NCBI GenBank assembly: GCA_902555065.1
Contig: CACDQQ010000004.1
Span: 1 to 64,000 of the forward strand
Reading direction: 5' to 3'
DNA: 64,000 nt
Origin: an uncultured Pelagibacteraceae bacterium
Lineage (GTDB): Bacteria > Pseudomonadota > Alphaproteobacteria > Pelagibacterales > Pelagibacteraceae
Positions 1 to 64,000 of the stretch are shown here, piece after piece. The translations under genes were made by a program, and so were the position numbers. Under the pieces are notes generated by a model. It did not search any database. It saw nothing but the letters and a program-made list of their open reading frames with translations, and was not told where the DNA came from. Positions within the stretch are counted from its first letter, which is position 1. Every line of letters starts with the position of its first letter.

Positions 1-729
1 TCAAGAAAATTAGTAAATAAAAATTTAGAACAATCAGGGGTGGTTAATAAGACAACGTACAATAAACTTGTAAATAAAGTTTATGGTAATTATGGAAGAA
101 TACTTGCAGAATATCCTTTTCTTAAGGAATTTAGAAATAACAAATTAAATAATTTTATTGAAATCGAAGGCCTTGAAATCTTAAATAAAATTAAAAGGGA
201 TAAGAAAAGAGCCGTATTTGTTTCGGGACACTTCAATAACTTTGAATTGATGGCACTTCAAATAGAAAAGGCAGGAATAGAATTGTGCACTATTTATAGA
301 CCTTTAAACAATATATTTCTTAACAACACAATGGAAGAAATACGAAAAGAATTTATATGTAAAAATCAAATTAAAAAAGGAAGATCTGGTACAAGACAAA
401 TAATTGAAAATTTGAAAAAAGGTAGGTCGGTTGCTTTAATGATTGATCAAAGAGTTAGGGAAGGAATAAAAACTAATTTTTTTGGCAAACCAGCTACTAC
501 AACAACTATTCCCGCTCAATTAGTTAAAAAATATAAATGTGAGTTAGTTCCAATATATATAGAAAGAGAAAGAAAATATTATTTTAAGATGTTTGTTTCC
601 TCACCGATTAAAATTGGAAATAATAAATCAATCAAAGAAATTACAGATCATTTAAACAAAATTCTTGAGAAAATGATTTTAAAAAATATAGATCAGTGGA
701 TTTGGACACATGATAGGTGGAAAAAATAA
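1..729 (+). CDS. Lipid A biosynthesis acyltransferase (LpxL/HtrB-like), 5' end cut by window
   Basis: This is a probable lysophospholipid/lauroyl acyltransferase that adds a secondary acyl chain to lipid A at the inner membrane. The frame is open back to base 1, so the true start lies outside the window. The GTG at 40 is only the first in-frame start codon visible. The family's catalytic HxxxxE motif is seen as GHFNNFE near base 226. A later segment reads ALMIDQRVREG, followed by FFGKPATTTTIPAQL, which matches the acceptor-site region of the LPLAT family. The end of the protein (WTHDRWK) is also typical of the family. The gene converges on a DUF2093 gene that begins one base after its stop. 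The family call is confident. Which acyl chain or position it uses cannot be told. Confidence 0.85.
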   Translation, partial: SRKLVNKNLEQSGVVNKTTYNKLVNKVYGNYGRILAEYPFLKEFRNNKLNNFIEIEGLEILNKIKRDKKRAVFVSGHFNNFELMALQIEKAGIELCTIYRPLNNIFLNNTMEEIRKEFICKNQIKKGRSGTRQIIENLKKGRSVALMIDQRVREGIKTNFFGKPATTTTIPAQLVKKYKCELVPIYIERERKYYFKMFVSSPIKIGNNKSIKEITDHLNKILEKMILKNIDQWIWTHDRWKK

Positions 730-927
730 TTATCTTTTAGTTAGTGTATCTCTTTTTATCGAAGCTTCTATGTAAGAAAAATATGCTTCTTGCTCTTCAA
801 CATTCCAATAGGCAAGATTTTCAAGTGGTATTTTTTTTTGTGATACAGCACAAATAACATGGTCACCATCCTCTATAATTTCAAAATTGTTTGCTAAGTA
901 TTTTAATTTAGCTAACTTATTTAACAT
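730..927 (-). CDS. DUF2093 family small protein
   Basis: This is a 65-residue protein that resembles the alphaproteobacterial DUF2093 family. The family traits seen are a short acidic stretch ending in GDHVICAV, then IPLENLAYWNVEEQEAY in the C-terminal half. No signal peptide or membrane segment is visible. The function of the family is unknown to me. In many alphaproteobacteria the gene sits close to xseA and a lipid A acyltransferase. Here it lies tail to tail with the acyltransferase and is divergent from purD with about 22 bases between the starts, so the promoters of both must be very compact. No xseA is seen beside it. Confidence 0.75.
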   Translation of the reverse strand: MLNKLAKLKYLANNFEIIEDGDHVICAVSQKKIPLENLAYWNVEEQEAYFSYIEASIKRDTLTKR

Positions 928-949
928 ATTTAAGATATATATTTACTAG

Positions 950-2215
950 ATGAAAATTGCAATTATTGGAAGTGGCGGTAGAGAACACGCATTAGCTTAT
1001 CAATTAACTAAATCTAAAAAATTAATTAAATTATATAGCATTCCCGGGAATGCAGGCACAGCTGAAATATCTAAGAATATTGATTTAGATCCAAATAATT
1101 TTGAGGATTTATATAATTTTTTTAACAAAGAAAAAATTGAATTAGTTATTATAGGTCCTGAAAAACCTTTGGTTAAGGGAATAGTTGATTTTCTCATAAA
1201 AAAAAAAATAAAAGTATTTGGACCTAATAAAGCTGTCGCTCAATTAGAGGGATCAAAAATATTTACAAAAAAAATCTGTGAAAAATATAATATTCCTACA
1301 GCTAAATTTAAAATTTGTAATACAAAAGAAAAGGCATTTGAATTTTTATCATCATCTACTTTTCCACTTGTTATAAAAGCAGATGTATTAGCTGCAGGAA
1401 AAGGTGTTTATATTTGTAAAGAAATAGATGATGCAAAAAATGCTGTCACTGAAATTTTTGATGGTAAATTTGGTAAAACAGAACAACTTTTAATCGAGGA
1501 ATTTTTAGAAGGTGACGAAATGAGTTTTTTCATTATTTCGGATGGAATTAGTTATAAGACTTTTAATACAGCTCAAGATCACAAAAGAGTGGGTGAAGGT
1601 GATACTGGTAAAAATACAGGTGGAATGGGAGCCTATTCACCCTCAAGCTTAATTAATAAAGATTTAGAAGACAAAATTTTAAAAAAAATAATTGAACCTA
1701 CATTAAAAGCTATAAAAGAAATGAATGAAAAATATGTAGGTTTTTTATATGCAGGATTAATGATAAAAAATAATGAACCTTTTCTTATCGAATACAACGT
1801 AAGAATGGGAGATCCAGAGTGTCAAACTATTTTGCCTTTAGTAGATAGTGATTTAGTTGAAATTATAGATTCATGCTGCAATTCAAGCCTAAAAAAACAA
1901 GACATAAAGTGGAAAACTAAAAAAAGTATGTGCATTGCATTATGCTCTAAAGGGTATCCAGAAAAATATAATAAAAATATTGAGATTAACAATTTAAATG
2001 AATTTAAATCAACAGGTAATAACTTTGTTTTTCATGCTGGTACAAAAAAAGATGGAGATAAAATTTTAGCAGTTGGTGGCCGAGTGATTAATTTTGTAAA
2101 TATTTCAAATAATTTCTTATCCAGTAGAGAAGAAATTATAAGAAGAATAGAAAAACTAAATTGGAAAGATGGTTTTTATAGATCTGATATTGGCCATAAA
2201 GTAATAAATGAATGA
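950..2215 (+). CDS. purD: Phosphoribosylamine-glycine ligase
   Basis: GAR synthetase joins 5-phosphoribosylamine and glycine with ATP in the second step of de novo purine synthesis. The 421-residue length is normal. The N-terminal GSGGREHAL loop (residues 7-15) and the GPEKPLVKG segment are family hallmarks. The ATP-grasp core is visible as VIKADVLAAGKGV, NTGGMGAYSPS and EYNVRMGDPECQ, the last supplying the metal-binding acidic residues. The start ATG at 950 gives the canonical MKIAIIGSGG opening. The stop overlaps the start of rsmD by four bases (ATGA), so the two are translationally coupled. Nothing abnormal is seen. Confidence 0.97.
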   Translation: MKIAIIGSGGREHALAYQLTKSKKLIKLYSIPGNAGTAEISKNIDLDPNNFEDLYNFFNKEKIELVIIGPEKPLVKGIVDFLIKKKIKVFGPNKAVAQLEGSKIFTKKICEKYNIPTAKFKICNTKEKAFEFLSSSTFPLVIKADVLAAGKGVYICKEIDDAKNAVTEIFDGKFGKTEQLLIEEFLEGDEMSFFIISDGISYKTFNTAQDHKRVGEGDTGKNTGGMGAYSPSSLINKDLEDKILKKIIEPTLKAIKEMNEKYVGFLYAGLMIKNNEPFLIEYNVRMGDPECQTILPLVDSDLVEIIDSCCNSSLKKQDIKWKTKKSMCIALCSKGYPEKYNKNIEINNLNEFKSTGNNFVFHAGTKKDGDKILAVGGRVINFVNISNNFLSSREEIIRRIEKLNWKDGFYRSDIGHKVINE

Positions 2216-2778
2216 GAGTAATAAGTGGAAATCTTAAAGGTAAAATAATTCAAAATCCTACTGATAAGAAAACAAGACCATTAAGGGATATGGTAAGAGA
2301 ATCTATATTTAATATCCTTGAGCACTCTAAAAATCAAAAAATAGATTTTAAAAAAGGAGTCGTTTTAGATTTATTCTCCGGTTCAGGATCATTTGGCATT
2401 GAATGTTTATCTAGAGGGGTTAAAAAAGTTTATTTTATTGAAAATTATAAGCCATCTTTAAAAATTTTAAAAAAAAATTTAGATGATTTAAAAATTAATC
2501 TAAATTCGGTAATTATTGAAAAAAATGTATATGAAATCTCAAATGAAGATGTAAATGATGAAAAAATCGATTTAATTTATTTAGACCCACCATTTAAGGA
2601 TAGAAACATAAATAAATTATTGGAAAAAATAAAAAATTTTAAATTAGCTCAATCAAATACATCGATCATCATTCACAGAAACAAGAAATACAAGGATGAA
2701 TTCATTAAAGAATTTAAAATTTTTAGAGAACAATCATATGGTATTTCAAAGATAATTTTTGGAAAAATATTATTTTAA
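2212..2778 (+). CDS. rsmD: 16S rRNA (guanine966-N2)-methyltransferase
   Basis: RsmD methylates G966 of 16S rRNA in the assembled small subunit, using S-adenosylmethionine. The protein has 188 residues. It begins MRVISGNLKGK, as RsmD proteins do, and carries the RPLRDMVRESIFNIL segment. The SAM-binding motif is LDLFSGSGSFGIE (about residues 49-61), and the catalytic DPPF tetrapeptide is present (about residue 125). It overlaps the purD stop by four bases and is co-transcribed with it. Its last 9 bases overlap the end of the convergent pgi gene. The assignment is firm because of the RsmD-type N-terminus together with DPPF. Confidence 0.93.
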   Translation: MRVISGNLKGKIIQNPTDKKTRPLRDMVRESIFNILEHSKNQKIDFKKGVVLDLFSGSGSFGIECLSRGVKKVYFIENYKPSLKILKKNLDDLKINLNSVIIEKNVYEISNEDVNDEKIDLIYLDPPFKDRNINKLLEKIKNFKLAQSNTSIIIHRNKKYKDEFIKEFKIFREQSYGISKIIFGKILF

Positions 2779-3942
2779 GATCTTTTTCGTTTCTTTTTTA
2801 ATCAATTCAACAGATGGCTGATCTAATGGATTTACTTTGAGAAGTTTACCTAAGAGTAAAGTTTCTAATATAAAAAAACAAAATAACTCACCCATAGTTT
2901 CTTCATTTTTGACTAATAAATCAAAACATCTAAAAGGTATTTTTTTGCGTTTAAAAATATTTTGAGTAGCTTTTTTTTGAGTATTAATAACATTATCAAT
3001 ATTTTTATTTTTTAAGTTCTTAAAACTATCAATTAGATAGGAGTTGCTAAAATTAAAAGATTTGAGATTTATTGTGCTAAAAAAGGTAAAAAAATTATCT
3101 TTATATCCATCTAAATAGAGCTGCAAAAGACTATGATTATCTTTAGGCATTGTCGATATTATTGGAAATAAACCTTTATTACTTTTGCCCAAGCTTTCAG
3201 CTGTTAATTGTTTGTACCATTCTAAAAAATTATTTGAACTCTCATCATAATTTAAAATAACAGAATTTCTTTTACCTTGTTTAATATTTTTATAAATACA
3301 CAAAACATTATTTACTAAAAATTTTATAAAAAACTTATTTTTTATGAGATAATTGAATCTTTTAAATTTTTTCTCTTTCAGTCCCATCAGTTCAGCTGGG
3401 ATCATGCCTACTTCGGAAAGCACTGAGTATCTTCCACCAATATAATTTTTATGTTCGATAACATCAGCTTTTAATTTACTTGCTAATTTATTTAAAATAC
3501 TAATTTTGTTCTCAGTAATTATCAGGTTATCATTTCTTTTTTGACGGCTTAAAATTAAATTAAAATTTGCAAATGTTTCTAGAGTGTTTCCTGATTTTGA
3601 AATTATGATATTTAATTTTTTGCCGTTATTACTGAAATTTTTATTACTTTGTAAATTATCATAAAACGTAAATTTTTTTTTTATTTTGTTATTTAAAAAA
3701 TCATAAATAGCTTGAGCTCCTAAAATAGAACCTCCCATACCAATTAAATTATAACTTTTATATTTTTTAAGTTTTTTTAAATTGTTTTTGGTGACATCGT
3801 ATTTATAATTTGAACAAAGTGATTTTAATAAAGGATATTTTAAAATTAGCTTGTTAAGGTTTAGACTGCTAACAATTTTCTTTTGCTGAGCTTTATTTAA
3901 TTTATAATTAAAATTTTCATAATTAATATTTTTTGTTCTCAT
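2770..3942 (-). CDS. pgi: Glucose-6-phosphate isomerase (short form)
   Basis: This enzyme interconverts glucose-6-phosphate and fructose-6-phosphate in upper glycolysis and gluconeogenesis. Visible SIS-fold hallmarks are YNLIGMGGSILGAQAI (about residues 64-79), the phosphate-binding IISKSGNTLET, the catalytic-glutamate region GGRYSVLSEVGMIPAEL, and KDNHSLLQLYLDG with the ring-opening histidine. The C-terminal lysine segment NPLDQPSVELIKKETK is also present. At 390 residues it is clearly shorter than the roughly 550-residue enterobacterial enzyme, but all catalytic segments are kept. It is encoded three bases downstream of the small lipoprotein gene and may be the last gene of the leftward ileS operon. 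Confidence 0.9.
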   Translation of the reverse strand: MRTKNINYENFNYKLNKAQQKKIVSSLNLNKLILKYPLLKSLCSNYKYDVTKNNLKKLKKYKSYNLIGMGGSILGAQAIYDFLNNKIKKKFTFYDNLQSNKNFSNNGKKLNIIISKSGNTLETFANFNLILSRQKRNDNLIITENKISILNKLASKLKADVIEHKNYIGGRYSVLSEVGMIPAELMGLKEKKFKRFNYLIKNKFFIKFLVNNVLCIYKNIKQGKRNSVILNYDESSNNFLEWYKQLTAESLGKSNKGLFPIISTMPKDNHSLLQLYLDGYKDNFFTFFSTINLKSFNFSNSYLIDSFKNLKNKNIDNVINTQKKATQNIFKRKKIPFRCFDLLVKNEETMGELFCFFILETLLLGKLLKVNPLDQPSVELIKKETKKILK

Positions 3943-3945
3943 TAA

Positions 3946-4260
3946 TTATTCAATTTTCTTCAACATTTCATTTAATAAATTTGAGTCATCACTACTCTGC
4001 TTTGAAGAATTATTTTCTTTAATTTTAAGTAATTCTTTTACATCCTCAGAATTATCAGATTTTTTTATCTCTAAGTCATCTCCAGGTTTGGGTAATCTGT
4101 TCATGTCTGGTGGCATTTGAAGAGGATTCTTTTTTTTAACCAAAAATTCATCGCTTTGATCTGATCTTTTCTGACCTTCCAAAGCTTCTTTTACTCCTCC
4201 ACAGTTAGCCAATAGAGGCACTAAGAATATTGATAAAATTAAGCTAAATTTATTTCTCAT
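3946..4260 (-). CDS. DUF3035 / BamF-like outer-membrane lipoprotein
   Basis: This is a small lipoprotein. I chose the ATG at 4260 because it places a lysine-containing N-terminus, a hydrophobic stretch and a lipobox (VPLLANC, cysteine near residue 21) right at the start. The longer open frame to 4314 would bury these. The mature part contains SDEFLVKKKNPLQMPPDM followed by LPKPG, matching the alphaproteobacterial DUF3035 family, which is described as the BamF subunit of the beta-barrel assembly machinery. The C-terminal half is acidic and low complexity. Its neighbour lspA encodes the peptidase that would process its own signal peptide, and the two genes overlap by 11 bases. The family call rests on a short conserved motif. 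Confidence 0.72.
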   Translation of the reverse strand: MRNKFSLILSIFLVPLLANCGGVKEALEGQKRSDQSDEFLVKKKNPLQMPPDMNRLPKPGDDLEIKKSDNSEDVKELLKIKENNSSKQSSDDSNLLNEMLKKIE

Positions 4261-4747
4261 AATTTTTTTGTTTATAAAATATAAATTCGGAGAAAATAAG
4301 ACATATAATTCCAATTGTTATAAATATATCAGCAACATTAAAAATAAACCAATGATATCCAGCATAATTTAAATCTATAAAGTCTGGAACAGCTCTGTAA
4401 TAAACTCGGTCAAATAAGTTTCCTAAAGAACCTCCTAATATGATCATTAAAAAAAAAGATTTAATTTTTGTTTCTATATAAGCAAAATACAGTATTGCGA
4501 TGTTTATAATAATAATAATTGCAGTAAATAAATTATAGAAGAGATTGTCCTCTGATGAAAATAAGCCAAATCCAATACCTGTATTCCAAACCAAATAAAT
4601 ATTTAAGTATTGATTTATATAAAAATCAACTTGTCCTTCGTTATTTAAAATATTTAAAATATAGATTTTTGAAAATCTATCTAAAGCAAAACAAACCACT
4701 AAAAATATAAAACCTATAAGAAGTTTATTTAATTTTTCATTTCCCAT
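4250..4747 (-). CDS. lspA: Lipoprotein signal peptidase (signal peptidase II)
   Basis: This inner-membrane aspartyl protease removes the signal peptide of prolipoproteins after diacylglyceryl transfer. The 165 residues form four membrane segments. Family motifs visible are an N-terminal DRFSKIYIL, NTGIGFGLF, GGSLGNLFDRVYYRAVPDFIDL (first catalytic Asp region) and FNVADIFITIG (second catalytic Asp). The gene overlaps the end of ileS by 11 bases and the lipoprotein gene downstream. This is the widespread ribF-ileS-lspA order. Confidence 0.95.
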   Translation of the reverse strand: MGNEKLNKLLIGFIFLVVCFALDRFSKIYILNILNNEGQVDFYINQYLNIYLVWNTGIGFGLFSSEDNLFYNLFTAIIIIINIAILYFAYIETKIKSFFLMIILGGSLGNLFDRVYYRAVPDFIDLNYAGYHWFIFNVADIFITIGIICLIFSEFIFYKQKNYEK

Positions 4748-7490
4748 TTGTATTTAAAAGTCCACAATTTGGTCTTTCACAACTCGTTTCAAAAATTTTC
4801 CAACAAATAGGACATTTATTTCCTTGTGCCTTTTTTGCAACTACGTCAATACTATTTTTTAAATTTTCATCTTTAATTACAGATGCAGATGAGGTTATAC
4901 AAATTTCAGAAAAATTGATATTTTTTGCCTTATCGTAAAATTCTTTATTTAACTTTATTTCAATCATTGCCTCTAAACTTGAACCAATTGATTTTTCAGC
5001 TCTCATGTTCTCAATTGAAATATTTGCCACATCTCTAATTTTTTTTACATATTCCCAATCTGAGCTTATTTCTTCATTATTCCAAAAATTTGGGACGGAA
5101 ACAAAATTTTGCAAATGTATACTTTGTGTATCTTCTTCTTTTTTAACCAATTGATAAATTTCTTCAGTTGTAAAAGATAATATTGGAGCAAACCATTTAA
5201 GGAGACATTGTAAAATAATATTTAAAAGAGTTATGCAGTTCTTTCTTTTATCAGAATTTAATGCCTCACAATATAAAGTGTCTTTCCTAATATCAAAATA
5301 AAAGGCTGAAAGCTCTACTGTACAAAAATTTAGTAATTCTTTGTATAGGTTGTGAAAGTTATAAACTTTAAAATTATTTTTAAAATTCTCATTTATTGTA
5401 TAAATTCTATGAAGCATAAATTTTTCAAGTGAGTTAAAGTTTTCAAAATTAACTTTTTCAAAGTCAAGATTTTCATATTGATCTTGTATATTTCCTAAAA
5501 GATATCTAAACGTATTTCTAATTTTTCTATACGACTCTGCATGTTGATCTAAAATTGAATAGTCTATTCTAAGATCCTCAGCATAATTTGAAGATGCTAC
5601 CCAAATTCTTAATATATCAGCTCCATATTTTTTAAGTATATCTTGCGGAGCAATTACGTTACCTGTTGATTTTGACATTTTTAGACCTTTTCCATCTACG
5701 ACAAAACCATGCGAAAGAATGCTTTCAAATGGAGCAACACCTCTGGTTCCACATGACTCTAGCAATGAGGAGTGAAACCAACCTCTATGTTGATCTGAAC
5801 CCTCTAAATACATAGATGCTGGCCATTTAAGATCATCTCTTTTTTCTAAGACAAACGAATGAGTGGATCCACTGTCAAACCAAACTTCAACTATATCTGA
5901 TAATTTTTCATAATCTTCCGCTTTATATTTATCTCCAAGAAAGACCTGGTAATCTTCATTAAACCAACAATCAGAACCCTCTTTTTCATAAATTTTTGCA
6001 ATATTTTCAAAAACTTCATCATCAACTAAAACATTACCTGTTTTTTTTGAAATAAAAATCGGTAGCGGCACACCCCAAACTCTCTGTCTTGATACACACC
6101 AATCAGGTCTAGTTTCAATCATTGATTTTATTCTTTCTTTTCCTTTGGAAGGATAAAAATCTGTATTATCGATAGCTTTTAAAGCTTTATCTCTTAACCC
6201 ATGACTTTCCATGGAAATAAACCATTGTGGAGTTGCTCTGTGAACTAGTGGAGCTTTTGATCTCCAAGAATGAGGATAAGAGTGGGTAAGTTTTCCGTTT
6301 GTTACTAAATTTTTTTGTTCATCTAATTTTTCAATAATTAAATTATTGGCCTTAAAAATATGTAAACCTTCAAAAAGTTTAATTTCATTTGTATATTTTC
6401 CATCACCATCAACTGTTTCAATTGCTTTAATATTATTATTTAAACAAAGATTAAAATCATCAGGTCCATGACTTGGAGCGCAGTGGACTATGCCTGTACC
6501 TTGCTCAGTAGTAACAAAATTAGCCTCAAGCATTGGGATATCATAATCATATCCAATTTTAGAAAATGGATGACTGCAAACCGTTGCTTTTAAATCTTTT
6601 CCTAAAAATTCGTTTAAAACTTTTATATTTTCTATAGATGTATCTTTTTTAAAAGGTTCTAGTAAATCTTTTGCGATTACTATTTTTCTATCGACAAAAT
6701 TTTTGTTATCATTTATTTCAAGCAAAACATATTTTAGACCAGCATTGTAAGCTAAAGCTTTATTTGCAGGAATAGTCCATGGAGTTGTGGTCCAAATTAT
6801 TACATCAGCACCTTTAATAATATCTAAATTTGAAACTTTCACTTTGAAGGCTGCATAAATTGTATCTGAAACATGATCCATGTATTCAACTTCAGCATCA
6901 GCTAAAGCTGTTTTTTCAACAGTTGACCAAAGAACAGGCTTGTAACCTCTATAAAGACTTCCTTCTTTAAGAAATTTTCCAAGTTCTCTAACTATTTGAG
7001 CTTCCGCATCAAATGACATTGTTGAATAGTAATTTTCCCAATCACCAATTACCCCAAGTCTTGTAAATTCTCCCTTATGGACGTCTATCCATTTATTTGC
7101 AAATTCCCTACATTCTTTTCTGAATTCAATAATTGGAACATCATTTTTATTTTTTTTATTCTTTTTGTATTGTTCTTCAATTTTCCACTCAATAGGCAAA
7201 CCGTGGCAATCCCAACCAGGAACATAAACTGAATCCTTTCCATCCATTTGATGAAATTTTGTAATTATATCTTTTAAAATTTTATTCAAAGCGGTACCCA
7301 TATGAATATTTCCATTTGCATAAGGAGGCCCATCATGGAGCACAAATTTTTCTTGCCCTTTACTTTTTTTTCTTAACAAATTGTACAGGTCAATTTTTTT
7401 CCAAAATTCAATGTAATTTGGCTCCTTGTTTGGCAAATTTGCCTTCATTGAGAATTTTGTTTTAGGTAGATTTATATGTTCCTTGCTCAT
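4737..7490 (-). CDS. ileS: Isoleucyl-tRNA synthetase
   Basis: This cytoplasmic class I aminoacyl-tRNA synthetase charges tRNA-Ile and edits valine. The 917-residue length is standard for bacterial type IleRS. The HIGH-equivalent is HMGT at residues 63-66, after LHDGPPYANGNI. The editing domain carries IIWTTTPWTIPANKA. The KMSKS loop is intact at about residue 602, and the SDQHRGWFHSSLL segment precedes it. The C-terminal zinc finger CPIC...C...PNC is retained, which marks the bacterial form. It lies six bases downstream of ribF and overlaps lspA. Confidence 0.97.
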   Translation of the reverse strand: MSKEHINLPKTKFSMKANLPNKEPNYIEFWKKIDLYNLLRKKSKGQEKFVLHDGPPYANGNIHMGTALNKILKDIITKFHQMDGKDSVYVPGWDCHGLPIEWKIEEQYKKNKKNKNDVPIIEFRKECREFANKWIDVHKGEFTRLGVIGDWENYYSTMSFDAEAQIVRELGKFLKEGSLYRGYKPVLWSTVEKTALADAEVEYMDHVSDTIYAAFKVKVSNLDIIKGADVIIWTTTPWTIPANKALAYNAGLKYVLLEINDNKNFVDRKIVIAKDLLEPFKKDTSIENIKVLNEFLGKDLKATVCSHPFSKIGYDYDIPMLEANFVTTEQGTGIVHCAPSHGPDDFNLCLNNNIKAIETVDGDGKYTNEIKLFEGLHIFKANNLIIEKLDEQKNLVTNGKLTHSYPHSWRSKAPLVHRATPQWFISMESHGLRDKALKAIDNTDFYPSKGKERIKSMIETRPDWCVSRQRVWGVPLPIFISKKTGNVLVDDEVFENIAKIYEKEGSDCWFNEDYQVFLGDKYKAEDYEKLSDIVEVWFDSGSTHSFVLEKRDDLKWPASMYLEGSDQHRGWFHSSLLESCGTRGVAPFESILSHGFVVDGKGLKMSKSTGNVIAPQDILKKYGADILRIWVASSNYAEDLRIDYSILDQHAESYRKIRNTFRYLLGNIQDQYENLDFEKVNFENFNSLEKFMLHRIYTINENFKNNFKVYNFHNLYKELLNFCTVELSAFYFDIRKDTLYCEALNSDKRKNCITLLNIILQCLLKWFAPILSFTTEEIYQLVKKEEDTQSIHLQNFVSVPNFWNNEEISSDWEYVKKIRDVANISIENMRAEKSIGSSLEAMIEIKLNKEFYDKAKNINFSEICITSSASVIKDENLKNSIDVVAKKAQGNKCPICWKIFETSCERPNCGLLNTNGK

Positions 7491-7496
7491 GATATT

Positions 7497-8423
7497 TTAT
7501 CTTTTAGCAACTTTAATATCTTTCTTTATCTGTTTTTTTAAAGCATCAATATTTTTAAATTTAGTTTCTCCTCTAATAAATTTTGTAAAATTAATAGTTA
7601 GATTTTTATTATAAAGATTTCCAGAAAATTTAAATAGATTTACCTCTAATAATAATTTTTTTTGATTAAAAGTAGGTCTATAACCGATATTTGCTATTCC
7701 TTTGATCCTTTTTCTGTTTTTTTCAATATAAACATCAACTGCATAAACTCCTACCTTTGGTATTACATAATTTTTTATATTAATGTTGCATGTTGGAAAG
7801 CCAATTTTTCTTCCCATCATTCTGCCCTTTTCAACAACACCTTCTATTGACCAATCTCTAGATAAAAGTTGATTTGCAATTTTTAAACTACCATTTTCAA
7901 TTAATTTTCTTATTAATGTTGAAGAAATAATTTTATTTTTTTTATATAACGGTTTTGGATTAATTAATTTATAATTATATTTTTCTTGATATCTTTTTAA
8001 TAAATCTACGTCTCCCTCTCTTCTGTTACCAAATCTAAAGTTATTACTAACGAAGATATAGTCTGCACTTAACTTTTTACATAAAATATTTTTAATAAAA
8101 TTATGACAAGATATTTTAGAGAATTTTTTGTCAAATTTTTTATTTATTAAAAAATCTACGTTATAATCACTAAAATATTTGCTTTTTTGATTAAGATTTG
8201 AAAGTCGATAATTGGTAATACTTTTATTAAAATACATTTTAGGTATTGGATCAAAAGTCACTACTCCAATTTTTGAATTATATTTTTTTTTATATTTTTT
8301 TGCTTCTTTGAATAACCTTTGATGGCCTAAGTGTAACCCATCAAAATTACCAATCAATATCATGGCATTTTGATGTTTTCTTAAGATCTTGAAATTTTTG
8401 TAGATTTTAATTTTGTTCACCAT
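7497..8423 (-). CDS. ribF: Bifunctional riboflavin kinase / FAD synthetase
   Basis: RibF phosphorylates riboflavin to FMN and adenylylates FMN to FAD. In the 308-residue protein the N-terminal FAD-synthetase domain shows IGNFDGLHLGHQRLF (about residues 24-38) and FVSNNFRFGNRREGD. It ends with the ISSTLIRKLIENG segment. The C-terminal flavokinase domain begins near residue 193 with the GRKIGFPTCNI signature and includes GVYAVDV and IANIGYRPTF. The start overlaps the end of the HAD hydrolase gene by seven bases, so it is probably co-translated. Both domains look intact. Confidence 0.95.
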   Translation of the reverse strand: MVNKIKIYKNFKILRKHQNAMILIGNFDGLHLGHQRLFKEAKKYKKKYNSKIGVVTFDPIPKMYFNKSITNYRLSNLNQKSKYFSDYNVDFLINKKFDKKFSKISCHNFIKNILCKKLSADYIFVSNNFRFGNRREGDVDLLKRYQEKYNYKLINPKPLYKKNKIISSTLIRKLIENGSLKIANQLLSRDWSIEGVVEKGRMMGRKIGFPTCNINIKNYVIPKVGVYAVDVYIEKNRKRIKGIANIGYRPTFNQKKLLLEVNLFKFSGNLYNKNLTINFTKFIRGETKFKNIDALKKQIKKDIKVAKR

Positions 8424-9232
8424 TTTAATTTTGTTTGGGTGTAATTCACACTCACTCCATATTTTTTTTCTAATTTATCAATATTTAAACTACTTAATTC
8501 TTTTTTATGTATACCACTCGTTATTAACAAATTGTCAAAATTTTGAATATTAGCTCCTTTTATATCTGTGTTCATATTATCTCCGATACATAAAACATTT
8601 TTACCATGTATGTTAGCAGATAAATTGTAAACTGGAGGATAAGGTTTTCCAAAGTAAATTACTTTCCCACCAATTTCTTCAAATATTTTTGCAACTGATC
8701 CAGCGCAAAACTCTCTAACATCTCCTCTATCTACAATTAGGTCTGGATTGGTACAAACAAATTTTTTATTTGAAAATTTCTCAAGTAAATCTTTATAATA
8801 TTCTAGTTTTGTTTCATGATCTTCAAATAACCCTGTACAAATAAAATAATCAGCTTGATTAATATTGCTAACTTTATTTTGTTCAAATCTTTTAAATAAG
8901 TCAAAATCTCTTGGTGGTCCAATGTGATAAAATTTTGCATTTAGAAAATTTTCCATTAAATATTTTAGTGAAGCTTCTCCTGAGGTATATACATCTTCAT
9001 AAAATTTTTTGAGCCCCATTTTTTTCAAAAAATTAATAACTGTGGAATTTGGTCTTGGCGCATTAGTAAGTAATACAAACTCTTTATTATTTTTTTTTAA
9101 ATTTTCTAATACTTCAATAGAATCCTCAAAAATTTGTAAGCCATTATGGATCACTCCCCATATGTCAATAAAAAATAATTCGTAACTGTTTATTTTAGAT
9201 CTTAATCCATCTTTATCTAAGTTTTGGGGCAT
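8417..9232 (-). CDS. HAD superfamily class IIA hydrolase (TIGR01459-like)
   Basis: This is a 271-residue HAD phosphatase of the class IIA type seen next to ribF in alphaproteobacteria. Motif I is FFIDIWGVIHNG with the nucleophile at D23. Motif II is VLLTNAPRP. The cap region contains FICTGLFEDHETKLEYY, and motif IV is VLCIGDNMNTDIKGAN. In the same class, NagD and 4-nitrophenylphosphatase relatives act on small phosphorylated metabolites. The physiological substrate here is unknown to me. Adjacency to ribF hints at, but does not prove, a flavin-nucleotide or precursor phosphatase role. It appears to be the first gene of the leftward operon, divergent from groES. Confidence 0.85.
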   Translation of the reverse strand: MPQNLDKDGLRSKINSYELFFIDIWGVIHNGLQIFEDSIEVLENLKKNNKEFVLLTNAPRPNSTVINFLKKMGLKKFYEDVYTSGEASLKYLMENFLNAKFYHIGPPRDFDLFKRFEQNKVSNINQADYFICTGLFEDHETKLEYYKDLLEKFSNKKFVCTNPDLIVDRGDVREFCAGSVAKIFEEIGGKVIYFGKPYPPVYNLSANIHGKNVLCIGDNMNTDIKGANIQNFDNLLITSGIHKKELSSLNIDKLEKKYGVSVNYTQTKLKW

Positions 9233-9299
9233 ACTTGAGGTATAGCTTAAAAATATGCTTTATTCTTGGGTTTTTTAGACCATAATTTTTATTCAAGAT

Positions 9300-9328
9300 C
9301 TTGAAAATTATTAAATATGTCTCTATAT
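9300..9328 (+). promoter_or_regulatory. Putative sigma-32 (RpoH) promoter of groESL
   Basis: A CTTGAAA box at 9300-9306 is followed after 14 bases by CTCTATAT at 9321-9328. The RpoH consensus is CTTGAAA, an 11-16 base spacer, then CCCCATNT; the second box matches at 5 of 7 informative positions. The first box is half of a perfect 14-bp palindrome (9292-9305). The same nine bases GATCTTGAA occur at the equivalent place upstream of the hsp20 gene. No CIRCE inverted repeat is present, which favours sigma-factor control over HrcA control. Confidence 0.6.
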
Positions 9329-9354
9329 GACTGCTAATTTAAAGGAGAATTCGT

Positions 9355-9648
9355 ATGAAGTTTAAACCGTTACATGACCGTGTTTTAATAGAAGTTTTAG
9401 ATAGCAGCGAAAAAACTGCTGGTGGCATAATTATTCCAGATACAGCTCAAGAAAAACCTCAAGAAGGTAAAGTTGTTGCTGTTGGCGGAGGTGCAAAAAC
9501 TGAGGATGGAAAACTAATACCTATGGATGTTAAAGTAGGAGACAAAGTTTTATTCGGTAAGTGGTCAGGAACAGAAGTTAAAATTGATGGTAAAGAGTAC
9601 AGCATAATGAAAGAGTCTGACATTATGGGTATTGCAACAGGTAAATAA
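9355..9648 (+). CDS. groES: Co-chaperonin GroES
   Basis: GroES is the heptameric lid of the GroEL folding chamber. The 97-residue length is standard. It starts [15 protein letters not shown] and has the mobile-loop region ([20 protein letters not shown]) and the roof segment. A good Shine-Dalgarno (AAAGGAG) lies about 9 bases before the ATG, unusual in this SD-poor window and consistent with high expression. It is followed after 19 bases by groEL with its own GGAGAG site. Confidence 0.98.
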
Positions 9649-9655
9649 ATAATAA

Positions 9656-11323
<1,668 letters not shown>

Positions 11324-11362
11324 TCCCTTCACTTCAAATCATCTAGTTGTCTAGAAAAATTT

Positions 11363-11393
11363 AAAACCCCCGTTTTTAGGGGGTTTTTTTTTT
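11363..11393 (+). terminator. Rho-independent terminator of groESL
   Basis: The arms AAAACCCCC (11363-11371) and GGGGGTTTT (11379-11387) pair perfectly around a 7-base loop and are followed by an unbroken T run to 11393. This is the most GC-rich hairpin in the area and sits 40 bases after the groEL stop. Confidence 0.93.
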
Positions 11394-11428
11394 GGTGAAG
11401 TATCTAAAAATAATAATAAATTAAAAAA

Positions 11429-11824
11429 ATGAAACTATTAATAAAATCAATAATTTTATTGTTCTTATTTTCTATTCCAATCTTAGCTAATGAATTTTCA
11501 TTTAATTTTGAATGGGGAAACTTAAAAAGCTGTACATCTGGTAAACCAAATAAAGTTTCTAATCCAATCTTTGAACTTAAAAATGTACCAGATGGAACAA
11601 AAGAACTAAGATTTAAAATGAAGGATAAAGACGTTCCAGGATATAACCATGGTGGTGGCAAAATTAAGGATTATAATGGAGATCAAACTATTCAACCTGG
11701 TGCCTTTAAATATAAGAGCCCATGTCCTCCCGATGGTTCTCATACATATGAGTGGACTATAACTGCTATTGGAGACAAGAAAAAAAAGCTTGGTAAAGCA
11801 AAAGCAACCAAAAAATATCCTTAG
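11429..11824 (+). CDS. Exported protein, probably PEBP/YbhB-like
   Basis: This 131-residue protein has a clear Sec signal peptide: MKLLIKS, a hydrophobic core, then a likely cut after ILA near residue 21. The mature part resembles the phosphatidylethanolamine-binding (PEBP/YbhB) fold. FELKNVPDGTKELRFKMKDKDVPGYNHGGG corresponds to the family's region 'VPaGTksLal.v.DpDaP', and YKSPCPPDGSHTYEWTITAIG to its 'GPCPP.G.H.Y.f.lyAl'. The segment usually found between them is shortened. Family members act as kinase or protease inhibitors or small-ligand binders, and the substrate here is unknown. An alternative is an unrelated periplasmic beta-sandwich protein. Confidence 0.62.
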   Translation: MKLLIKSIILLFLFSIPILANEFSFNFEWGNLKSCTSGKPNKVSNPIFELKNVPDGTKELRFKMKDKDVPGYNHGGGKIKDYNGDQTIQPGAFKYKSPCPPDGSHTYEWTITAIGDKKKKLGKAKATKKYP

Positions 11825-11828
11825 TACT

Positions 11829-13457
11829 TTGACTTCAGAAAAAAATCATTTTAACAAGTATCTTTTACTAATTTTTTTTACTGGAGCTGTAGTATTATCG
11901 TTAGAATTATTAGCTTCAAGAATACTAACTCCATTTTTTGGTGTAAGCCTTTACATCTGGACTTCTATATTATCAATAACATTAATTTTTTTAGCAATTG
12001 GATATCAATTTGGTGGATGGCTAACATCAAAAATCAACAGCGAACTTTATGAAGATGTTTTTATTTTTATTCCTTTTTTAAGTTCTTTTTTTATTTTAAT
12101 TTCTTCAATTATTTATCCAATTTTATTTCCTCACTTAATTGGAATAAACTTATTAATTGGTAGTTTTATTGGAAGCTTAGTTTTATTGTCTGTTCCATTG
12201 GTATTAATGTCTGCGCTTAATCCTATTCTAATATCAATAATTAAATCAAAAAACGATGACAGTAGCGATTCTAAATCAGGCTATGTTTTTTTTATAAGTA
12301 CATTGGGGTCAGTTTTTGGTGTAATTTTTACAGCACTTTTTATAATTCCGAATTTTACAAATTTTAATTCATTTATATTAAATGCTTTATTTTTAATTGG
12401 TATAAATTTACTAATGTATTTTCTAATAGGTTACTCATTTTTCAAAAAATTAAAAAAAAAATTTATATTTTTAAATATTCTCTTATTTGGAATACTAATT
12501 CTGATTTTAGTTAATAAAGAGAATTATCTTTCATACTTCACAAAATCGACGGACTTAAATGACAATAAGTATTTAATACTTTATGAAAAACCATCTTTTT
12601 ACGGAAATCTTAAGGTAATCGGTTACAAGCCAAAAAACAGTGAAAAAGAAACCCATTATATTCTTTATCAAAATGGTTTCACGCAAAATACTGTTGCAAA
12701 AAATGGAGACTCTTTAAATACTTATATTCACGTATTAAACAATTTATCCATGAGTTCTGAAATAGGAAATGCACTGGTCCTTGGATTTGGAGCAGGTGCA
12801 TTACCAAATTATCTTGAAAACAAAAAATACAATGTTGATGTAGTTGAAATCGATCCCTTAACCTTAGATATAGCTAGAGAATATTTTAATTATAAAAAAA
12901 AAAAATCAAACATATTTTTTGAAGATGCCAGAACATTTGTAAAAAATTGTAAAAAAAAATACGAGCTTGTTGTTATTGATTTATTTTTCGGAGATGGGGT
13001 ACCTGAACATCTAACAACAAAAGAATTTTATAAAGATGTAAAAAAATGTATGTTTGAAGATGGTATATTGCTAAATAATACAGTTGTAGATCTTGATAAA
13101 GTAGAAACCCTTGATTTTGTGCTATCTACTTTTAAGTCAGAATTTAAAAATATTTATTATTTTTTTGACAAAGAACTTGTAGAAAAAACAGGTGCAAACA
13201 TTACTAATCTTTATGTTTTATCTACAGATAAAAAAAATATTAAAGATCTAAAAATTGATTATAGTCAAATCCCTCAAACTCTAAAAAGAAGAGTGTCCTC
13301 AACATTAAAAAACATGAAAAAGTATGAGAATGAGGACTATTCAAGAAATGTTATTATTGATGAAATGAATAATTACTCTCATTTATTTGCTAAAAGTATG
13401 TCTTCATTTAGAAAACTCATTAGTACTTCGATTCCCTCAAGAATTTTGATTAATTAG
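11829..13457 (+). CDS. Membrane protein with spermidine-synthase-like methyltransferase fold
   Basis: The N-terminal half holds about seven hydrophobic segments beginning LLLIFFTGAVVLSLELLASRILTP. The C-terminal half is a Rossmann domain of the spermidine-synthase/methyltransferase type (ALVLGFGAGALPNYL, VDVVEIDP, FEDARTFV, LVVIDLFFGDGVPEHLTTKEFY). Such fusions are annotated as fused MFS/spermidine synthase proteins. The canonical aminopropyltransferase DxxDP region is replaced by DLFFGDG, so real spermidine synthesis is doubtful. I chose the TTG at 11829 because it avoids overlap with the preceding gene and places the first membrane segment close to the start. An in-frame TTG at 11769 is the alternative, and neither has a clear ribosome site. 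Confidence 0.75.
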   Translation: MTSEKNHFNKYLLLIFFTGAVVLSLELLASRILTPFFGVSLYIWTSILSITLIFLAIGYQFGGWLTSKINSELYEDVFIFIPFLSSFFILISSIIYPILFPHLIGINLLIGSFIGSLVLLSVPLVLMSALNPILISIIKSKNDDSSDSKSGYVFFISTLGSVFGVIFTALFIIPNFTNFNSFILNALFLIGINLLMYFLIGYSFFKKLKKKFIFLNILLFGILILILVNKENYLSYFTKSTDLNDNKYLILYEKPSFYGNLKVIGYKPKNSEKETHYILYQNGFTQNTVAKNGDSLNTYIHVLNNLSMSSEIGNALVLGFGAGALPNYLENKKYNVDVVEIDPLTLDIAREYFNYKKKKSNIFFEDARTFVKNCKKKYELVVIDLFFGDGVPEHLTTKEFYKDVKKCMFEDGILLNNTVVDLDKVETLDFVLSTFKSEFKNIYYFFDKELVEKTGANITNLYVLSTDKKNIKDLKIDYSQIPQTLKRRVSSTLKNMKKYENEDYSRNVIIDEMNNYSHLFAKSMSSFRKLISTSIPSRILIN

Positions 13458-13550
13458 TAAGATATATATTTGTATAATTTCTATATTTGTTGAAAAATAT
13501 AAATATTTAACTGTTTTCAAATCAAAAAATTAATATATAAGAACGCGCAA

Positions 13551-15377
13551 ATGACAACATCTATACGTAACATCACTATAATTGCCCACGTTGATCATGG
13601 TAAAACTACTTTGATTGATAACTTGATGAAACAGAGTGGTTCTTTTAGAGAAAATGAAGTTGTTGATGAAAGATTGATGGATTCTGGTGAGCTTGAAAAG
13701 GAAAGAGGTATTACAATTCTTGCCAAACCAGCTTCGATAAATTGGAAAGATTCTAGAATTAATATTATTGATACACCTGGACACAGAGATTTTGCTGCAG
13801 AAGTTGAAAGAGTTCTTAGCATGGCTGATGGTGCATTATTGTTAATAGATTCGGCCGAAGGGGTAATGCCTCAAACCAAATTTGTATTAGCTAAAGCACT
13901 TAAACAAGGCCTTAAACCAATAGTAGTTATTAATAAATTAGACAAAGCCGACCAAAGAGCCGATGAAGTTTTAAATGAAACTTTTGACTTATTTATCAAC
14001 TTAGACGCAAATGAAGAACAATTAGATTTTCCAGTTATTTATGCAAGTGGAAGATCTGGCTGGGCATCTAATGAAATAAATGGTCCAAGAGAAAATTTAA
14101 ATCCATTATTAGATTTAGTAATAGAGCATGTTAAGCCAGCAGAATTTGACAAGTCCAAGCCTTTTGCAATGCTTTCGACTCTTTTATATGCGGACAGTTT
14201 TTTGGGTAGAAGTTTAGTTGGTAGAATTTCTCAAGGTACTGCGAAAGCAAACCAACAAATCAAGGCAATTAATCTTGATGGAAAAAAAGTTGATGAGGGA
14301 AGGTTGACTAAAATATTTAGATACGAGGGGACAAAAAAAGTACCAATAGAAATTGGCGAAGCTGGTGATATTGTAGTTATCGCTGGGTTAGAAAAAGCAA
14401 ATGTTGCTGATACCATATGTGATACTGAGGTAGATATACCAATCCAAGCAACCCCAATTGATCCTCCAACGATGTCTATTAAAATAACAGTAAATAGTTC
14501 TCCATTAGCTGGTACTGAAGGTAAAAAACTTACAAGTACTCAAATTAGAGAGAGATTAGTTCAAGAGGCTCAGAATAATGTCGGAATTTCTTTTTCAGAA
14601 AATGAAAACAAAGACTCATTTGAAATAAGTGGAAGAGGCGAATTAATGTTAGAAATACTTTTAACACAAATGAGACGTGAAGGATTTGAAATGACAGTAA
14701 GCCCTCCTAGAGTATTATTTCAAAAAAATGAAAATGGTGAAAAATTAGAACCTATTGAAGAAATTACTATGGATCTTGACGAAGAGTTCTCTTCTAAAGT
14801 TATAGACTCCATGAATAAAAGAAAGGGAAAATTAATAGATCTTAAAGATACTGGAAAAAATAAAAAACGATTAATCTTTCATGCGCCAACTAGAGGTTTA
14901 ATGGGATACACCAGTAGATTTCTTACTCTAACTAAAGGAACAGGGGTAATAAACAGAATATTCCATTCTTATGGAAAATTTGAGGGAGATATGGAAGGCA
15001 GAAGAAATGGTGCATTAATTTCTATGGAACAAGGAAAAGCAGTAGCATTTGCAATTTATAATCTACAGGCAAGGGGAGAAATGTTTGTTACTCACAACGA
15101 TCCAGTTTATTCAGGTATGATTGTAGGATTGTCACCTAAACCTGGTGATATGATTATAAATGTCATGAAAGGTAAAAAACTTACAAATATGAGGACACAA
15201 GGAACAGACGAAAATGTTATCTTAACTCCCGTAAGAAAGATGTCTATTGCCGAACAATTGAGCATGTTAAATTCTGATGAAGCATTAGAGATTACGCCAA
15301 ATTCATGCAGATTAAGGAAAGCTGTGCTTGATCCTCACGAGAGGAAAAGGCTCTCTAAATTATCAGAAGCTTCTTAA
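13551..15377 (+). CDS. typA: Ribosome-associated GTPase TypA/BipA
   Basis: BipA is a translational GTPase related to EF-G that helps large-subunit assembly and stress adaptation. The 608-residue length is normal. The P-loop AHVDHGKTT is at about residues 12-20, followed by ERGITILAKPASI (switch I), DTPGHRDF (G3) and NKLDKADQR (G4). The C-terminal domain has the BipA-specific PTRGLMGYTSRFLTLTKGTG and HNDPVYSGMIVG segments. The start at 13551 gives the usual short N-terminus before the beta-strand IRNITIIAHVDHG. It converges on the small membrane-protein gene at 15384. Confidence 0.97.
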   Translation: MTTSIRNITIIAHVDHGKTTLIDNLMKQSGSFRENEVVDERLMDSGELEKERGITILAKPASINWKDSRINIIDTPGHRDFAAEVERVLSMADGALLLIDSAEGVMPQTKFVLAKALKQGLKPIVVINKLDKADQRADEVLNETFDLFINLDANEEQLDFPVIYASGRSGWASNEINGPRENLNPLLDLVIEHVKPAEFDKSKPFAMLSTLLYADSFLGRSLVGRISQGTAKANQQIKAINLDGKKVDEGRLTKIFRYEGTKKVPIEIGEAGDIVVIAGLEKANVADTICDTEVDIPIQATPIDPPTMSIKITVNSSPLAGTEGKKLTSTQIRERLVQEAQNNVGISFSENENKDSFEISGRGELMLEILLTQMRREGFEMTVSPPRVLFQKNENGEKLEPIEEITMDLDEEFSSKVIDSMNKRKGKLIDLKDTGKNKKRLIFHAPTRGLMGYTSRFLTLTKGTGVINRIFHSYGKFEGDMEGRRNGALISMEQGKAVAFAIYNLQARGEMFVTHNDPVYSGMIVGLSPKPGDMIINVMKGKKLTNMRTQGTDENVILTPVRKMSIAEQLSMLNSDEALEITPNSCRLRKAVLDPHERKRLSKLSEAS

Positions 15378-15383
15378 AAATTA

Positions 15384-15839
15384 TTATTCAGATTTATTCT
15401 TGGTAAAAGGCAGCCACTTTTCAAATGCTGATTTACTAGGTCCGTCATATGGAATTGAATAAGAGTTTGTTCTTGTTAATACTTCAATTCCTTTAGAGAA
15501 AACAAAAATAAAAACTATAACAAAAACAATTGTCATGATTTTAAATGGATCAAAGTTTTTTGTCTTAAAAACACTAACAGCTTTTGCTTCAGCTCTATGA
15601 AATTGTTTAAACGTATAATATACGGCAAATATTAAACCTATATGAGCAACATATGTCCCTGCCCAACCAAATGCAAAAGTGGCATATGAAAATACATATA
15701 AACTAAATACTGTTGTCCATATAAAACTTAAAACTAATAATATTTGTAGTCTTACAGTTTTGGGAAGTGCTCTTAAATCATTTTTACTATCGTCAAATAG
15801 TATATTTGCTGACTCTTTCATCCAATTTTTTATAGACAT
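15384..15839 (-). CDS. Small integral membrane protein, unknown function
   Basis: This 151-residue protein is not one I recognise. It has a polar N-terminus of about 25 residues (MSIKNWMKESANILFDDSK) and three hydrophobic segments near residues 30-50, 60-78 and 100-118. A soluble tail follows, containing SYSIPYDGPSKSAFEKWLPFTK. No cofactor or catalytic motif is seen. It is encoded leftward, tail to tail with typA with six bases between, and 60 bases downstream of the YczE-like gene. It could be part of a bicistronic unit with that gene. Confidence 0.6.
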   Translation of the reverse strand: MSIKNWMKESANILFDDSKNDLRALPKTVRLQILLVLSFIWTTVFSLYVFSYATFAFGWAGTYVAHIGLIFAVYYTFKQFHRAEAKAVSVFKTKNFDPFKIMTIVFVIVFIFVFSKGIEVLTRTNSYSIPYDGPSKSAFEKWLPFTKNKSE

Positions 15840-15899
15840 AATTTATATTTACAATTTTTATTCAATATTAACAATCGACTAATTGTCCACTAAAAACAT

Positions 15900-16547
15900 T
15901 TACTTCGTAACTTTATCCACAATATAAATTCCTAAAGCTACTGCAGGACCTATACCAAATGCAAATATTATAGTACCCAAACCAACAGTTCCTCCCAAAT
16001 ACCAACCAGATATAACAGCTGAAATTTCTAAAGTAGCTCTAATTAAAGAAATAGGAAGTTGAGTTTTTTTTGTTAGACCTGTCATCAATCCATCTCTAGG
16101 ACCGGGTCCTAAATTTGCAATTAAGTATATTCCACTTCCTAAACCGACAAGCAAAACAGAAAAAACAGCAAGAATATATTTTGAAAAAGTAGCTAAAGGA
16201 GGATCAAAAAGAAAAAGCGTCAAATCAATTATCGCTGCTATAATTAAAATATTTAGAATTGTTCCAATTCCTGGACTCTGTTTTAGTGGAAACCAAAAAC
16301 CTAAAACGACAATGCTTATTATTAATGTAGATAAACCAATCGAAATATTTAATATGTTTGATAAACCTTCTGCAAGAACAGACCATGGAGAATTACCAGT
16401 AGTAGAAACTAACAAAAGACCCTCTCCCAACCCAAACAAAGACAGTCCAACACATAACAGTATAAAAGTTGTAAATTTAGGTTTTAAATTTAAGGGTTTT
16501 TCTGAGCTCCAGGATTTTGAAGGAATATTTTTAATGGTTAAAAACAT
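15900..16547 (-). CDS. YczE/YitT-like integral membrane protein
   Basis: This 215-residue protein has about five membrane segments. The motif GEGLLLVSTTGNSPWSVLAEGLS in the first third is the hallmark of the YczE/YyaS/YitT membrane family. The second half contains the matching internal-repeat motif IYLIANLGPGPRDGLMTGL. Both halves thus carry an LG-x-GP(R/W) re-entrant-like loop, which suggests an inverted or tandem repeat transporter architecture. No substrate is known for the family as far as I know. The gene is divergent from the DUF6134-like gene at 16627. Confidence 0.75.
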   Translation of the reverse strand: MFLTIKNIPSKSWSSEKPLNLKPKFTTFILLCVGLSLFGLGEGLLLVSTTGNSPWSVLAEGLSNILNISIGLSTLIISIVVLGFWFPLKQSPGIGTILNILIIAAIIDLTLFLFDPPLATFSKYILAVFSVLLVGLGSGIYLIANLGPGPRDGLMTGLTKKTQLPISLIRATLEISAVISGWYLGGTVGLGTIIFAFGIGPAVALGIYIVDKVTK

Positions 16548-16626
16548 AATTATTTAGACTATTTATCTTTTAAACATAGAAATTCTATATAAAGTTCTAA
16601 CAAGTTAATTAAAATAATATGAAATA

Positions 16627-17304
16627 ATGAGAATATTCTTGGTAATTTTGTTGGTTTTATCTTCTCTTTTTTTGCAAGCACATACTGATCACTATAAAAA
16701 TTATTCAAATATAGAAATGGAAATTTTTAAAGATGATGAAAAAATAGGAGAAAGCATTTTTACATTTAAAAAAGAAGAAGATAAATTTATTGTAAAAAAT
16801 GTAACTAATTTTGAAGTGAAATTATTTGGTGTTACAGTATTTTCAATAAACAGTAGAGGAACTGAAGAATATATTGGAGATCAGTTAATTTCATTTAACT
16901 CAGAAACATTTCAAAACGATAAGAGAAAATATGTAAATTTAATTTTTGACGAAAAAAAAGAGAAGTTTATAATTGATGGATCTTCATATAAGGGTGAGGC
17001 GGATAAAGAAAATATAATTGGTCATTGGTGGAATCATAGAATTTTGCAAACCGAGACACAAATAAGTCCATTATCTGGAAGTGTAAAAAAACAAAACATA
17101 GAATTTTTGGGGAAAAAAAAAATAAAACTTTATAATAAAGAATATAATGTTGAACATTTTAGACTATTTTCTACCAACCCAAATCTACCAGATGATAAAA
17201 AATTAAATTTTGAAATATGGTACGAGAAAAAAAAAGCTTTGATTCTAAAAGTAGCTTACAAAAGAATGGGTCTATGGGAATATAGACTTAAAAAAATTCA
17301 ATAA
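16627..17304 (+). CDS. Exported DUF6134/DUF3108-like protein
   Basis: This 225-residue protein has an N-terminal signal peptide (MRIFLVILLVLSSLFLQAH, likely cut near residue 19). The mature part is a beta-rich lipid-carrier-like domain that begins IEMEIFKDDEKIGESIFTFKKEEDKFIVKN. It includes the conserved GHWWNHRILQTETQISPLSG segment and ends LWEYRLKKIQ. The pattern of repeated antiparallel strands with K.G.H.W motifs resembles the periplasmic DUF6134/DUF3108 group. The function is unknown. The stop codon is directly next to the end of the convergent tldE gene. Confidence 0.62.
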   Translation: MRIFLVILLVLSSLFLQAHTDHYKNYSNIEMEIFKDDEKIGESIFTFKKEEDKFIVKNVTNFEVKLFGVTVFSINSRGTEEYIGDQLISFNSETFQNDKRKYVNLIFDEKKEKFIIDGSSYKGEADKENIIGHWWNHRILQTETQISPLSGSVKKQNIEFLGKKKIKLYNKEYNVEHFRLFSTNPNLPDDKKLNFEIWYEKKKALILKVAYKRMGLWEYRLKKIQ

Positions 17305-18621
17305 TTATTTTCCCGCCACTGTCATTTGATTAATCAACAAAGTAGGAGCATTTGTTGAGTACTTCATCTCTAAATCATTTGCTAAAGTAATATTTTTAAA
17401 TATTTCCTTAAAATTTCCAGCTATAGTTATTTCACTGACCGGGTAAGTTAATTCTCCGTCCTCAACCATAAATCCTGAAGCTCCAACTGAGTAATCTCCT
17501 GTAATGATATTACCTCCATGACCTATAGTCTCTGTTATGTATAGAAATTTTTTTTCTGAATTTAGCAAATCCTCAAAACTTAAGGTACCGTTTTCAAAGT
17601 ATAAGTTTGTTGTTCCTCCGGACCTACCATTAGATTTTAAATTTAACTTTTTACCATAATAAGTATCAATTAAATAATTTTTTAAAATACCATTCTCAAC
17701 TAGTTTCAAAGAATTGGTTTCGACGCCTTCGCTATCAAAGTTTTGGGAACCTAATCCTTTTTCAATTTTTGGATCATCGATGATATTAATTGAATTTGGA
17801 AAAACTTCAGAATTGATTTGATCTTTTAGAAAAGAAGTTCCTCTTGCAATAGCACTCGCACTTATTGCACTTGCTAGTGTGCTTAATATTCCTTTGGAAA
17901 TTCTTTTATCGAATATAACCCCGATTTTTTCACTCTTGATTTTTTTTGGGCCTAACTTTTTTATTGCTTTATCAGCAGCTATTTTTCCAATTTCTTCTGG
18001 TTTCATCATATCTTGCAAGAATCTTGTGCTACTAAACTCATAATCTCTTTCCATTGCACCATTAATTTTTGATACAGCTACACATGAAGATGAAAAATTT
18101 GAGGTTTTGTATCCACTTAAAAAACCATTACTGTTTGCGAGTATAAAATTATTTTTATTTTCAGTAAAACCAGCTTCAGTATTAACTATTTTTTCGTCCG
18201 TAGATGCTGTCTCTTCAACTTTTTTTAAAAATTCAATCTTTTTATCATTTGAATAATGTGTTTCATCATAAAGATTAAGGTCTCTTATCTCTTTAGACAT
18301 TAAATCTTTATCTGGTAACGAATTATTTTCATCTGATGGAGTGATTTTTGTAGCGTCAATACAACGTTCTATTAATTTTTCTAAGTTTGATTTAGATAAA
18401 TCTGATGAGTTAATGCTTGATTTTTTTTTCTCTATATAAGTAGTTAAATTAACTGCAAAACTATCTGCTCTATTTGACTCGTCTAATTTTTTGTTTCTAA
18501 AACTAACATTTTCTGAGACAGAGTGAATTACTTTTACACCAACATCTGTGGCTCCTAGTTTTTTAGAGTTTTCAATACAATAAGACGCTATATCTTTTAA
18601 AAATTCCTGATCCTTTATCAT
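17305..18621 (-). CDS. tldE: TldE/PmbA metalloprotease partner subunit
   Basis: TldE (PmbA) forms a heterodimeric zinc protease with TldD that trims unfolded or modified peptides, as in microcin B17 maturation and CcdA degradation. The 438-residue protein lacks the HExxxH zinc site, as expected for the E subunit. It has the family features GVIFDKRISKGILSTLASAISASAIARGTSFLKD, a DSEGVET motif, and the C-terminal VEDGELTYPVSEITIAGN. It lies six bases downstream of tldD, so the pair is co-transcribed. Having the two subunits side by side is the arrangement of many alphaproteobacteria. Confidence 0.93.
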   Translation of the reverse strand: MIKDQEFLKDIASYCIENSKKLGATDVGVKVIHSVSENVSFRNKKLDESNRADSFAVNLTTYIEKKKSSINSSDLSKSNLEKLIERCIDATKITPSDENNSLPDKDLMSKEIRDLNLYDETHYSNDKKIEFLKKVEETASTDEKIVNTEAGFTENKNNFILANSNGFLSGYKTSNFSSSCVAVSKINGAMERDYEFSSTRFLQDMMKPEEIGKIAADKAIKKLGPKKIKSEKIGVIFDKRISKGILSTLASAISASAIARGTSFLKDQINSEVFPNSINIIDDPKIEKGLGSQNFDSEGVETNSLKLVENGILKNYLIDTYYGKKLNLKSNGRSGGTTNLYFENGTLSFEDLLNSEKKFLYITETIGHGGNIITGDYSVGASGFMVEDGELTYPVSEITIAGNFKEIFKNITLANDLEMKYSTNAPTLLINQMTVAGK

Positions 18622-18626
18622 TTATA

Positions 18627-20039
18627 TTAAAGTTTTGTCCCACCAACGGTCATCTTATTTATAAGAATTGATGGCTGGGCTACTCCTACTGGAACACCTT
18701 GTCCAGCTTTCCCGCATGTCCCTATACCTGGATCTAATTTCATATCATTACCAACTAACGAAACTTCTTTTAAAATTGACGGTCCATCTCCAATTAATGT
18801 AGCACCTTTGATTGGTGATCCAATTTTACCATTATTGATTTCGTATGCTTCTGTGCAATTAAATACAAATTTTCCTGAAGTTATGTCTACTTGTCCCCCC
18901 CCAAAACTTACAGCGAAAATACCTTTATCAACTGAACTTATCATTTCATCTTGCGAATATTTACCTGACAACATCATTGTATTTCTCATTCTTGGTAAAA
19001 CCACATGTTTATAACTTTCTCTTCTTCCACTACCTGTTGACTTAGTTCCCATCAAACGAGCGTTTAAACGGTCTTGCATATAGTTTTTTAAAATTCCATT
19101 TTCTATTAAAACTGTATTTTCAGTAGGCGTTCCTTCATCATCTATCGTTAAACTTCCTCTTCTTTGATGTAAGGTGCCGTCATCTACAATCGTAACTCCT
19201 TCGCTAGCTACTTGCTGCCCCATTAAATTATGAAAAGCTGAAGTTTTTTTTCTATTAAAATCTCCCTCAAGACCATGTCCAATCGCTTCGTGAATTAAAA
19301 TTGCCGGCCATCCAGGACCTAAAACAACTTTCATTTCTCCTGCTGGAGCTGGTTTGCTTTCTAAATTCACATTTGCGATTCTAAAAGCTTCATCACAAAC
19401 ATCTTTCCAGCTTCCTTCTTTTAGATAATCATCATAACTTTGTCTTCCTCCAACTCCATAAACACCTGTTTCTTTTTTTCCATCTTTCTCTAATACTACA
19501 GAAACGTTGAATCTGACTAATGGTCTATCATCTTTCAAAACTTGATTATCAGACCTAATAATTTCTATTGATTTATGTTCACCTAAAAAATTTGCAGTTA
19601 CTTGATTTACAATTGAGCCTTTTGATCTTAAATAGTTATTAACACTGTTCAGTAAATCTATCTTTGAGTCGAAGGTCTTGCTTTCAATAGGATTAATGTT
19701 TTCGTAATATTTGCTATTAGTTTTAGGAATTTCATGATTATAGGTTCCTTTTTTTGACTTTAACGTATCTTTTAAATTCTCGCTTGATTTTCTTAATGAT
19801 TCCTTTGAAATATCATTAGAATGAGAGTATGCAACAACTTCTCCTGTTACAGCTCTGAAACCATATCCTTGATCAGAGTTATAAGTTGAGCTCTTTATTT
19901 TATTATCATCTAAAACAATAGACTCTGATTTATGATTTTCTAAATATAATTCTCCGTCGTCACAATTTTTTAAGGTTTCGGTAACAATTGCTTCAGCTTG
20001 TGATGTATCTATATCTGTATCTTTGAAGAAATTTGACAT
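18627..20039 (-). CDS. tldD: TldD metalloprotease, catalytic subunit
   Basis: This is the catalytic half of the TldD/TldE protease. The zinc-binding HExxxH is plain in the segment ILIHEAIGHGLEGDF (about residue 250), with downstream TIDDEGTPTENTVLIENG and GTCGKAGQGVPVGVAQPSIL, both characteristic of TldD. At 470 residues it matches the family length. The start at 20039 gives MSNFFKDTDIDTSQAEAIV. Upstream is a divergent DCC-family gene about 85 bases away. Nothing in the sequence suggests a local peptide substrate, since no small precursor-peptide gene is seen next to it. Confidence 0.95.
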   Translation of the reverse strand: MSNFFKDTDIDTSQAEAIVTETLKNCDDGELYLENHKSESIVLDDNKIKSSTYNSDQGYGFRAVTGEVVAYSHSNDISKESLRKSSENLKDTLKSKKGTYNHEIPKTNSKYYENINPIESKTFDSKIDLLNSVNNYLRSKGSIVNQVTANFLGEHKSIEIIRSDNQVLKDDRPLVRFNVSVVLEKDGKKETGVYGVGGRQSYDDYLKEGSWKDVCDEAFRIANVNLESKPAPAGEMKVVLGPGWPAILIHEAIGHGLEGDFNRKKTSAFHNLMGQQVASEGVTIVDDGTLHQRRGSLTIDDEGTPTENTVLIENGILKNYMQDRLNARLMGTKSTGSGRRESYKHVVLPRMRNTMMLSGKYSQDEMISSVDKGIFAVSFGGGQVDITSGKFVFNCTEAYEINNGKIGSPIKGATLIGDGPSILKEVSLVGNDMKLDPGIGTCGKAGQGVPVGVAQPSILINKMTVGGTKL

Positions 20040-20124
20040 TTGAAGAATGTAGTAGTGATTATTAATATATCAACTGCTTATTTGGCACATTTGTAAAAAT
20101 AAAATATTCAAATATAGTTTGATT

Positions 20125-20469
20125 ATGAAGGTTTTTTTTAACAATTCATGCAAAATCTGCAGAGCAGAAATTAATATTTATAAAAAAGAAAAAATAGAAA
20201 ATTTGAATTGGATAGACATTACTAAAAATAAAAATGCTGAACTAGAAACAAAAAAAACTGATAAAGAGCTTCTAAGACGACTACATGTAGAACAAGATGG
20301 AAAAATCTATGTGGGTATTGATGCTTTTTTACTTATTTGGAAAAATATTCCAAAATACAAGTTTCTTTATAAATTTTTTAAACTCCCAGTCATTTACCAA
20401 TTATTTTATGTCGGATATGAAATTGTAGCGTTCTTTTTGTATTTAAAAAATAGACACCAACTAAACTAA
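20125..20469 (+). CDS. DCC-family (DUF393) putative thiol-disulfide oxidoreductase
   Basis: This small protein of about 114 residues has an N-terminal NNSCKICRAEINIYK segment. That CxxC with its flanking pattern fits the DCC/DUF393 family of thioredoxin-fold proteins. The central part (LLRRLHVEQDGKIYVGIDAFLLIWKNIPKY) and the C-terminal hydrophobic YQLFYVGYEIVAFFLYL also fit that family. I use the ATG at 20125; the TTG two codons earlier is possible but less likely. The CxxC suggests redox chemistry, but the substrate is unknown. The gene ends four bases into the convergent small membrane-protein gene. Confidence 0.8.
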   Translation: MKVFFNNSCKICRAEINIYKKEKIENLNWIDITKNKNAELETKKTDKELLRRLHVEQDGKIYVGIDAFLLIWKNIPKYKFLYKFFKLPVIYQLFYVGYEIVAFFLYLKNRHQLN

Positions 20470-20759
20470 TGTTGAATAGCGTATAAAATCTGGGTTACAA
20501 AAGATAAAAATATAAAAAAAGAGAAAAATAAAATAAAATACATAACTGTAACTGCTCTATTTCTCTTTCTTCTTAAAATAACAAATTTTTTATCATCAAG
20601 AAAAGAAATGTCTCTATCACCTGGCACTGGATAATCATAACTCCATCTCCATAAAGATGAACCAAATCTTTTATCTAGCTTATTGTAATAATTTACCCAG
20701 GCCAATGACCACATAAACATTAAAAATAAAAATGTTAAAGTTAAAAAAGTTGAGAACAT
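20466..20759 (-). CDS. Small two-span membrane protein, unknown function
   Basis: This 97-residue protein has an N-terminal hydrophobic segment (residues 3-22), a central cytoplasmic or periplasmic part with FGSSLWRWSYDYPVPGDRDISFLDDKKF, an RRKRNR basic patch, and a second hydrophobic segment (about 72-93). I do not recognise the family. The aromatic WRWSYDYPVPGDRD stretch is distinctive and would be a good search seed. It is convergent with the DCC gene and divergent from the TerB/DnaJ gene with only about 32 bases between starts, leaving little room for promoters. Confidence 0.55.
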   Translation of the reverse strand: MFSTFLTLTFLFLMFMWSLAWVNYYNKLDKRFGSSLWRWSYDYPVPGDRDISFLDDKKFVILRRKRNRAVTVMYFILFFSFFIFLSFVTQILYAIQH

Positions 20760-20791
20760 AAATATATTAAATTATATTAAATTTTTTTTAT

Positions 20792-21511
20792 ATGTCTATC
20801 TGGGGAAGTTTAATTGGTGGGATGATCGGTTTTTCTTTAGGAGGACCTTTTGGGATGCTATTAGGTTCCTTAATTGGTGGAAAAGTATCAAGATCAAGAT
20901 CGTCATTTAAATCTTTTGCGCAACCTCAACAAGTTTTTGCATTAGCTCTTATAGTTTTATCAGCTAAACTAAGTAAAGCAGACGGTCAGGTTAGTAGAGA
21001 GGAACTAATAGCGGTAAAAGATAAACTAAAAATTCCAGAACATGAATTAGATCAAGTTGGAAAAATTTTTAATAAAGCTAAAGAAGAAAGCACTGGTTAC
21101 GAACCATATGCAAAACAAATAGCTCAGATCTATCAGGGAAATATAAATGTGTTGGAGGAAGTCATTAATATATTATTTTATATTGCAGAAGCTGATGGAA
21201 ATATAAGTGATCAAGAATTTAGGATGATACAACATGTTTCTCAACTATTTGGTCTTAGTGATGCCCAGTTCAATGGAATAGTTGAGGGTAGGAAATCATC
21301 AGATAAACTCAATCCATATGTGGTATTAGAGAGCAAACCTGATGATAATCTTACAGATATTAGAAAAAGATATTTAAAATTAAGTAAAGAACATCATCCT
21401 GACTTACTTCTAAGTAAAGGAGTTCCTCAAGAAGTTATTGAGGAAAGTAAAAAGAAAATGAGAGCTATTAATTCAGCCTGGGATCAAATTCAAAAGCTAA
21501 AAAGTAATTAA
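20792..21511 (+). CDS. DjlA-like TerB plus J-domain co-chaperone
   Basis: This 239-residue protein combines three parts. There is a glycine-rich membrane-associated N-terminus ([22 protein letters not shown]). A TerB-like helical domain follows at about residues 45-150, with acidic [12 protein letters not shown] and its tandem partner [14 protein letters not shown]-terminal J-domain begins [31 protein letters not shown], with the HPD motif that stimulates DnaK. This is the DjlA architecture, a DnaK co-chaperone at the inner membrane. It overlaps the convergent aceA end by four bases. Confidence 0.85.
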
Positions 21512-22782
21512 AATTGCTCAGATTCTGTTGAGCCTTCCATTGCTGTTGTAGAGCTCTTTCCAGAACTTATTGTATTGGAAACTGCATCAAAATAAGAAGT
21601 TCCAACTTCTCGTTGATGTTTAACACTGGTATATCCATCTTTTTCTCTAGCAAATTCATTTTGTTGTATTCTAGAGTAAGCAGTCATACCTTCCTTTTTA
21701 TATTTCTCTGCAAGCTCGAAAATAGCAATATTTTGCGTATGGAAACCTGCTAAAGTTATAAATTGAAATTTATATCCCATCATTCCAATTTTAGTTTGAA
21801 ATGTTGCAATCTCATCATCAGATAAATGTTTCTTCCAATTAAATGATGGAGAACAATTATAAGCTAACATCTTACCAGGAAATTTTGCATGTATTGCATC
21901 AGCAAACTTTTTTGCTTCTTCTAAATTAGGTGTTGCAGTTTCACACCATATTAGATCCGCATAAGGTGCATAAGCTAACCCTCTTGAGATTGCTTGATCA
22001 ATACCATCTTTTACATAATAAAAACCTTCAGGTGATCTTCCTCCTGTTAAAAACGGTTTGTCATTTTCATCAAAATCGTTTGTTATTAGTTTCGCAGCGT
22101 TGGCATCTGTTCTTGCAAGAATAATGAGAGGAACGTCGGCAATATCAGCTGCCAATCTTGCTGCTTTTAGATTTCGGACCATGGTTCCAGTAGGAACAAG
22201 TACCTTACCACCCATATGTCCACATTTTTTTTCACTAGCTAGTTGGTCTTCAAAATGAACTCCGGCTGCGCCAGCTTTTATAAATTTTTTTGTTAGCTCA
22301 AATACATTTAACGGCCCGCCAAATCCTGCTTCGCCATCTGCAATAATTGGCAACATGTAATCAGTTCTTTCGCTGCTTTTCATATCTCCATCTGCTATTT
22401 CCATATGTTGAATTTGATCAGCTCTAATTAAAGAATTATTCATAGTCTCAACTAATTTAGGTGCGCTGTCGTAAGGATATAAAGATTGATCAGGATACAT
22501 TTCACCAGCACTGTTTGCGTCTGCTGCAACTTGCCAACCACTTAAATAAATTGCTTTTAAACCTGCTTTTGCATGTTGAACAGCTTGATTTCCCGACAAA
22601 GACCCAAGTGTGTTTACATATGGCTCTGTATTTAACAATCCCCAAAGTTTTTGAGATTGCTGTTTGCACATTGAATACTCAATTTTAATGGATCCTCTTA
22701 ACCTTTCAACTTCTTCTGGCTTATAATCCCTTTGTATTCCTGCAAATCTTTTCAACTCGTACGAGATTTTCTCTGCTGACAT
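21508..22782 (-). CDS. aceA: Isocitrate lyase
   Basis: The enzyme splits isocitrate to succinate and glyoxylate in the glyoxylate shunt, sparing carbon during growth on C2 compounds. The signature active-site hexapeptide KKCGHM is present at about residue 185. FHFEDQ-like [33 protein letters not shown] and [11 protein letters not shown] segments are also seen. The 424-residue length is the short bacterial form. A strong Shine-Dalgarno (AAAGGAG) precedes the ATG. It lies 26 bases downstream of a 53-codon gene in the same direction, and divergent from an ScfR/RamB-type regulator. No aceB/glcB is in the window. Confidence 0.97.
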
Positions 22783-22808
22783 TATTTCTCCTTTAAAACT
22801 AATTCTTT

Positions 22809-22970
22809 TTACTTTTCGCTATATTCTTCAGTAAACTCATTCATTCCACTTGATCCCCAATCGCAGTGGTCATCTCTTATATAAACCCCTCTGCTTCTAT
22901 GCTCTTGATGCTCTTGGTGATTTGTAGTTTGAGAACTAGTTTCAGTGTTTTTTAAAGTATTTTTATCCAT
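22809..22970 (-). CDS. 53-residue hydrophilic protein upstream of aceA
   Basis: A short reading frame on the reverse strand begins with ATG at 22970 and ends with TAA at 22809. The peptide starts [16 protein letters not shown] and continues through a His/Gln/Glu stretch (NHQEHQEHR). The C-terminal half ([19 protein letters not shown]) has more sequence complexity and includes one cysteine. It shares the aceA transcript direction and sits 26 bases upstream of that gene, right next to the repeat-rich regulatory region. No family is recognised. It might be a small metabolic regulator or chaperone. It could also be a chance frame, though the complex C-terminus argues for coding. Confidence 0.6.
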
Positions 22971-22983
22971 GTAAAGTTTATAA

Positions 22984-23073
22984 TTTACAATATTTACAAA
23001 ATCTACAAAAAATGTTAAAAGTCTAGTAAATACAATAAATTTTTTGTAAATAATAATTTACAAAGTTTACAAA
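22984..23073. promoter_or_regulatory. Candidate ScfR operator region (9-bp spaced TTTACAAA repeats)
   Basis: The 109-base gap between the divergent 53-codon gene and the ScfR gene contains TTTACAAT at 22984, TTTACAAA at 22993 and TCTACAAA at 23002, all in step at 9 bases. A second cluster has TTTACAAA at 23057 and 23066. The second cluster forms a perfect inverted repeat with TTTGTAAAT at 23043-23051 (9-base arms, 4-base spacer, to 23064). The cores resemble the TTTGCAAA-type sites known for ScfR/RamB regulators of aceA and propionate genes. They overlap both likely promoters, so autoregulation plus aceA control is inferred. Confidence 0.6.
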
Positions 23074-23079
23074 TAGTAA

Positions 23080-24504
23080 ATGAGTCAAGTAGAATTAAAT
23101 ATTGGTCCAAAAATAAAAGCTTTTAGAAGACAGCTAGGTATGCAGGCAAATAAACTAGCCTCACAACTTAACATTTCACCAAGTTATTTAGCTTTAATCG
23201 AGGGAGGTAAAAGAAAAATTGACGGGGAATTACTTTTAAAAATTTGTGATGAGTTAAGCATCAACATTAGCGATCTAACAAATAAATCAGATATCAATAT
23301 GGTCAACACAATTTCAGAATTGCTTGATGATCAACTTTTTGAAGATTTGGATATAGTTGGTCCAGAAGTTAAAGATTTAGCAAATAGTAATCCAAAAATT
23401 GGTAAAGCTCTAATAAGATTAGGAGACATTTTGAAAAAAAAAGATCATGAATTGGTTAACAAAATTGAAAAACTTTCCGGAAAAATTGTAGATAATAGAA
23501 AAAATTCTTTTCCTGGAGAAGTAATTTCAGATTTTTTGCAAGAAAATAGAAATTTTTTTCCAAAACTAGAAGAATTTGCAAATCAAATCTTTGAACAAAT
23601 AAAACAAAATAATAGAACAAGATATATTGCTTTATGTGATTATTTAAAATCAGAGTATAAAATTGAAGTACAAGATATAATTCCTGAAGAAGGAAAACCA
23701 TTTTCAAAAATTTATGATAAAAAAAATAGAAAGTTGCTGTTGTCTGATTATTTGTCTTTGGAAACAAAGAAATTACATGCTGCAGCTCAAATTGTACAAG
23801 AGGGAGCCGGCGATATAATAAATTCTTATCTTGATACTTTTAATTATCCAAATGAAGAATCGAAAAAATTAACAAAAGTTGCTTTATTAAATTATTGTGG
23901 TGCAGCAATTTTAATGCCCTATAAATTATTTCACTCAGAATGTAAAAAGCTTAAATATGATTTAGAGTTGTTGCAAAATACTTTTGCAACTTCATTTGAA
24001 CAAGTCACACATAGAGTAACATGTTTGAATGATCCAAAATTACCTGGAGTTCCTTTCCATTTTTTGAGAGTTGATGTCGCTGGTAATATTTCAAAAAGAT
24101 TTTCATTGTCAGGCATTGAAATACCGCGTTATGGCGGTGCTTGTCCTCGATGGAATGTGTATTCAGCTTTTTCTAGACCTGGTGTTATTCAGGCTGCAGT
24201 AAGTAAAATGACTAATGGTGAAAAGTATGTATGTATCGCAAGAACTGTTGAAAAAGGTATAGGAAGATATGGACAAAAAAAAAGTATGTTATCTATTGGG
24301 CTTGGATGTGAAGCCAAATATGCAAGAGATTTTGTTTATACGGAAAACTTAGATTTGAATGATAAAAAATCAGAGATACCTGTTGGGGTTTCATGTAGAA
24401 CTTGTGATAGACTGGATTGTTCTCAAAGAGCTTTTCCCCCATTACATAAAAAGTTTGATGTAGACATTAATTCTAGAGGAGTATCTGTATATGTCAGTGA
24501 TTAA
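23080..24504 (+). CDS. ScfR/RamB-family short-chain fatty acyl-CoA regulator
   Basis: This 474-residue regulator has an XRE-type helix-turn-helix at about residues 9-66 (LASQLNISPSYLALIEGGKRKIDGELL). A central IrrE/ImmA-like domain includes KLHAAAQIVQEGAGDII and LNYCGAAILMPY. A C-terminal DUF2083 domain has the cysteine cluster CRTCDRLDC at about residues 439-447. This order defines the ScfR family (RamB, PccR, MccR), which senses short acyl-CoA and regulates the glyoxylate shunt or propionate assimilation. Its divergent neighbour is aceA, matching the RamB-aceA link. The ATG at 23080 has no Shine-Dalgarno. The true ligand is not visible. Confidence 0.88.
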   Translation: MSQVELNIGPKIKAFRRQLGMQANKLASQLNISPSYLALIEGGKRKIDGELLLKICDELSINISDLTNKSDINMVNTISELLDDQLFEDLDIVGPEVKDLANSNPKIGKALIRLGDILKKKDHELVNKIEKLSGKIVDNRKNSFPGEVISDFLQENRNFFPKLEEFANQIFEQIKQNNRTRYIALCDYLKSEYKIEVQDIIPEEGKPFSKIYDKKNRKLLLSDYLSLETKKLHAAAQIVQEGAGDIINSYLDTFNYPNEESKKLTKVALLNYCGAAILMPYKLFHSECKKLKYDLELLQNTFATSFEQVTHRVTCLNDPKLPGVPFHFLRVDVAGNISKRFSLSGIEIPRYGGACPRWNVYSAFSRPGVIQAAVSKMTNGEKYVCIARTVEKGIGRYGQKKSMLSIGLGCEAKYARDFVYTENLDLNDKKSEIPVGVSCRTCDRLDCSQRAFPPLHKKFDVDINSRGVSVYVSD

Positions 24505-25039
24505 AAAACACATAAGTTTTATAATTATATTTTTATTTGTCAGTACAAATAATGTGTATTCAGACAATTTAAATATATTGTTTAAAGAATTGCTTAACGC
24601 AAAAAATTTACAACAAGCAGAAAAACTAGAGGATCAAATTTGGAATAAATGGACAAGACACCCAAACAATGATTATCTGACGAACAAATTAGAGAACGGA
24701 ACTTATTCCATGTATCATCAGCAGTATAGAATGGCATTAAAACTATTTACAGACGTAATTAATGAGGACCCAAAATGGGCGGAGGGTTGGAATAAGAGAG
24801 CAACATTACTATTTATGTTGGGTGATTATGAGAAATCGTTAGATGATATTGAAAAAGTTTTAGATCTAGAGCCAAGACATTTTGGAGCATTATCAGGACG
24901 AGCGCAAATATACTTAGGCTTAAAGGAATATGAAAAAGCAGTTGATGACTTGAGAAAAGCAAAATCTATTTATCCATTAATCAAAAGTGGAGAAAATATA
25001 AAGTTAATAGAAAAAATTATCAAAGACCAACAAATTTAA
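24491..25039 (+). CDS. Exported tetratricopeptide-repeat protein
   Basis: This 182-residue protein has a signal peptide or N-terminal anchor (residues 6-24, ending NNVYSD). Several helices follow and then at least two TPR units near residues 90-160. One reads WAEGWNKRATLLFMLGDYEKSLDDIEKVLDLEP and the next HFGALSGRAQIYLGLKEYEKAVDDLRKA, with the expected W/L/G/Y/A/P spacing. It likely serves as a periplasmic protein-binding scaffold with no known partner. It overlaps the ScfR gene end by 14 bases, so it may be co-expressed, but a functional link is not obvious. Confidence 0.82.
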   Translation: MSVIKKHISFIIIFLFVSTNNVYSDNLNILFKELLNAKNLQQAEKLEDQIWNKWTRHPNNDYLTNKLENGTYSMYHQQYRMALKLFTDVINEDPKWAEGWNKRATLLFMLGDYEKSLDDIEKVLDLEPRHFGALSGRAQIYLGLKEYEKAVDDLRKAKSIYPLIKSGENIKLIEKIIKDQQI

Positions 25040-26214
25040 TTATTCTTAGATCTTTTTTTTGCAATCAGCTGGGTTAATGAATCTACCATTAAATCTGAGG
25101 CTTTAAAAATTTCACTTGGTTTAAATTCATGTGAAATATTTTTTTCTTCATTTGTTTTATCTTCAATTACTATACCTTCATCTGGAGAATTATTTTTAAT
25201 ATAAATTAGTATCAACCACTCATCATCAATTGTCTCATCCCATTTTATAAATATCTCTCCAGTTTCGAATCTTCTGTCTATGCATCTCAAGATAGACATA
25301 TGTTTAGTTATATATCTTTTGTTAAGTTGAAAAACTAAACTATTCGCACTTCTGTAGAAGCTTTCAAGTGCAAACTCAATTTTTTGCCTAGCTAAAGTAT
25401 ACTCCCTTTCTCTTTGAAGTAATTTTGCTCTATCGTCTCCTTCTTGTGTTTCTACACCTAGCGCCTCGACTCGTTCTCTTATTTTCTGATCTCTTATTTG
25501 TTGATATTTTAATTTTAGTTTTTCGATACGCTCTTGTAATCCTGAATAATCCTCTCTCTTTTCTCTTAACGCTAATTTTTCTAGTTGTTCTAATTCTTTT
25601 ACCTCTCTTATTCTAAACTTTTCTATTTGCTTTTCTAATTTTAATTCTTGTAAAAATTTCTTTTGTCTCTCAGCCTGCTCTTTTCTCAGTATGGCCTGTT
25701 CTTTTCTTAAAAATAATTTTATATCTTTTGCTCTTTCTCTTTCTAATTTTTGTTCTTGTTTTAACTGGATTTCTTTTTCTTTTAAAAAAGCTAACTCATC
25801 TGCTTTCTTCTGTTTTTCAATTTTGATTTTTTCCTTTTCTGCTTGCTCAATTTTCTCAAGTTTAATTTGCCTTTTTTCCTCAGCTCTTATTTCTTTAAAA
25901 CGAATTAATCTGAATTCTATACTTTGAAAAAATTTTTGTATTAATTTATCAATTGTTAATAAATTAAAACTAAATTTGAAAGAAAACTTATTTTTTAAAT
26001 CTTCCTCAAGTCTGACCGTTCTTGAAATAATACCCTTTTCAGTACTTGTCTTTAACTTAACTTTTTTTATTTTTTTTCTTCGATTTAATCTTTTTGTTAT
26101 TTTTTTTTTTAATTTTGGTCTTTTTTTCTTTATTTTTGACTTGGATTTATTTTTTGATTTTTTAATCTTTGTTTTTAAATTTTTTTTTTTAGGTTTTTTT
26201 TTCTTTTTTTTCAT
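25036..26214 (-). CDS. Lysine-rich coiled-coil protein with C-terminal globular domain
   Basis: This 392-residue protein is not one I recognise. Residues 1-57 hold 31 lysines and 4 arginines and not one acidic residue, an H1-tail-like region. Residues about 105-270 are a long charged heptad-type coiled coil rich in Glu, Lys, Gln and Arg (for example LEKIEQAEKEKIKIEKQ). The last 120 residues look folded: SFYRSANSLVFQLNKRYITKHMSILRCIDRRFETGEIFIKWDETIDDEWLILIYIKNN, then a tail ending in a helical segment. Such a layout could bind nucleic acid or the anionic membrane and oligomerise. The stop overlaps the convergent TPR gene by four bases. Confidence 0.68.
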   Translation of the reverse strand: MKKKKKKPKKKNLKTKIKKSKNKSKSKIKKKRPKLKKKITKRLNRRKKIKKVKLKTSTEKGIISRTVRLEEDLKNKFSFKFSFNLLTIDKLIQKFFQSIEFRLIRFKEIRAEEKRQIKLEKIEQAEKEKIKIEKQKKADELAFLKEKEIQLKQEQKLERERAKDIKLFLRKEQAILRKEQAERQKKFLQELKLEKQIEKFRIREVKELEQLEKLALREKREDYSGLQERIEKLKLKYQQIRDQKIRERVEALGVETQEGDDRAKLLQREREYTLARQKIEFALESFYRSANSLVFQLNKRYITKHMSILRCIDRRFETGEIFIKWDETIDDEWLILIYIKNNSPDEGIVIEDKTNEEKNISHEFKPSEIFKASDLMVDSLTQLIAKKRSKNN

Positions 26215-26242
26215 TTAAAAAAACAGCTTTATCAGCTAATTT

Positions 26243-27430
26243 TTAATAAATATAGTCTCTAGTATTAGGAACAGATCTTATATCTTTAGTTAGCTGCAGT
26301 TGAAATACAACTTGATCTCCCCATTTAAAAGCCATTTCACAACTTGTAAGATAAAATTCCCACATCCTTAAAAATTTTTCGTCAAACATTTCTAAAACTT
26401 GATCTTTTTTTGATAGAAATCTCTCTTTCCAATTTCTTAAAGTATGGGCATAGTGCACCCTTAAAATCTCTATATCTGTAGCTATAAGTCCAGAATCCTC
26501 TATTGGCCTTGCTATTTCGCTTAAACTAGGGGTATATCCACCAGGAAATATATATTTTGTTATCCAAGGCTGTGGGTCTCTGGGTGGTAAATTCGATCCA
26601 ATTGTGTGTATCAAAGCTACTCCATCCTGTTTTAACATTTGAGACACTCTATTAAAATAGGTTTGATAGAATTTTTTTCCAACGTGTTCAAACATTCCAA
26701 CGCTAACTATCCTATCAAATTTTTCATTCAATTGTCTGTAATCTATTAATTTAAATTCAACTTGATTATCTAAATTTAATTCTTTAGCTTTTTCTTGACT
26801 ATATTTTAATTGATTTTCTGACAGTGTAATTCCAGTAACCGAAGCTTTTGTTTTTTTCGCAATGTCAATTGCAAGTGTTCCCCAACCAGATCCAATATCT
26901 AAAACTTTTTGGTTAGGTTGTAAATGAAGCTTTTTAATTATGTGATCTATTTTATTTTCTTGAGCAGTTTCCAAAGTATCATTCTCATTTTTGAAGTATG
27001 CACATGAATATTGTCTTTTTTTATCAAGAAACAAATCATATAATTTTTCAGAAATATCATAATGGTGTGCAACATTTTGTTTAGACTTAACGATTTTATT
27101 AAAACTTGTTAAATATTTTAAAGTTCCCTTTATTTTATTTAATGTCTTTCCATAAATATTAATATCTGCTCTCCCAATATTTTTAAAAGCTATATCAAGA
27201 AATTCCGTCAAAGTTCCGTTTTTTAATCTTAAAGAGCCATTGGTATATGCTTCACCAAAATATAAATCAGGATGAAACAGTAATTTTTGGTGCAAGCTTT
27301 TATCTAGTAATTGCAATTCTATTGGAGTTTCTTTCAAGGGTTTACCTATTACATATCTATTAGAATTATAATCTATTAAGATAAAGCCATCTTCTTTGAT
27401 CAAATCATTTAAAAAATTTATAAGTTTCAT
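26243..27430 (-). CDS. cfa: Cyclopropane-fatty-acyl-phospholipid synthase family methyltransferase
   Basis: The enzyme transfers a methylene from S-adenosylmethionine to unsaturated phospholipid chains. The 395-residue protein has the N-terminal SCP2-like part and then a SAM-binding core: NVAHHYDISEKLYDLFLD, VLDIGSGWGTLAIDIAKK, VSVGMFEHVGKKFY and the IFPGGYTPSL segment. The last two are characteristic of Cfa rather than other methyltransferases. Its first base is shared with the stop of the upstream DapA-like gene, so the two are tightly coupled. Sister families make other lipid modifications, so the exact chemistry is not certain. Confidence 0.9.
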   Translation of the reverse strand: MKLINFLNDLIKEDGFILIDYNSNRYVIGKPLKETPIELQLLDKSLHQKLLFHPDLYFGEAYTNGSLRLKNGTLTEFLDIAFKNIGRADINIYGKTLNKIKGTLKYLTSFNKIVKSKQNVAHHYDISEKLYDLFLDKKRQYSCAYFKNENDTLETAQENKIDHIIKKLHLQPNQKVLDIGSGWGTLAIDIAKKTKASVTGITLSENQLKYSQEKAKELNLDNQVEFKLIDYRQLNEKFDRIVSVGMFEHVGKKFYQTYFNRVSQMLKQDGVALIHTIGSNLPPRDPQPWITKYIFPGGYTPSLSEIARPIEDSGLIATDIEILRVHYAHTLRNWKERFLSKKDQVLEMFDEKFLRMWEFYLTSCEMAFKWGDQVVFQLQLTKDIRSVPNTRDYIY

Positions 27431-28308
27431 TATGCTGCTTTTAAGTGCTTAAAGTCAAAATCAAGTTTTTGAAGTTCGTCAAAAAATATTTTTTTTTCGT
27501 TTTGATTTAATAGCTTCAATGGTGGAATTAAATTTTGGTAGTCCTGATCAATTTGTGCCATGAAAGTATGTAAACCTGAAATCAAATTAAATTTATCGAA
27601 AATACTTCTTACTGAACACAACTTTTCATTTGAAGATTGATCTGAACCATTTTGAAATTTATCGTAAACATCTCTTGCTAAAATTGAAGTAACATTTGTT
27701 GTTGCTGTAATTATTCCAGAGCAACCTAATTCAAGTCCTTTTAATAATTTTGACTCTGAACCAGGCATAACTGAAAAATTATCTATTTTCAAATTTTCAT
27801 ATAAATTATAAGAGCTATCTTTTACTCCAACAATTTGACTTGGAAATCTTTTTACCAGCTCTTCAACACAATCAATACTAAATTTATATCCTGAGAGTTT
27901 TTCGAAATTATATAAAATTATTTTACATTCATTAATTTTATCTATTATTCTAGAGTAAAAATTAATCACATCATGATCGCTATACTTATAATAGGCGGGG
28001 GGCATAATTAGAAATTTATTAAACCCATTGGATTTGGCTATTTTTATCAAATTAATATTATCAGCTAGCGAATTAAGACCAGTTCCAATTATAAATTTAT
28101 CCATGTAATCACTCTTTGGTAATAGATTGATTAATTGAATTTTTTCCGCAAGAGATATGAGTTGTGATTGTCCAGTACTTCCAAAAAAAACGACTCCATG
28201 GCAACCCTTATCGATTAGGTTTTCAGCATATTTAATTGTTTTTTCAGTATTTAGTGCCAGATTTTTATCTAATACTGACAGTGTAGCTGCATATATTCCA
28301 TTAATCAT
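27430..28308 (-). CDS. DapA-like (dihydrodipicolinate synthase/N-acetylneuraminate lyase family) protein
   Basis: This 292-residue TIM-barrel protein has the family motifs GVVFFGSTGQSQLISLAEK (normally GTTGE), the tyrosine segment IILYNFEKLSGYK, and GVKDSSYN with the Schiff-base lysine near residue 162. The GTTGE motif altered to GSTGQ and the YNxP replaced by YNFEKL suggest a substrate other than pyruvate plus aspartate semialdehyde. It is co-transcribed with cfa, an unusual partner, and lies divergent from a heptosyltransferase-like gene. It may be an aldolase or lyase acting on a keto acid sugar. I would not call it dapA. Confidence 0.82.
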   Translation of the reverse strand: MINGIYAATLSVLDKNLALNTEKTIKYAENLIDKGCHGVVFFGSTGQSQLISLAEKIQLINLLPKSDYMDKFIIGTGLNSLADNINLIKIAKSNGFNKFLIMPPAYYKYSDHDVINFYSRIIDKINECKIILYNFEKLSGYKFSIDCVEELVKRFPSQIVGVKDSSYNLYENLKIDNFSVMPGSESKLLKGLELGCSGIITATTNVTSILARDVYDKFQNGSDQSSNEKLCSVRSIFDKFNLISGLHTFMAQIDQDYQNLIPPLKLLNQNEKKIFFDELQKLDFDFKHLKAA

Positions 28309-28381
28309 AACTTAATTATATGAGTATATTTATAGAATAGATTTTAAAAAAAAATAATAAAAAAATATATTCTAAATACTT

Positions 28382-29317
28382 ATGAAAGTTTGTGTTTATC
28401 TTAGCTATATAGGTCTTGGAGCAAATTTGTTGCATCTAAGTTATGTGCATCAATTATCAGAGAATTACGGACCTGTAACAATTATTACTTTGTGCAAAAA
28501 CTTAACTGATGCGTTGGAAGATGATCCTAAAATTAAAGAGGTCATAGTTATAGATAAAAAATATAATAAATTTAAAAATATTTTTAGTTTTTCTTCAGAA
28601 TTAAAAAAATATAATTTTGATAAAATATTTATTTATTATCCAAGTCCTAGAATATTTATTGCATGTAAGTTAGCTGGAATAAAAGAGATTTATCATTATC
28701 CTTTATTTAAAAACAAAAATCTTCATTTAATCAACGCAGCACAAAAGTTTACTGCAAGTGTATTAAATATAGAGAAATGTCAAACTTATACAAAAATTCA
28801 CATAAATGAAAATAAAATTAAAAGTGTCTCACATTATTTTGATAAGTCAAAATTTAACATTATAATAGGAGCTGGATCTTCAGGTCCAACAACGAAATGG
28901 GGCACTGATAATTACTCAAATCTAATAAATGAATTAAATAAACTAAATAAGTTTAATTTCTTTATTTTGTGTGGTCCTAATGAAAAATTAATTGCTCAAG
29001 AAATAACTGATAAGGTTGAGGGAGATAATATTACAGATCTTAGTGACAAAAATATCTCAGAAGTAATACCATTTATAGCTTCTGCAGATATGTATGTGGG
29101 GAATGATTCTTTTGGTTCGCACATTTCATCACAATCTGGCAAACCAAGCCTTGTAATTTTACTGGACTCTCCAAAAGCATATACAGATTATACTCCCAAT
29201 CATATTAGAATTATTCCTGAAGGTTATGATATTAATAATATCACACATGGAAGTAAAATTGATCCAAATTTAATTAAGGTCGATCAAGTATACAAATCAA
29301 TATTAAGTTATACTTAA
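28382..29317 (+). CDS. Glycosyltransferase family 9 (heptosyltransferase-like)
   Basis: This 311-residue protein has the features of ADP-heptose:LPS heptosyltransferases (GT9, GT-B fold). The N-terminus is GLGANLLHLSYVHQLSE. The central FNIIIGAGSSGPTTKWGTDNYSNLINEL corresponds to the GT9 donor-site loop 'PGsg...K.Wp.e.fa.L', and a near-C-terminal ADMYVGNDSFGSHISSQSGKPSLVIL to 'vgnDSGlmHlAaAlg.P'. The classical D-S-G-H signature reads NDSFGSH, still acceptable. It probably adds a sugar to the LPS core at the inner membrane's cytoplasmic face. Its convergent partner overlaps by four bases. Confidence 0.83.
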   Translation: MKVCVYLSYIGLGANLLHLSYVHQLSENYGPVTIITLCKNLTDALEDDPKIKEVIVIDKKYNKFKNIFSFSSELKKYNFDKIFIYYPSPRIFIACKLAGIKEIYHYPLFKNKNLHLINAAQKFTASVLNIEKCQTYTKIHINENKIKSVSHYFDKSKFNIIIGAGSSGPTTKWGTDNYSNLINELNKLNKFNFFILCGPNEKLIAQEITDKVEGDNITDLSDKNISEVIPFIASADMYVGNDSFGSHISSQSGKPSLVILLDSPKAYTDYTPNHIRIIPEGYDINNITHGSKIDPNLIKVDQVYKSILSYT

Positions 29318-29823
29318 ACAACCGTTTTTAAGACTGTGTCTTTAGCTTGGTTCACTAAAGTAGCAATATTATTTAATTCTGGACTTCTATCTGGATGAAT
29401 TTTTTTCATAATTTTTTTATAAGAATTCATCACTTCATCTTTTGAATATTTTTTTTTAGGATCTAAATTTAAAATTCTATATGCCTCATCTAAACTCATA
29501 TTTTGAGATGACATATTTTGATTGAATTGATTAAAATTAAATCTGCCAGAATTTTTTAGAACTCTAAAAAGCCCCCATAATCTAAATAGCTGAAATAAAG
29601 AAATGCCAGCTTTTGTTTTAATTAAAGGCAAAATAGCCAACATAAATGGTAAGGAAAATATATATCTTCCTGCATATGCCATTATTACCGCTAACAATAT
29701 TGAAGAAATTATAATAAATGTTCTTACAAATTTTGATATTTTTTTTGTTGAGGTTTTCGCAAACCAATTGAGTAAAATATAAAGGATTATAAAGATTATT
29801 AGTATTGCAAAAAAAATATTCAT
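29314..29823 (-). CDS. Membrane-anchored J-domain protein (DjlC/TIM14-like)
   Basis: This 169-residue protein has two to three hydrophobic segments in its first 70 residues (IFFAILIIFIILYILLNWF and others). A linker rich in Asn and Gln follows (FNFNQFNQNMSSQNMS), then a C-terminal J-domain-like region (EAYRILNLDPKKKYSKDEVMNSYKKIMKKIHPDRSP) with HPD. The arrangement is that of TIM14/Pam18-like alphaproteobacterial J proteins, which tether DnaK to the membrane. It is the second J-domain membrane protein in the window. Divergent from the oligopeptidase gene by 17 bases. Confidence 0.82.
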   Translation of the reverse strand: MNIFFAILIIFIILYILLNWFAKTSTKKISKFVRTFIIISSILLAVIMAYAGRYIFSLPFMLAILPLIKTKAGISLFQLFRLWGLFRVLKNSGRFNFNQFNQNMSSQNMSLDEAYRILNLDPKKKYSKDEVMNSYKKIMKKIHPDRSPELNNIATLVNQAKDTVLKTVV

Positions 29824-29840
29824 AAATTAATTAAATTTAA

Positions 29841-31922
29841 ATGAAAATACCACACCTTAAAAAAAAACCCGAATTAAAATCTTGTCACAACATAACCTGG
29901 GAAGACAATTATAGTTGGATACATCAGGAAAATATACTTGAAGTATTAAAAGATAGTTCAAAATTGTTACCAGAGGTAAGAAAATATCTTGAAGATGAAA
30001 ATGATTATTTTAGTGATCAAATGTCAGATACAAAAGAAATTCAAAAAATTTTATTTGATGAGATTAAAGGAAGAATTAAACTTGATGATGAGTCTCTTCC
30101 GTTTAAGGATGTAAGATATAGTTACTGGACAAAAACAACAACAAAAGGAAATTATTCTATAAAGTTAAGAAAAAAAATTGACTCTGGAGAAATTGAAGAA
30201 ATTTGGAATGGTGATTTAGAAAAAGAAAAGCTTAAAACAGAATATTTTGGGCTTGGAGACTTAGAAGTTAGCTATAATGATAAATTACTAGCTTATTCAT
30301 TAGATTTAAAAGGATCTGAATATTACACCATACATATAAGAGATATTAATAGTAAAGAGCAAGTTGGTGAAAAAATTGAAAATACAAGTGGTGGAATAAC
30401 ATTTAGCTTAGATGACAAATATATTTTTTACTCTAAGCTTGATGACAATCACAGACCAAGGGAAATTTACAGGCATGAAATTGGAACTCCTGCTAGTAAA
30501 GATATTCTTATATTTAAAGAGGAAAGTGAAGCATTTACTGTAGGAATAGGTCTTAGCTCTGACGAAAAGTATTTTTTTATTACGTCATCTGATCATAATA
30601 CGTCCGAACAGTATTATTTTAAAGCAGATGAAATAATTCCAAAACCAAAACTAATTGATAAAAGAAAAAGAGGGATAATATATTCTGTCAATTCATGGAA
30701 TGGTAATTTCTATAAACATACAAATGAAGATGCAGAAGATTTTAAGATCGAAAAGACAAATGATTTAGAAAAAAAGGAGTGGGAAACATTTATACCTGCA
30801 CGAGAAGAGGTTTTAATTGGAGGATTAATTTTTTTAAATGATTGGATTATAAGATCTGAAACTTCTAATGCATTATCAAAATTAATATTAAGAAATCCAA
30901 AAAATGATGAAGAAGAAGAAATATTTTTTTCAGATGAAAAAGTTATTGTTCCTGGTGTGTCGTTAACCCAAAGAGATAGAAATACTGATACCGTTTATTT
31001 ATCATATTCATCACCAAAAACTCCTGGAAGAACTTATCTATACAATCTTAAAACAAAGGAGAAAAAATTAGTTAAAGAACAAGAGATTCCTAGTGGCCAT
31101 AATTCTGATGACTACATAGTTGAAAGATTAGAGTGTACCTCTCATGATGGAAGAATGGTTCCTATAACTATAACAAGACATAAAAAAACTAAATTAGATG
31201 GATCTGCAAAATTATTATTATATGGGTATGGATCTTACGGTAGTTCTATGTCACCAAGTTTTTCTTCAACCAGAATAAGTTTAATAGAGCGAGATATTAT
31301 ATGGGTAACTTCTCATATTAGAGGCGGTATGGAAAAAGGAATGAAATGGTGGAAAGAAGGAAAGTTATTAAACAAGAAAAATACTTTTGAAGATTACATT
31401 GCTTCTGCAAAATTTTTAATTGAAAAAAAGTTTACGTCTAAAGGTAATATTATTGGAATGGGTGGATCTGCTGGAGGTCTTTTAATGGGAGCTGTTGTTA
31501 ACCAAGCGCCTGAATTATTTTTGGGCATTGTTATGGCTGTTCCTTTCGTTGACTCGTTGACCACGAACTTAGACCATTCGTTACCATTAACAGTCGGCGA
31601 ATTTGATGAATTTGGAAATGCTAAAGATAAAAAAGAACACTTTGATTACATATTTTCATATGCACCATATAACAATATTAAAAAGATGGATTACCCAAAC
31701 ATTTTGATAACAACAAGTCTAAGTGATAACAGGGTATTATTCGATGAGCCAGCAAAATTTACTGCAAAATTAAGGGATTACAAAACAGATAACAATTTAC
31801 TTTTATTAAAAACAGAAATGAATGCAGGTCATGGAGGAAAATCTGGAAGAGATGGAGCAATTGAGGAGATTGCAATTGACTACGCATTCGCTTTGAAAAT
31901 AGCTGGAAAATTAAATACTTGA
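29841..31922 (+). CDS. ptrB: Oligopeptidase B (S9A prolyl-oligopeptidase family)
   Basis: This cytosolic serine peptidase cleaves short peptides after basic residues. Its 693 residues divide into an N-terminal seven-bladed propeller and a C-terminal alpha/beta-hydrolase. The nucleophile elbow is GGSAGGL (about residue 541), the oxyanion-loop region is LLLYGYGSYGSS, and the catalytic His lies in MNAGHGGKSGRDGA. SHIRGGMEKGMKWW is diagnostic of oligopeptidase B. The gene stop overlaps the first base region of the hsp20 heat-shock-like promoter, so read-through into hsp20 is possible. Confidence 0.93.
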   Translation: MKIPHLKKKPELKSCHNITWEDNYSWIHQENILEVLKDSSKLLPEVRKYLEDENDYFSDQMSDTKEIQKILFDEIKGRIKLDDESLPFKDVRYSYWTKTTTKGNYSIKLRKKIDSGEIEEIWNGDLEKEKLKTEYFGLGDLEVSYNDKLLAYSLDLKGSEYYTIHIRDINSKEQVGEKIENTSGGITFSLDDKYIFYSKLDDNHRPREIYRHEIGTPASKDILIFKEESEAFTVGIGLSSDEKYFFITSSDHNTSEQYYFKADEIIPKPKLIDKRKRGIIYSVNSWNGNFYKHTNEDAEDFKIEKTNDLEKKEWETFIPAREEVLIGGLIFLNDWIIRSETSNALSKLILRNPKNDEEEEIFFSDEKVIVPGVSLTQRDRNTDTVYLSYSSPKTPGRTYLYNLKTKEKKLVKEQEIPSGHNSDDYIVERLECTSHDGRMVPITITRHKKTKLDGSAKLLLYGYGSYGSSMSPSFSSTRISLIERDIIWVTSHIRGGMEKGMKWWKEGKLLNKKNTFEDYIASAKFLIEKKFTSKGNIIGMGGSAGGLLMGAVVNQAPELFLGIVMAVPFVDSLTTNLDHSLPLTVGEFDEFGNAKDKKEHFDYIFSYAPYNNIKKMDYPNILITTSLSDNRVLFDEPAKFTAKLRDYKTDNNLLLLKTEMNAGHGGKSGRDGAIEEIAIDYAFALKIAGKLNT

Positions 31923-31923
31923 T

Positions 31924-31951
31924 CTTGAATTATCAAAATTAATTACCATAT
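31924..31951 (+). promoter_or_regulatory. Putative sigma-32 (RpoH) promoter of hsp20
   Basis: CTTGAAT at 31924-31930 is followed by a 13-base spacer and TACCATAT at 31944-31951, which matches the CCCCATNT element at 5 of 7 informative positions. The start point would fall near 31957, at the foot of the first leader hairpin. The nine bases GATCTTGAA here are the same as upstream of groES. This supports a shared heat-shock regulon. Confidence 0.62.
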
Positions 31952-31955
31952 CAAT

Positions 31956-32011
31956 ATTGTTAGTCGCCTAATGGGGCTAGCAATAAATAAACTTGCTTAA
32001 TTAAAGGAGGA
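31956..32011 (+). ncRNA. Candidate ROSE-type RNA thermometer in the hsp20 leader
   Basis: Hairpin 1 pairs 31956-31968 with 31973-31984 around a CTAAT loop (10 or more pairs, several G-U). Hairpin 2 pairs CTTGCTT (31992-31998) with AAGGAGG (32004-32010) across an AATTA loop. It hides the Shine-Dalgarno through a stem with a G-G mismatch. The U(U/C)GCU strand opposite AGGAG with that mismatch is the hallmark of ROSE elements, which control small heat-shock genes in alphaproteobacteria. The two hairpins fill the whole inferred leader. Known ROSE elements usually have more hairpins, so this would be a minimal version. Confidence 0.62.
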
Positions 32012-32015
32012 TAAT

Positions 32016-32462
32016 ATGACAAGTAAGGATCTATCAATTTTCAACTCACTTCGGCCTTTCTCAATTGGTTTTGACGATATGTTTGACCAATTCGAAAGCA
32101 TGTTAGGCAATGGTGGTTTAAGTATGCAATCAAACTACCCGCCTTACAACATAAGAAGAACTGGCAAAGATAACTACTCAATTGAGGTTGCTTTAGCTGG
32201 TTTTAGCAAAAAAGATGTTGAGGTAGAGTTTGAAGATAATCTATTAACTGTAAGAACTAAACAAGTTGATAGAAGTGAAAACAAAAACCAAGATGGAGAG
32301 ATAATCCACAAAGGTATATCACAAAGACAATTTGCGAGATCATTTACAATTGCAGATGATGTAAAAGTGAATGGTGCAGAGTTAAAAGATGGTCTTTTAA
32401 CGATTGCATGTGAAAGGATTATCCCGGAACATAAAAAAAAGAAACTTATTGAAATTAAATAA
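32016..32462 (+). CDS. Small heat-shock protein Hsp20 (IbpA-like)
   Basis: This alpha-crystallin-domain holdase of 148 residues binds unfolding proteins for later refolding. It opens with an IbpA-like region (LSIFNSLRPFSIGFDDMFDQFESML). The alpha-crystallin domain spans residues about 45-135 (YPPYNIRRTGKDNYSIEVALAGFSKKDVEVEFEDNLLTVR). The C-terminal I-x-I anchor (IEI) is at the end, needed for oligomer assembly. It has a strong Shine-Dalgarno (AAAGGAGG) six bases before the ATG, probably masked by a leader hairpin at low temperature. A conspicuous stable hairpin follows the stop. Confidence 0.95.
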   Translation: MTSKDLSIFNSLRPFSIGFDDMFDQFESMLGNGGLSMQSNYPPYNIRRTGKDNYSIEVALAGFSKKDVEVEFEDNLLTVRTKQVDRSENKNQDGEIIHKGISQRQFARSFTIADDVKVNGAELKDGLLTIACERIIPEHKKKKLIEIK

Positions 32463-32470
32463 GTACCTTG

Positions 32471-32493
32471 CTTGTGGGGCTAGTCCCCACAAG
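32471..32493. terminator. GC-rich hairpin between convergent genes, possible bidirectional terminator
   Basis: Perfect 9-base arms CTTGTGGGG (32471-32479) and CCCCACAAG (32485-32493) flank a CTAGT loop, in a region otherwise poor in G and C. No T run follows on either side, so it is not a textbook intrinsic terminator. It sits between the hsp20 stop and the stop of the convergent lipoprotein gene (one base away). It may stop both transcripts or stabilise their 3' ends. Confidence 0.5.
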
Positions 32494-32494
32494 A

Positions 32495-32827
32495 CTAAAT
32501 ACATCCACTAGAGCTAAATCCGATAATAACCCCTGATGCATTCACCTCAAATTTTCTTTCACAAGGAATTCCATATTTTTTTGTTTTGTAGATAAGCATT
32601 TCATTTCCAAGTTCATTGACAAAATCTTCTGAAGGTGAGCCTAATTCTAATCTCATCTCATTAACTTCTTTTCCAACGAATTGACCGAATTTTTCATTCT
32701 CTTTTTCAGCCACTTCATCAGATTTCTTTTTAATTGTTTGGCATCCAGTTAAAAAAATTATTGTTAATGTGATAAACAGAGCAATAAATTTTTTTGATAA
32801 AGTATTATTTTTAAAAGCAATAATCAT
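32495..32827 (-). CDS. Small lipoprotein, unknown function
   Basis: This 110-residue protein has a signal peptide followed by a lipobox (FLTGC, Cys near 29), so it is probably lipid-anchored in the outer membrane or inner membrane. The mature part (KENEKFGQFVGKEVNEMRLELGSPSED...YKTKKYGIPCERKFEVNASGVIIGFSSSGC) has the SmpA/BamE-like pattern of a short alpha segment followed by beta strands, but I cannot confirm that family. Two internal cysteines could form a disulfide. It is convergent with hsp20 across a stable hairpin. Confidence 0.6.
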   Translation of the reverse strand: MIIAFKNNTLSKKFIALFITLTIIFLTGCQTIKKKSDEVAEKENEKFGQFVGKEVNEMRLELGSPSEDFVNELGNEMLIYKTKKYGIPCERKFEVNASGVIIGFSSSGCI

Positions 32828-32965
32828 TAATACATACCTAAAGTTGAATTATGTTAACAATTTGTTCAAAACTTTCATTAAATTGTTTGAATTTAATACA
32901 AATTTGAAAATATAGGAAATTTTAAAGATTATTGAGTTATTGATTTATTGTATTAAAGAAATGCT

Positions 32966-34465
32966 ATGGCAACAGACTTAAGAATATCAAATATATCAAA
33001 AATATATCCAGGGTGTATAGCTAATGATAATGTATCTCTTCAATTTAAAAGTGGAAAAATATACGCGCTATTAGGAGAGAACGGAGCTGGAAAGTCTACA
33101 TTAGTAAAAATTCTGTCTGGCGTAATAAGCCCAGATAATGGTGAGGTTTTTTTAAATGAAAAAAATTTAAAATTAAGCTCTCCACTCGATGCCAAAAAAA
33201 ATAAAATTGGAATGGTTTTTCAGCATTTCAATTTATTTGAAACTTTATCAGTATTTGAAAACTTAAGTATAGATGCAACTGAAGATAACAAAAGTTTAAG
33301 GGTAAGAATAAATGAAATATTAAAAAAATATAACTTTAGTATTGATCTTGATGTTCCTGTATTAAATTTATCAGCAGGGCAAAAGCAAAAAGTTGAGATT
33401 ATAAGATGTCTTTTAAGAAGCCCTAAAGTTCTAATCATGGACGAACCTACATCTGTTTTAACTGAGCAGGAAACAGAGGAATTATTTATATCTTTAAAAA
33501 AATTCTGTGATGAAGGAATATTAATTATTTACATAACTCACAAGTTAAAAGAAGTTTTGTCTTTATGTGATGAGGTTGCTGTAATGCGAAAAGGTAAGGT
33601 TGTATCGGTTAGCCAAACACAAAATGAAAGAGTTGAAACTCTCGCAAATAAGATGGTTGGTCAAAAACTAGCAAAAATTAAGAAAAAAATTAATATTTCC
33701 AAAAATAAAGATGAGATCTTTAAAGTAAAACATTTAAATTTTTATAGCGATGATCCTTTTGAAACAAATTTAGTTAATCTAAATTTTTCTGTAAAGAAAG
33801 GAGAATGTTTGGGTATAGCGGGTATTTCTGGTAATGGTCAAAACGAACTCTTTCAAATTTTGAGTGGGGAAATAATTACACCAGATACATCAATCATTTT
33901 TCGAAATAAGGAAATTGCTAAATTAAATCCAAAGCAAAGACGAGAGTATTTAATGGCTTTTTCTCCTGAAGATAGAATATCTCAAGCGGCTGTACCTGAA
34001 TTAAAAATATATGAAAATGTAGCTTTAAATAATTTTAAGTCATCAAATTTTTTTGAAAAGGGTTTGGTAAATGAAAAAAAAATTAAAGATCATTCAAAGA
34101 AAATATTATCTGACTTCTCGGTAAATACAGACAATGTTGAATTAAAAAGTCAATTTCTATCGGGTGGAAATTTACAAAAACTTATTTTAGGGAGAGAGTT
34201 AATTACAGCTCCGGAATTATTAATTTGTTACAATCCAACATGGGGGCTCGATGTGGGTGCAATCAATTATATTCATGAAACACTTATAAAAATTAATGAT
34301 CAAGAAAAATCAACGATTTTAATTTCTACAGATACGGAGGAGTTATTAAAACTCAGTGATAGAATTGCAGTTATTTACAAAGGTAAGCTTTCAAAAATAA
34401 TGCCTTCAGAGGAAGTCACTCCAGAAAAATTAGGAGTTTTAATGGGAGGAGGTTCCATTGATTAA
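32966..34465 (+). CDS. BMP-type nucleoside/purine ABC transporter, double ATPase
   Basis: This 499-residue protein has two ABC cassettes in one chain. The first has Walker A GENGAGKST (about residues 38-46), signature LSAGQKQK, and Walker B LIMDEP. The second has a degenerate Walker A (GISGNGQNE), signature LSGGNLQK and the 'NPTWGLDVGA' segment in place of Walker B, typical of the YufO/NupA and RbsA families. It powers the two permeases that follow. Its stop codon overlaps the next gene by eight bases. The whole set of four genes is the BMP-permease operon. Confidence 0.94.
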   Translation: MATDLRISNISKIYPGCIANDNVSLQFKSGKIYALLGENGAGKSTLVKILSGVISPDNGEVFLNEKNLKLSSPLDAKKNKIGMVFQHFNLFETLSVFENLSIDATEDNKSLRVRINEILKKYNFSIDLDVPVLNLSAGQKQKVEIIRCLLRSPKVLIMDEPTSVLTEQETEELFISLKKFCDEGILIIYITHKLKEVLSLCDEVAVMRKGKVVSVSQTQNERVETLANKMVGQKLAKIKKKINISKNKDEIFKVKHLNFYSDDPFETNLVNLNFSVKKGECLGIAGISGNGQNELFQILSGEIITPDTSIIFRNKEIAKLNPKQRREYLMAFSPEDRISQAAVPELKIYENVALNNFKSSNFFEKGLVNEKKIKDHSKKILSDFSVNTDNVELKSQFLSGGNLQKLILGRELITAPELLICYNPTWGLDVGAINYIHETLIKINDQEKSTILISTDTEELLKLSDRIAVIYKGKLSKIMPSEEVTPEKLGVLMGGGSID

Positions 34466-35537
34466 AATTGAAAAAAGAAATGATGTACCAATGGCATTAT
34501 ATTTTTTTACTCCTTTTATTGCAATCATACTTACAATTTTAGGTGGTGGTATAATTTTTTATATTTTAGGTTTTAATCCAATAGAAGCACTTAAGTTTTA
34601 CTTTATAACTCCAATTTCAAATTTATATGGATTCAGTGAATTGCTACTCAAAGCAACCCCTCTTTGCTTAATTGCTATTGGATTATCATTTTGTTTTAAA
34701 AGTAATAATTGGAATATTGGTGCAGAAGGACAATTAACTTTTGGTGCGATTGTAGGAGGAGGAGTTGCTCTTTTATTTTATAATCAAGAAGGTTTTTATA
34801 TACTGCCTTTAGTTATAATTGCTGGAGCAATCGGGGGAATGATCTTTGCACTTATCCCAGCAATCCTTAAAACATATTTTAATACAAACGAGATTTTAGT
34901 TAGTCTTATGTTGGTTTATGTATCAAAGCTACTCTTAGATTACTTAGTAGTTGGGCCATGGAGTAATCCTGAAGGTTTTAATTTTCCTGAAACAAGACAA
35001 TTTAGTAACTCATCTAGAATGCCATTATTATTTGAGGGTTTGAGAATTCATGCTGGTATTTTTTTAGCTCTTGCAGCAGTTATGCTGAGTTGGTTTGTTC
35101 TTTATAAAACCTATTTAGGCTTTCAGATTAAAGTATCTGGTCTAAGTTTAAAAACTGCTAAGTATGCTGGGTTTAAAGGAAAAACTATGATTTTGGTTGT
35201 TTTTATGATTAGTGGTGCTTGTGCGGGATTAGCTGGAGTTGGTGAAATTACTGGACCTATTGGACAACTGCATAGAATGATATCCCCCGATTACGGTTTT
35301 ACAGCAATTATTGTTGCTTTTTTAGGTCGTCTTAATCCTTTTGGCATAATTTTTGCGTCTTTGGTTGTTGCTTTGACATACCTTGGTGCTGAAACGGCTC
35401 AAATTTTTTTACAAATACCAAAATATACCGGCCAAGTCTTTCAGGGTATGATCTTATTTTTTTTACTCGCATCTGATTATTTGCTTTTTTTCAAAGTTAA
35501 AATTTTAAATTTAAAAAAAAATGAGCTTAGATATTAG
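34458..35537 (+). CDS. BMP-type ABC transporter permease (first)
   Basis: This 359-residue inner-membrane permease has eight or more hydrophobic segments, the type of the BPD-transp-2/YufP family. Conserved parts include KSNNWNIGAEGQLTFGAIVGGG and the near-C-terminal GACAGLAGVGEITGP. It starts at TTG 34458, supported by a strong Shine-Dalgarno (GGAGGAGG at 34445-34452). An ATG at 34491 is the alternative. It overlaps the ATPase gene by eight bases and the second permease by 17. The substrate is likely a purine or nucleoside, inferred from the BMP-family binding protein in the operon. Confidence 0.9.
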   Translation: MIKIEKRNDVPMALYFFTPFIAIILTILGGGIIFYILGFNPIEALKFYFITPISNLYGFSELLLKATPLCLIAIGLSFCFKSNNWNIGAEGQLTFGAIVGGGVALLFYNQEGFYILPLVIIAGAIGGMIFALIPAILKTYFNTNEILVSLMLVYVSKLLLDYLVVGPWSNPEGFNFPETRQFSNSSRMPLLFEGLRIHAGIFLALAAVMLSWFVLYKTYLGFQIKVSGLSLKTAKYAGFKGKTMILVVFMISGACAGLAGVGEITGPIGQLHRMISPDYGFTAIIVAFLGRLNPFGIIFASLVVALTYLGAETAQIFLQIPKYTGQVFQGMILFFLLASDYLLFFKVKILNLKKNELRY

Positions 35538-36453
35538 TTTTATAGGAATTCTGATAGGATCAATAATGGCTTCATCAGTGCCATTAATACTTGCGGCTTC
35601 AGGTGAATTGATTACTGAAAGATCGGGGGTTTTAAATTTAGGTGTCGAAGGAATGATGATAATCGGAGCGATATCTGGTTTTGCTTTAATGGTAATAACA
35701 GATAACCTTTTTATAGCAATCGTAGGCTCTATGTTATCAGGGGTTATAATTTCACTAATCTTTGGATTTTTAACGCAATCTCTTCTTACAAACCATGTTG
35801 CAACGGGTTTGGCATTAACTATTTTTGGCATCGGTTTATCCGCAATGTTAGGAAAAAATTTTGTTGGTATCCCTGGAAAAGAATTTCCAATTTTATTTTC
35901 AAGTTTAAAAGAAAGTATTCCGTTTTTTGGTCCAATATTATTTGGACACTCTATAGTTTTATATTTTGCTTTTGCTTTACCATTTTTAACTAATTATTTT
36001 TTGAAAAAAACTAAGTTAGGTTTAATTGTTAGAGCTGTTGGTGATTCGCCTGTTTCGGCATCTAATCAAGGTATAAATGTTATTCTAGTTAGATACTGTT
36101 GTATTCTTTATGGAGGAGCTATGTGTGGCTTAGCAGGTGCATATTTATCTTTAATATACACTCCACAGTGGATTGAAAATATGACAGCTGGAAGAGGATG
36201 GATAGCTTTGGCTTTGGTTGTATTTGCAACCTGGAGTCCTATAAAAGTTTTAATTGGTGCTTTAATTTTTGGAGGGATTACAATTCTTCAATTACATATG
36301 CAAGCAATTGGGTTTAGAATACCAGTTCAATTCTTAAGTGCATTACCTTATCTGATGACAATAATAGTTTTAGTTGTAATCTCTCGTGACAGTAGAAAAA
36401 TAAAACTTAATACCCCAACCTCCTTAGGAAGAATATTCTATAAGGAAAAGTAA
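35521..36453 (+). CDS. BMP-type ABC transporter permease (second)
   Basis: This 310-residue permease is the heterodimer partner of the previous one (YufQ type). It contains the RSGVLNLGVEGMMIIGAISGFAL loop that matches its neighbour's GAEGQ region. C-terminal MCGLAGAYLSLIYTPQWIENMTAGRGWIALALVVFATWSP is the usual family signature. About eight hydrophobic segments are seen. It overlaps the first permease gene and is followed by 88 bases that precede the binding protein. Confidence 0.92.
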   Translation: MSLDISFIGILIGSIMASSVPLILAASGELITERSGVLNLGVEGMMIIGAISGFALMVITDNLFIAIVGSMLSGVIISLIFGFLTQSLLTNHVATGLALTIFGIGLSAMLGKNFVGIPGKEFPILFSSLKESIPFFGPILFGHSIVLYFAFALPFLTNYFLKKTKLGLIVRAVGDSPVSASNQGINVILVRYCCILYGGAMCGLAGAYLSLIYTPQWIENMTAGRGWIALALVVFATWSPIKVLIGALIFGGITILQLHMQAIGFRIPVQFLSALPYLMTIIVLVVISRDSRKIKLNTPTSLGRIFYKEK

Positions 36454-36541
36454 TGTTAGCTATTCGAAAATAATTATTTTTTTTTTTTGAATTTTGATTA
36501 ACTTAAAGTTTCACAAAAAAAATTTAGAGGGGAAATTCAAA

Positions 36542-37606
36542 ATGTATAAAAACTTTTTTAGATATTTAATTTCTGCAATTTTTCTACTTGGGTTTAGTGT
36601 AAACTCAAATGCGGATTTTAAAGTTGGTTTTGTCTATGTTGGCCCAACTGGTGACCATGGATGGACATTTCAACATCACGAAGGTAGAAACGCTGTAGAG
36701 GCAGCTGGAATAAAAACAACATTTGTTGAAAGTGTTCCAGAAGGTGCTGATGCAGAAAGAGTGATAAGACAACTGGCTCAATCTGGCCACGACTTAATTT
36801 TTACAACTAGTTTTGGATATATGGATCCAACTAACAAAGTTGCAAAAGATTTTCCAAATGTAAAATTTGAACACGCAACGGGTTATAAGAGAGAACACTC
36901 AAATGTTTCTACTTATTCTGCAAGATTTTACGAAGGAAGAACTCTTTTAGGTCATATTGCTGGAAAAATGACTAAAACTAACACGATTGGCTATATTGCA
37001 TCTTTTCCAATTCCTGAAGTAATAAGAGGAATTAACGCAATGACTCTTGCTGCGCAAAAGGTCAATCCAAATATTAAAACTAAGATTGTATGGGTGTTTA
37101 CTTGGTACGATCCAGGTAAAGAAGCTGAAGCAGCACAAGCTTTAATCGATCAAGGTGCAGATGTAATTATGCAACATACAGATAGTACTGCACCAGTTCA
37201 AACAGCAGAGAAAGCAGGTGTTTGGTCATTTGGTCAAGCAAGTGACATGCAGAGATTTGCTCCTAAATCAATCTTGACTTCAATTATTGATGATTGGGCA
37301 CCATATTATGTTGAAAGAGCAATTGCTGCAAGAGACGGTACATGGAATCAACAAGATACATGGCATGGATTAAAGGAAGGTATGGTTGCTATGGGACCAT
37401 ATAATTCTGCAATGGGTGCTGACTTAGTTAAAGAAGTAGAGCAGCTTCAAAAAGATCTAGCATCAGGAAAAGTTCATTCGTTCACAGGTCCTATATACGA
37501 CCAAAAAGGTAATATATTAGTTGCCGAAGGAAAAGTTGCTGATGATGGAATGTTAGCTGGAATGAGTGTTTATGTAAAAGGTGTTGAAGGAGATATTCCA
37601 AAATAA
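36542..37606 (+). CDS. BMP-family periplasmic substrate-binding protein
   Basis: This binding protein of about 354 residues captures the ligand (purine nucleoside/base-like) in the periplasm. The ATG at 36542 gives a clear signal peptide (MYKNFFRYLISAIFLLGFSVNSNA) and has an AGGGG site upstream. The longer frame from 36494 is less likely. The mature protein opens FKVGFVYVGPTGDHGWTFQHHEGR, with VIRQLAQSGHDLIFTTSFGYMDP and IDDWAPYYVERAI, matching the BMP/PnrA family. Codon use is richer in G/C than its neighbours, as for a highly expressed binding protein. The AT-rich inverted repeat and T run at 36467-36488 before it could tune its level. Confidence 0.92.
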   Translation: MYKNFFRYLISAIFLLGFSVNSNADFKVGFVYVGPTGDHGWTFQHHEGRNAVEAAGIKTTFVESVPEGADAERVIRQLAQSGHDLIFTTSFGYMDPTNKVAKDFPNVKFEHATGYKREHSNVSTYSARFYEGRTLLGHIAGKMTKTNTIGYIASFPIPEVIRGINAMTLAAQKVNPNIKTKIVWVFTWYDPGKEAEAAQALIDQGADVIMQHTDSTAPVQTAEKAGVWSFGQASDMQRFAPKSILTSIIDDWAPYYVERAIAARDGTWNQQDTWHGLKEGMVAMGPYNSAMGADLVKEVEQLQKDLASGKVHSFTGPIYDQKGNILVAEGKVADDGMLAGMSVYVKGVEGDIPK

Positions 37607-37622
37607 TTTTTAAAAAAAAATT

Positions 37623-37656
37623 AAAAAGGCCAACTATATAAGTTGGCCTTTTTTTT
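37623..37656. terminator. Rho-independent terminator, probably bidirectional
   Basis: AAAAAGGCCAAC (37623-37634) pairs with GTTGGCCTTTTT (37642-37653) across a 7-base loop, with a T run to 37656 on the + strand and an A/T run on the other. It ends the BMP operon. It also lies at the stop of the convergent phosphoribosyltransferase gene, whose last bases overlap the T run. Confidence 0.93.
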
Positions 37657-38191
37657 ATGAGTGTTTTTTCTTTAAGCCGTTAATATCTATTTCATCATAA
37701 TATTCTGAAGGTTGAACTATCCAAGGATCTCCGTCTAGTAAAATTGGACAAAAATCTGGAGTAAAAGAAGAAGATTTTTTTTTCCAAAGACAAGCTGTTT
37801 TTATTTCTTTAATATAGTTTTTCACTGGAGCGTAATTTTTTAACCATTTAATACTTTCATTTAATGTAAGTCCAGTATCAGATAAATCATCAACTAACAA
37901 AACATTTTTAAAGTCTTCATTTTTAGCAATTGAGCTTATGTCTCTTGCAAAAATAAGTTCGCCCTGTTTATTTTCTACAGTTTCCCCAGAATAACTTTGA
38001 ATAACAACATAAGCAGTGGGCAATTTAAATATTCTTGATAGCATATCAATTATAGGTGCTGCACCCCTCATTATTCCGACTAAAACAGATGGTTTGTAAT
38101 TTTTTTCAATTGTAAGAGCTAACTTTTCAACTGCTAATTTATAATCTTCATAATTGATTATTAATTTTTCTGCCATAAAATTTGGTAACAT
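37655..38191 (-). CDS. Purine-type phosphoribosyltransferase
   Basis: This 178-residue type I phosphoribosyltransferase transfers a purine-like base to PRPP. The PRPP-binding loop is VLLVDDLSDTGLTL (about residues 95-108), and VLVGIMRGAAPIIDMLSR is the pyrophosphate-binding part. Loop region PDFCPILLDGDPWIVQPSEYYDE near the end resembles xanthine/hypoxanthine enzymes. Either the ATG at 38191 or the one at 38176 may be used. Its position next to a BMP purine/nucleoside transporter suggests a salvage module. Whether it prefers xanthine, guanine or hypoxanthine cannot be read from the sequence. Confidence 0.82.
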   Translation of the reverse strand: MLPNFMAEKLIINYEDYKLAVEKLALTIEKNYKPSVLVGIMRGAAPIIDMLSRIFKLPTAYVVIQSYSGETVENKQGELIFARDISSIAKNEDFKNVLLVDDLSDTGLTLNESIKWLKNYAPVKNYIKEIKTACLWKKKSSSFTPDFCPILLDGDPWIVQPSEYYDEIDINGLKKKHS

Positions 38192-38218
38192 AAAAAAAAA
38201 AAATTAAAAAGGAGAATT

Positions 38219-38509
38219 ATGAAAGGTTACTGGATTGCAACTTACAGTGAAATTAAAGACCCTGAAAGAATGAAAAAATATGCAGATAAAGCAAAGGAAG
38301 CTGTATTAAAACATTCTGGAAAAATTTTAGCTCGAAGTGCTAATAACATTGCACTTGAGGGTAGAGAAATGGTTAGAATAGCACTTGCAGAATTCCCAGA
38401 CGTGGAAACTGCTAAAAAATGCTACGATTCTGAAGAATATGTTGAGGCAAGAACATATCTTAAAGATAATGTAATTAGAGAACATATGATATTTGAAGGA
38501 ATGGAATAA
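38219..38509 (+). CDS. DUF1330 family protein (first copy)
   Basis: This 96-residue ferredoxin-like-fold protein has DUF1330 features: KGYWIATYSEIKDPERMKKYADKAKEAVLKHSGKILARS at the start and MVRIALAEFPDVETAKKCYDSEEYVEARTYLK near the end. A Shine-Dalgarno (AAAGGAG) precedes it. It is the first of two adjacent relatives separated by 18 bases and sits divergent from the phosphoribosyltransferase. Function is unknown. Related dimeric alpha/beta barrels bind small ligands or degrade aromatic and heme-like compounds. Confidence 0.88.
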   Translation: MKGYWIATYSEIKDPERMKKYADKAKEAVLKHSGKILARSANNIALEGREMVRIALAEFPDVETAKKCYDSEEYVEARTYLKDNVIREHMIFEGME

Positions 38510-38527
38510 CTTAGAAAAGGGGCAAAT

Positions 38528-38824
38528 ATGAAGGCATATTGGGTGAGTTTGTACACAGAGATTTCAAACCAAGATAACCTAAAAAAATATGGTGAAAATG
38601 CAATACCAGTTATAAAAAAATTTGGTGGTACTCCTGTAGTTAGAGGAGGCAAACTAAAATATTATAGTGGTGACAAAATATTAAGGACCGTAATATGGGA
38701 ATTTCCCAGTTATGACATGGCCATATCTTGTCATGACTCTGAAGATTATTTAAAAGCTTGGTCTTATGCAGAACAAACTACAAAAAGACATATGTTTATT
38801 GTGGAGGGTGCTAATACTGAATAG
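38528..38824 (+). CDS. DUF1330 family protein (second copy)
   Basis: This 98-residue relative of the previous gene shares the layout KAYWVSLYTEISNQDNLKKYGENAIPVIKKFGGTPVVRGGK and WEFPSYDMAISCHDSEDYLKAW. The two proteins differ at many positions, so the duplication is old or they are two established paralogues. A Shine-Dalgarno-like AAAAGGGG precedes the start. Its end overlaps the convergent DNA glycosylase gene by 14 bases. A heterodimer with the first copy is plausible but not shown. Confidence 0.87.
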   Translation: MKAYWVSLYTEISNQDNLKKYGENAIPVIKKFGGTPVVRGGKLKYYSGDKILRTVIWEFPSYDMAISCHDSEDYLKAWSYAEQTTKRHMFIVEGANTE

Positions 38825-39437
38825 TATCGTCATCAATTGAACGCCACAAATACCAAGTGGCAACAGAGCAGTATGGAGAAAATCTTTTTTGAAGCTTTTT
38901 TACAAAAATTTCAGGTGGAAAATATTTTTTTTTATAGTTGTTTGATATTGCTCTTAATAATCCAATATCCTGAACTGGCCAGATATTAGACCTATTATAA
39001 GTAAATAACAAAATCATCTCTGCTGACCATCTTCCAATTTGTCTTAAAGTTGATAGGTATATAATTGCTTCTTCATCGCTCATTTTCGAAATTAATCTTG
39101 GATTAAAACTTTTATCTTTAAATTTTTGAGACATTTCCAAGATACCCCTTATTTTTTGTCGACTAAGACCACATTTTTTAAGTTGTGATGTTTTAAGCTT
39201 TGAAACAATTTTTGGATTAATTTTTTTTTTACATGCCAATTCAAATTTTTTGAAGACAGAGTCTGCGGCAGCAACACTTATTTGTTGTCCTATTATACTT
39301 TTGCATAAAGAATAAAAGACATCTTTTCTAGTAGTTAAATTATTATCTTTATATTTTTTAATCAATGATCTCATAATACTATCTTTTTTTGAAAGATATG
39401 TTCTAGCTTTTTTCCAATATGTCGGTGCCTTACTCAT
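38811..39437 (-). CDS. HhH-GPD DNA glycosylase (AlkA-like, 3-methyladenine)
   Basis: This 208-residue base-excision repair enzyme has the HhH-GPD fold. The helix-hairpin-helix region reads LRQIGRWSAEMILLFTY and is followed by the catalytic-aspartate element NIWPVQDIGLLRAI. Upstream it has YSLCKSIIGQQISVAAADSVF, the usual helix of the AlkA/Mag family. It has no Fe-S cysteine cluster, unlike Nth or MutY. It removes alkylated bases. It is co-directional with and overlaps the DMT transporter gene by eight bases. Confidence 0.87.
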   Translation of the reverse strand: MSKAPTYWKKARTYLSKKDSIMRSLIKKYKDNNLTTRKDVFYSLCKSIIGQQISVAAADSVFKKFELACKKKINPKIVSKLKTSQLKKCGLSRQKIRGILEMSQKFKDKSFNPRLISKMSDEEAIIYLSTLRQIGRWSAEMILLFTYNRSNIWPVQDIGLLRAISNNYKKKYFPPEIFVKKLQKRFSPYCSVATWYLWRSIDDDTIQY

Positions 39438-40311
39438 TTCTACTTACCGTTACTTGTTTATTTAAATATATTTCTCTTCGAAATATAATGATTGATGATA
39501 TTATTACCAGTGAAGCGCCCATCAATGTTTTAATTGTGGGAATTTCATCCCAAATAAAATATCCAAAAGATATTGCAAATATTAATCCTAAATATTTTAG
39601 AGGTGTAACCAGAGAAACCTCGGATAATTTATATGATTGACTTAATAATAAATTAGCTGTTCCTCCCAACAAGCCAATTGTACATAATAGTAAGAAATCA
39701 TTGAAAGTTGGCATGATCCACCCAAATGGTATTGATAAAACTCCAACAATTGTAATTGCAAAAGAAAAAAAGAATGAGATCAACCAGACTGGTTCTGTGG
39801 ATGAAAGTTTTCTAATTGTAATTGCAACGTAAGACATTCCAATACAAAAGATTATTGGAAATAAATAATAAATATTTAAGCTAGAAAATCCTGGTTGGGT
39901 AATTACTAAAACACCAATAAAACCAACAAATACTGCGGCCCATCTATATACTCCTACTTTCTCACTTAGTAAAAATATTGATAGCAAAGTTGTAAATATA
40001 GGTGCAGCAAATGAAATACTTGTCACTGTTGCAAGTGGTAGGTTTCTTAGTGCCAAAAATATTGCAGCTAAAGCTATCAGTCCTGAACAACATCTAATTA
40101 AATGTAATCCTGGTCTATTTGTTTTGTAAAAATCTCTAAATCTTGTCTTAGGAACTAAAAAAATTATTGGCAAAATACCAAATAGACCTCTAAAGAACAT
40201 TACCTGTCCAATTGGATAATCTGATGACCACTTGACTATTACATCCATAAATGAAAAGGCACATATTGATAAAAACATGTAAAAAAAGCCTAATTGATTT
40301 TTGGAAAGCAT
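39430..40311 (-). CDS. DMT superfamily (EamA) transporter
   Basis: This 293-residue protein has ten hydrophobic segments in two EamA repeats (for example MFLSICAFSFMDVIVKWSS and LLGGTANLLLSQSYKLSEVSLVTPLKYLGLIFA). The repeat motif is typical of drug/metabolite exporters. The substrate cannot be read from sequence. It overlaps the glycosylase gene and is divergent from msrA by about 34 bases. Confidence 0.88.
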   Translation of the reverse strand: MLSKNQLGFFYMFLSICAFSFMDVIVKWSSDYPIGQVMFFRGLFGILPIIFLVPKTRFRDFYKTNRPGLHLIRCCSGLIALAAIFLALRNLPLATVTSISFAAPIFTTLLSIFLLSEKVGVYRWAAVFVGFIGVLVITQPGFSSLNIYYLFPIIFCIGMSYVAITIRKLSSTEPVWLISFFFSFAITIVGVLSIPFGWIMPTFNDFLLLCTIGLLGGTANLLLSQSYKLSEVSLVTPLKYLGLIFAISFGYFIWDEIPTIKTLMGASLVIISSIIIFRREIYLNKQVTVSRNE

Positions 40312-40345
40312 GATAATAACTTTAGATTAATTAAAATTTTTAGCA

Positions 40346-40792
40346 ATGGAAATAGCAACTTTAGCACTTGGATGTTTTTGGGGACCTGAAATAAAATTTA
40401 GCAAGTTAGATGGAGTAATAAATACAGAGGTTGGATATTGTGGAGGTAATACTGAGAAGACATCTTATAAAGAAGTATGTTATGGTGACACCAATCATGC
40501 AGAAGTAGTTAAAGTTGAATTTGACAATACTAAAATTTCTTATGAGGAAATAATAAGAAACTTTTTTGAATTTCATGATCCAACTACTTTAAACCGGCAA
40601 GGTCCAGATGTAGGTACTCAGTATAGAAGTGAAATATTTGTTCATGATGAAAATCAAAATAAAATCGCTAACAAAGTATTGAAAGAAATTAATGAAAAAT
40701 TTAAGGGTAAAATCGTTACCAAAATATCAAAATCAAAAAATTATAACAAAGCCGAAGATTATCATCAGAAATATTTGGAAAAAAGTTTCTAA
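40346..40792 (+). CDS. msrA: Peptide methionine sulfoxide reductase A
   Basis: MsrA repairs oxidised methionine (S epimer). The catalytic motif GCFW (Cys10) lies at the N-terminus, and the YCGGNTEKTSYKEVCYGDTNHAEVVKVEFD segment is typical. At 148 residues it is the short form. The ending (EDYHQKYLEKSF) is the usual YHQ.Y region. Its stop codon and the start of the next gene share one base (sulfurtransferase), so the two form a sulfur-redox pair. Confidence 0.95.
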   Translation: MEIATLALGCFWGPEIKFSKLDGVINTEVGYCGGNTEKTSYKEVCYGDTNHAEVVKVEFDNTKISYEEIIRNFFEFHDPTTLNRQGPDVGTQYRSEIFVHDENQNKIANKVLKEINEKFKGKIVTKISKSKNYNKAEDYHQKYLEKSF

Positions 40793-41604
40793 TGTCACTT
40801 ATATCAACTGAGTGGCTAGAAAAAAATCTCTCAAATGTAAAAATAATTGATGGCTCTTGGCATATGCCTGCAACAAATAGAAGTGGTAAAGAAGAATTTA
40901 ACAAAGAGCATATACCAAATGCAATTTTTTTTGATATCGATAAAAATTGTAATAAATCAACCGACTTACCACATATGTTAACGGACATGAGTTCGTGGGA
41001 AAATATACTATCATCTATGGGCATATCTAACGAAGACGAAATTGTGATTTATGATAATTCTGATGTTTTAAGTGCTTGTAGAGTATGGTTTAATTTAATT
41101 TACTTTGGCCATGATAAAAAGAAAGTACATGTTTTAGATGGAGGTTTTAATAAATGGAGAAAAGAAAAAAGAATAACTTCTGCTAATAATATAATTATTC
41201 AAACAACTAGCTATAAAGCAAAAGAAAATAATGGAATGGTTAAGAGCAAAGATCAGATTGACCAAAATATAATTAAAAAAAAATTTGATTTAGTTGATGC
41301 GAGAAGCAAAGATCGTTTTAATGGCACAACTCCAGACCCAAGAAAAAATGTAAGAAGTGGTTCAATACCTAATTCAATTTGCTTACCGTTTAAAACCCTT
41401 ATCAATGACGATTTTACTTTTAAAAGTAAATCTGAAATTTCTTCTTATTTTAAAGATTTATCTTTAAATGACCCAGTAAATGTAGTGTTTTCGTGCGGTT
41501 CTGGGATCACAGCATGTGTTTTGGCACTTGCATATTCTCAAGTAAATAATAAGTATCTTCCAGTCATTTATGATGGTTCATGGGCTGAATATGGTAAAAT
41601 ATAA
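40792..41604 (+). CDS. sseA: 3-mercaptopyruvate/thiosulfate sulfurtransferase
   Basis: This 270-residue two-domain rhodanese has an inactive N-terminal domain (STEWLEKNLSNVKIIDGSWHMP...) and a catalytic C-terminal domain with DARSKDRFNGTTPDPRKNVRSGSIPNS. The active-site loop CGSGITA (about residue 235) supports 3-mercaptopyruvate rather than thiosulfate, whose loop usually reads CRxGxR. It moves sulfane sulfur to cyanide or thiol acceptors. It is coupled to msrA (overlap of one base) and followed after 3 bases by the RND adaptor gene. Confidence 0.9.
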   Translation: MSLISTEWLEKNLSNVKIIDGSWHMPATNRSGKEEFNKEHIPNAIFFDIDKNCNKSTDLPHMLTDMSSWENILSSMGISNEDEIVIYDNSDVLSACRVWFNLIYFGHDKKKVHVLDGGFNKWRKEKRITSANNIIIQTTSYKAKENNGMVKSKDQIDQNIIKKKFDLVDARSKDRFNGTTPDPRKNVRSGSIPNSICLPFKTLINDDFTFKSKSEISSYFKDLSLNDPVNVVFSCGSGITACVLALAYSQVNNKYLPVIYDGSWAEYGKI

Positions 41605-41607
41605 AAT

Positions 41608-42624
41608 ATGAAAAGATCAACAAAAATTACAAGCATAATAATAATTTTCTTTTTAATTATAGCTACAGTGATTGTTGGTAGAACAATGATTGGAAATCAT
41701 TTTAAGAAGAAATTTAGTAAAAGACCACCTCCAGGAATAATTGTTACTGCAGCTGAAAATAGAGTTTTTGAAAATTTAATAAGCACATACGGAACAGCAA
41801 GACCATTTAAGACACAATCCTATAAAATTGAAAAGTATGAAATACTTAAACCTATCAACTTTAATCAAAAAGTAAAAAAAGGTGATGTAATTGCAGAACT
41901 TAAAAATAGAAAAATTACTGCTCAGTTTGATGGAACAATTGGAAAAAGAGAATTTTCAGAAGACATCGAAGTTTCAAAATCTTCAATCTTAGTTAATCTC
42001 GAAAATACCAGTATAATCTATTGTGATGTAGATATACCTGAAATGTTTGTACCATTTATTAAGGTTGGTTTACCTGTTGATATAAAATTTTCTGGATACA
42101 AAGATAAAACATATAAAGGTCAAGTTGACTCGTTAGCTAGTCGAATTAGTGAGGATACTAGATCATTACCAACAAGGATAAAAATGGACAATACATCTGG
42201 TGAAATTTTGCCTGGCTCATTTTTAGAAATTTCAATAAAATATGATACAAGAGAAAGCTTAAGTATCCCAGATACCAGCACAATAGTGGAAGGTGATAAT
42301 ATATTTATCTATAAAGTTGACGAAAAAAATAAAGTATTAAAAACAAATATTGATACCGGCGATAGATACCTGGGATTTGTTGAAGTTTTAAATGGTCTAA
42401 AAGTTGGAGACAAAGTTGTTGCAGAGGGTACAAAAAAGGTCAGACCAAATTTAATAATAAGACCTATAAAAAAAGGTGCTAAAGTAGCTAATCAAAACAA
42501 ATCTAGTTGGGGTGAAAAAAAAAAAAAAGACACTAAAGAAAACAAGAATGGTATGTTTGCGTGGTTACAAAAATTAAATATATTTAAAAAGTCTGACTCT
42601 GAAAAACAAGAAAATAAAAAATAA
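41608..42624 (+). CDS. RND efflux periplasmic adaptor (membrane fusion protein)
   Basis: This 338-residue protein has an N-terminal anchor (residues 7-27). It has a beta-barrel/lipoyl-type region with FNQKVKKGDVIAELKNRKITAQFDGTIGKREFS and a barrel IPEMFVPFIKVGLPVDIKFSGYKDKTYKGQVDS. The C-terminal tail is lysine- and asparagine-rich. No long alpha-hairpin of canonical AcrA adaptors is visible between the lipoyl halves, which is a reduced form. It precedes the pump by seven bases. It links the pump to an outer-membrane channel, not seen here. Confidence 0.88.
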   Translation: MKRSTKITSIIIIFFLIIATVIVGRTMIGNHFKKKFSKRPPPGIIVTAAENRVFENLISTYGTARPFKTQSYKIEKYEILKPINFNQKVKKGDVIAELKNRKITAQFDGTIGKREFSEDIEVSKSSILVNLENTSIIYCDVDIPEMFVPFIKVGLPVDIKFSGYKDKTYKGQVDSLASRISEDTRSLPTRIKMDNTSGEILPGSFLEISIKYDTRESLSIPDTSTIVEGDNIFIYKVDEKNKVLKTNIDTGDRYLGFVEVLNGLKVGDKVVAEGTKKVRPNLIIRPIKKGAKVANQNKSSWGEKKKKDTKENKNGMFAWLQKLNIFKKSDSEKQENKK

Positions 42625-42631
42625 TTAATAC

Positions 42632-45600
42632 ATGTATATAACTGAAGTTAGTATTAAAAGACCTGTCGTTGCATGGGTAATGTCAATGATACTAATTATT
42701 TTTGGAATTTTTGTATTTTGGGAATTACCTGTTAGGGAATTACCAGATGGTATTCAGCCTCCAGTGGTACAGGTACAAACCGATTATAAATCTGCTTCAG
42801 CTGAAATTGTTGATGAAGAGATAACACAAAAAATAGAAGATGTTATAGGAGGAGCGGAAGGAATTAAGAACATTGATTCTAGTTCGCTTAATGGAAGAAG
42901 TAGAATAAATATTTATTTTAATACAGATATAGATTTAGATGATGCGGCAAATGACATAAGAGAAAGAGTATCAAGAGTTGCGGACAATTTGCCAGATCAA
43001 GCAAACCCGCCTCAAATTTTGAAACAAGCAGCAGGTTTTACAACTACAATGTGGGTTGCTCTATCGTCACCAACTTGGAATGATTTAGATTTGGGTGACT
43101 ATGCTGAAAGATATCTTATAGATGCCTTTTCGAGTGTACCAAATGTTGGTAGAATTTTAGTCGGTGGATTAAGAGAGCTAAGTGTAAGAGTTTGGGTAGA
43201 TCCCATCAAATTAGCAGCCAATAATCTTACTATTCAGGAAGTCGAGAGAGCATTAAGAAATGAAAATATAAACATCCCCGCTGGAACTTTGGAAGCTAGT
43301 AATAAAGATTTAACTCTTAATATTGATAAGTCTTACTCTAACATTGAAACAATCAAGCAGCTTCCTCTTAAGAAAAACAAAGATAAAGTCACAACCCTTT
43401 CTGATATTGCAAATGTTGAGCTTGGTCCAGTTTCTGAGAAAACTTTATTTAAAGCTCAAAGAAAAAATGCAGCTAATTTAAAAACAGTTGGGATTGGAAT
43501 ATACGCAAAAAGTGGAGCATCAACTGTCGAACTTTCAAATCAAATTAAAGAGAAAATAAACATTTTAAATCAATCTTTACCAGATGGTTTAAAGTTAGAA
43601 ATAGCATTTAATAGAGCAACTTACGTAGGAACTGCAATACAGGAAGTTTATAAAAGTTTAATTATTGCTTTTATTTTGGTCGTGGTAATAATTTACTTAT
43701 TTTTAGGAAACCTAAAAGCTGTAATTGTACCAGCTGTAGCTTTGCCAGTAAGTTTAATTGGTTCGTTTTTAGGTTTATATATATTTGATCTTTCTATAAA
43801 TATATTTGTCCTCCTAAGTTTTATTTTAGCAATTGGAATAATAACTGATGATTCTGTAATAATGACAGATGCAATTTATACAAGAATTGAAAAAGGAGAA
43901 ACGCCGCTTGTAGCTGCTTATAAAGGCTCAAGACAAATAACATTTGCGATAATAGCTACAACTTTAATTTTAGTTGCAGTTTTTTTACCTTTAATTTTTA
44001 TTGAGGGAATAGCTGGTACCTTGTTTAAAGAAACTGCAATAGCACTATCTTTCTCAATAGTTGTTTCTTCATTTGTGGCTTTAACACTTTCACCAATGTT
44101 AGGAAGTAAGTTTTTAAATAAAAAAGAAAAAATTAATTTTTTTGTAAAAAAATTCAATAATGGATTTAAATCTTTTACAGAATTTTATGCCGACACCTTA
44201 AAATTTTGGATTAATAAACAGAAAACAATTTCAATATTTATAATTTTATTAATTGCAGCATCTATTTATTTATTTAATTTCACAAAAAAAGAATTGATAC
44301 CATTAGAAGATAGAGGGGCTTATTTAATAATTGGTTCTACAGATGAAGGAAGTTCATTCGAGTACACACAAGAAAAAGCCCAAATAATTGAGGGAAGAAT
44401 ATTAAAATTGTTACAAGCAGAAGACAGCCCTTACCAAAGATTAATTATGAGGGTACCTGGTTTTGGTAAGTCCGCAACTTCATATAATACCTTTATTATA
44501 ATTGCACTTTTAGATGAATGGAAAAATAGAGAAAAGAGTACACAAGTTGTTTTAAGAGAAGCTATTGGACAAGTTGTTAGTGTGCCTGAAACGTTTGCGT
44601 TTCCTATATCACCTCAATCTATAAGAGTTTCTAGCTATAATAAACCAGTTCAAATGGTGATTTATGGAACAAGTTATGAAGAGTTAGAACAAATTCAAAG
44701 TCAAGTTTTAAGAGAACTAAGAAGAAATAGAAATATGTTTAGAATTGAAAGTGATTACACAAAAAATAAACCTGAGGTAAAATTAATTACTAACAAAAAT
44801 AGAGCAAATGATTTAGGAGTTTCAATAGAAAATATTGGTAGAACTCTCGAAACATTGTACGGTGGAAAGAGGGTTACAACATATAATAAAGAAGGAAGAG
44901 AATATCCCATAATTCTTCAGCAATATTTAGCAGATAGACGAGATAAAGATGGCTTATCAAAGATTTTTGTAAGATCTGAAACTACTGGAAAATTAGTATC
45001 TGTTGCAAGTTTGGTAGAATTTGAAGAGAAAGGAACTGCTGAATCATTACCTAGATATAATAGACAACGAGCAGTAACTATATCGGCAGCTTTATCTGAA
45101 GAATACACATTGTCTGAAGCTATAAAATATTTAGAAGACGTAATGTTGAGAGTTGCTCCTCAAAATCAAATAACTTGGAAAGGTAAGTCCGAAGAACTAA
45201 AAGAGACTAGTAACGAAATATTTCTTATTTTCGCTTTAGCATTAATAACTGCATATTTAGTAATGGCTGCTACTTTTAACTCGTTTGTCCATCCTTTTAT
45301 TATAATATTGACTGTACCTCTTGCAGTTTTTGGAGGCCTTGTATTCATTTTATTTCTAAATAGTTCGATAAATATATTTTCACAAATCGCCTTGATTATA
45401 TTAATCGGTATATCCACTAAAAATAGTATTTTAATCGTCGACTATACTAATCAAATTCGAACAACAGGTGCAAAAATTGAGGAAGCATTGATGGAAGCTT
45501 GCAAATTAAGAATAAGACCAATCATAATGACTTCATTAAGTACCATGATTGCAATGTTACCTCTTATAGTAGGTAACATAGGTCCAGGCGCAGGTGAGGC

Positions 45601-45760
45601 GTCTAGATTAGCAGTTGGATCAACAATCTTTGGTGGAATGATTATTTCAACATTCTTTACATTATATGTGACGCCAACTATGTACTTAACACTAGCAAAA
45701 AATACAAAGAGAATAGATGCAGTAGATCTGGAGCTAGAAAAACAGCTGATTAAAAAATAA
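42632..45760 (+). CDS. RND efflux pump inner-membrane transporter (AcrB/MexF family)
   Basis: This 1042-residue proton-driven exporter has the RND duplicated layout: 12 membrane segments and two large periplasmic loops. It starts MYITEVSIKRPVVAWVMSMILIIFGIFVFWELPVRELPDG. The fourth membrane helix carries the proton-relay Asp pair (IITDDSVIMTDAIY). The later ATFNSFVHPFIIILTVPLAVFGG and ISTKNSILIVDYTNQIRTTGA segments are typical. The homologous helix IIATTLILVAVFLPLIFIEGIAG is present. The exported substrate is unknown. A truncated overlap of 11 bases with the next convergent gene is seen. Confidence 0.94.
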   Translation: MYITEVSIKRPVVAWVMSMILIIFGIFVFWELPVRELPDGIQPPVVQVQTDYKSASAEIVDEEITQKIEDVIGGAEGIKNIDSSSLNGRSRINIYFNTDIDLDDAANDIRERVSRVADNLPDQANPPQILKQAAGFTTTMWVALSSPTWNDLDLGDYAERYLIDAFSSVPNVGRILVGGLRELSVRVWVDPIKLAANNLTIQEVERALRNENINIPAGTLEASNKDLTLNIDKSYSNIETIKQLPLKKNKDKVTTLSDIANVELGPVSEKTLFKAQRKNAANLKTVGIGIYAKSGASTVELSNQIKEKINILNQSLPDGLKLEIAFNRATYVGTAIQEVYKSLIIAFILVVVIIYLFLGNLKAVIVPAVALPVSLIGSFLGLYIFDLSINIFVLLSFILAIGIITDDSVIMTDAIYTRIEKGETPLVAAYKGSRQITFAIIATTLILVAVFLPLIFIEGIAGTLFKETAIALSFSIVVSSFVALTLSPMLGSKFLNKKEKINFFVKKFNNGFKSFTEFYADTLKFWINKQKTISIFIILLIAASIYLFNFTKKELIPLEDRGAYLIIGSTDEGSSFEYTQEKAQIIEGRILKLLQAEDSPYQRLIMRVPGFGKSATSYNTFIIIALLDEWKNREKSTQVVLREAIGQVVSVPETFAFPISPQSIRVSSYNKPVQMVIYGTSYEELEQIQSQVLRELRRNRNMFRIESDYTKNKPEVKLITNKNRANDLGVSIENIGRTLETLYGGKRVTTYNKEGREYPIILQQYLADRRDKDGLSKIFVRSETTGKLVSVASLVEFEEKGTAESLPRYNRQRAVTISAALSEEYTLSEAIKYLEDVMLRVAPQNQITWKGKSEELKETSNEIFLIFALALITAYLVMAATFNSFVHPFIIILTVPLAVFGGLVFILFLNSSINIFSQIALIILIGISTKNSILIVDYTNQIRTTGAKIEEALMEACKLRIRPIIMTSLSTMIAMLPLIVGNIGPGAGEASRLAVGSTIFGGMIISTFFTLYVTPTMYLTLAKNTKRIDAVDLELEKQLIKK

Positions 45761-46349
45761 TATATTTTCTAGTAGTCAAAGATTTACTACATTTATTAAG
45801 CTGCTTCTTGAATTTGTTTGAATAACCCTCTACTTTTTTTGCCAATACTATAACTTTCTGATTGTTTTTATAATTTTTATAATTTCCCCAGCCTTCATGA
45901 TAAGCAATATATTGTCTGAAAGCATCTTTTTTTGAAACCTTTAAAATTTTTTCCGTTTTGTTTGTATACCAGCCAATAAAATCAACACTATCTTTAAATC
46001 TAGATCTTAAAGCATATTTATTTCCAGTCTCATCTTTATATTGTTTCCAAGTACCTTTAATAGCTTGTGAGTATCCAAATGAACTTGAAGGTCTTTTATA
46101 AGGTATAACTTTAAATAATTTTTGACGTGCGGGCTTAGCGAGCCAGTCAAAATCAGATTCCATTTTTATTATTGCTAATTGTAAGTTAATTGGTGTTCCC
46201 CACTTTTTTTCAGTTTTTTTTGCGTGTTTATACCAAAGATATCTCTCAGAAAATATTGAACAGCCATCTGCTGTATTTTGTGGTATCGATGAGCAAGCAG
46301 TTAAAAATAATAGACCAAAAAATAAAAAATACTTTCTAAAAAGAATCAC
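45750..46349 (-). CDS. Lytic transglycosylase-like lipoprotein (SLT fold)
   Basis: This 199-residue protein has a lipoprotein signal peptide with lipobox FLTAC (Cys19). The mature region has QLAIIKMESDFDW with the catalytic-type Glu of SLT domains, and SFGYSQAIKGTWKQYKDETGN, corresponding to the 'GLMQ...W..Y' helix. It ends AYHEGWGNYKNYKNNQKVIVLAKKVEGY. It likely cleaves or binds peptidoglycan at the outer membrane. The usual GLMQ is changed to GYSQ, so activity is less certain. Confidence 0.78.
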   Translation of the reverse strand: MILFRKYFLFFGLLFLTACSSIPQNTADGCSIFSERYLWYKHAKKTEKKWGTPINLQLAIIKMESDFDWLAKPARQKLFKVIPYKRPSSSFGYSQAIKGTWKQYKDETGNKYALRSRFKDSVDFIGWYTNKTEKILKVSKKDAFRQYIAYHEGWGNYKNYKNNQKVIVLAKKVEGYSNKFKKQLNKCSKSLTTRKYIIF

Positions 46350-46362
46350 AGTTTAATATAAA

Positions 46363-46875
46363 TTATCTATTATTTTTTCTCCATATCCATGGGTAATCAA
46401 ATTCCATACTCCATAAACCTAACTTATTGTTTTTTGCATAAATTTGATCTTTAGAATATTTTTTTTTCGAATATTTTGGATAGTCGAAGGCTAATCCATT
46501 TCTTACCATGTAAGCTGAAACACTTTCATTATTGATAAAACACTCACCTAAATACCTACCAAAATAGTCCTTTTGTGGCTCGATTAGACATTTTAATTTT
46601 TTATTTATAATTTTTTCTGAAAGAGAATTTTTTGAAATTTTTCCACAATTAATTTTTTTTTTATTTTTTAGGCAAAACTGTTGCTTCCCTTTAAATTTAG
46701 TTTCTGGAGCATCTATACCTGAAAAACGAATTTTTTTATTATCTAATAAAATTGTATCACCATCAATTATTTTAATCTTATCTGAAATTAGGATTGTTTC
46801 TGATAATAAGTAATTAGTTGCTGCAAATGTAAATAAAAATAGAAAACTAACTAACTTCAGTAGTTGCTTTTTCAT
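46363..46875 (-). CDS. Exported thermonuclease-family nuclease (SNase fold)
   Basis: This 170-residue protein has a signal peptide (residues 1-25, with TNYLLSE) and a staphylococcal-nuclease-like domain: IIDGDTILLDNKKIRFSGIDAPE (Asp, Arg and Glu of the active site) and YFGRYLGECF (second Arg). The residue set equivalent to D21/R35/E43/R87 is complete, so it is probably active on DNA or RNA, either periplasmic or secreted. It overlaps the DUF1476 gene by 29 bases. Confidence 0.87.
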   Translation of the reverse strand: MKKQLLKLVSFLFLFTFAATNYLLSETILISDKIKIIDGDTILLDNKKIRFSGIDAPETKFKGKQQFCLKNKKKINCGKISKNSLSEKIINKKLKCLIEPQKDYFGRYLGECFINNESVSAYMVRNGLAFDYPKYSKKKYSKDQIYAKNNKLGLWSMEFDYPWIWRKNNR

Positions 46876-47155
46876 TGCATTCTAGCATTTTTTTTCTAAT
46901 TTGATCTTCGGATATATTTTTATCTTTTAAATCTCCATAAAGCTTTCTATACACATCTTCATCACCTGCCTCAGCAAAATCTGCTTTAATTACATCTTGA
47001 ATATATTGATTTTTTTTTTCTTCATCATATCCAAGAATTTGTGAGGCCCACTCCCCTAAATATTTATTTTTTCTTGCATTAATTTTAAATTGTTTTTCCT
47101 CATCATGAGCAAATTTTTTTTCAAAACCTTTTTTTCTTTCATCGAATGAACTCAT
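46847..47155 (-). CDS. DUF1476 family, F1-ATPase zeta-subunit homologue
   Basis: This 102-residue helical protein belongs to DUF1476, known in Paracoccus as the zeta subunit that inhibits the rotary F1-ATPase. The pattern is FDERKKGFEKKFAHDEEKQFKINARKNKYLGEWASQILG, then DADEAY-like YIQDVIKADFAEAGDEDVYRKLYGDLK. The conserved N-terminal region with F-x-x-R-K-K-G-F-E-x-K-x-A is complete. It is encoded far from the atp genes. It overlaps the nuclease gene by 29 bases and the VanZ-like gene by four. Confidence 0.9.
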   Translation of the reverse strand: MSSFDERKKGFEKKFAHDEEKQFKINARKNKYLGEWASQILGYDEEKKNQYIQDVIKADFAEAGDEDVYRKLYGDLKDKNISEDQIRKKMLECNEKATTEVS

Positions 47156-47523
47156 TGCAATCTACCTTTATAAATTATTTTAAAAACTAAAAACGATAAA
47201 AATACACCTATTATATTACCAAACAAATCACCTAATTCAAATCCTCTTTCTGGAATTATTAAGTGCAGAATTTCTAAAACAATAGAAATACAAATAAGAT
47301 AAATAAATATATTTTTTAATTTATGTTTAAAAATAATTAATCCTAGAATTGATATAATAAAGAAAACATAAACGTGATTTGAAGATACTAAAAAATCTCT
47401 TGTTAATTGTGGTTGAATTTTACAATCACTATAAATAAAACATCCAAAAATACTACCGGGATATAAGTAAAAAATAAATAAAACTACGTTAGACAGATAA
47501 AAAAACTGCTTTAAGTAATTCAT
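47152..47523 (-). CDS. VanZ-like small membrane protein
   Basis: This 123-residue protein has four hydrophobic segments and the VanZ-like motif LEILHLIIPERGFELGDLFGNIIGVFLSFL near residues 83-112. The E-x-x-Q/H and R-G-F-E-x-x-D pattern marks the family. Its function is not known with certainty; relatives confer low-level teicoplanin resistance, but that role is unlikely here. It overlaps the ATPase zeta-like gene by four bases and is divergent from gpmA by 26. Confidence 0.78.
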   Translation of the reverse strand: MNYLKQFFYLSNVVLFIFYLYPGSIFGCFIYSDCKIQPQLTRDFLVSSNHVYVFFIISILGLIIFKHKLKNIFIYLICISIVLEILHLIIPERGFELGDLFGNIIGVFLSFLVFKIIYKGRLQ

Positions 47524-47549
47524 AGTTAATCTATATTAAATTTTCACAA

Positions 47550-48260
47550 ATGAGTCACTTAATACTTGTTAGACATGGTCAAAGCGAATGGAATTTAGAA
47601 AATAAATTTACAGGATGGGTCGACGTTGAGCTTGCACCACAAGGTAAATTGGAAGCCTGTAAAGCTGGAGAGTTTATAAAAAAATTAAATTTAGAAATAA
47701 AACATTTTTATACTTCATATCAACAAAGATCGATTGATACCTTGAAGCTCATTTTAAATACGATCAGAGTAAAACCAAATAATATAATTAAGGCCTGGCA
47801 ATTAAATGAAAGGCACTACGGGTCACTTACAGGATTAAATAAAGATGAAATGAGAAAAAAATTAGGAGAAGAAGAAGTTCACAAATTCAGAAGATCTTGG
47901 GATAATCCGCCAAAACCATTGAACACAAATAGTCCATATCATCCAAAAAATATAAGTATTTATAATGATATACCGCGTAACTTAATTCCAGATACAGAGT
48001 CCTTAAAAGATACTTATGATAGAGTTGTGCCCTATTTTGTTGAAAACATAGAGAAAAATTTGCACGATAACACAATTATATCTGCTCATGGAAATTCTAT
48101 TAGATCGCTTTTAAAATATTTATTTAAAATTGATGACAATGAAATTTCTAAACTTGAAATACCAACCGGAAATCCTCTACTTTTGAAATTTGAAAAAAAG
48201 AATATAAAAGAAGCTAAATACCTAGATCAGAGTAGATCTAAGGATTTAATTAAATTCTAA
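47550..48260 (+). CDS. gpmA: 2,3-bisphosphoglycerate-dependent phosphoglycerate mutase
   Basis: The enzyme interconverts 3- and 2-phosphoglycerate by a phosphohistidine mechanism. The 236-residue protein has LVRHGQSEWNLENKFTGWVDVELAPQG with the catalytic His10, the acid-base segment NERHYGSLTGLNK, and SAHGNSIRSLLKYL with the second His. The normal 'SxLxRAxxT' is here SYQQRSIDTL, a mild variant. It is convergent with the MurU-like gene, overlapping by four bases. Cofactor-dependent mutase use is inferred from the GpmA signature. Confidence 0.92.
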   Translation: MSHLILVRHGQSEWNLENKFTGWVDVELAPQGKLEACKAGEFIKKLNLEIKHFYTSYQQRSIDTLKLILNTIRVKPNNIIKAWQLNERHYGSLTGLNKDEMRKKLGEEEVHKFRRSWDNPPKPLNTNSPYHPKNISIYNDIPRNLIPDTESLKDTYDRVVPYFVENIEKNLHDNTIISAHGNSIRSLLKYLFKIDDNEISKLEIPTGNPLLLKFEKKNIKEAKYLDQSRSKDLIKF

Positions 48261-48949
48261 CCTTTTTGAAGAAGTTTTTCGTAAATATCTTTATCTGTTA
48301 AATGAAGAAACTCAATACTACTCTCGAAACCATACAAATTTTCTTTTTTGATGTAATTATCCCAAATCTCATTCATTGAAAATATTTTTTTTGATAAACT
48401 TTTAAATATTTTTTTATTTATAATTTGACACCCTGTATAAATATAATTCTTATCATGGTTCTTTTTTAAATTATTGCCATCCAGAGAAAAATCGCCTTTA
48501 AATCTTTTATCAAAACTTAAATCTTTTTTTACAACCATTAAAATATTTTCTAAGTTATTTTTAAAATATATATTTTCCATCTGGTTGATTTCATTTGCAT
48601 ATTGAGCGTTCCAAATTGTATCAGGATTAAAAACTACGAAATCTGTTTCAACTGAATTATTTACTACATTTAAAATACCACCCCCTGTATCTAATATTTC
48701 CTTACCATCTTCTATAATTTGAATTTCTAAACCAAAATTATTTGAAAAAATGAAATCTTTTATTTTATCACTTAAATAGAAAGTATTAATTTTTAAAGAT
48801 TTTATTTCTAATAATTTTATTAAGTTTATAGTATTTTCTAATAAGCTAATCTCATTAATTTTTAAGAGTGGTTTTGGTGTTTTCTCAGTTAATGGCATTA
48901 ATCTATTTCCAAATCCTGCACATAAAATTATTGCTGTTTTAACTCTCAT
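48257..48949 (-). CDS. Sugar-1-phosphate nucleotidyltransferase, MurU-like
   Basis: This 230-residue nucleotidyltransferase has the family motif ILCAGFGNRLMPLTEKTPKPLLKI. It has a metal-binding Asp in FVVFNPDTIWN, with DTGGGILNVV as the substrate loop. Together with the adjacent AmgK-like kinase it forms the pair that converts free N-acetylmuramic acid to UDP-MurNAc in peptidoglycan recycling. Alternative GMP-mannose-type roles are possible. It overlaps the kinase gene by four bases (ATGA). Confidence 0.82.
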   Translation of the reverse strand: MRVKTAIILCAGFGNRLMPLTEKTPKPLLKINEISLLENTINLIKLLEIKSLKINTFYLSDKIKDFIFSNNFGLEIQIIEDGKEILDTGGGILNVVNNSVETDFVVFNPDTIWNAQYANEINQMENIYFKNNLENILMVVKKDLSFDKRFKGDFSLDGNNLKKNHDKNYIYTGCQIINKKIFKSLSKKIFSMNEIWDNYIKKENLYGFESSIEFLHLTDKDIYEKLLQKG

Positions 48950-49878
48950 ATTTTTTTTATTCTTGGGTTTTTTTGTAGAAAATTTTTTAAATCATGAAAA
49001 TTTGTATTATTTTTGATACGATTATCGATTAATTTCCAAGCGTAAGGTATTAATTTTAGATATTTTCTTTTTTTATCTCTTTTTGCAAGTCTTGTGAATA
49101 TACCAATTATTTTTAGATTTCTTAAAACAGATAAAATTTCAAAATCATTAATAAATTGAGATTCATTTTTATATTTAAATTTACTTAGAAATACTTTTAA
49201 AATATTTGACTTAAAACTATTTGAAGTTTTAATTCTTACATCATCTATAAGTGAGGCCAAATCATATGCTGGATTACCCAAGACAGCATCTTGACTATCT
49301 ATTAAAGCAATTTTATTTTTATAAAACATCATGTTTGAGACGTGAAAATCTCTATGTACAAACACTTTGTGTTTTATTTTTAAATTTAAATACAAATTAT
49401 CTATTATTTTTTTGAGATTTTTTTTTAAATATCCTTTTTGAATAATTAATTTATTTGCTGCTAAGTACCAATCCAAAAAAAGGTATGACTCTTTAAGTAT
49501 TTTACCTTTTGAATAGTTTGATAAATTAAATTTTTTTTTAAGAAAATTTTGAGTTTTAAAATTTTTAATTTTTTGAATTTGATATAGAATTTTTAGTATT
49601 TTTTTGTATTCATTTAATTTATTTTTGGAGGATTTAATTTTATACAACATGTTTTTATTACCGAAATCCTCAATTTCTATAAAGTTTTTTTTATAATTTT
49701 GACTAATTAAACCTGGAGCTAATATTTTATTTTTAATCAATATTTTGTTAACTGCATCATAATTTAACAGGTTTGATCGCTTTTGAATTTTGCTATAAAC
49801 TAATACTGAATTATTTGTTCTATAAAATTGTCTAAAAGATGCATCTCCTGATAGTTTTTTAAATTTTTTCAAATTCAT
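48946..49878 (-). CDS. Aminoglycoside-phosphotransferase-family kinase, AmgK-like
   Basis: This protein kinase-like enzyme of about 310 residues shows VFVHRDFHVSNMMFY (catalytic loop) and IALIDSQDAVLGNPAYDLASLIDD (metal-binding DxD-type region), as in AmgK anomeric sugar kinases. It starts [15 protein letters not shown], the typical 'GDAS.R.Y' phosphate-loop region. The ATG at 49878 is preferred over the TTG at 49893. Paired with a MurU-like gene and tsaE, as in many alphaproteobacteria. It phosphorylates MurNAc by inference. Confidence 0.82.
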   Translation of the reverse strand: MNLKKFKKLSGDASFRQFYRTNNSVLVYSKIQKRSNLLNYDAVNKILIKNKILAPGLISQNYKKNFIEIEDFGNKNMLYKIKSSKNKLNEYKKILKILYQIQKIKNFKTQNFLKKKFNLSNYSKGKILKESYLFLDWYLAANKLIIQKGYLKKNLKKIIDNLYLNLKIKHKVFVHRDFHVSNMMFYKNKIALIDSQDAVLGNPAYDLASLIDDVRIKTSNSFKSNILKVFLSKFKYKNESQFINDFEILSVLRNLKIIGIFTRLAKRDKKRKYLKLIPYAWKLIDNRIKNNTNFHDLKNFLQKNPRIKKI

Positions 49879-50341
49879 TAAAATCAAAATCAATATTATT
49901 AGATATAATTAAGTACCTATTTTCAAGCTTTTCATCATATTCAAATTTTAATGTAAAAGTACTTTCTATATTTTTACCTAAGATTTCAGGCCATTCAATT
50001 AATCTAGCATAATCTTCTAAGTTTTCATTAATTCCTAAATTATTTAATTCTTTTTTATCTTTAATTCTGTAAAGATCAAAATGTCTAACAATCAAAGAAT
50101 TGATCTCATATTCATTTATAATATTAAAAGTTGGACTAGGTATTTCTGTTGTTTCTAAACCATTTTTTATTTGAAGATAATTGATTAGATACCTAATAAA
50201 TGTAGTCTTACCTACTCCGATGTTTCCATAAAAAAGCAAAGTTGTATTTTTGCTAACTTTACTTGCAATTTTTTCAGCAATTTTTTGTGTGATAATTTCT
50301 TTTGAAATATCTATTTTGCTACTTTTAGTAGCGATAGGCAT
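49859..50341 (-). CDS. tsaE: tRNA threonylcarbamoyladenosine biosynthesis ATPase TsaE
   Basis: TsaE drives turnover of the TsaBD complex in making t6A37 of tRNAs. The 160-residue protein carries the P-loop [15 protein letters not shown], the [12 protein letters not shown] segment and HFDLYRIKD, both typical of TsaE. It lies within the ahcY-tsaE-amgK-murU stretch, overlapping ahcY by 17 bases and the kinase by about 20. It is normal in length. Confidence 0.93.
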
Positions 50342-51611
50342 CTGGTTTATAAGGTCCTTCTGGTGTTACACTTATATATTTTGCTTGATCATCTGATAAT
50401 TTGGTTAATTTAGCTCCAACTTTTTCTAAATGAAGTCTAGCTACTTTCTCATCTAAATGTTTAGGTAAAACATATACTTTCTTCTCGTATTTATCTGAGT
50501 TATTCCATAATTCTATCTGAGCTGTTACTTGATTTGTAAAAGAAGCACTCATTACAAAACTTGGGTGTCCTGTTGCACATCCAAGATTAACTAATCTACC
50601 TTCTGCTAATAAAATAATTCTTTTTCCATCCGGCAATGTAATTTCGTGAACTTGTGGTTTTATTTCATCCCATTTATAATTTTTAAGAGCATCTACTTGG
50701 ATTTCATTATCAAAGTGACCAATATTACATAGAATTGCTCTATCTTTCATTTCTCTCATATGGTCAGCTGTCACAATATCTTTATTTCCTGTTGCTGTAA
50801 CAACAATGTCAGCTTCTTTTATCATCTCATCCATTAAAACTACTTCATAACCTTCCATTGCAGCTTGCAGAGCACAAATTGGGTCTGTTTCTGTAACCAT
50901 AACTCTTGCACCGCTTTGACGAAGAGAAGCAGCGCTACCCTTTCCAACATCTCCAAATCCAGCTACAATAGCTACCTTACCTGACATCATCACGTCAGTA
51001 GCTCTTTTAATTCCATCAACTAAGCTTTCTCTGCAACCATATAAATTATCGAACTTAGATTTTGTTACTGAGTCATTAACATTTATTGCTGGGACAAGTA
51101 AATTACCTTCACTTTCCATTTTTTTTAATGCTAAAACTCCTGTAGTTGTCTCTTCTGATAAACCTTTAACATCATTTAATAATTCTTTATAATCTTTGTG
51201 CATCAATGCTGTAAGATCGCCACCATCATCAAGTATCATATTTGGTTTCCAGCCATCTTTTCCTTCAATAGTTTGCTTTACACACCACCAATATTCTTCT
51301 TCTGTTTCGCCTTTCCAAGCAAATACAGGAATGCCAGCTTTTGCAATTGCTGCTGCTGCATGGTCTTGTGTCGAAAAAATATTACATGAGGACCATCTTA
51401 CTTCGGCTCCTAAATCAACTAAAGTTTCTATTAAGACAGCTGTTTGTATTGTCATGTGTAAACAACCAACAATCCGAGCTCCATTTAAAGGTTTTTTACC
51501 CTTATATTCTTCTCTAAGAGCCATTAATCCTGGCATTTCAGTTTCAGCCAGTGAAATTTCTTTTCTTCCAAATTCTGCTTGAGATATATCTTTTACTTTA
51601 AAATCTTCCAT
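50325..51611 (-). CDS. ahcY: Adenosylhomocysteinase
   Basis: AhcY hydrolyses S-adenosylhomocysteine to adenosine and homocysteine with NAD, completing the methyl cycle. The 428-residue protein shows [21 protein letters not shown], the NAD-binding [27 protein letters not shown], and [13 protein letters not shown] with the C-terminal KPDAYRY. Codons are less AT-biased than in the neighbours. The gene follows the sensor kinase gene by 44 bases. No leader of riboswitch size exists, so it appears to be expressed from the chvI/chvG operon or a small internal promoter. Confidence 0.98.
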
Positions 51612-51655
51612 AGAAAGAGGCTTTTAACAATTTCACTTAATATATCAACAAAGAT

Positions 51656-53188
51656 TTATGCTTCTGGGAAAATTATTTCAATTCTTGCCCCTTTATCTTT
51701 ATTATTAGATGCGTTGATTTCGCCACCATGAATTTCAACTAAATTTTTGACAATATTTAATCCCAAGCCCGAATGTTCTCCAAAGTTTTCAGGTCTATTA
51801 CTATAAAACCTATTAAATATCTTATTTGTATCCTTTTCACTAAATCCAGATCCCTGATCAACGACAACTAATTTAATTTTGTCATCCTTATCTTTTGATA
51901 TTTCAACGGTAATTTCTTGATTATTTTCACTAAAAGAAATTGAGTTTTCTAGTAAGTTTGCAATAATTTGTTCAATTCTATTTTCTATCCCTAGAATACT
52001 ATAATTTTTAATTCCATTAGATTTCAATTTAATTCCAATCGATTTTTTTGTTTCGTAGATACTGTTAAAATCATCAACAACAGATTGAGTAATCTCTTTT
52101 AAATTTAATTTTTGCATTTTCTCAGAGGAAATTGCAGCCTCATCTCTAAGCATTTGAGAGTAATCAGTTATTAATCTTTCAATTCTCTCTACATCATGTG
52201 ATACTATATTAATTAATTTGTTTCTTTGAGATTTATCATTTGTTTCAGAAATTATCTCAGAGGCACTTTTTAGAGATGCCAAAGGATTTCTGATTTCATG
52301 TAGAAGATCTGTTGAATAATTTTCTGCAGTAGTAATTCTTTTGTTTAATTCATTAGTCATTTCATCAAGAGAATTTGATAATTTTCCCAATTCGTCATTT
52401 CTTTTTTTTATATTTCCAATATTGGTCTTTTCCTTACTTTTGTTTTTTATAATATTTGTGTATTGAACCAAATTTTTAATTGGTTTTAAAAAGTATCTAT
52501 TTAATACATATGAAAAAATTAAAATTACTAATGCGACGAGCAAAGCTGTTCTAATTATAAAATTTCTTCTCTCATCTATTGCAACCTTTATTTCATTGGC
52601 ATTTTCAGTAATAGCTAAATAGCCTATTGTTTTGTTTTCACTAACTACATTTTTAACAGTTACTAGTAAAAATTGATCATAGTTTTCTTTAGAATAAGTT
52701 AATGGTTTCCCATAATCTGACGAATATGAGTACTTTTTTAAATCTTTAAATATTTCTTTACTTTCAAAGCTTTTATTACTCTCTTCCAAATTCTTATTTT
52801 GAATACTTTGATTATTTAAGTCACTCATTTCAATTATGTTTAGACTTCTTGAGAAAGCATTTGGATCTAAGTCTAATGTGTCAGTATCTCCTAATAGATT
52901 AAATTCACTATCAAATATCTGTACTCTATCTATACTCTGAAATAAAAATTTAGTTGAAAACAGGAACTCTCTAATATCCTCAGTTGAGAAATTTATTTTT
53001 AAACGATCAATATTTTCTGTTGTATTATCAATAATTTTTATGTGCGAGGCAGTTTTATTTTTAATGAGCGTAGGTTTTACTGTGTTAAGGTAAAATAATG
53101 TTAATACACCAATCACTAAAAAAACAATAAAGTTGATAACTAAGAATTTTTTTAAAATAGATTGATTATTAGATTTTGAAGTAGCCAT
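51656..53188 (-). CDS. chvG: Sensor histidine kinase, ChvG-like
   Basis: This 510-residue membrane kinase has a cytoplasmic N-terminus, a hydrophobic segment at about residues 16-35, a periplasmic sensor region (about 36-206), and a second segment near 210-230. A HAMP-like linker follows. The H-box is LLHEIRNPLASLKSASEI (His near 292). The N-box NLLENSISFSE and the G-boxes DQGSGFSEKD and GLGLNIVKNLVEIHGG are all intact. This layout and its pairing with a ChvI-type regulator next to ahcY fit the alphaproteobacterial ChvG/ExoS family, which senses envelope or acid stress. It shares one base with the regulator gene. Confidence 0.88.
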   Translation of the reverse strand: MATSKSNNQSILKKFLVINFIVFLVIGVLTLFYLNTVKPTLIKNKTASHIKIIDNTTENIDRLKINFSTEDIREFLFSTKFLFQSIDRVQIFDSEFNLLGDTDTLDLDPNAFSRSLNIIEMSDLNNQSIQNKNLEESNKSFESKEIFKDLKKYSYSSDYGKPLTYSKENYDQFLLVTVKNVVSENKTIGYLAITENANEIKVAIDERRNFIIRTALLVALVILIFSYVLNRYFLKPIKNLVQYTNIIKNKSKEKTNIGNIKKRNDELGKLSNSLDEMTNELNKRITTAENYSTDLLHEIRNPLASLKSASEIISETNDKSQRNKLINIVSHDVERIERLITDYSQMLRDEAAISSEKMQKLNLKEITQSVVDDFNSIYETKKSIGIKLKSNGIKNYSILGIENRIEQIIANLLENSISFSENNQEITVEISKDKDDKIKLVVVDQGSGFSEKDTNKIFNRFYSNRPENFGEHSGLGLNIVKNLVEIHGGEINASNNKDKGARIEIIFPEA

Positions 53189-53886
53189 TATTTAACATTC
53201 CAACGATACCCACTGCCATATCTGGTTTCTATCGCTGAAAAGTTATTATCTACTTTTTTAAACTTTTTTCTAATCCTTTTTACGTGACTATCTATTGTTC
53301 TATCTTCAATATCTGTGTCTTCTCTGTAAGCAACATCCATTAATTGAGATCTTTCTTTAATAATTCCTGGTCTTTTTGCTAATTCCTTTACAATTAAGAA
53401 TTCTGTTGTTGTTAATTTATCTGGTAATTGCTTACCATCCCATTCGCATTCTAGCTGTGAAGGGTCAAGTTTTAATTTTCCATGTGAAATTATATTTCTA
53501 TTATCCTCTAAATTATTATCTTTTTTTCTAAGTTGGACACGAATTCTTTCAATAAGAACTTTAGTAGAAAAGCCACCTGATTTTTTTACAAAATCATCAG
53601 CCCCTAGTTTTAGTCCTAAGAGCTCATCCACCTCTTCATCTTTTGAGGTTAAAAAGATAACGGGCATAGATGTTTTTTTTCTCAATTTTTTTAACAATTC
53701 TTCTCCATCCATTCTTGGCATTTTAATATCTATAACCGCAAGGTCTGGGGGATTTCTTGACAAACCTATTAAGGCACTTTCTCCATCTAAATAAGTTTGA
53801 ATATTAAAACCCTCTTTCTCTAGAGCAATACTTAAACTAGTTAATATATTTCTATCATCATCAACAAGGGCAATTGTTTGTTTCAT
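53188..53886 (-). CDS. chvI: OmpR-family response regulator, ChvI-like
   Basis: This 232-residue protein has a receiver domain with acidic pocket (DDDRN at 9-13), phospho-accepting D53 in VIDIKMPRMDGEE, the T/S site (FLTSKDE) and Lys switch (VKKSGG). The C-terminal winged helix includes TEFLIVKELAKRPGIIKERSQLMDVAY, and IDSHVKRIRKKFKKV in the recognition helix. It is followed directly by the ChvG-type kinase. The pair would regulate envelope genes by phosphotransfer. The ahcY gene follows downstream, as in rhizobia, but the HPr kinase and PTS genes usually between them are absent here. Confidence 0.9.
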   Translation of the reverse strand: MKQTIALVDDDRNILTSLSIALEKEGFNIQTYLDGESALIGLSRNPPDLAVIDIKMPRMDGEELLKKLRKKTSMPVIFLTSKDEEVDELLGLKLGADDFVKKSGGFSTKVLIERIRVQLRKKDNNLEDNRNIISHGKLKLDPSQLECEWDGKQLPDKLTTTEFLIVKELAKRPGIIKERSQLMDVAYREDTDIEDRTIDSHVKRIRKKFKKVDNNFSAIETRYGSGYRWNVK

Positions 53887-53937
53887 ATTTAACTATAAAA
53901 ATACTAAAATGTTTAAAATTGGGCAATTTAACTTTTA

Positions 53938-56703
53938 TTAATGAAGCTCTCCCCAGTTATCACCTATGTTTACATCTACCGATAATGGTATTGAAAATGA
54001 ATGCAAATCACTATCTTTCACACTTGTCATAATATCTTTAATCTTTTTAGAAGCAGATTTAGTACCATTATCAATTACCTCAAAAATCAATTCATCGTGA
54101 ATTTGAAGCAACATATTAAATTCATTTGTTTTTTTAGTATCAAGCTCATCGTTGATTCTAATCATAGCAAGTCGCATTATTTCTGATGCAGATCCTTGGA
54201 TAGGTGCATTTATAGCTGCCCTTTCTTGAAAATTTCTAACATTAAAATTTTTGTCATTGATTCCTGGAATATGAGTTTTTCGACCAAAAATATTTCTCAC
54301 ATATCCACTTTTTCTACAAAATTTAATCGTGTTATTCATGTATTCTTTAATTTCTGGAAATTTAATAAAATATGAATTTAGAAATTCTTCGGCTTCATTG
54401 TTTGATACACCAATTTGTTTGGCCAAACCATATTGAGATATTCCATAAATTATTCCGAAATTAATGGCTTTCGCTTTTCTCCTCATATCAGCATCAATTT
54501 TTTTTATGTCTGCACCAAAAACCTGGCTAGCGGTTAATGAGTGAATATCCTCGTTATTTTTAAAAGCTTTTTTTAGTTCTTTTACATCAGCTAGATCAGC
54601 CAAAATTCTCATTTCGATCTGATTATAGTCTGCTGATATTAGTTTTTTATTTTTTTCTGATATGAAGGCTTTACGAATATCTTTGCCCTCCTCAGTTTTA
54701 ATAGGTATATTTTGTAAATTTGGATCGCTAGATGCAAGTCTACCTGTTGTAGTTGCTGCTAACAGAAAAGATGTATGCACTCTTTTTGTATTAGGATTTA
54801 AATGCTCTGGCAAAGAGTCTGAATATGTATTTTTCAGTTTACTAGATTGCCTCCATTCTAAAACCAATTTAGGAAATTCATTCCCTTTGTAAGCTAAATC
54901 CTCTAGAACTGCTGCGCCAGTTGCAAAACTCCCTTTTTTAGTCTTTTTTAGCGATGCAATTTTGAGGTCATTATACATTATTTCACCCAACTGTTTAGTC
55001 GATGCAATATTAAATTTTTTTTTTGAAATTTTAAAAATTTGTTTTTCTAAATCTTGAAGTTTTTTTTCAAACTTAACAGATAATTTTTTAAGAAAATTAT
55101 TATCCAATTTTATGCCATTGATTTCCATAGATGCTAAAATTTTAATTAAAGGTTTTTCGAAAATTTCATAAATATTTAGTAATTTTTCTGATTTAAGCGA
55201 TTTCAAAAATATTTTATATAAACGGTAAGTTATATCAGCATCTTCTGCCGCATAATCTTTTGCAATAATTAACTCTACTTGACTGAATTTAATTTCTTTT
55301 TTTCCAGATCCAACAAGATCTTTATATTTAATTGTTTTGTGACCAAGATGAATATCTGAAAGGGTATCCATATTATGTCTATTTTTCCCAGCATCTAAAA
55401 CGTATGACATCAACATTGTATCTTCCATGCTTTGAATATCTATATCCCTTTTACGAAATATTATGTAATCGAATTTAATATTTTGCCCAATTTTTTTTAA
55501 ACTTTTATCCTCTAAATATGGTTTTAAAATTCTCAAAACATCTTTTTCATTTAGATTATTTTTATCATTATGACCTGTTGGAATGTAACAAGCTTTACCT
55601 ATTTTGCTAGAAATTGAGATACCAACTAAATTTGCCTGATGTGGATCAAGAGAATCTGTTTCAGTATCAATAGAAAATTCACCAGCTTCTTCAGCTTCTT
55701 GCATCCAATCTTTTATTTCAGATAAATTTTTTATCAAAACATATTTATCTTTTGATATTTTAGATGTTTCTTTTTTGACTTCTATTTCATCACTAAATTT
55801 GGATTTACCATAAGTCGAAATTGCCGAACTCAATAACCTATTAAATTCCATTTCTCTCAAAAAATTGTATAACTTGTCTACGTCTACTTTTTTTAGAACA
55901 AAGTCAGTTAATTTGTCTTTCACCGGAACATCATTTTTTAATGTGACCAGTTTTTTACTTACCAGAGCCTTATCTTTATTTTCTAAAAGTGTTTCTCTTC
56001 TTTTATTCTGTTTTATTTTATTTGCGTTTTTAAGAAGGTTTTCTAAATTTCCATATTCCTTAATTAATTCTGCTGCTGTTTTTACACCAATACCTGGAAC
56101 GCCAGGCACATTGTCTGTACTATCCCCTGCTAGTGATTGAACATCAATTACTTTATCTGGACCAACCCCAAATTTATTGATTACATCGTCATTTGATATA
56201 AATTTATTCTTCATTGGATCGTATATACGAACCTTTTTTTTGAAAAGTTGCATTAAATCTTTGTCAGATGATACAATTGTAACCTTTGCGCCTTCGTCTA
56301 ATATTTGCTCTACATAGGTGGCTATCAAATCATCAGCCTCATAATTTAACATTTCTATAGATGGTAAATTGAATGCTAATACTGACTTTCTAATATAATC
56401 GAATTGTGGAATTAGATCATCGGGAGCATCAGACCTATTTCCCTTATAATCTGAATATATTTCGTTTCGAAAATTCTTTCTTGCAGAGTCAAAGATTACT
56501 GCAAAATGAGTTGGTTTTTCTAAATTTTCGCTAGATTTAGAGTCCTCTAATAATTTAAACAGCATGTTACAAAATCCACTTACTGCCCCTACTGGCAAAC
56601 CATCACTTTTTCGTGTTAATGGTGGCAATGCATAATAGGCTCTAAATATGTATCCCGACCCATCAATAAGATAGAAATGATCTGTTTTTTTAATTTTACC
56701 CAT
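53938..56703 (-). CDS. polA: DNA polymerase I
   Basis: PolA fills gaps and removes Okazaki primers. The 921 residues contain a 5'-3' exonuclease domain (YLIDGSGYIFRAYYALPPLTRKSDGLPVGAV at the N-terminus, with GIGVKTAAELIKEYGNLE), then a 3'-5' exonuclease domain with FSIDTETDSLDPH (catalytic DxE). The polymerase domain has FISADYNQIEMRILA (motif A), RRKAKAINFGIIYGIS (motif B) and LQIHDELIFEV (motif C). All active-site motifs are present, so both exonucleases look functional. It reads leftward from 56703 with a 100-base AT-rich gap before bioY. Confidence 0.97.
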   Translation of the reverse strand: MGKIKKTDHFYLIDGSGYIFRAYYALPPLTRKSDGLPVGAVSGFCNMLFKLLEDSKSSENLEKPTHFAVIFDSARKNFRNEIYSDYKGNRSDAPDDLIPQFDYIRKSVLAFNLPSIEMLNYEADDLIATYVEQILDEGAKVTIVSSDKDLMQLFKKKVRIYDPMKNKFISNDDVINKFGVGPDKVIDVQSLAGDSTDNVPGVPGIGVKTAAELIKEYGNLENLLKNANKIKQNKRRETLLENKDKALVSKKLVTLKNDVPVKDKLTDFVLKKVDVDKLYNFLREMEFNRLLSSAISTYGKSKFSDEIEVKKETSKISKDKYVLIKNLSEIKDWMQEAEEAGEFSIDTETDSLDPHQANLVGISISSKIGKACYIPTGHNDKNNLNEKDVLRILKPYLEDKSLKKIGQNIKFDYIIFRKRDIDIQSMEDTMLMSYVLDAGKNRHNMDTLSDIHLGHKTIKYKDLVGSGKKEIKFSQVELIIAKDYAAEDADITYRLYKIFLKSLKSEKLLNIYEIFEKPLIKILASMEINGIKLDNNFLKKLSVKFEKKLQDLEKQIFKISKKKFNIASTKQLGEIMYNDLKIASLKKTKKGSFATGAAVLEDLAYKGNEFPKLVLEWRQSSKLKNTYSDSLPEHLNPNTKRVHTSFLLAATTTGRLASSDPNLQNIPIKTEEGKDIRKAFISEKNKKLISADYNQIEMRILADLADVKELKKAFKNNEDIHSLTASQVFGADIKKIDADMRRKAKAINFGIIYGISQYGLAKQIGVSNNEAEEFLNSYFIKFPEIKEYMNNTIKFCRKSGYVRNIFGRKTHIPGINDKNFNVRNFQERAAINAPIQGSASEIMRLAMIRINDELDTKKTNEFNMLLQIHDELIFEVIDNGTKSASKKIKDIMTSVKDSDLHSFSIPLSVDVNIGDNWGELH

Positions 56704-56803
56704 AATTTAATTTATAATAATTTGACGTATTATAGTAAGAATAAAACATCCTGTTAATAAATATTAGTGGATTAAACTTTATTAAAATAGTAATTTAAAG
56801 CTA

Positions 56804-57355
56804 ATGGAATTAGTAAATTCAATTTCTAATAATAAAATAATTAAAATCATAATATTTGCATTAATAGGTTCTATTTTATTGACAATATCTGCAAAAATTA
56901 AAATACCTTTTTATCCAGTTCCTATGACTATGCAAACATTTATAGTTTTGTTTTTAGGAATTTCGTTTGGATATAAAGTCGGGGTACTTTCGGTAGTTTT
57001 TTATTTGATAGAAGGAATTATGGGATTACCGGTATTTTCTAACTCACCAGAGAAAGGAATAGGATTAGCTTATTTTGTTGGTCCCACAATGGGATATTTA
57101 ATAGGTTTTATATTTGCATGTCTGATAGCAGGCATGTTTACATACGGTAAAAACCATATATTAAATTTTTTAAAAATTATAATTGCAACATCAGTAATAT
57201 ATATTTTGGGTATTTTGTGGCTTGGAAATTTAATCGGTTGGGATAAACCAATATTAGAATTTGGTGTTTACCCATTTCTTTATGCTGAATTATTTAAGAT
57301 ATTATTACTAACGGTTTCAGTTAATAAAATTATTAAACTTAGAAAATATATTTAG
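56804..57355 (+). CDS. bioY: Biotin transporter BioY
   Basis: This 183-residue S-component of an ECF transporter has six membrane segments and family features: KIKIPFYPVPMTMQTFIVLFLGISFGYKVG, FYLIEGIMGLPVFS, and GYLIGFIFACLIAG. It moves biotin, alone or with EcfAT (no Ecf genes in this window). Its presence is consistent with vitamin uptake in a streamlined cell. It converges on regA with two bases between. Confidence 0.93.
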   Translation: MELVNSISNNKIIKIIIFALIGSILLTISAKIKIPFYPVPMTMQTFIVLFLGISFGYKVGVLSVVFYLIEGIMGLPVFSNSPEKGIGLAYFVGPTMGYLIGFIFACLIAGMFTYGKNHILNFLKIIIATSVIYILGILWLGNLIGWDKPILEFGVYPFLYAELFKILLLTVSVNKIIKLRKYI

Positions 57356-57357
57356 AA

Positions 57358-57921
57358 TTACCTTGGAGATCTTTTTGATAGAATTCTTTGAAGTGTTCTT
57401 CGATGCATTTTAAGTCTTCTTGCAGTCTCAGATACATTTCTGTTACATAATTCAAAAACTCTATGAATATGTTCCCATTTAACTCTATCAGCGGACATTG
57501 GATTTTCTGGAGGAGCAGCTTTTTTATTTGGATCAGCTAAAAGTGCTTTTTCTACGTCATCTGCATCTGCTGGTTTAGCTAAATAGTCTATTGCACCTTC
57601 TTTAATGGCTGCTACTGCAGTTGGTATATTTCCATAACCAGTAAGCATCACTATTCTGCTCTCTGAGTTATTTTTCTGGATTTCTTTTACAACTTCTAGT
57701 CCGTTTCCATCGTTTAGTCTCAAGTCAACAACTGCGAAAGCAGGTTTTTTTGATTTCACAGACTCTATTCCAATTTTTACACCCTCTGCTTGTGAAACAG
57801 AAAAGCCCTTTTTCTCCATTGCTCGAGCTAGTCTTTCTCTAAAAGGGTTATCATCATCTACTATAAGTAGAGATTTATCCTCAAATTCTGTTATTTTTTT
57901 TAATACTTCCGCTTCTGGCAT
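57358..57921 (-). CDS. regA: ActR/RegA (PrrA) redox response regulator
   Basis: This 187-residue regulator has a receiver domain with D66 in VVDLRLNDGNGLEV, LTGYGNIPTAVAAIKEGAIDYLAKP, and a short linker PPENPMSADRVKWEHI with the typical four-proline hinge shortened. The Fis-type helix-turn-helix NVSETARRLKMHRRTLQRILSKRSPR is nearly identical to those of RegA/PrrA/ActR. It normally works with the membrane kinase RegB, which is not in this window. It governs respiration, carbon or nitrogen genes. The start codon is next to the speC leader region. Confidence 0.93.
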   Translation of the reverse strand: MPEAEVLKKITEFEDKSLLIVDDDNPFRERLARAMEKKGFSVSQAEGVKIGIESVKSKKPAFAVVDLRLNDGNGLEVVKEIQKNNSESRIVMLTGYGNIPTAVAAIKEGAIDYLAKPADADDVEKALLADPNKKAAPPENPMSADRVKWEHIHRVFELCNRNVSETARRLKMHRRTLQRILSKRSPR

Positions 57922-58010
57922 GGACCTTATATGGAAACATTCTAAATTATTTCAAGGGTACATTTTTACTTTACATTGGCTCATTTTCTGCATAAATGCT
58001 CGTCTTATAT

Positions 58011-58042
58011 AAACTTGCATAGCAGTTATGCCGGTTTTTTTT
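58011..58042 (+). terminator. Terminator-like hairpin in the leader of the polyamine operon (attenuator candidate)
   Basis: AAACTTGCATA (58011-58021) pairs with TATGCCGGTTT (58027-58037), with one T-C mismatch and one G-U, across a GCAGT loop, and a T run extends to 58042. It lies 24 bases before the speC-like start. The upstream gene regA reads the other way, so this element can only stop transcripts entering the polyamine operon or distant read-through from bioY. The TTATGC arm can also pair with GCATAA at 57990-57995, a possible competing antiterminator. A relation to the alphaproteobacterial speF leader motif is possible but not verified. Confidence 0.6.
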
Positions 58043-58066
58043 GTTAAATTTTTTTTGGAGCTTTAA

Positions 58067-59245
58067 ATGCAAAAATTTAAATCAGTTGATAAATTAGTAA
58101 ACCAACTGAAACCAACAGAACCTGTTTATTGTATTAGAAGAGATTCTATAAACATAGCTTCTAAATTTTTTCAGAATAAATTTCCTGGTAAAATCCTATA
58201 TGCAGTTAAAACTAACCCGCATCCATTAGTATTAAAAACTATCGTGGAAAGCGGGATTAATGATTTTGATATCGCTTCAATTAAAGAAGTTGAGGCAATT
58301 AGAAGTGTTAGCCCAAATGCAAAATGCTCTTACATGCATACTGTAAAAAGCAAAGAAAGTATAAACGAAGCATATTTCAAATATAATATTAAGACTTTTT
58401 CAATAGATACAAAAGATGAATTAATAAAAATTCTTAATAGTACTAATCAAGCTAAGGATTTAGAGTTATTTGTGAGAGTTGCAGTTTCTAATGAACACGC
58501 AGAAATAGATTTATCTAAAAAATTTGGCGCACAAACTTCTGAAGCAATAGGGCTTTATAGATTAACAAAACAGTATGCAAAAAAAATAGGATTAAGTTTT
58601 CATGTGGGTTCACAATGTATGCATCCAATATCCTATTCAAAAGGAATTAACGAAATTAAATATATAATAAAAAAAACAAAAATAGTTCCAGACGTTATAA
58701 ATATAGGTGGAGGATTTCCAACAATCTATCCTGACTTAGTTCCTCAATCATTAGACTCTTATTTTGAGGAAATAAAAAATTCATTAAATAAATTAAAATT
58801 AGAAAAAAAACCAGAAATTATATGTGAGCCAGGTCGAGCAATTGTTGCAGAAAGTGGTTCGACAATTGTGAGAGTAAACTTAAGAAAAAAACAAAAGCTA
58901 TATATTAATGATGGAACATACGGAACTTTATTTGATGCAGGAGTGCCTAATATAGTTTATCCATCAAGGATAATTACAAGTGGAAGAATTATATCAAAAA
59001 AATTGACTTCATTTGATTTTTATGGACCAACATGTGATAGCATGGATTATATGAAGGGACCTTTCATTCTACCTAATAATATTAAAGAAGGTGATTACAT
59101 TGAACTAGGTCAATTGGGAGCATACGGTTTGACATTTAGAACTCAATTTAATGGATATTATTCTGATAGTATTTACGAAGTTTGTGATGATCCAATTATG
59201 ACGATGTATGACAAAGAAACAAATAAAGAGTTTCTTGTTGCATAA
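58067..59245 (+). CDS. PLP-dependent ornithine/lysine decarboxylase (alanine-racemase fold)
   Basis: This 392-residue type III-fold decarboxylase makes a diamine (putrescine, or cadaverine or agmatine depending on specificity). The Schiff-base lysine is in ILYAVKTNPHP (Lys48). HVGSQC, the glycine-rich phosphate loop VINIGGGFPTIYPD, EPGRAIVAE and the active-site cysteine in YGPTCDSMDY are all present. A Shine-Dalgarno (TTGGAG) precedes the ATG. The terminator-like hairpin upstream suggests feedback. The adjacent agmatine-deiminase gene leaves arginine as a possible substrate, but ornithine or lysine is the default for this fold and size. Confidence 0.9.
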   Translation: MQKFKSVDKLVNQLKPTEPVYCIRRDSINIASKFFQNKFPGKILYAVKTNPHPLVLKTIVESGINDFDIASIKEVEAIRSVSPNAKCSYMHTVKSKESINEAYFKYNIKTFSIDTKDELIKILNSTNQAKDLELFVRVAVSNEHAEIDLSKKFGAQTSEAIGLYRLTKQYAKKIGLSFHVGSQCMHPISYSKGINEIKYIIKKTKIVPDVINIGGGFPTIYPDLVPQSLDSYFEEIKNSLNKLKLEKKPEIICEPGRAIVAESGSTIVRVNLRKKQKLYINDGTYGTLFDAGVPNIVYPSRIITSGRIISKKLTSFDFYGPTCDSMDYMKGPFILPNNIKEGDYIELGQLGAYGLTFRTQFNGYYSDSIYEVCDDPIMTMYDKETNKEFLVA

Positions 59246-60285
59246 TGTCAGATACAAAAAATCTTAATCATAACAGAAAAAAAGACTTTTTAAGTAAAGA
59301 GGTTGAGCATATTGATATTACATCATTTGATTCTAGAAAAATTATATCTTCTATGGAAAAAATGTCTTTTGTTTCAAGAGAAACTGCTAATGCATCTAAG
59401 ATATATAATGAAATGCTTAAAGATAAAGATTGTACAATATTCTTAACGCTTGCAGGGTCTACTTCTGCTGCTGGATGTATGCATATTTATAGAGATATGG
59501 TTAAATACAACATGGTAGATGCAATTGTAGCAACTGGAGCATCTATAATAGATATGGATTTTTTTGAAGCGCTTGGATTTAAACATTACCAAGGATCACA
59601 ATATCAAAATGATAATGAACTTAGAGACAATTATATAGATAGGATTTATGATACTTACATCGATGAAGAAGAGCTCCAGGTTTGTGATAAAACAATAGGA
59701 GAAATAGCAGACAAACTTGAGCCGAAGTCTTACACATCGAGAGAATTTATTAAAGAGATTGGCAAATATCTAAAAACTAATTCTAAAAAGAAAGGTTCTT
59801 TAATTGAAACAGCTTTTGATAACGATGTACCTATATTCTGTCCTGCATTTACAGACTCAAGTGCAGGTTTTGGATTAGTCATGCATCAAGAGAGAAATCC
59901 AAAAAATCATATTACAATAGACTCAATTAGAGAATTTAGAGAATTAACAGAGATTAAAATTAAATCTAAAGGGTCGGGATTATTTATGATTGGTGGTGGA
60001 GTTCCAAAAAACTTTATACAAGACACAGTAATTTGTGCTGAACTTTTGGGAAAAAATGTAGATATGCACAAATATGCAATACAAATTACTGTTGCTGACT
60101 CAAGAGATGGAGCTTGCAGTAGTTCAACATTAAAAGAAGCAAGTTCATGGGGTAAGGTTGATACTACCAAAGAACAAATGGTATTTGCTGAAGCTACCAG
60201 TGTTTTACCATTAATAGCAAGTGACGCCTATCATACTGGAGAGTGGAAAAATAGAGACAGAAAAAACTTTTCCAAAATATTTTGA
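59245..60285 (+). CDS. Deoxyhypusine-synthase-like protein (probable homospermidine/spermidine-type synthase)
   Basis: This 346-residue protein has the DHS NAD-binding fold. It includes CTIFLTLAGSTSAAGCMHIYRDMVKYNMVDAIVATGASIIDMDFFEALG, the GGGVPKNFIQDTV nucleotide loop, and a C-terminal KEASSWGKVD. That Lys (about residue 304) matches the catalytic lysine of eukaryotic deoxyhypusine synthase in its SWGK motif. Bacteria lack eIF5A, so the substrate is not that protein. The enzyme family can transfer the aminobutyl group of spermidine to putrescine. It overlaps the decarboxylase stop by one base in the polyamine operon. Confidence 0.85.
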   Translation: MSDTKNLNHNRKKDFLSKEVEHIDITSFDSRKIISSMEKMSFVSRETANASKIYNEMLKDKDCTIFLTLAGSTSAAGCMHIYRDMVKYNMVDAIVATGASIIDMDFFEALGFKHYQGSQYQNDNELRDNYIDRIYDTYIDEEELQVCDKTIGEIADKLEPKSYTSREFIKEIGKYLKTNSKKKGSLIETAFDNDVPIFCPAFTDSSAGFGLVMHQERNPKNHITIDSIREFRELTEIKIKSKGSGLFMIGGGVPKNFIQDTVICAELLGKNVDMHKYAIQITVADSRDGACSSSTLKEASSWGKVDTTKEQMVFAEATSVLPLIASDAYHTGEWKNRDRKNFSKIF

Positions 60286-60288
60286 TTG

Positions 60289-61170
60289 ATGATCAAAAAA
60301 GTAAAAATTGGAATTATTCAAAGTAAAATTTCAGATAGTATTCAAAAAAATATAAATTCAGCTATTAAAAATATAAAAAAAGCAGCATCAAAAAAAGCTA
60401 AAATAATTTGTGTACCAGAACTATTTTTATCAAGTTATTTTTGTCAAACAGAAAGTCATTCCAACTTTAAGCTAGCAGAAAAAATACCTGGCAGAACTAC
60501 AAAGATATTTTGTGAATTAGCCAAAGATTTACAAATAGTATTAATGATTTCATTATTTGAAAAAAAAACACATGGCTTCTATCATAATACTAGTATCGTT
60601 ATTAGCGAGAAAGGTAAAATTTTATCGAAATATAGAAAAATGCATATACCAGATGATCCTGGTTATTATGAAAAATTTTATTTTACTCCTGGAGATTTAG
60701 GTTTTAAATCTGTTAAAACAAAATTTGGTAAAATTGGACCTTTAATTTGTTGGGATCAATGGTTCCCGGAAGCTGCAAGATTGACTGCACTTAAAGGTGC
60801 ACAAATAATTTTTTACCCTACTGCTATTGGATGGCATCCTAAAGAGAAAAAAAAATTTGGAAAATCTCAACTAAACTCTTGGATAACAATGCAAAAATCT
60901 CACGCAATCGCAAATGGTACTTATGTGGTTGCTATAAATAGAGTTGGAACAGAAAAAAAAGGTAAGAAGAAAATAGAATTCTGGGGAAACTCAATGATCA
61001 TAGATCCTAGTGGGCAAATAATTGGAAAACTTGGGAATAAAAAAGAAGAAATTTTAATTCGTGAAATAAACTATAAAAAAATTGATTCAGCAAGAGAACA
61101 TTGGCCTTTTTTAAGAGATAGAAGAATCGATTTTTATAAAGGCATACTAAAAAATCCTGCAGATGAATGA
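60289..61170 (+). CDS. aguB: Carbon-nitrogen hydrolase, N-carbamoylputrescine amidase-like
   Basis: This 293-residue nitrilase-superfamily enzyme splits N-carbamoylputrescine to putrescine, CO2 and ammonia. The Glu-Lys-Cys triad lies in CVPELFLSSYFCQ, KYRKMHIPDDPGYYEKFYFTPGD and GPLICWDQWFPEAARL. The last two segments are those of AguB. I chose the ATG at 60289; the TTG just before it gives one more residue. Gene order with aguA downstream supports the agmatine route. Its stop overlaps the aguA start by eight bases. Confidence 0.92.
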   Translation: MIKKVKIGIIQSKISDSIQKNINSAIKNIKKAASKKAKIICVPELFLSSYFCQTESHSNFKLAEKIPGRTTKIFCELAKDLQIVLMISLFEKKTHGFYHNTSIVISEKGKILSKYRKMHIPDDPGYYEKFYFTPGDLGFKSVKTKFGKIGPLICWDQWFPEAARLTALKGAQIIFYPTAIGWHPKEKKKFGKSQLNSWITMQKSHAIANGTYVVAINRVGTEKKGKKKIEFWGNSMIIDPSGQIIGKLGNKKEEILIREINYKKIDSAREHWPFLRDRRIDFYKGILKNPADE

Positions 61171-62215
61171 AAGCTTTAATGGATTTAGAATGCCGGCTGA
61201 ATGGGAGCCTCAAAATTCAGTTTGGATTGCTTGGCCTTATAATAAATATGATTGGCCTGGATTATATCAATTTATTCCTGAAGTAATTTTAAAAATTATA
61301 AAAAAAATTTCAAAGAATCAGAAAATTAACTTAATCGTTAGCAAAAATATAAAAAATATAAAAAAATTAATAAAACTTAATAAAATTAAAAATATCAACT
61401 TCCACTATATTAAAACTGATAGAATATGGTTAAGAGATTCTGGACCCATATTTATAACAAATAAAGTTGAAAAGAAAAAAGTAATACTAAATTTTGGTTT
61501 TAACGGATGGTCAAAGTATAAAAATTATAAAAATGACAATAAAATCAATAATAGTATTAGTAAAATTGCTAATTTTAAAAAGATTGATCCAATAATCAAA
61601 AAAAAAGGCAGAATTAGAAAAATAATCATGGAAGGAGGGGCATTTGATGTAAATGGCTCAGGTACAATTCTATTAACTGAAGAATGTTTGTTAAGCAAAA
61701 TTCAAGAAAGAAATAAAAATTTTAAAAAAAAAGACTACGAAAAAATGTTTAATAAATACTTAAATATAAAAAACTTTATATGGCTTAAAAAAGGAATTGC
61801 AGGCGATGATACACATGGACACGTTGATGACATATCAAGATTTGTTTCAAGAAATACGATTATGACTGCGGTTGAAAATAATAAAAAAGATATAAATTAC
61901 AAAAACTTAAATAAGAATTTAAATATATTGAAAGAAAGTAAATGTGAGAAAGGAAAGAAATTCAAAATTATAAAAGTTCCTATGCCTTCGCCAATTTATA
62001 TTGAGAACACAAGAGTTCCTGCAAGTTATATGAATTTTTATATTTGTAATAAAAAAATAATTCTTCCAATATTCAGAGTAAAAGAAGACAATATTGCAAT
62101 TAAAATTTTCAAAAATTACTTTAGAAATAGAAAAATCGAAACAGTTGACTGTAGCAAATTGATATGGGGGTTTGGTGCAATACATTGCATGACCCAACAA
62201 GAACCTAAAATTTAA
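61163..62215 (+). CDS. aguA: Agmatine deiminase
   Basis: AguA converts agmatine to N-carbamoylputrescine plus ammonia. The 350-residue guanidino-modifying enzyme starts MPAEWEPQNSVWIAWPYNKYDW. It has the WLRDSGPIF motif, GGAFDVNGSGTILLTEECLL, DDTHGHVDDISRFV and the catalytic cysteine in GFGAIHCMTQQEP. All core residues are intact. Gene order AguB-AguA and the shared overlap place both in one route from agmatine to putrescine. It is the last gene of the polyamine operon and converges on the queuosine-type transporter. Confidence 0.94.
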   Translation: MNESFNGFRMPAEWEPQNSVWIAWPYNKYDWPGLYQFIPEVILKIIKKISKNQKINLIVSKNIKNIKKLIKLNKIKNINFHYIKTDRIWLRDSGPIFITNKVEKKKVILNFGFNGWSKYKNYKNDNKINNSISKIANFKKIDPIIKKKGRIRKIIMEGGAFDVNGSGTILLTEECLLSKIQERNKNFKKKDYEKMFNKYLNIKNFIWLKKGIAGDDTHGHVDDISRFVSRNTIMTAVENNKKDINYKNLNKNLNILKESKCEKGKKFKIIKVPMPSPIYIENTRVPASYMNFYICNKKIILPIFRVKEDNIAIKIFKNYFRNRKIETVDCSKLIWGFGAIHCMTQQEPKI

Positions 62216-62764
62216 TTATGCTGCTTTTAGTGTACCGAGTAATAATCTAAAAGGTATCAACATTACAAGGGCAACAAATATTTTTACCGCAAGATCTCCT
62301 AACGATAAAGTTACCCAAGGAATTCCCGTTCCATAGAAGGATATTGAGAAAAATAAAAAAGTATCAACTGTTGAACCTATCAAAGAAGATGTTAAAGGTG
62401 CTATAAACCATTTTTTTTGTCTTAATTGATCAAATATCTGAACATCTAAAAGTTGAGCAATTATAAAAGCTGTTCCTGAACCAATTGCTATTCTTATAGA
62501 AATAAGATCAGTAAAATTAGTTGAAAATATTAAAGTAAACAAAATTCCAATTGTGAAGCCTATATAAACAATTTTTCTAGCTACTAATTTTCCAAAGGAT
62601 CTGTTGGCTAAATCTGTAATTAAAAATGCAATTGGATAACTAAAAGCACCGTAAGTTAAAATTTCCTCTAAACCGTAATATTTTATAGGAAATTGAACTA
62701 AATAATTAGATGCTAGCACAACCAATCCCATTAAAAATGAGAGAGTAAGGAAAACTTTATTCAT
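62216..62764 (-). CDS. Queuosine-precursor transporter family (YhhQ/VUT)
   Basis: This 182-residue protein has six hydrophobic segments and VUT-family motifs: MGLVVLASNYLVQFPIKYYGLEEILTYGAFSYPIAFLITDLANRSFGKLVARKIVY, and AIGSGTAFIIAQLLDVQIFDQLR. It likely imports a 7-deazaguanine precursor (preQ0/preQ1) for tRNA queuosine. No PreQ1 riboswitch is found because its start overlaps the end of rpmB directly. It may be co-expressed with L28. Confidence 0.86.
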   Translation of the reverse strand: MNKVFLTLSFLMGLVVLASNYLVQFPIKYYGLEEILTYGAFSYPIAFLITDLANRSFGKLVARKIVYIGFTIGILFTLIFSTNFTDLISIRIAIGSGTAFIIAQLLDVQIFDQLRQKKWFIAPLTSSLIGSTVDTFLFFSISFYGTGIPWVTLSLGDLAVKIFVALVMLIPFRLLLGTLKAA

Positions 62765-63045
62765 TATGCTGTTTTTGAGATTATTGATTTTTTAAGTTTT
62801 TTTAATCTTAACGATAAATCTCTAGATTTTGCAGATTTTAAGAAATTATCAAAGCTACCTTTTTTATCTACAGATCTAACACCTGCATTTGAAACTGTTA
62901 ATCTCAGAGATTTTTTTAAAAGTTCACTTTTAAATTTTACTTTCTTTAAATTTGGAAGAAATCTTCTCTTAGTTTTATTGTTAGCGTGACTAACATTATG
63001 GCCTTTTAGAGGGATTTTACCGGTAAGTTCGCATTTTTTAGACAT
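62764..63045 (-). CDS. rpmB: 50S ribosomal protein L28
   Basis: L28 is a large-subunit protein. The 93-residue protein opens [32 protein letters not shown], the L28 signature, and has the strongly basic C-terminal [14 protein letters not shown]. It is about 15 residues longer than the E. coli protein at the C-terminus, as in other alphaproteobacteria. It shares one base with the downstream transporter gene. Confidence 0.97.
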
Positions 63046-63088
63046 AAATTTTCAAGATGTATATGGTCTTAAAGAATACCAGTCAAGA

Positions 63089-64000
63089 TTAATTTTTTGT
63101 TCCAATAGCTTCAGAAATATTTTTAAAACCTTCTCTTTTTACAATTTCGTCGAGATCTTTATTAATCTTTGAAGCAATAGTTGGTCCTTTATAAACCATA
63201 CCTGTATACAATTGCACAAGAGTTGCACCGCTTACAATTTTATTAAAAACGCCATCGGCAGAGTCAACGCCTCCAACTCCAATTATTAAGATTTTTTTTC
63301 CAACTAATTTAAAAAATTTATTAATTAATTCATTAGAGATATTTTCAAGTGGTTTTCCAGATAAACCTCCTTTCTCTAATTTATTTATATTATATATATT
63401 TTCTCTATTTCTATCTGTCGTATTTGAAACTATAACTATTTGAACATTATATTTTAAAAAAAGTTCTGAGATTTCTTCAATACTTTTTTCATCAATATCA
63501 GGAGATACTTTGACTGCTATTGGCACATTTGAATTTAAATTTTTCTTTTCTTCATTTATGTATTTTAAAAGATTATCTAACTCTTCATTTTTGTGAAAGT
63601 TTCTTAAATTTTCTGTGTTAGGAGAAGAGATATTAATTGTAATATAGTCTGCTAAATTATGAAATTTTCTGAAACAAATTAAATAATCTTCAACTCTGTT
63701 TTCAGTATCTTTATTAGGTCCTATATTAATACCAAGTAATCCATTAGGTGAATTATTTTCAATATTTTTTTTACTTTCTTCTGATCCAATATTGTTAAAT
63801 CCAAGTCTATTAATTAAAGCCTCATCTTCTTCCAATCTGAACACTCTTGGCTTCGGATTTCCCGTTTGTGGTTTAGGTGTAATTGTGCCTACCTCAACAA
63901 AACCAAATCCTAGTTTGTATAGAGGATTGTAAACTTCTGCATTTTTATCAAATCCAGCAGCAACACCTAGAGGAGAATTTAAGGTTTTGTTTAAAAATTT
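63089..64000 (-). CDS. pyrD: Dihydroorotate dehydrogenase (quinone), 5' end cut by window
   Basis: PyrD oxidises dihydroorotate to orotate using FMN and quinone, at the membrane. The frame is open to base 64000, so the start is outside. Reading inward, it shows NSPLGVAAGFDKNAEVYNPLYKLGFGFVEVGTITPKPQTGNPKPRVFRL, the class 2 start. Later, LLGINIGPNKD, ISSPNTENLR (catalytic Ser area) and VGGVDSADGVFNKIVSGATLVQLYTG are present, all typical. A GTG within the frame near 63844 is internal, not a start. Confidence 0.95.
   Translation of the reverse strand, partial: KFLNKTLNSPLGVAAGFDKNAEVYNPLYKLGFGFVEVGTITPKPQTGNPKPRVFRLEEDEALINRLGFNNIGSEESKKNIENNSPNGLLGINIGPNKDTENRVEDYLICFRKFHNLADYITINISSPNTENLRNFHKNEELDNLLKYINEEKKNLNSNVPIAVKVSPDIDEKSIEEISELFLKYNVQIVIVSNTTDRNRENIYNINKLEKGGLSGKPLENISNELINKFFKLVGKKILIIGVGGVDSADGVFNKIVSGATLVQLYTGMVYKGPTIASKINKDLDEIVKREGFKNISEAIGTKN

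Follow-up and report, generated by a model that had tools for sequence, protein, structure and literature searches.

A putative two-hairpin ROSE-type RNA thermometer in the hsp20 leader of SAR11 bacteria, and ROSE-like leaders before rpoH and dnaK in other Alphaproteobacteria

Results

The hsp20 locus and its promoter

We analysed a stretch of 64,000 nucleotides from an uncultured Pelagibacteraceae bacterium, called the window below. It encodes an IbpA-like small heat-shock protein, Hsp20 (32016..32462, + strand; PF00011, 64.1 bits). The gene is the sole PF00011 match in the source genome (1.2 Mb, rated 82% complete). The sequence and the upstream regions of relatives identify a sigma-32-type promoter. 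This consists of a -35 element CTTGAA (31924..31929, + strand) and, after a 16-nt spacer, a -10 element CCATAT (31946..31951, + strand). The -10 element agrees with the consensus quoted for the P. putida ibpA promoter (PMC3669281). Among SAR11-family relatives, the chosen -35 element reads CTTGAA in 129 of 149 distinct upstream regions. The 16-nt spacer is kept in 130 of the 139 upstream regions with a -10 element matching CCATAT at four or more of six positions. Both counts lack a shuffled control. The same genome encodes rpoH (354.9 bits against a cut-off of 323.1).

From the sequence alone, transcription is expected to start at about 31957-31959, which is 6-8 nt past the -10 element. The inferred leader is 57-59 nt long. 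A preliminary description of the locus had placed about 59 bases between a sigma-32-like promoter and the ATG, and this held, as did the promoter itself, both hairpins and the Shine-Dalgarno (SD) pairing. It had also named a transcript start downstream of 31998 as grounds for refutation. The conserved promoter gives no hint of such a start, with the caveat that there are no transcript data.

Two side observations concern the neighbourhood. Two genes from hsp20, positions 29314-29823 (- strand) encode a protein with a J-domain-like C-terminal end; it scores 27.4 bits against DnaJ, just below the 27.8 cut-off. A perfect 9-bp inverted repeat, CTTGTGGGG-CTAGT-CCCCACAAG (32471-32493), lies in the gap where hsp20 converges with a small gene of the opposite strand. 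It has no T run on either side and has GGGGCTAG in common with hairpin I, described next. Possibly, it is a terminator of both convergent genes.

The leader folds into a strong and a weak hairpin

The leader ending at the ATG folds into two hairpins, as the preliminary description had drawn. Hairpin I (31956..31984, + strand), supported by folding and covariation, is a stable stem with a bulged G31966 and a UAAU loop. Its fold has an energy of -15.5 kcal/mol (z -5.15), matched by none of 200 shuffles. Hairpin II (31992-32010) is weak, at -3.0 kcal/mol (z -2.65), and 8 of 200 shuffles fold equally well. Its 5' arm is the anti-SD strand CUUGCUU (31992..31998, + strand), identified by folding and conservation, with the ROSE motif UUGCU at 31993-31997. 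Its 3' arm is the SD sequence AAGGAGG (32004..32010, + strand), identified by sequence and folding. The predicted pairing of TTGCT with AGGAG across a G-G mismatch held: G31995 lies opposite G32007. The hsp20 ATG at 32016 is 5 nt past hairpin II, leaving the AUG outside it.

The predicted fold depends on where the sequence is cut. When 12 or 27 bases beyond the ATG were added (31954-32030 and 31985-32045), the minimum free energy structure paired CTTGCTT with the coding region instead. The fold of 31985-32045 has a z-score of 0.20.

The bare motif says little by itself. The pattern TTGCT-N(3-14)-AGGAG occurs at 32 places in the source genome, compared with 6 for the reversed pattern. Hence, the motif is weak evidence alone, and we rejected it as a stand-alone argument. 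Conservation across relatives decides the matter. Of 142 distinct 62-nt leaders, 140 have T(T/C)GCT followed 4-9 nt on by AGGAG; among 2820 mononucleotide-shuffled controls, 57 do. Four of the 140 carry the TCGCT variant; the two leaders missing the motif are L135 and L180. The hairpin II motif in the leader is thus beyond chance.

Hairpin I covaries and hairpin II is near-invariant

The hsp20 gene is present in 214 of 297 family genomes, and in 118 of 127 among those of good quality. We collected 178 leader rows, duplicates included, from family genomes and named contigs. L101 was left out with its upstream sequence missing, as were L177 and L181, which lack the start. At 93% ungapped identity, 88 leaders remained (alignment A1, plain MAFFT). 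In a search of contigs with hsp20, the best 80 loci were all Pelagibacteraceae or Pelagibacter.

In a structure-guided alignment of the 88 leaders (A2), 92.0% of cells hold standard pairs, against 85.6% after shuffling. Double changes occupy 92 cells, against 30.0 in shuffles; none of 500 shuffles was as high, and sliding controls gave 13-44. Because A2 was fitted to the structure, these counts lean toward the model. The plain alignment A1 gives the same picture, with 86 double-change cells against 34.1. Nearly all double changes in A2 fall in hairpin I, where 10 of 11 pairs show changes on both sides and 91.2% of cells are paired. The hairpin I apex, GCC-UAAU-GG, is conserved among relatives. 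RNAalifold predicted hairpin I only, and no hairpin II, from these relatives.

Hairpin II is 93.5% paired on A2 and almost invariant, with one double-change cell in its six core pairs. The core is near-invariant in SAR11 because the SD sequence cannot drift. Therefore, the compensatory-change test is uninformative inside SAR11. The preliminary description had named an absence of compensatory changes in the SD-TTGCT pairing as a refutation. Almost none occur in the SAR11 core, and across the class the flanking pairs change on both sides. In a class-wide alignment of 42 leaders, again fitted to the structure (A5), one core-flanking pair is U-A in 28 rows and C-G in 5. The other is C-G in 8, G-C in 3, U-A in 3, A-U in 1 and U-G in 1, with 26 of 42 rows unpaired. 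The alignment of SAR11 hsp20 leaders, which the preliminary description had proposed, thus shows a covarying hairpin I and a retained SD motif.

A covariance model (R1), trained on the 88 leaders with 15 coding bases added, has matches at E <=0.01 in 214 of 297 family genomes. By eye, the lists of genomes with hsp20 and with R1 matches are nearly identical, with one mismatch each way. G252 has an hsp20 fragment at a contig start without an RNA match, and G055 has an RNA match without an hsp20 match. Most genomes resemble training rows, so the count is a census and not an independent test. In the source genome R1 finds one place only (150 of 1285 first-look candidates scored) and no second copy of the element.

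Comparison with Rfam models

Rfam ROSE models, a check also proposed in the preliminary description, gave nothing at gathering thresholds in the window or in 20 related loci. Hence, home-made models were needed. The best match in the leader is ROSE_3 (RF02523), which aligns over its full length at 23.3 bits (E 0.0053) against a gathering score of 43. The gathering score is a database threshold and not a biological feature. RF00435 (ROSE) scores 13.7 bits on the window, against a threshold of 45. Across 190 class genomes it gave five matches, none above the cut-off, and all five adjoin hsp20 relatives. It was silent in all 14 control genomes (0/14). We regard the five sub-threshold matches as a small positive check.

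ROSE-like leaders outside the SAR11 family

R1, trained solely on hsp20 leaders of the SAR11 family, was applied to 289 genomes of the class Alphaproteobacteria. Of its matches at E 0.1, 20 lie outside the family: nine before hsp20, four before dnaK, three before rpoH, and four (L193, L200, L203 and L204) before other or no clear genes. A second model, R2, combined 16 SAR11 leaders with the 16 heat-shock leaders found by R1. Run on 385 class genomes at E 0.05, R2 gave 44 matches in 37 genomes, five of them in the SAR11 family. The 39 outside comprise 21 before hsp20, eight before dnaK, six before rpoH and four before other genes (L193, L243, L252 and L253). Thus 35 of 39 precede heat-shock genes; 16 of the 35 are training rows, and without training rows the figure is 19 of 23. 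R2 was built on A+T-rich sequence, and its matches are in genomes of 0.8-2.5 Mb. It was silent in 348 of 385 class genomes; therefore, either R2 overlooks G+C-rich forms or only genomes of this kind have the element. Separately, the matches at L193, L200, L203, L204, L243, L252 and L253 are weak, do not precede heat-shock genes and are likely chance.

The downstream products were checked. All six rpoH products are sigma-32 factors above the NF005143 cut-off (NCBIfam). Four of six pass the stricter RpoH model; against its cut-off of 323.1, L245 narrowly misses with 320.7 and L197 falls well short with 282.7. Three of four dnaK products tested pass the DnaK cut-off. The fourth, L247, reaches 562.8 of 648 with DnaK still its best match, its product being cut short by the stretch fetched. 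The remaining four dnaK products were named by eye. The 12 new hsp20 products among the R2 matches were confirmed by blastp.

Two-hairpin ROSE-like leaders lie directly before rpoH at L187, L195 and L238 (family f22), L197 (f95), and L242 and L245 (f39). All three f22 genomes carry the element on rpoH, two of the three being training rows. By eye, TTGAC(T/A) occurs shortly upstream in all six loci. This suggests a vegetative promoter, in which case production of sigma-32 itself would be heat-gated at translation; this is an inference. By eye, no ROSE element was seen in the rpoH leader of SAR11 itself.

ROSE-like leaders precede dnaK at L196, L198, L237 and L256-L282 (family f56), and at L199, L201, L239, L247 and L250. 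In f56, 33 of 40 genomes matched, and the anti-SD strand is often UUUGCCU rather than UUGCU. We inspected 30 of the 35 f56 matches, of which 29 open a DnaK reading frame. At the f56 locus L267 the frame begins MSKVIGI like other dnaK frames and then breaks. Alignment A4 comprises 30 f56 leaders, five dnaK leaders from outside f56 and a stray additional match in L279. It has 65 double-change cells, compared with 21.1 after shuffling, and strong covariation in hairpin I. The stray match (L279, 2556-2631, - strand) is weaker and precedes a protein of 259 residues whose sequence, judged by eye, suggests secretion.

Codons 2-4 of hsp20 are constrained at the nucleotide level

Codons 2-4 of hsp20 are ACA AGT AAG (32019..32027, + strand). 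Two stretches within them, AAGUAAG (32021-32027) and CAAGU (32020-32024), are each complementary to the strand that pairs with the SD sequence. The synonymous test used 127 distinct sequences from 155 complete coding sequences starting M-T; genera with other protein starts were excluded. Among the 105 codons tested, codons 2-4 alone never change synonymously (median 11 changes), and two further codons do so once. Codon 2 is ACA in 127 of 127, while codon 3 is AGT in all 124 sequences keeping Ser and codon 4 AAG in all 124 keeping Lys. These are minority codons, since AGT makes up 16% of Ser and AAG 25% of Lys codons in hsp20 genes.

Early codons of neighbouring genes served as a control. An ABC transporter start was discarded, its sequences being too alike (median 1 change per codon), and 14 neighbouring families from the same genomes were used. 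These offered 14 testable codons at positions 2-4; nine varied and five were unchanged (AGA, CCA, AAA, AAT and AAA), where AGA, AAA and AAT are the common codon. All three early codons were testable in only one of the 14 families. We conclude that codons 2-4 of hsp20 are under nucleotide constraint. Because they lack synonymous change, the element probably reaches into the coding region. On balance, we lean towards a functional element that includes codons 2-4 and in which they can compete with the SD sequence for the anti-SD strand.

Predicted opening of the SD sequence

In nearest-neighbour folding of the window leader alone, 3.5% of the SD sequence is open at 45 C, and the median of 45 leaders is 2.4%. 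In the same calculation the E. coli ibpA leader, a proven thermometer, is 0.3% open. The calculation therefore does not discriminate, and we rejected nearest-neighbour melting curves as proof of a thermometer. With 21 coding bases added, the SD sequence of the window is predicted to be open throughout, falling from 0.95 at 5 C to 0.74 at 45 C. This prediction, of an SD sequence open and slightly less so when warm, counts against a simple thermometer.

Discussion

A short ROSE-type leader

The best-supported reading is that the hsp20 leader is a short two-hairpin ROSE-type RNA thermometer. We consider this very likely, with the temperature response inferred in the absence of transcript or protein data. 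ROSE elements sit in the leaders of small heat-shock genes, often transcribed by sigma-32, as is the case here by the PF00011 match, the promoter and the encoded rpoH. A U(U/C)GCU strand should pair with the SD sequence in the 3' hairpin, and does. The pairing should be imperfect, with a G opposite the SD sequence, and is; non-canonical contacts are invisible in sequence. ROSE-like thermometers also have a stable 5' hairpin, one in the short class, and hairpin I meets this. The ROSE reading thus rests on the position, the U(U/C)GCU strand, the G-G mismatch, the free AUG, the 5' hairpin and the sigma-32 promoter, which match the short class. As another class of thermometer, fourU elements pair the SD sequence through a run of four U. 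We rejected that assignment; the anti-SD strand is CUUGCUU, with no four-U run.

The closest likeness is to the short ROSE element of Pseudomonas ibpA (PMC3669281). Both have a leader of about 60 nt, a sigma-32 promoter of the same consensus, a stable hairpin I, a weak hairpin II in which U(U/C)GCU faces the SD sequence, a free AUG and a small heat-shock gene. Unlike Pseudomonas, SAR11 belongs to another bacterial class and is A+T-rich, and its element has the complementary block at codons 2-4. The preliminary description had proposed a two-hairpin ROSE-type element, which is supported with the temperature response still inferred. It had also called the leader far smaller than typical ROSE elements. 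Compared with short ROSE elements this does not hold, since the leader of P. putida ibpA has 62 nt (PMC3669281) and the Rfam ROSE_3 model 69 positions. Its view that the reduced size is itself of note is likewise not supported, the short architecture being known (PMC3669281).

Rhizobial ROSE elements (RF00435; Bradyrhizobium hspA) share the U(U/C)GCU anti-SD strand, and the apex of the first hairpin in the RF00435 consensus, GCC-uuau-GG, resembles that of SAR11. Their leaders have more hairpins, three to four (PMC3669281), and the RF00435 model spans 94 positions. The E. coli ibpA ROSE-like thermometer (PMC10474464) also controls an IbpA-type protein, whose Arg93 and Tyr34 are conserved in SAR11. 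The E. coli leader is longer, and IbpA feedback is known there (PMC10474464).

Proposed mechanism

In the proposed mechanism, sigma-32 would transcribe hsp20 from the conserved promoter. Hairpin I would fold stably in the new mRNA and may keep the remaining leader from misfolding. Hairpin II would hold the SD sequence against UUGCU through weak pairs and the G-G mismatch, so that in the cold ribosomes would be unable to dock. On warming, hairpin II would open first and hsp20 would be translated. The sequence, the conserved structure and the gene context are shown. The temperature response, the repression in the cold, the role of hairpin I and the order of melting are inferred. In the short ROSE element of Pseudomonas, probing shows that hairpin II melts while hairpin I stays, and reporters show thermal control (PMC3669281). 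Thermal melting of the SAR11 leader is inferred by analogy, because its architecture matches.

Alternative explanations

An alternative is that Hsp20 binds its own leader and represses it until aggregates titrate the protein away, so that temperature acts indirectly. E. coli IbpA represses its own leader via Arg93, with Tyr34 also important (PMC10474464). The Arg93 equivalent, Arg104 of the window's Hsp20, is Arg in all 105 distinct SAR11-family proteins, and the Tyr34 equivalent is Tyr in 104 of 105. The position of IbpA Arg97 is Arg or Lys in all 105. The conserved hairpin I apex also favours feedback. Against it, the IbpA Lys98 position is Ser, Thr or Gln in 105 of 105, and conservation of Arg93 may reflect chaperone structure. 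Feedback does not exclude a thermometer, because the E. coli leader is subject to both kinds of control. For SAR11 hsp20 an additional level of regulation by the protein is plausible; it is inferred from residue conservation and we would not favour it on present evidence.

A further possibility is a bistable switch. Here the anti-SD strand would choose between the SD sequence (closed) and codons 2-4, which would leave the SD sequence free and the start region lightly paired. The balance might be set by temperature or by ribosome traffic. Such a switch would refine the ROSE reading and is not exclusive of it. In its favour, codons 2-4 lack synonymous change, with AGT and AAG being minority codons. 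When this block is included, the SD sequence, closed in the predicted fold of the leader alone, becomes partly free. When 48 synonymous versions are ranked by how well they free the SD sequence at 20 C, the native codons take ranks 2-7 in 27 of 27 leaders. The median predicted opening with 21 coding bases (45 leaders) is 0.09 at 5 C, 0.30 at 20 C and 0.50 at 30 C. Several points stand against it. The native-codon ranks are not independent, because the block is the same in all 27 leaders. In absolute terms, the opening at 20 C is <=0.072 in 7 of 27 leaders (0.001 in L031) and as high as 0.95 in L153. The anti-SD strand and the coding block show no covariation, and distant genera (rows L157-L179) have an altered block or none. 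The joint cost of opening the SD sequence through codon 4 is not unusual for native codons. The early-codon control had just one fully testable neighbour family, and the window's own SD sequence is predicted to be open at all temperatures. The two-partner switch remains a hypothesis.

Least tenable, and very unlikely, is an ordinary 5' UTR in which hairpin I serves only to shield the mRNA or to insulate the start, and the match between UUGCU and the SD sequence is incidental; the 32 genomic occurrences of the bare motif and the weakness of hairpin II favour it, but the motif is kept in 140 of 142 leaders, and of the 39 R2 matches outside the family 35 precede one of three heat-shock genes (19 of 23 once training rows are left aside).

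Implications

Short ROSE elements are already known, and by its architecture the SAR11 element belongs with them. New here are the constrained coding block and the relatives before rpoH and dnaK. ROSE-like motifs have been described before ABC transporter genes (PMC11342760). In the open-access literature searched, by title and abstract start, no paper describes ROSE before rpoH or dnaK; Waldminghaus 2005 was outside that scope. In the same literature, the paper richest in mentions of Pelagibacter uses the word thermometer once, in a general passage that also mentions cold-shock proteins.

If functional, the rpoH and dnaK relatives would extend ROSE beyond small heat-shock genes. Those before rpoH would be an RNA counterpart, with another fold, of the E. 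coli rpoH thermometer (PMC4166951). The function proposed is analogous; the E. coli thermometer is complex and takes in up to 229 nt of coding region, whereas the relatives are two-hairpin ROSE-like leaders. A bolder reading is possible. Rather than being tied to small heat-shock genes, ROSE may be a general translational thermometer of small-genome Alphaproteobacteria, acting on rpoH, dnaK and hsp20. In SAR11 it may have turned into a two-partner switch, where codons 2-4 serve as a built-in competitor that frees the SD sequence within the ocean temperature range. SAR11 cells meet small temperature changes. Nearly all hsp20 genes of the family retain the putative thermometer, which argues for selection for temperature-gated translation, the temperature response itself being inferred.
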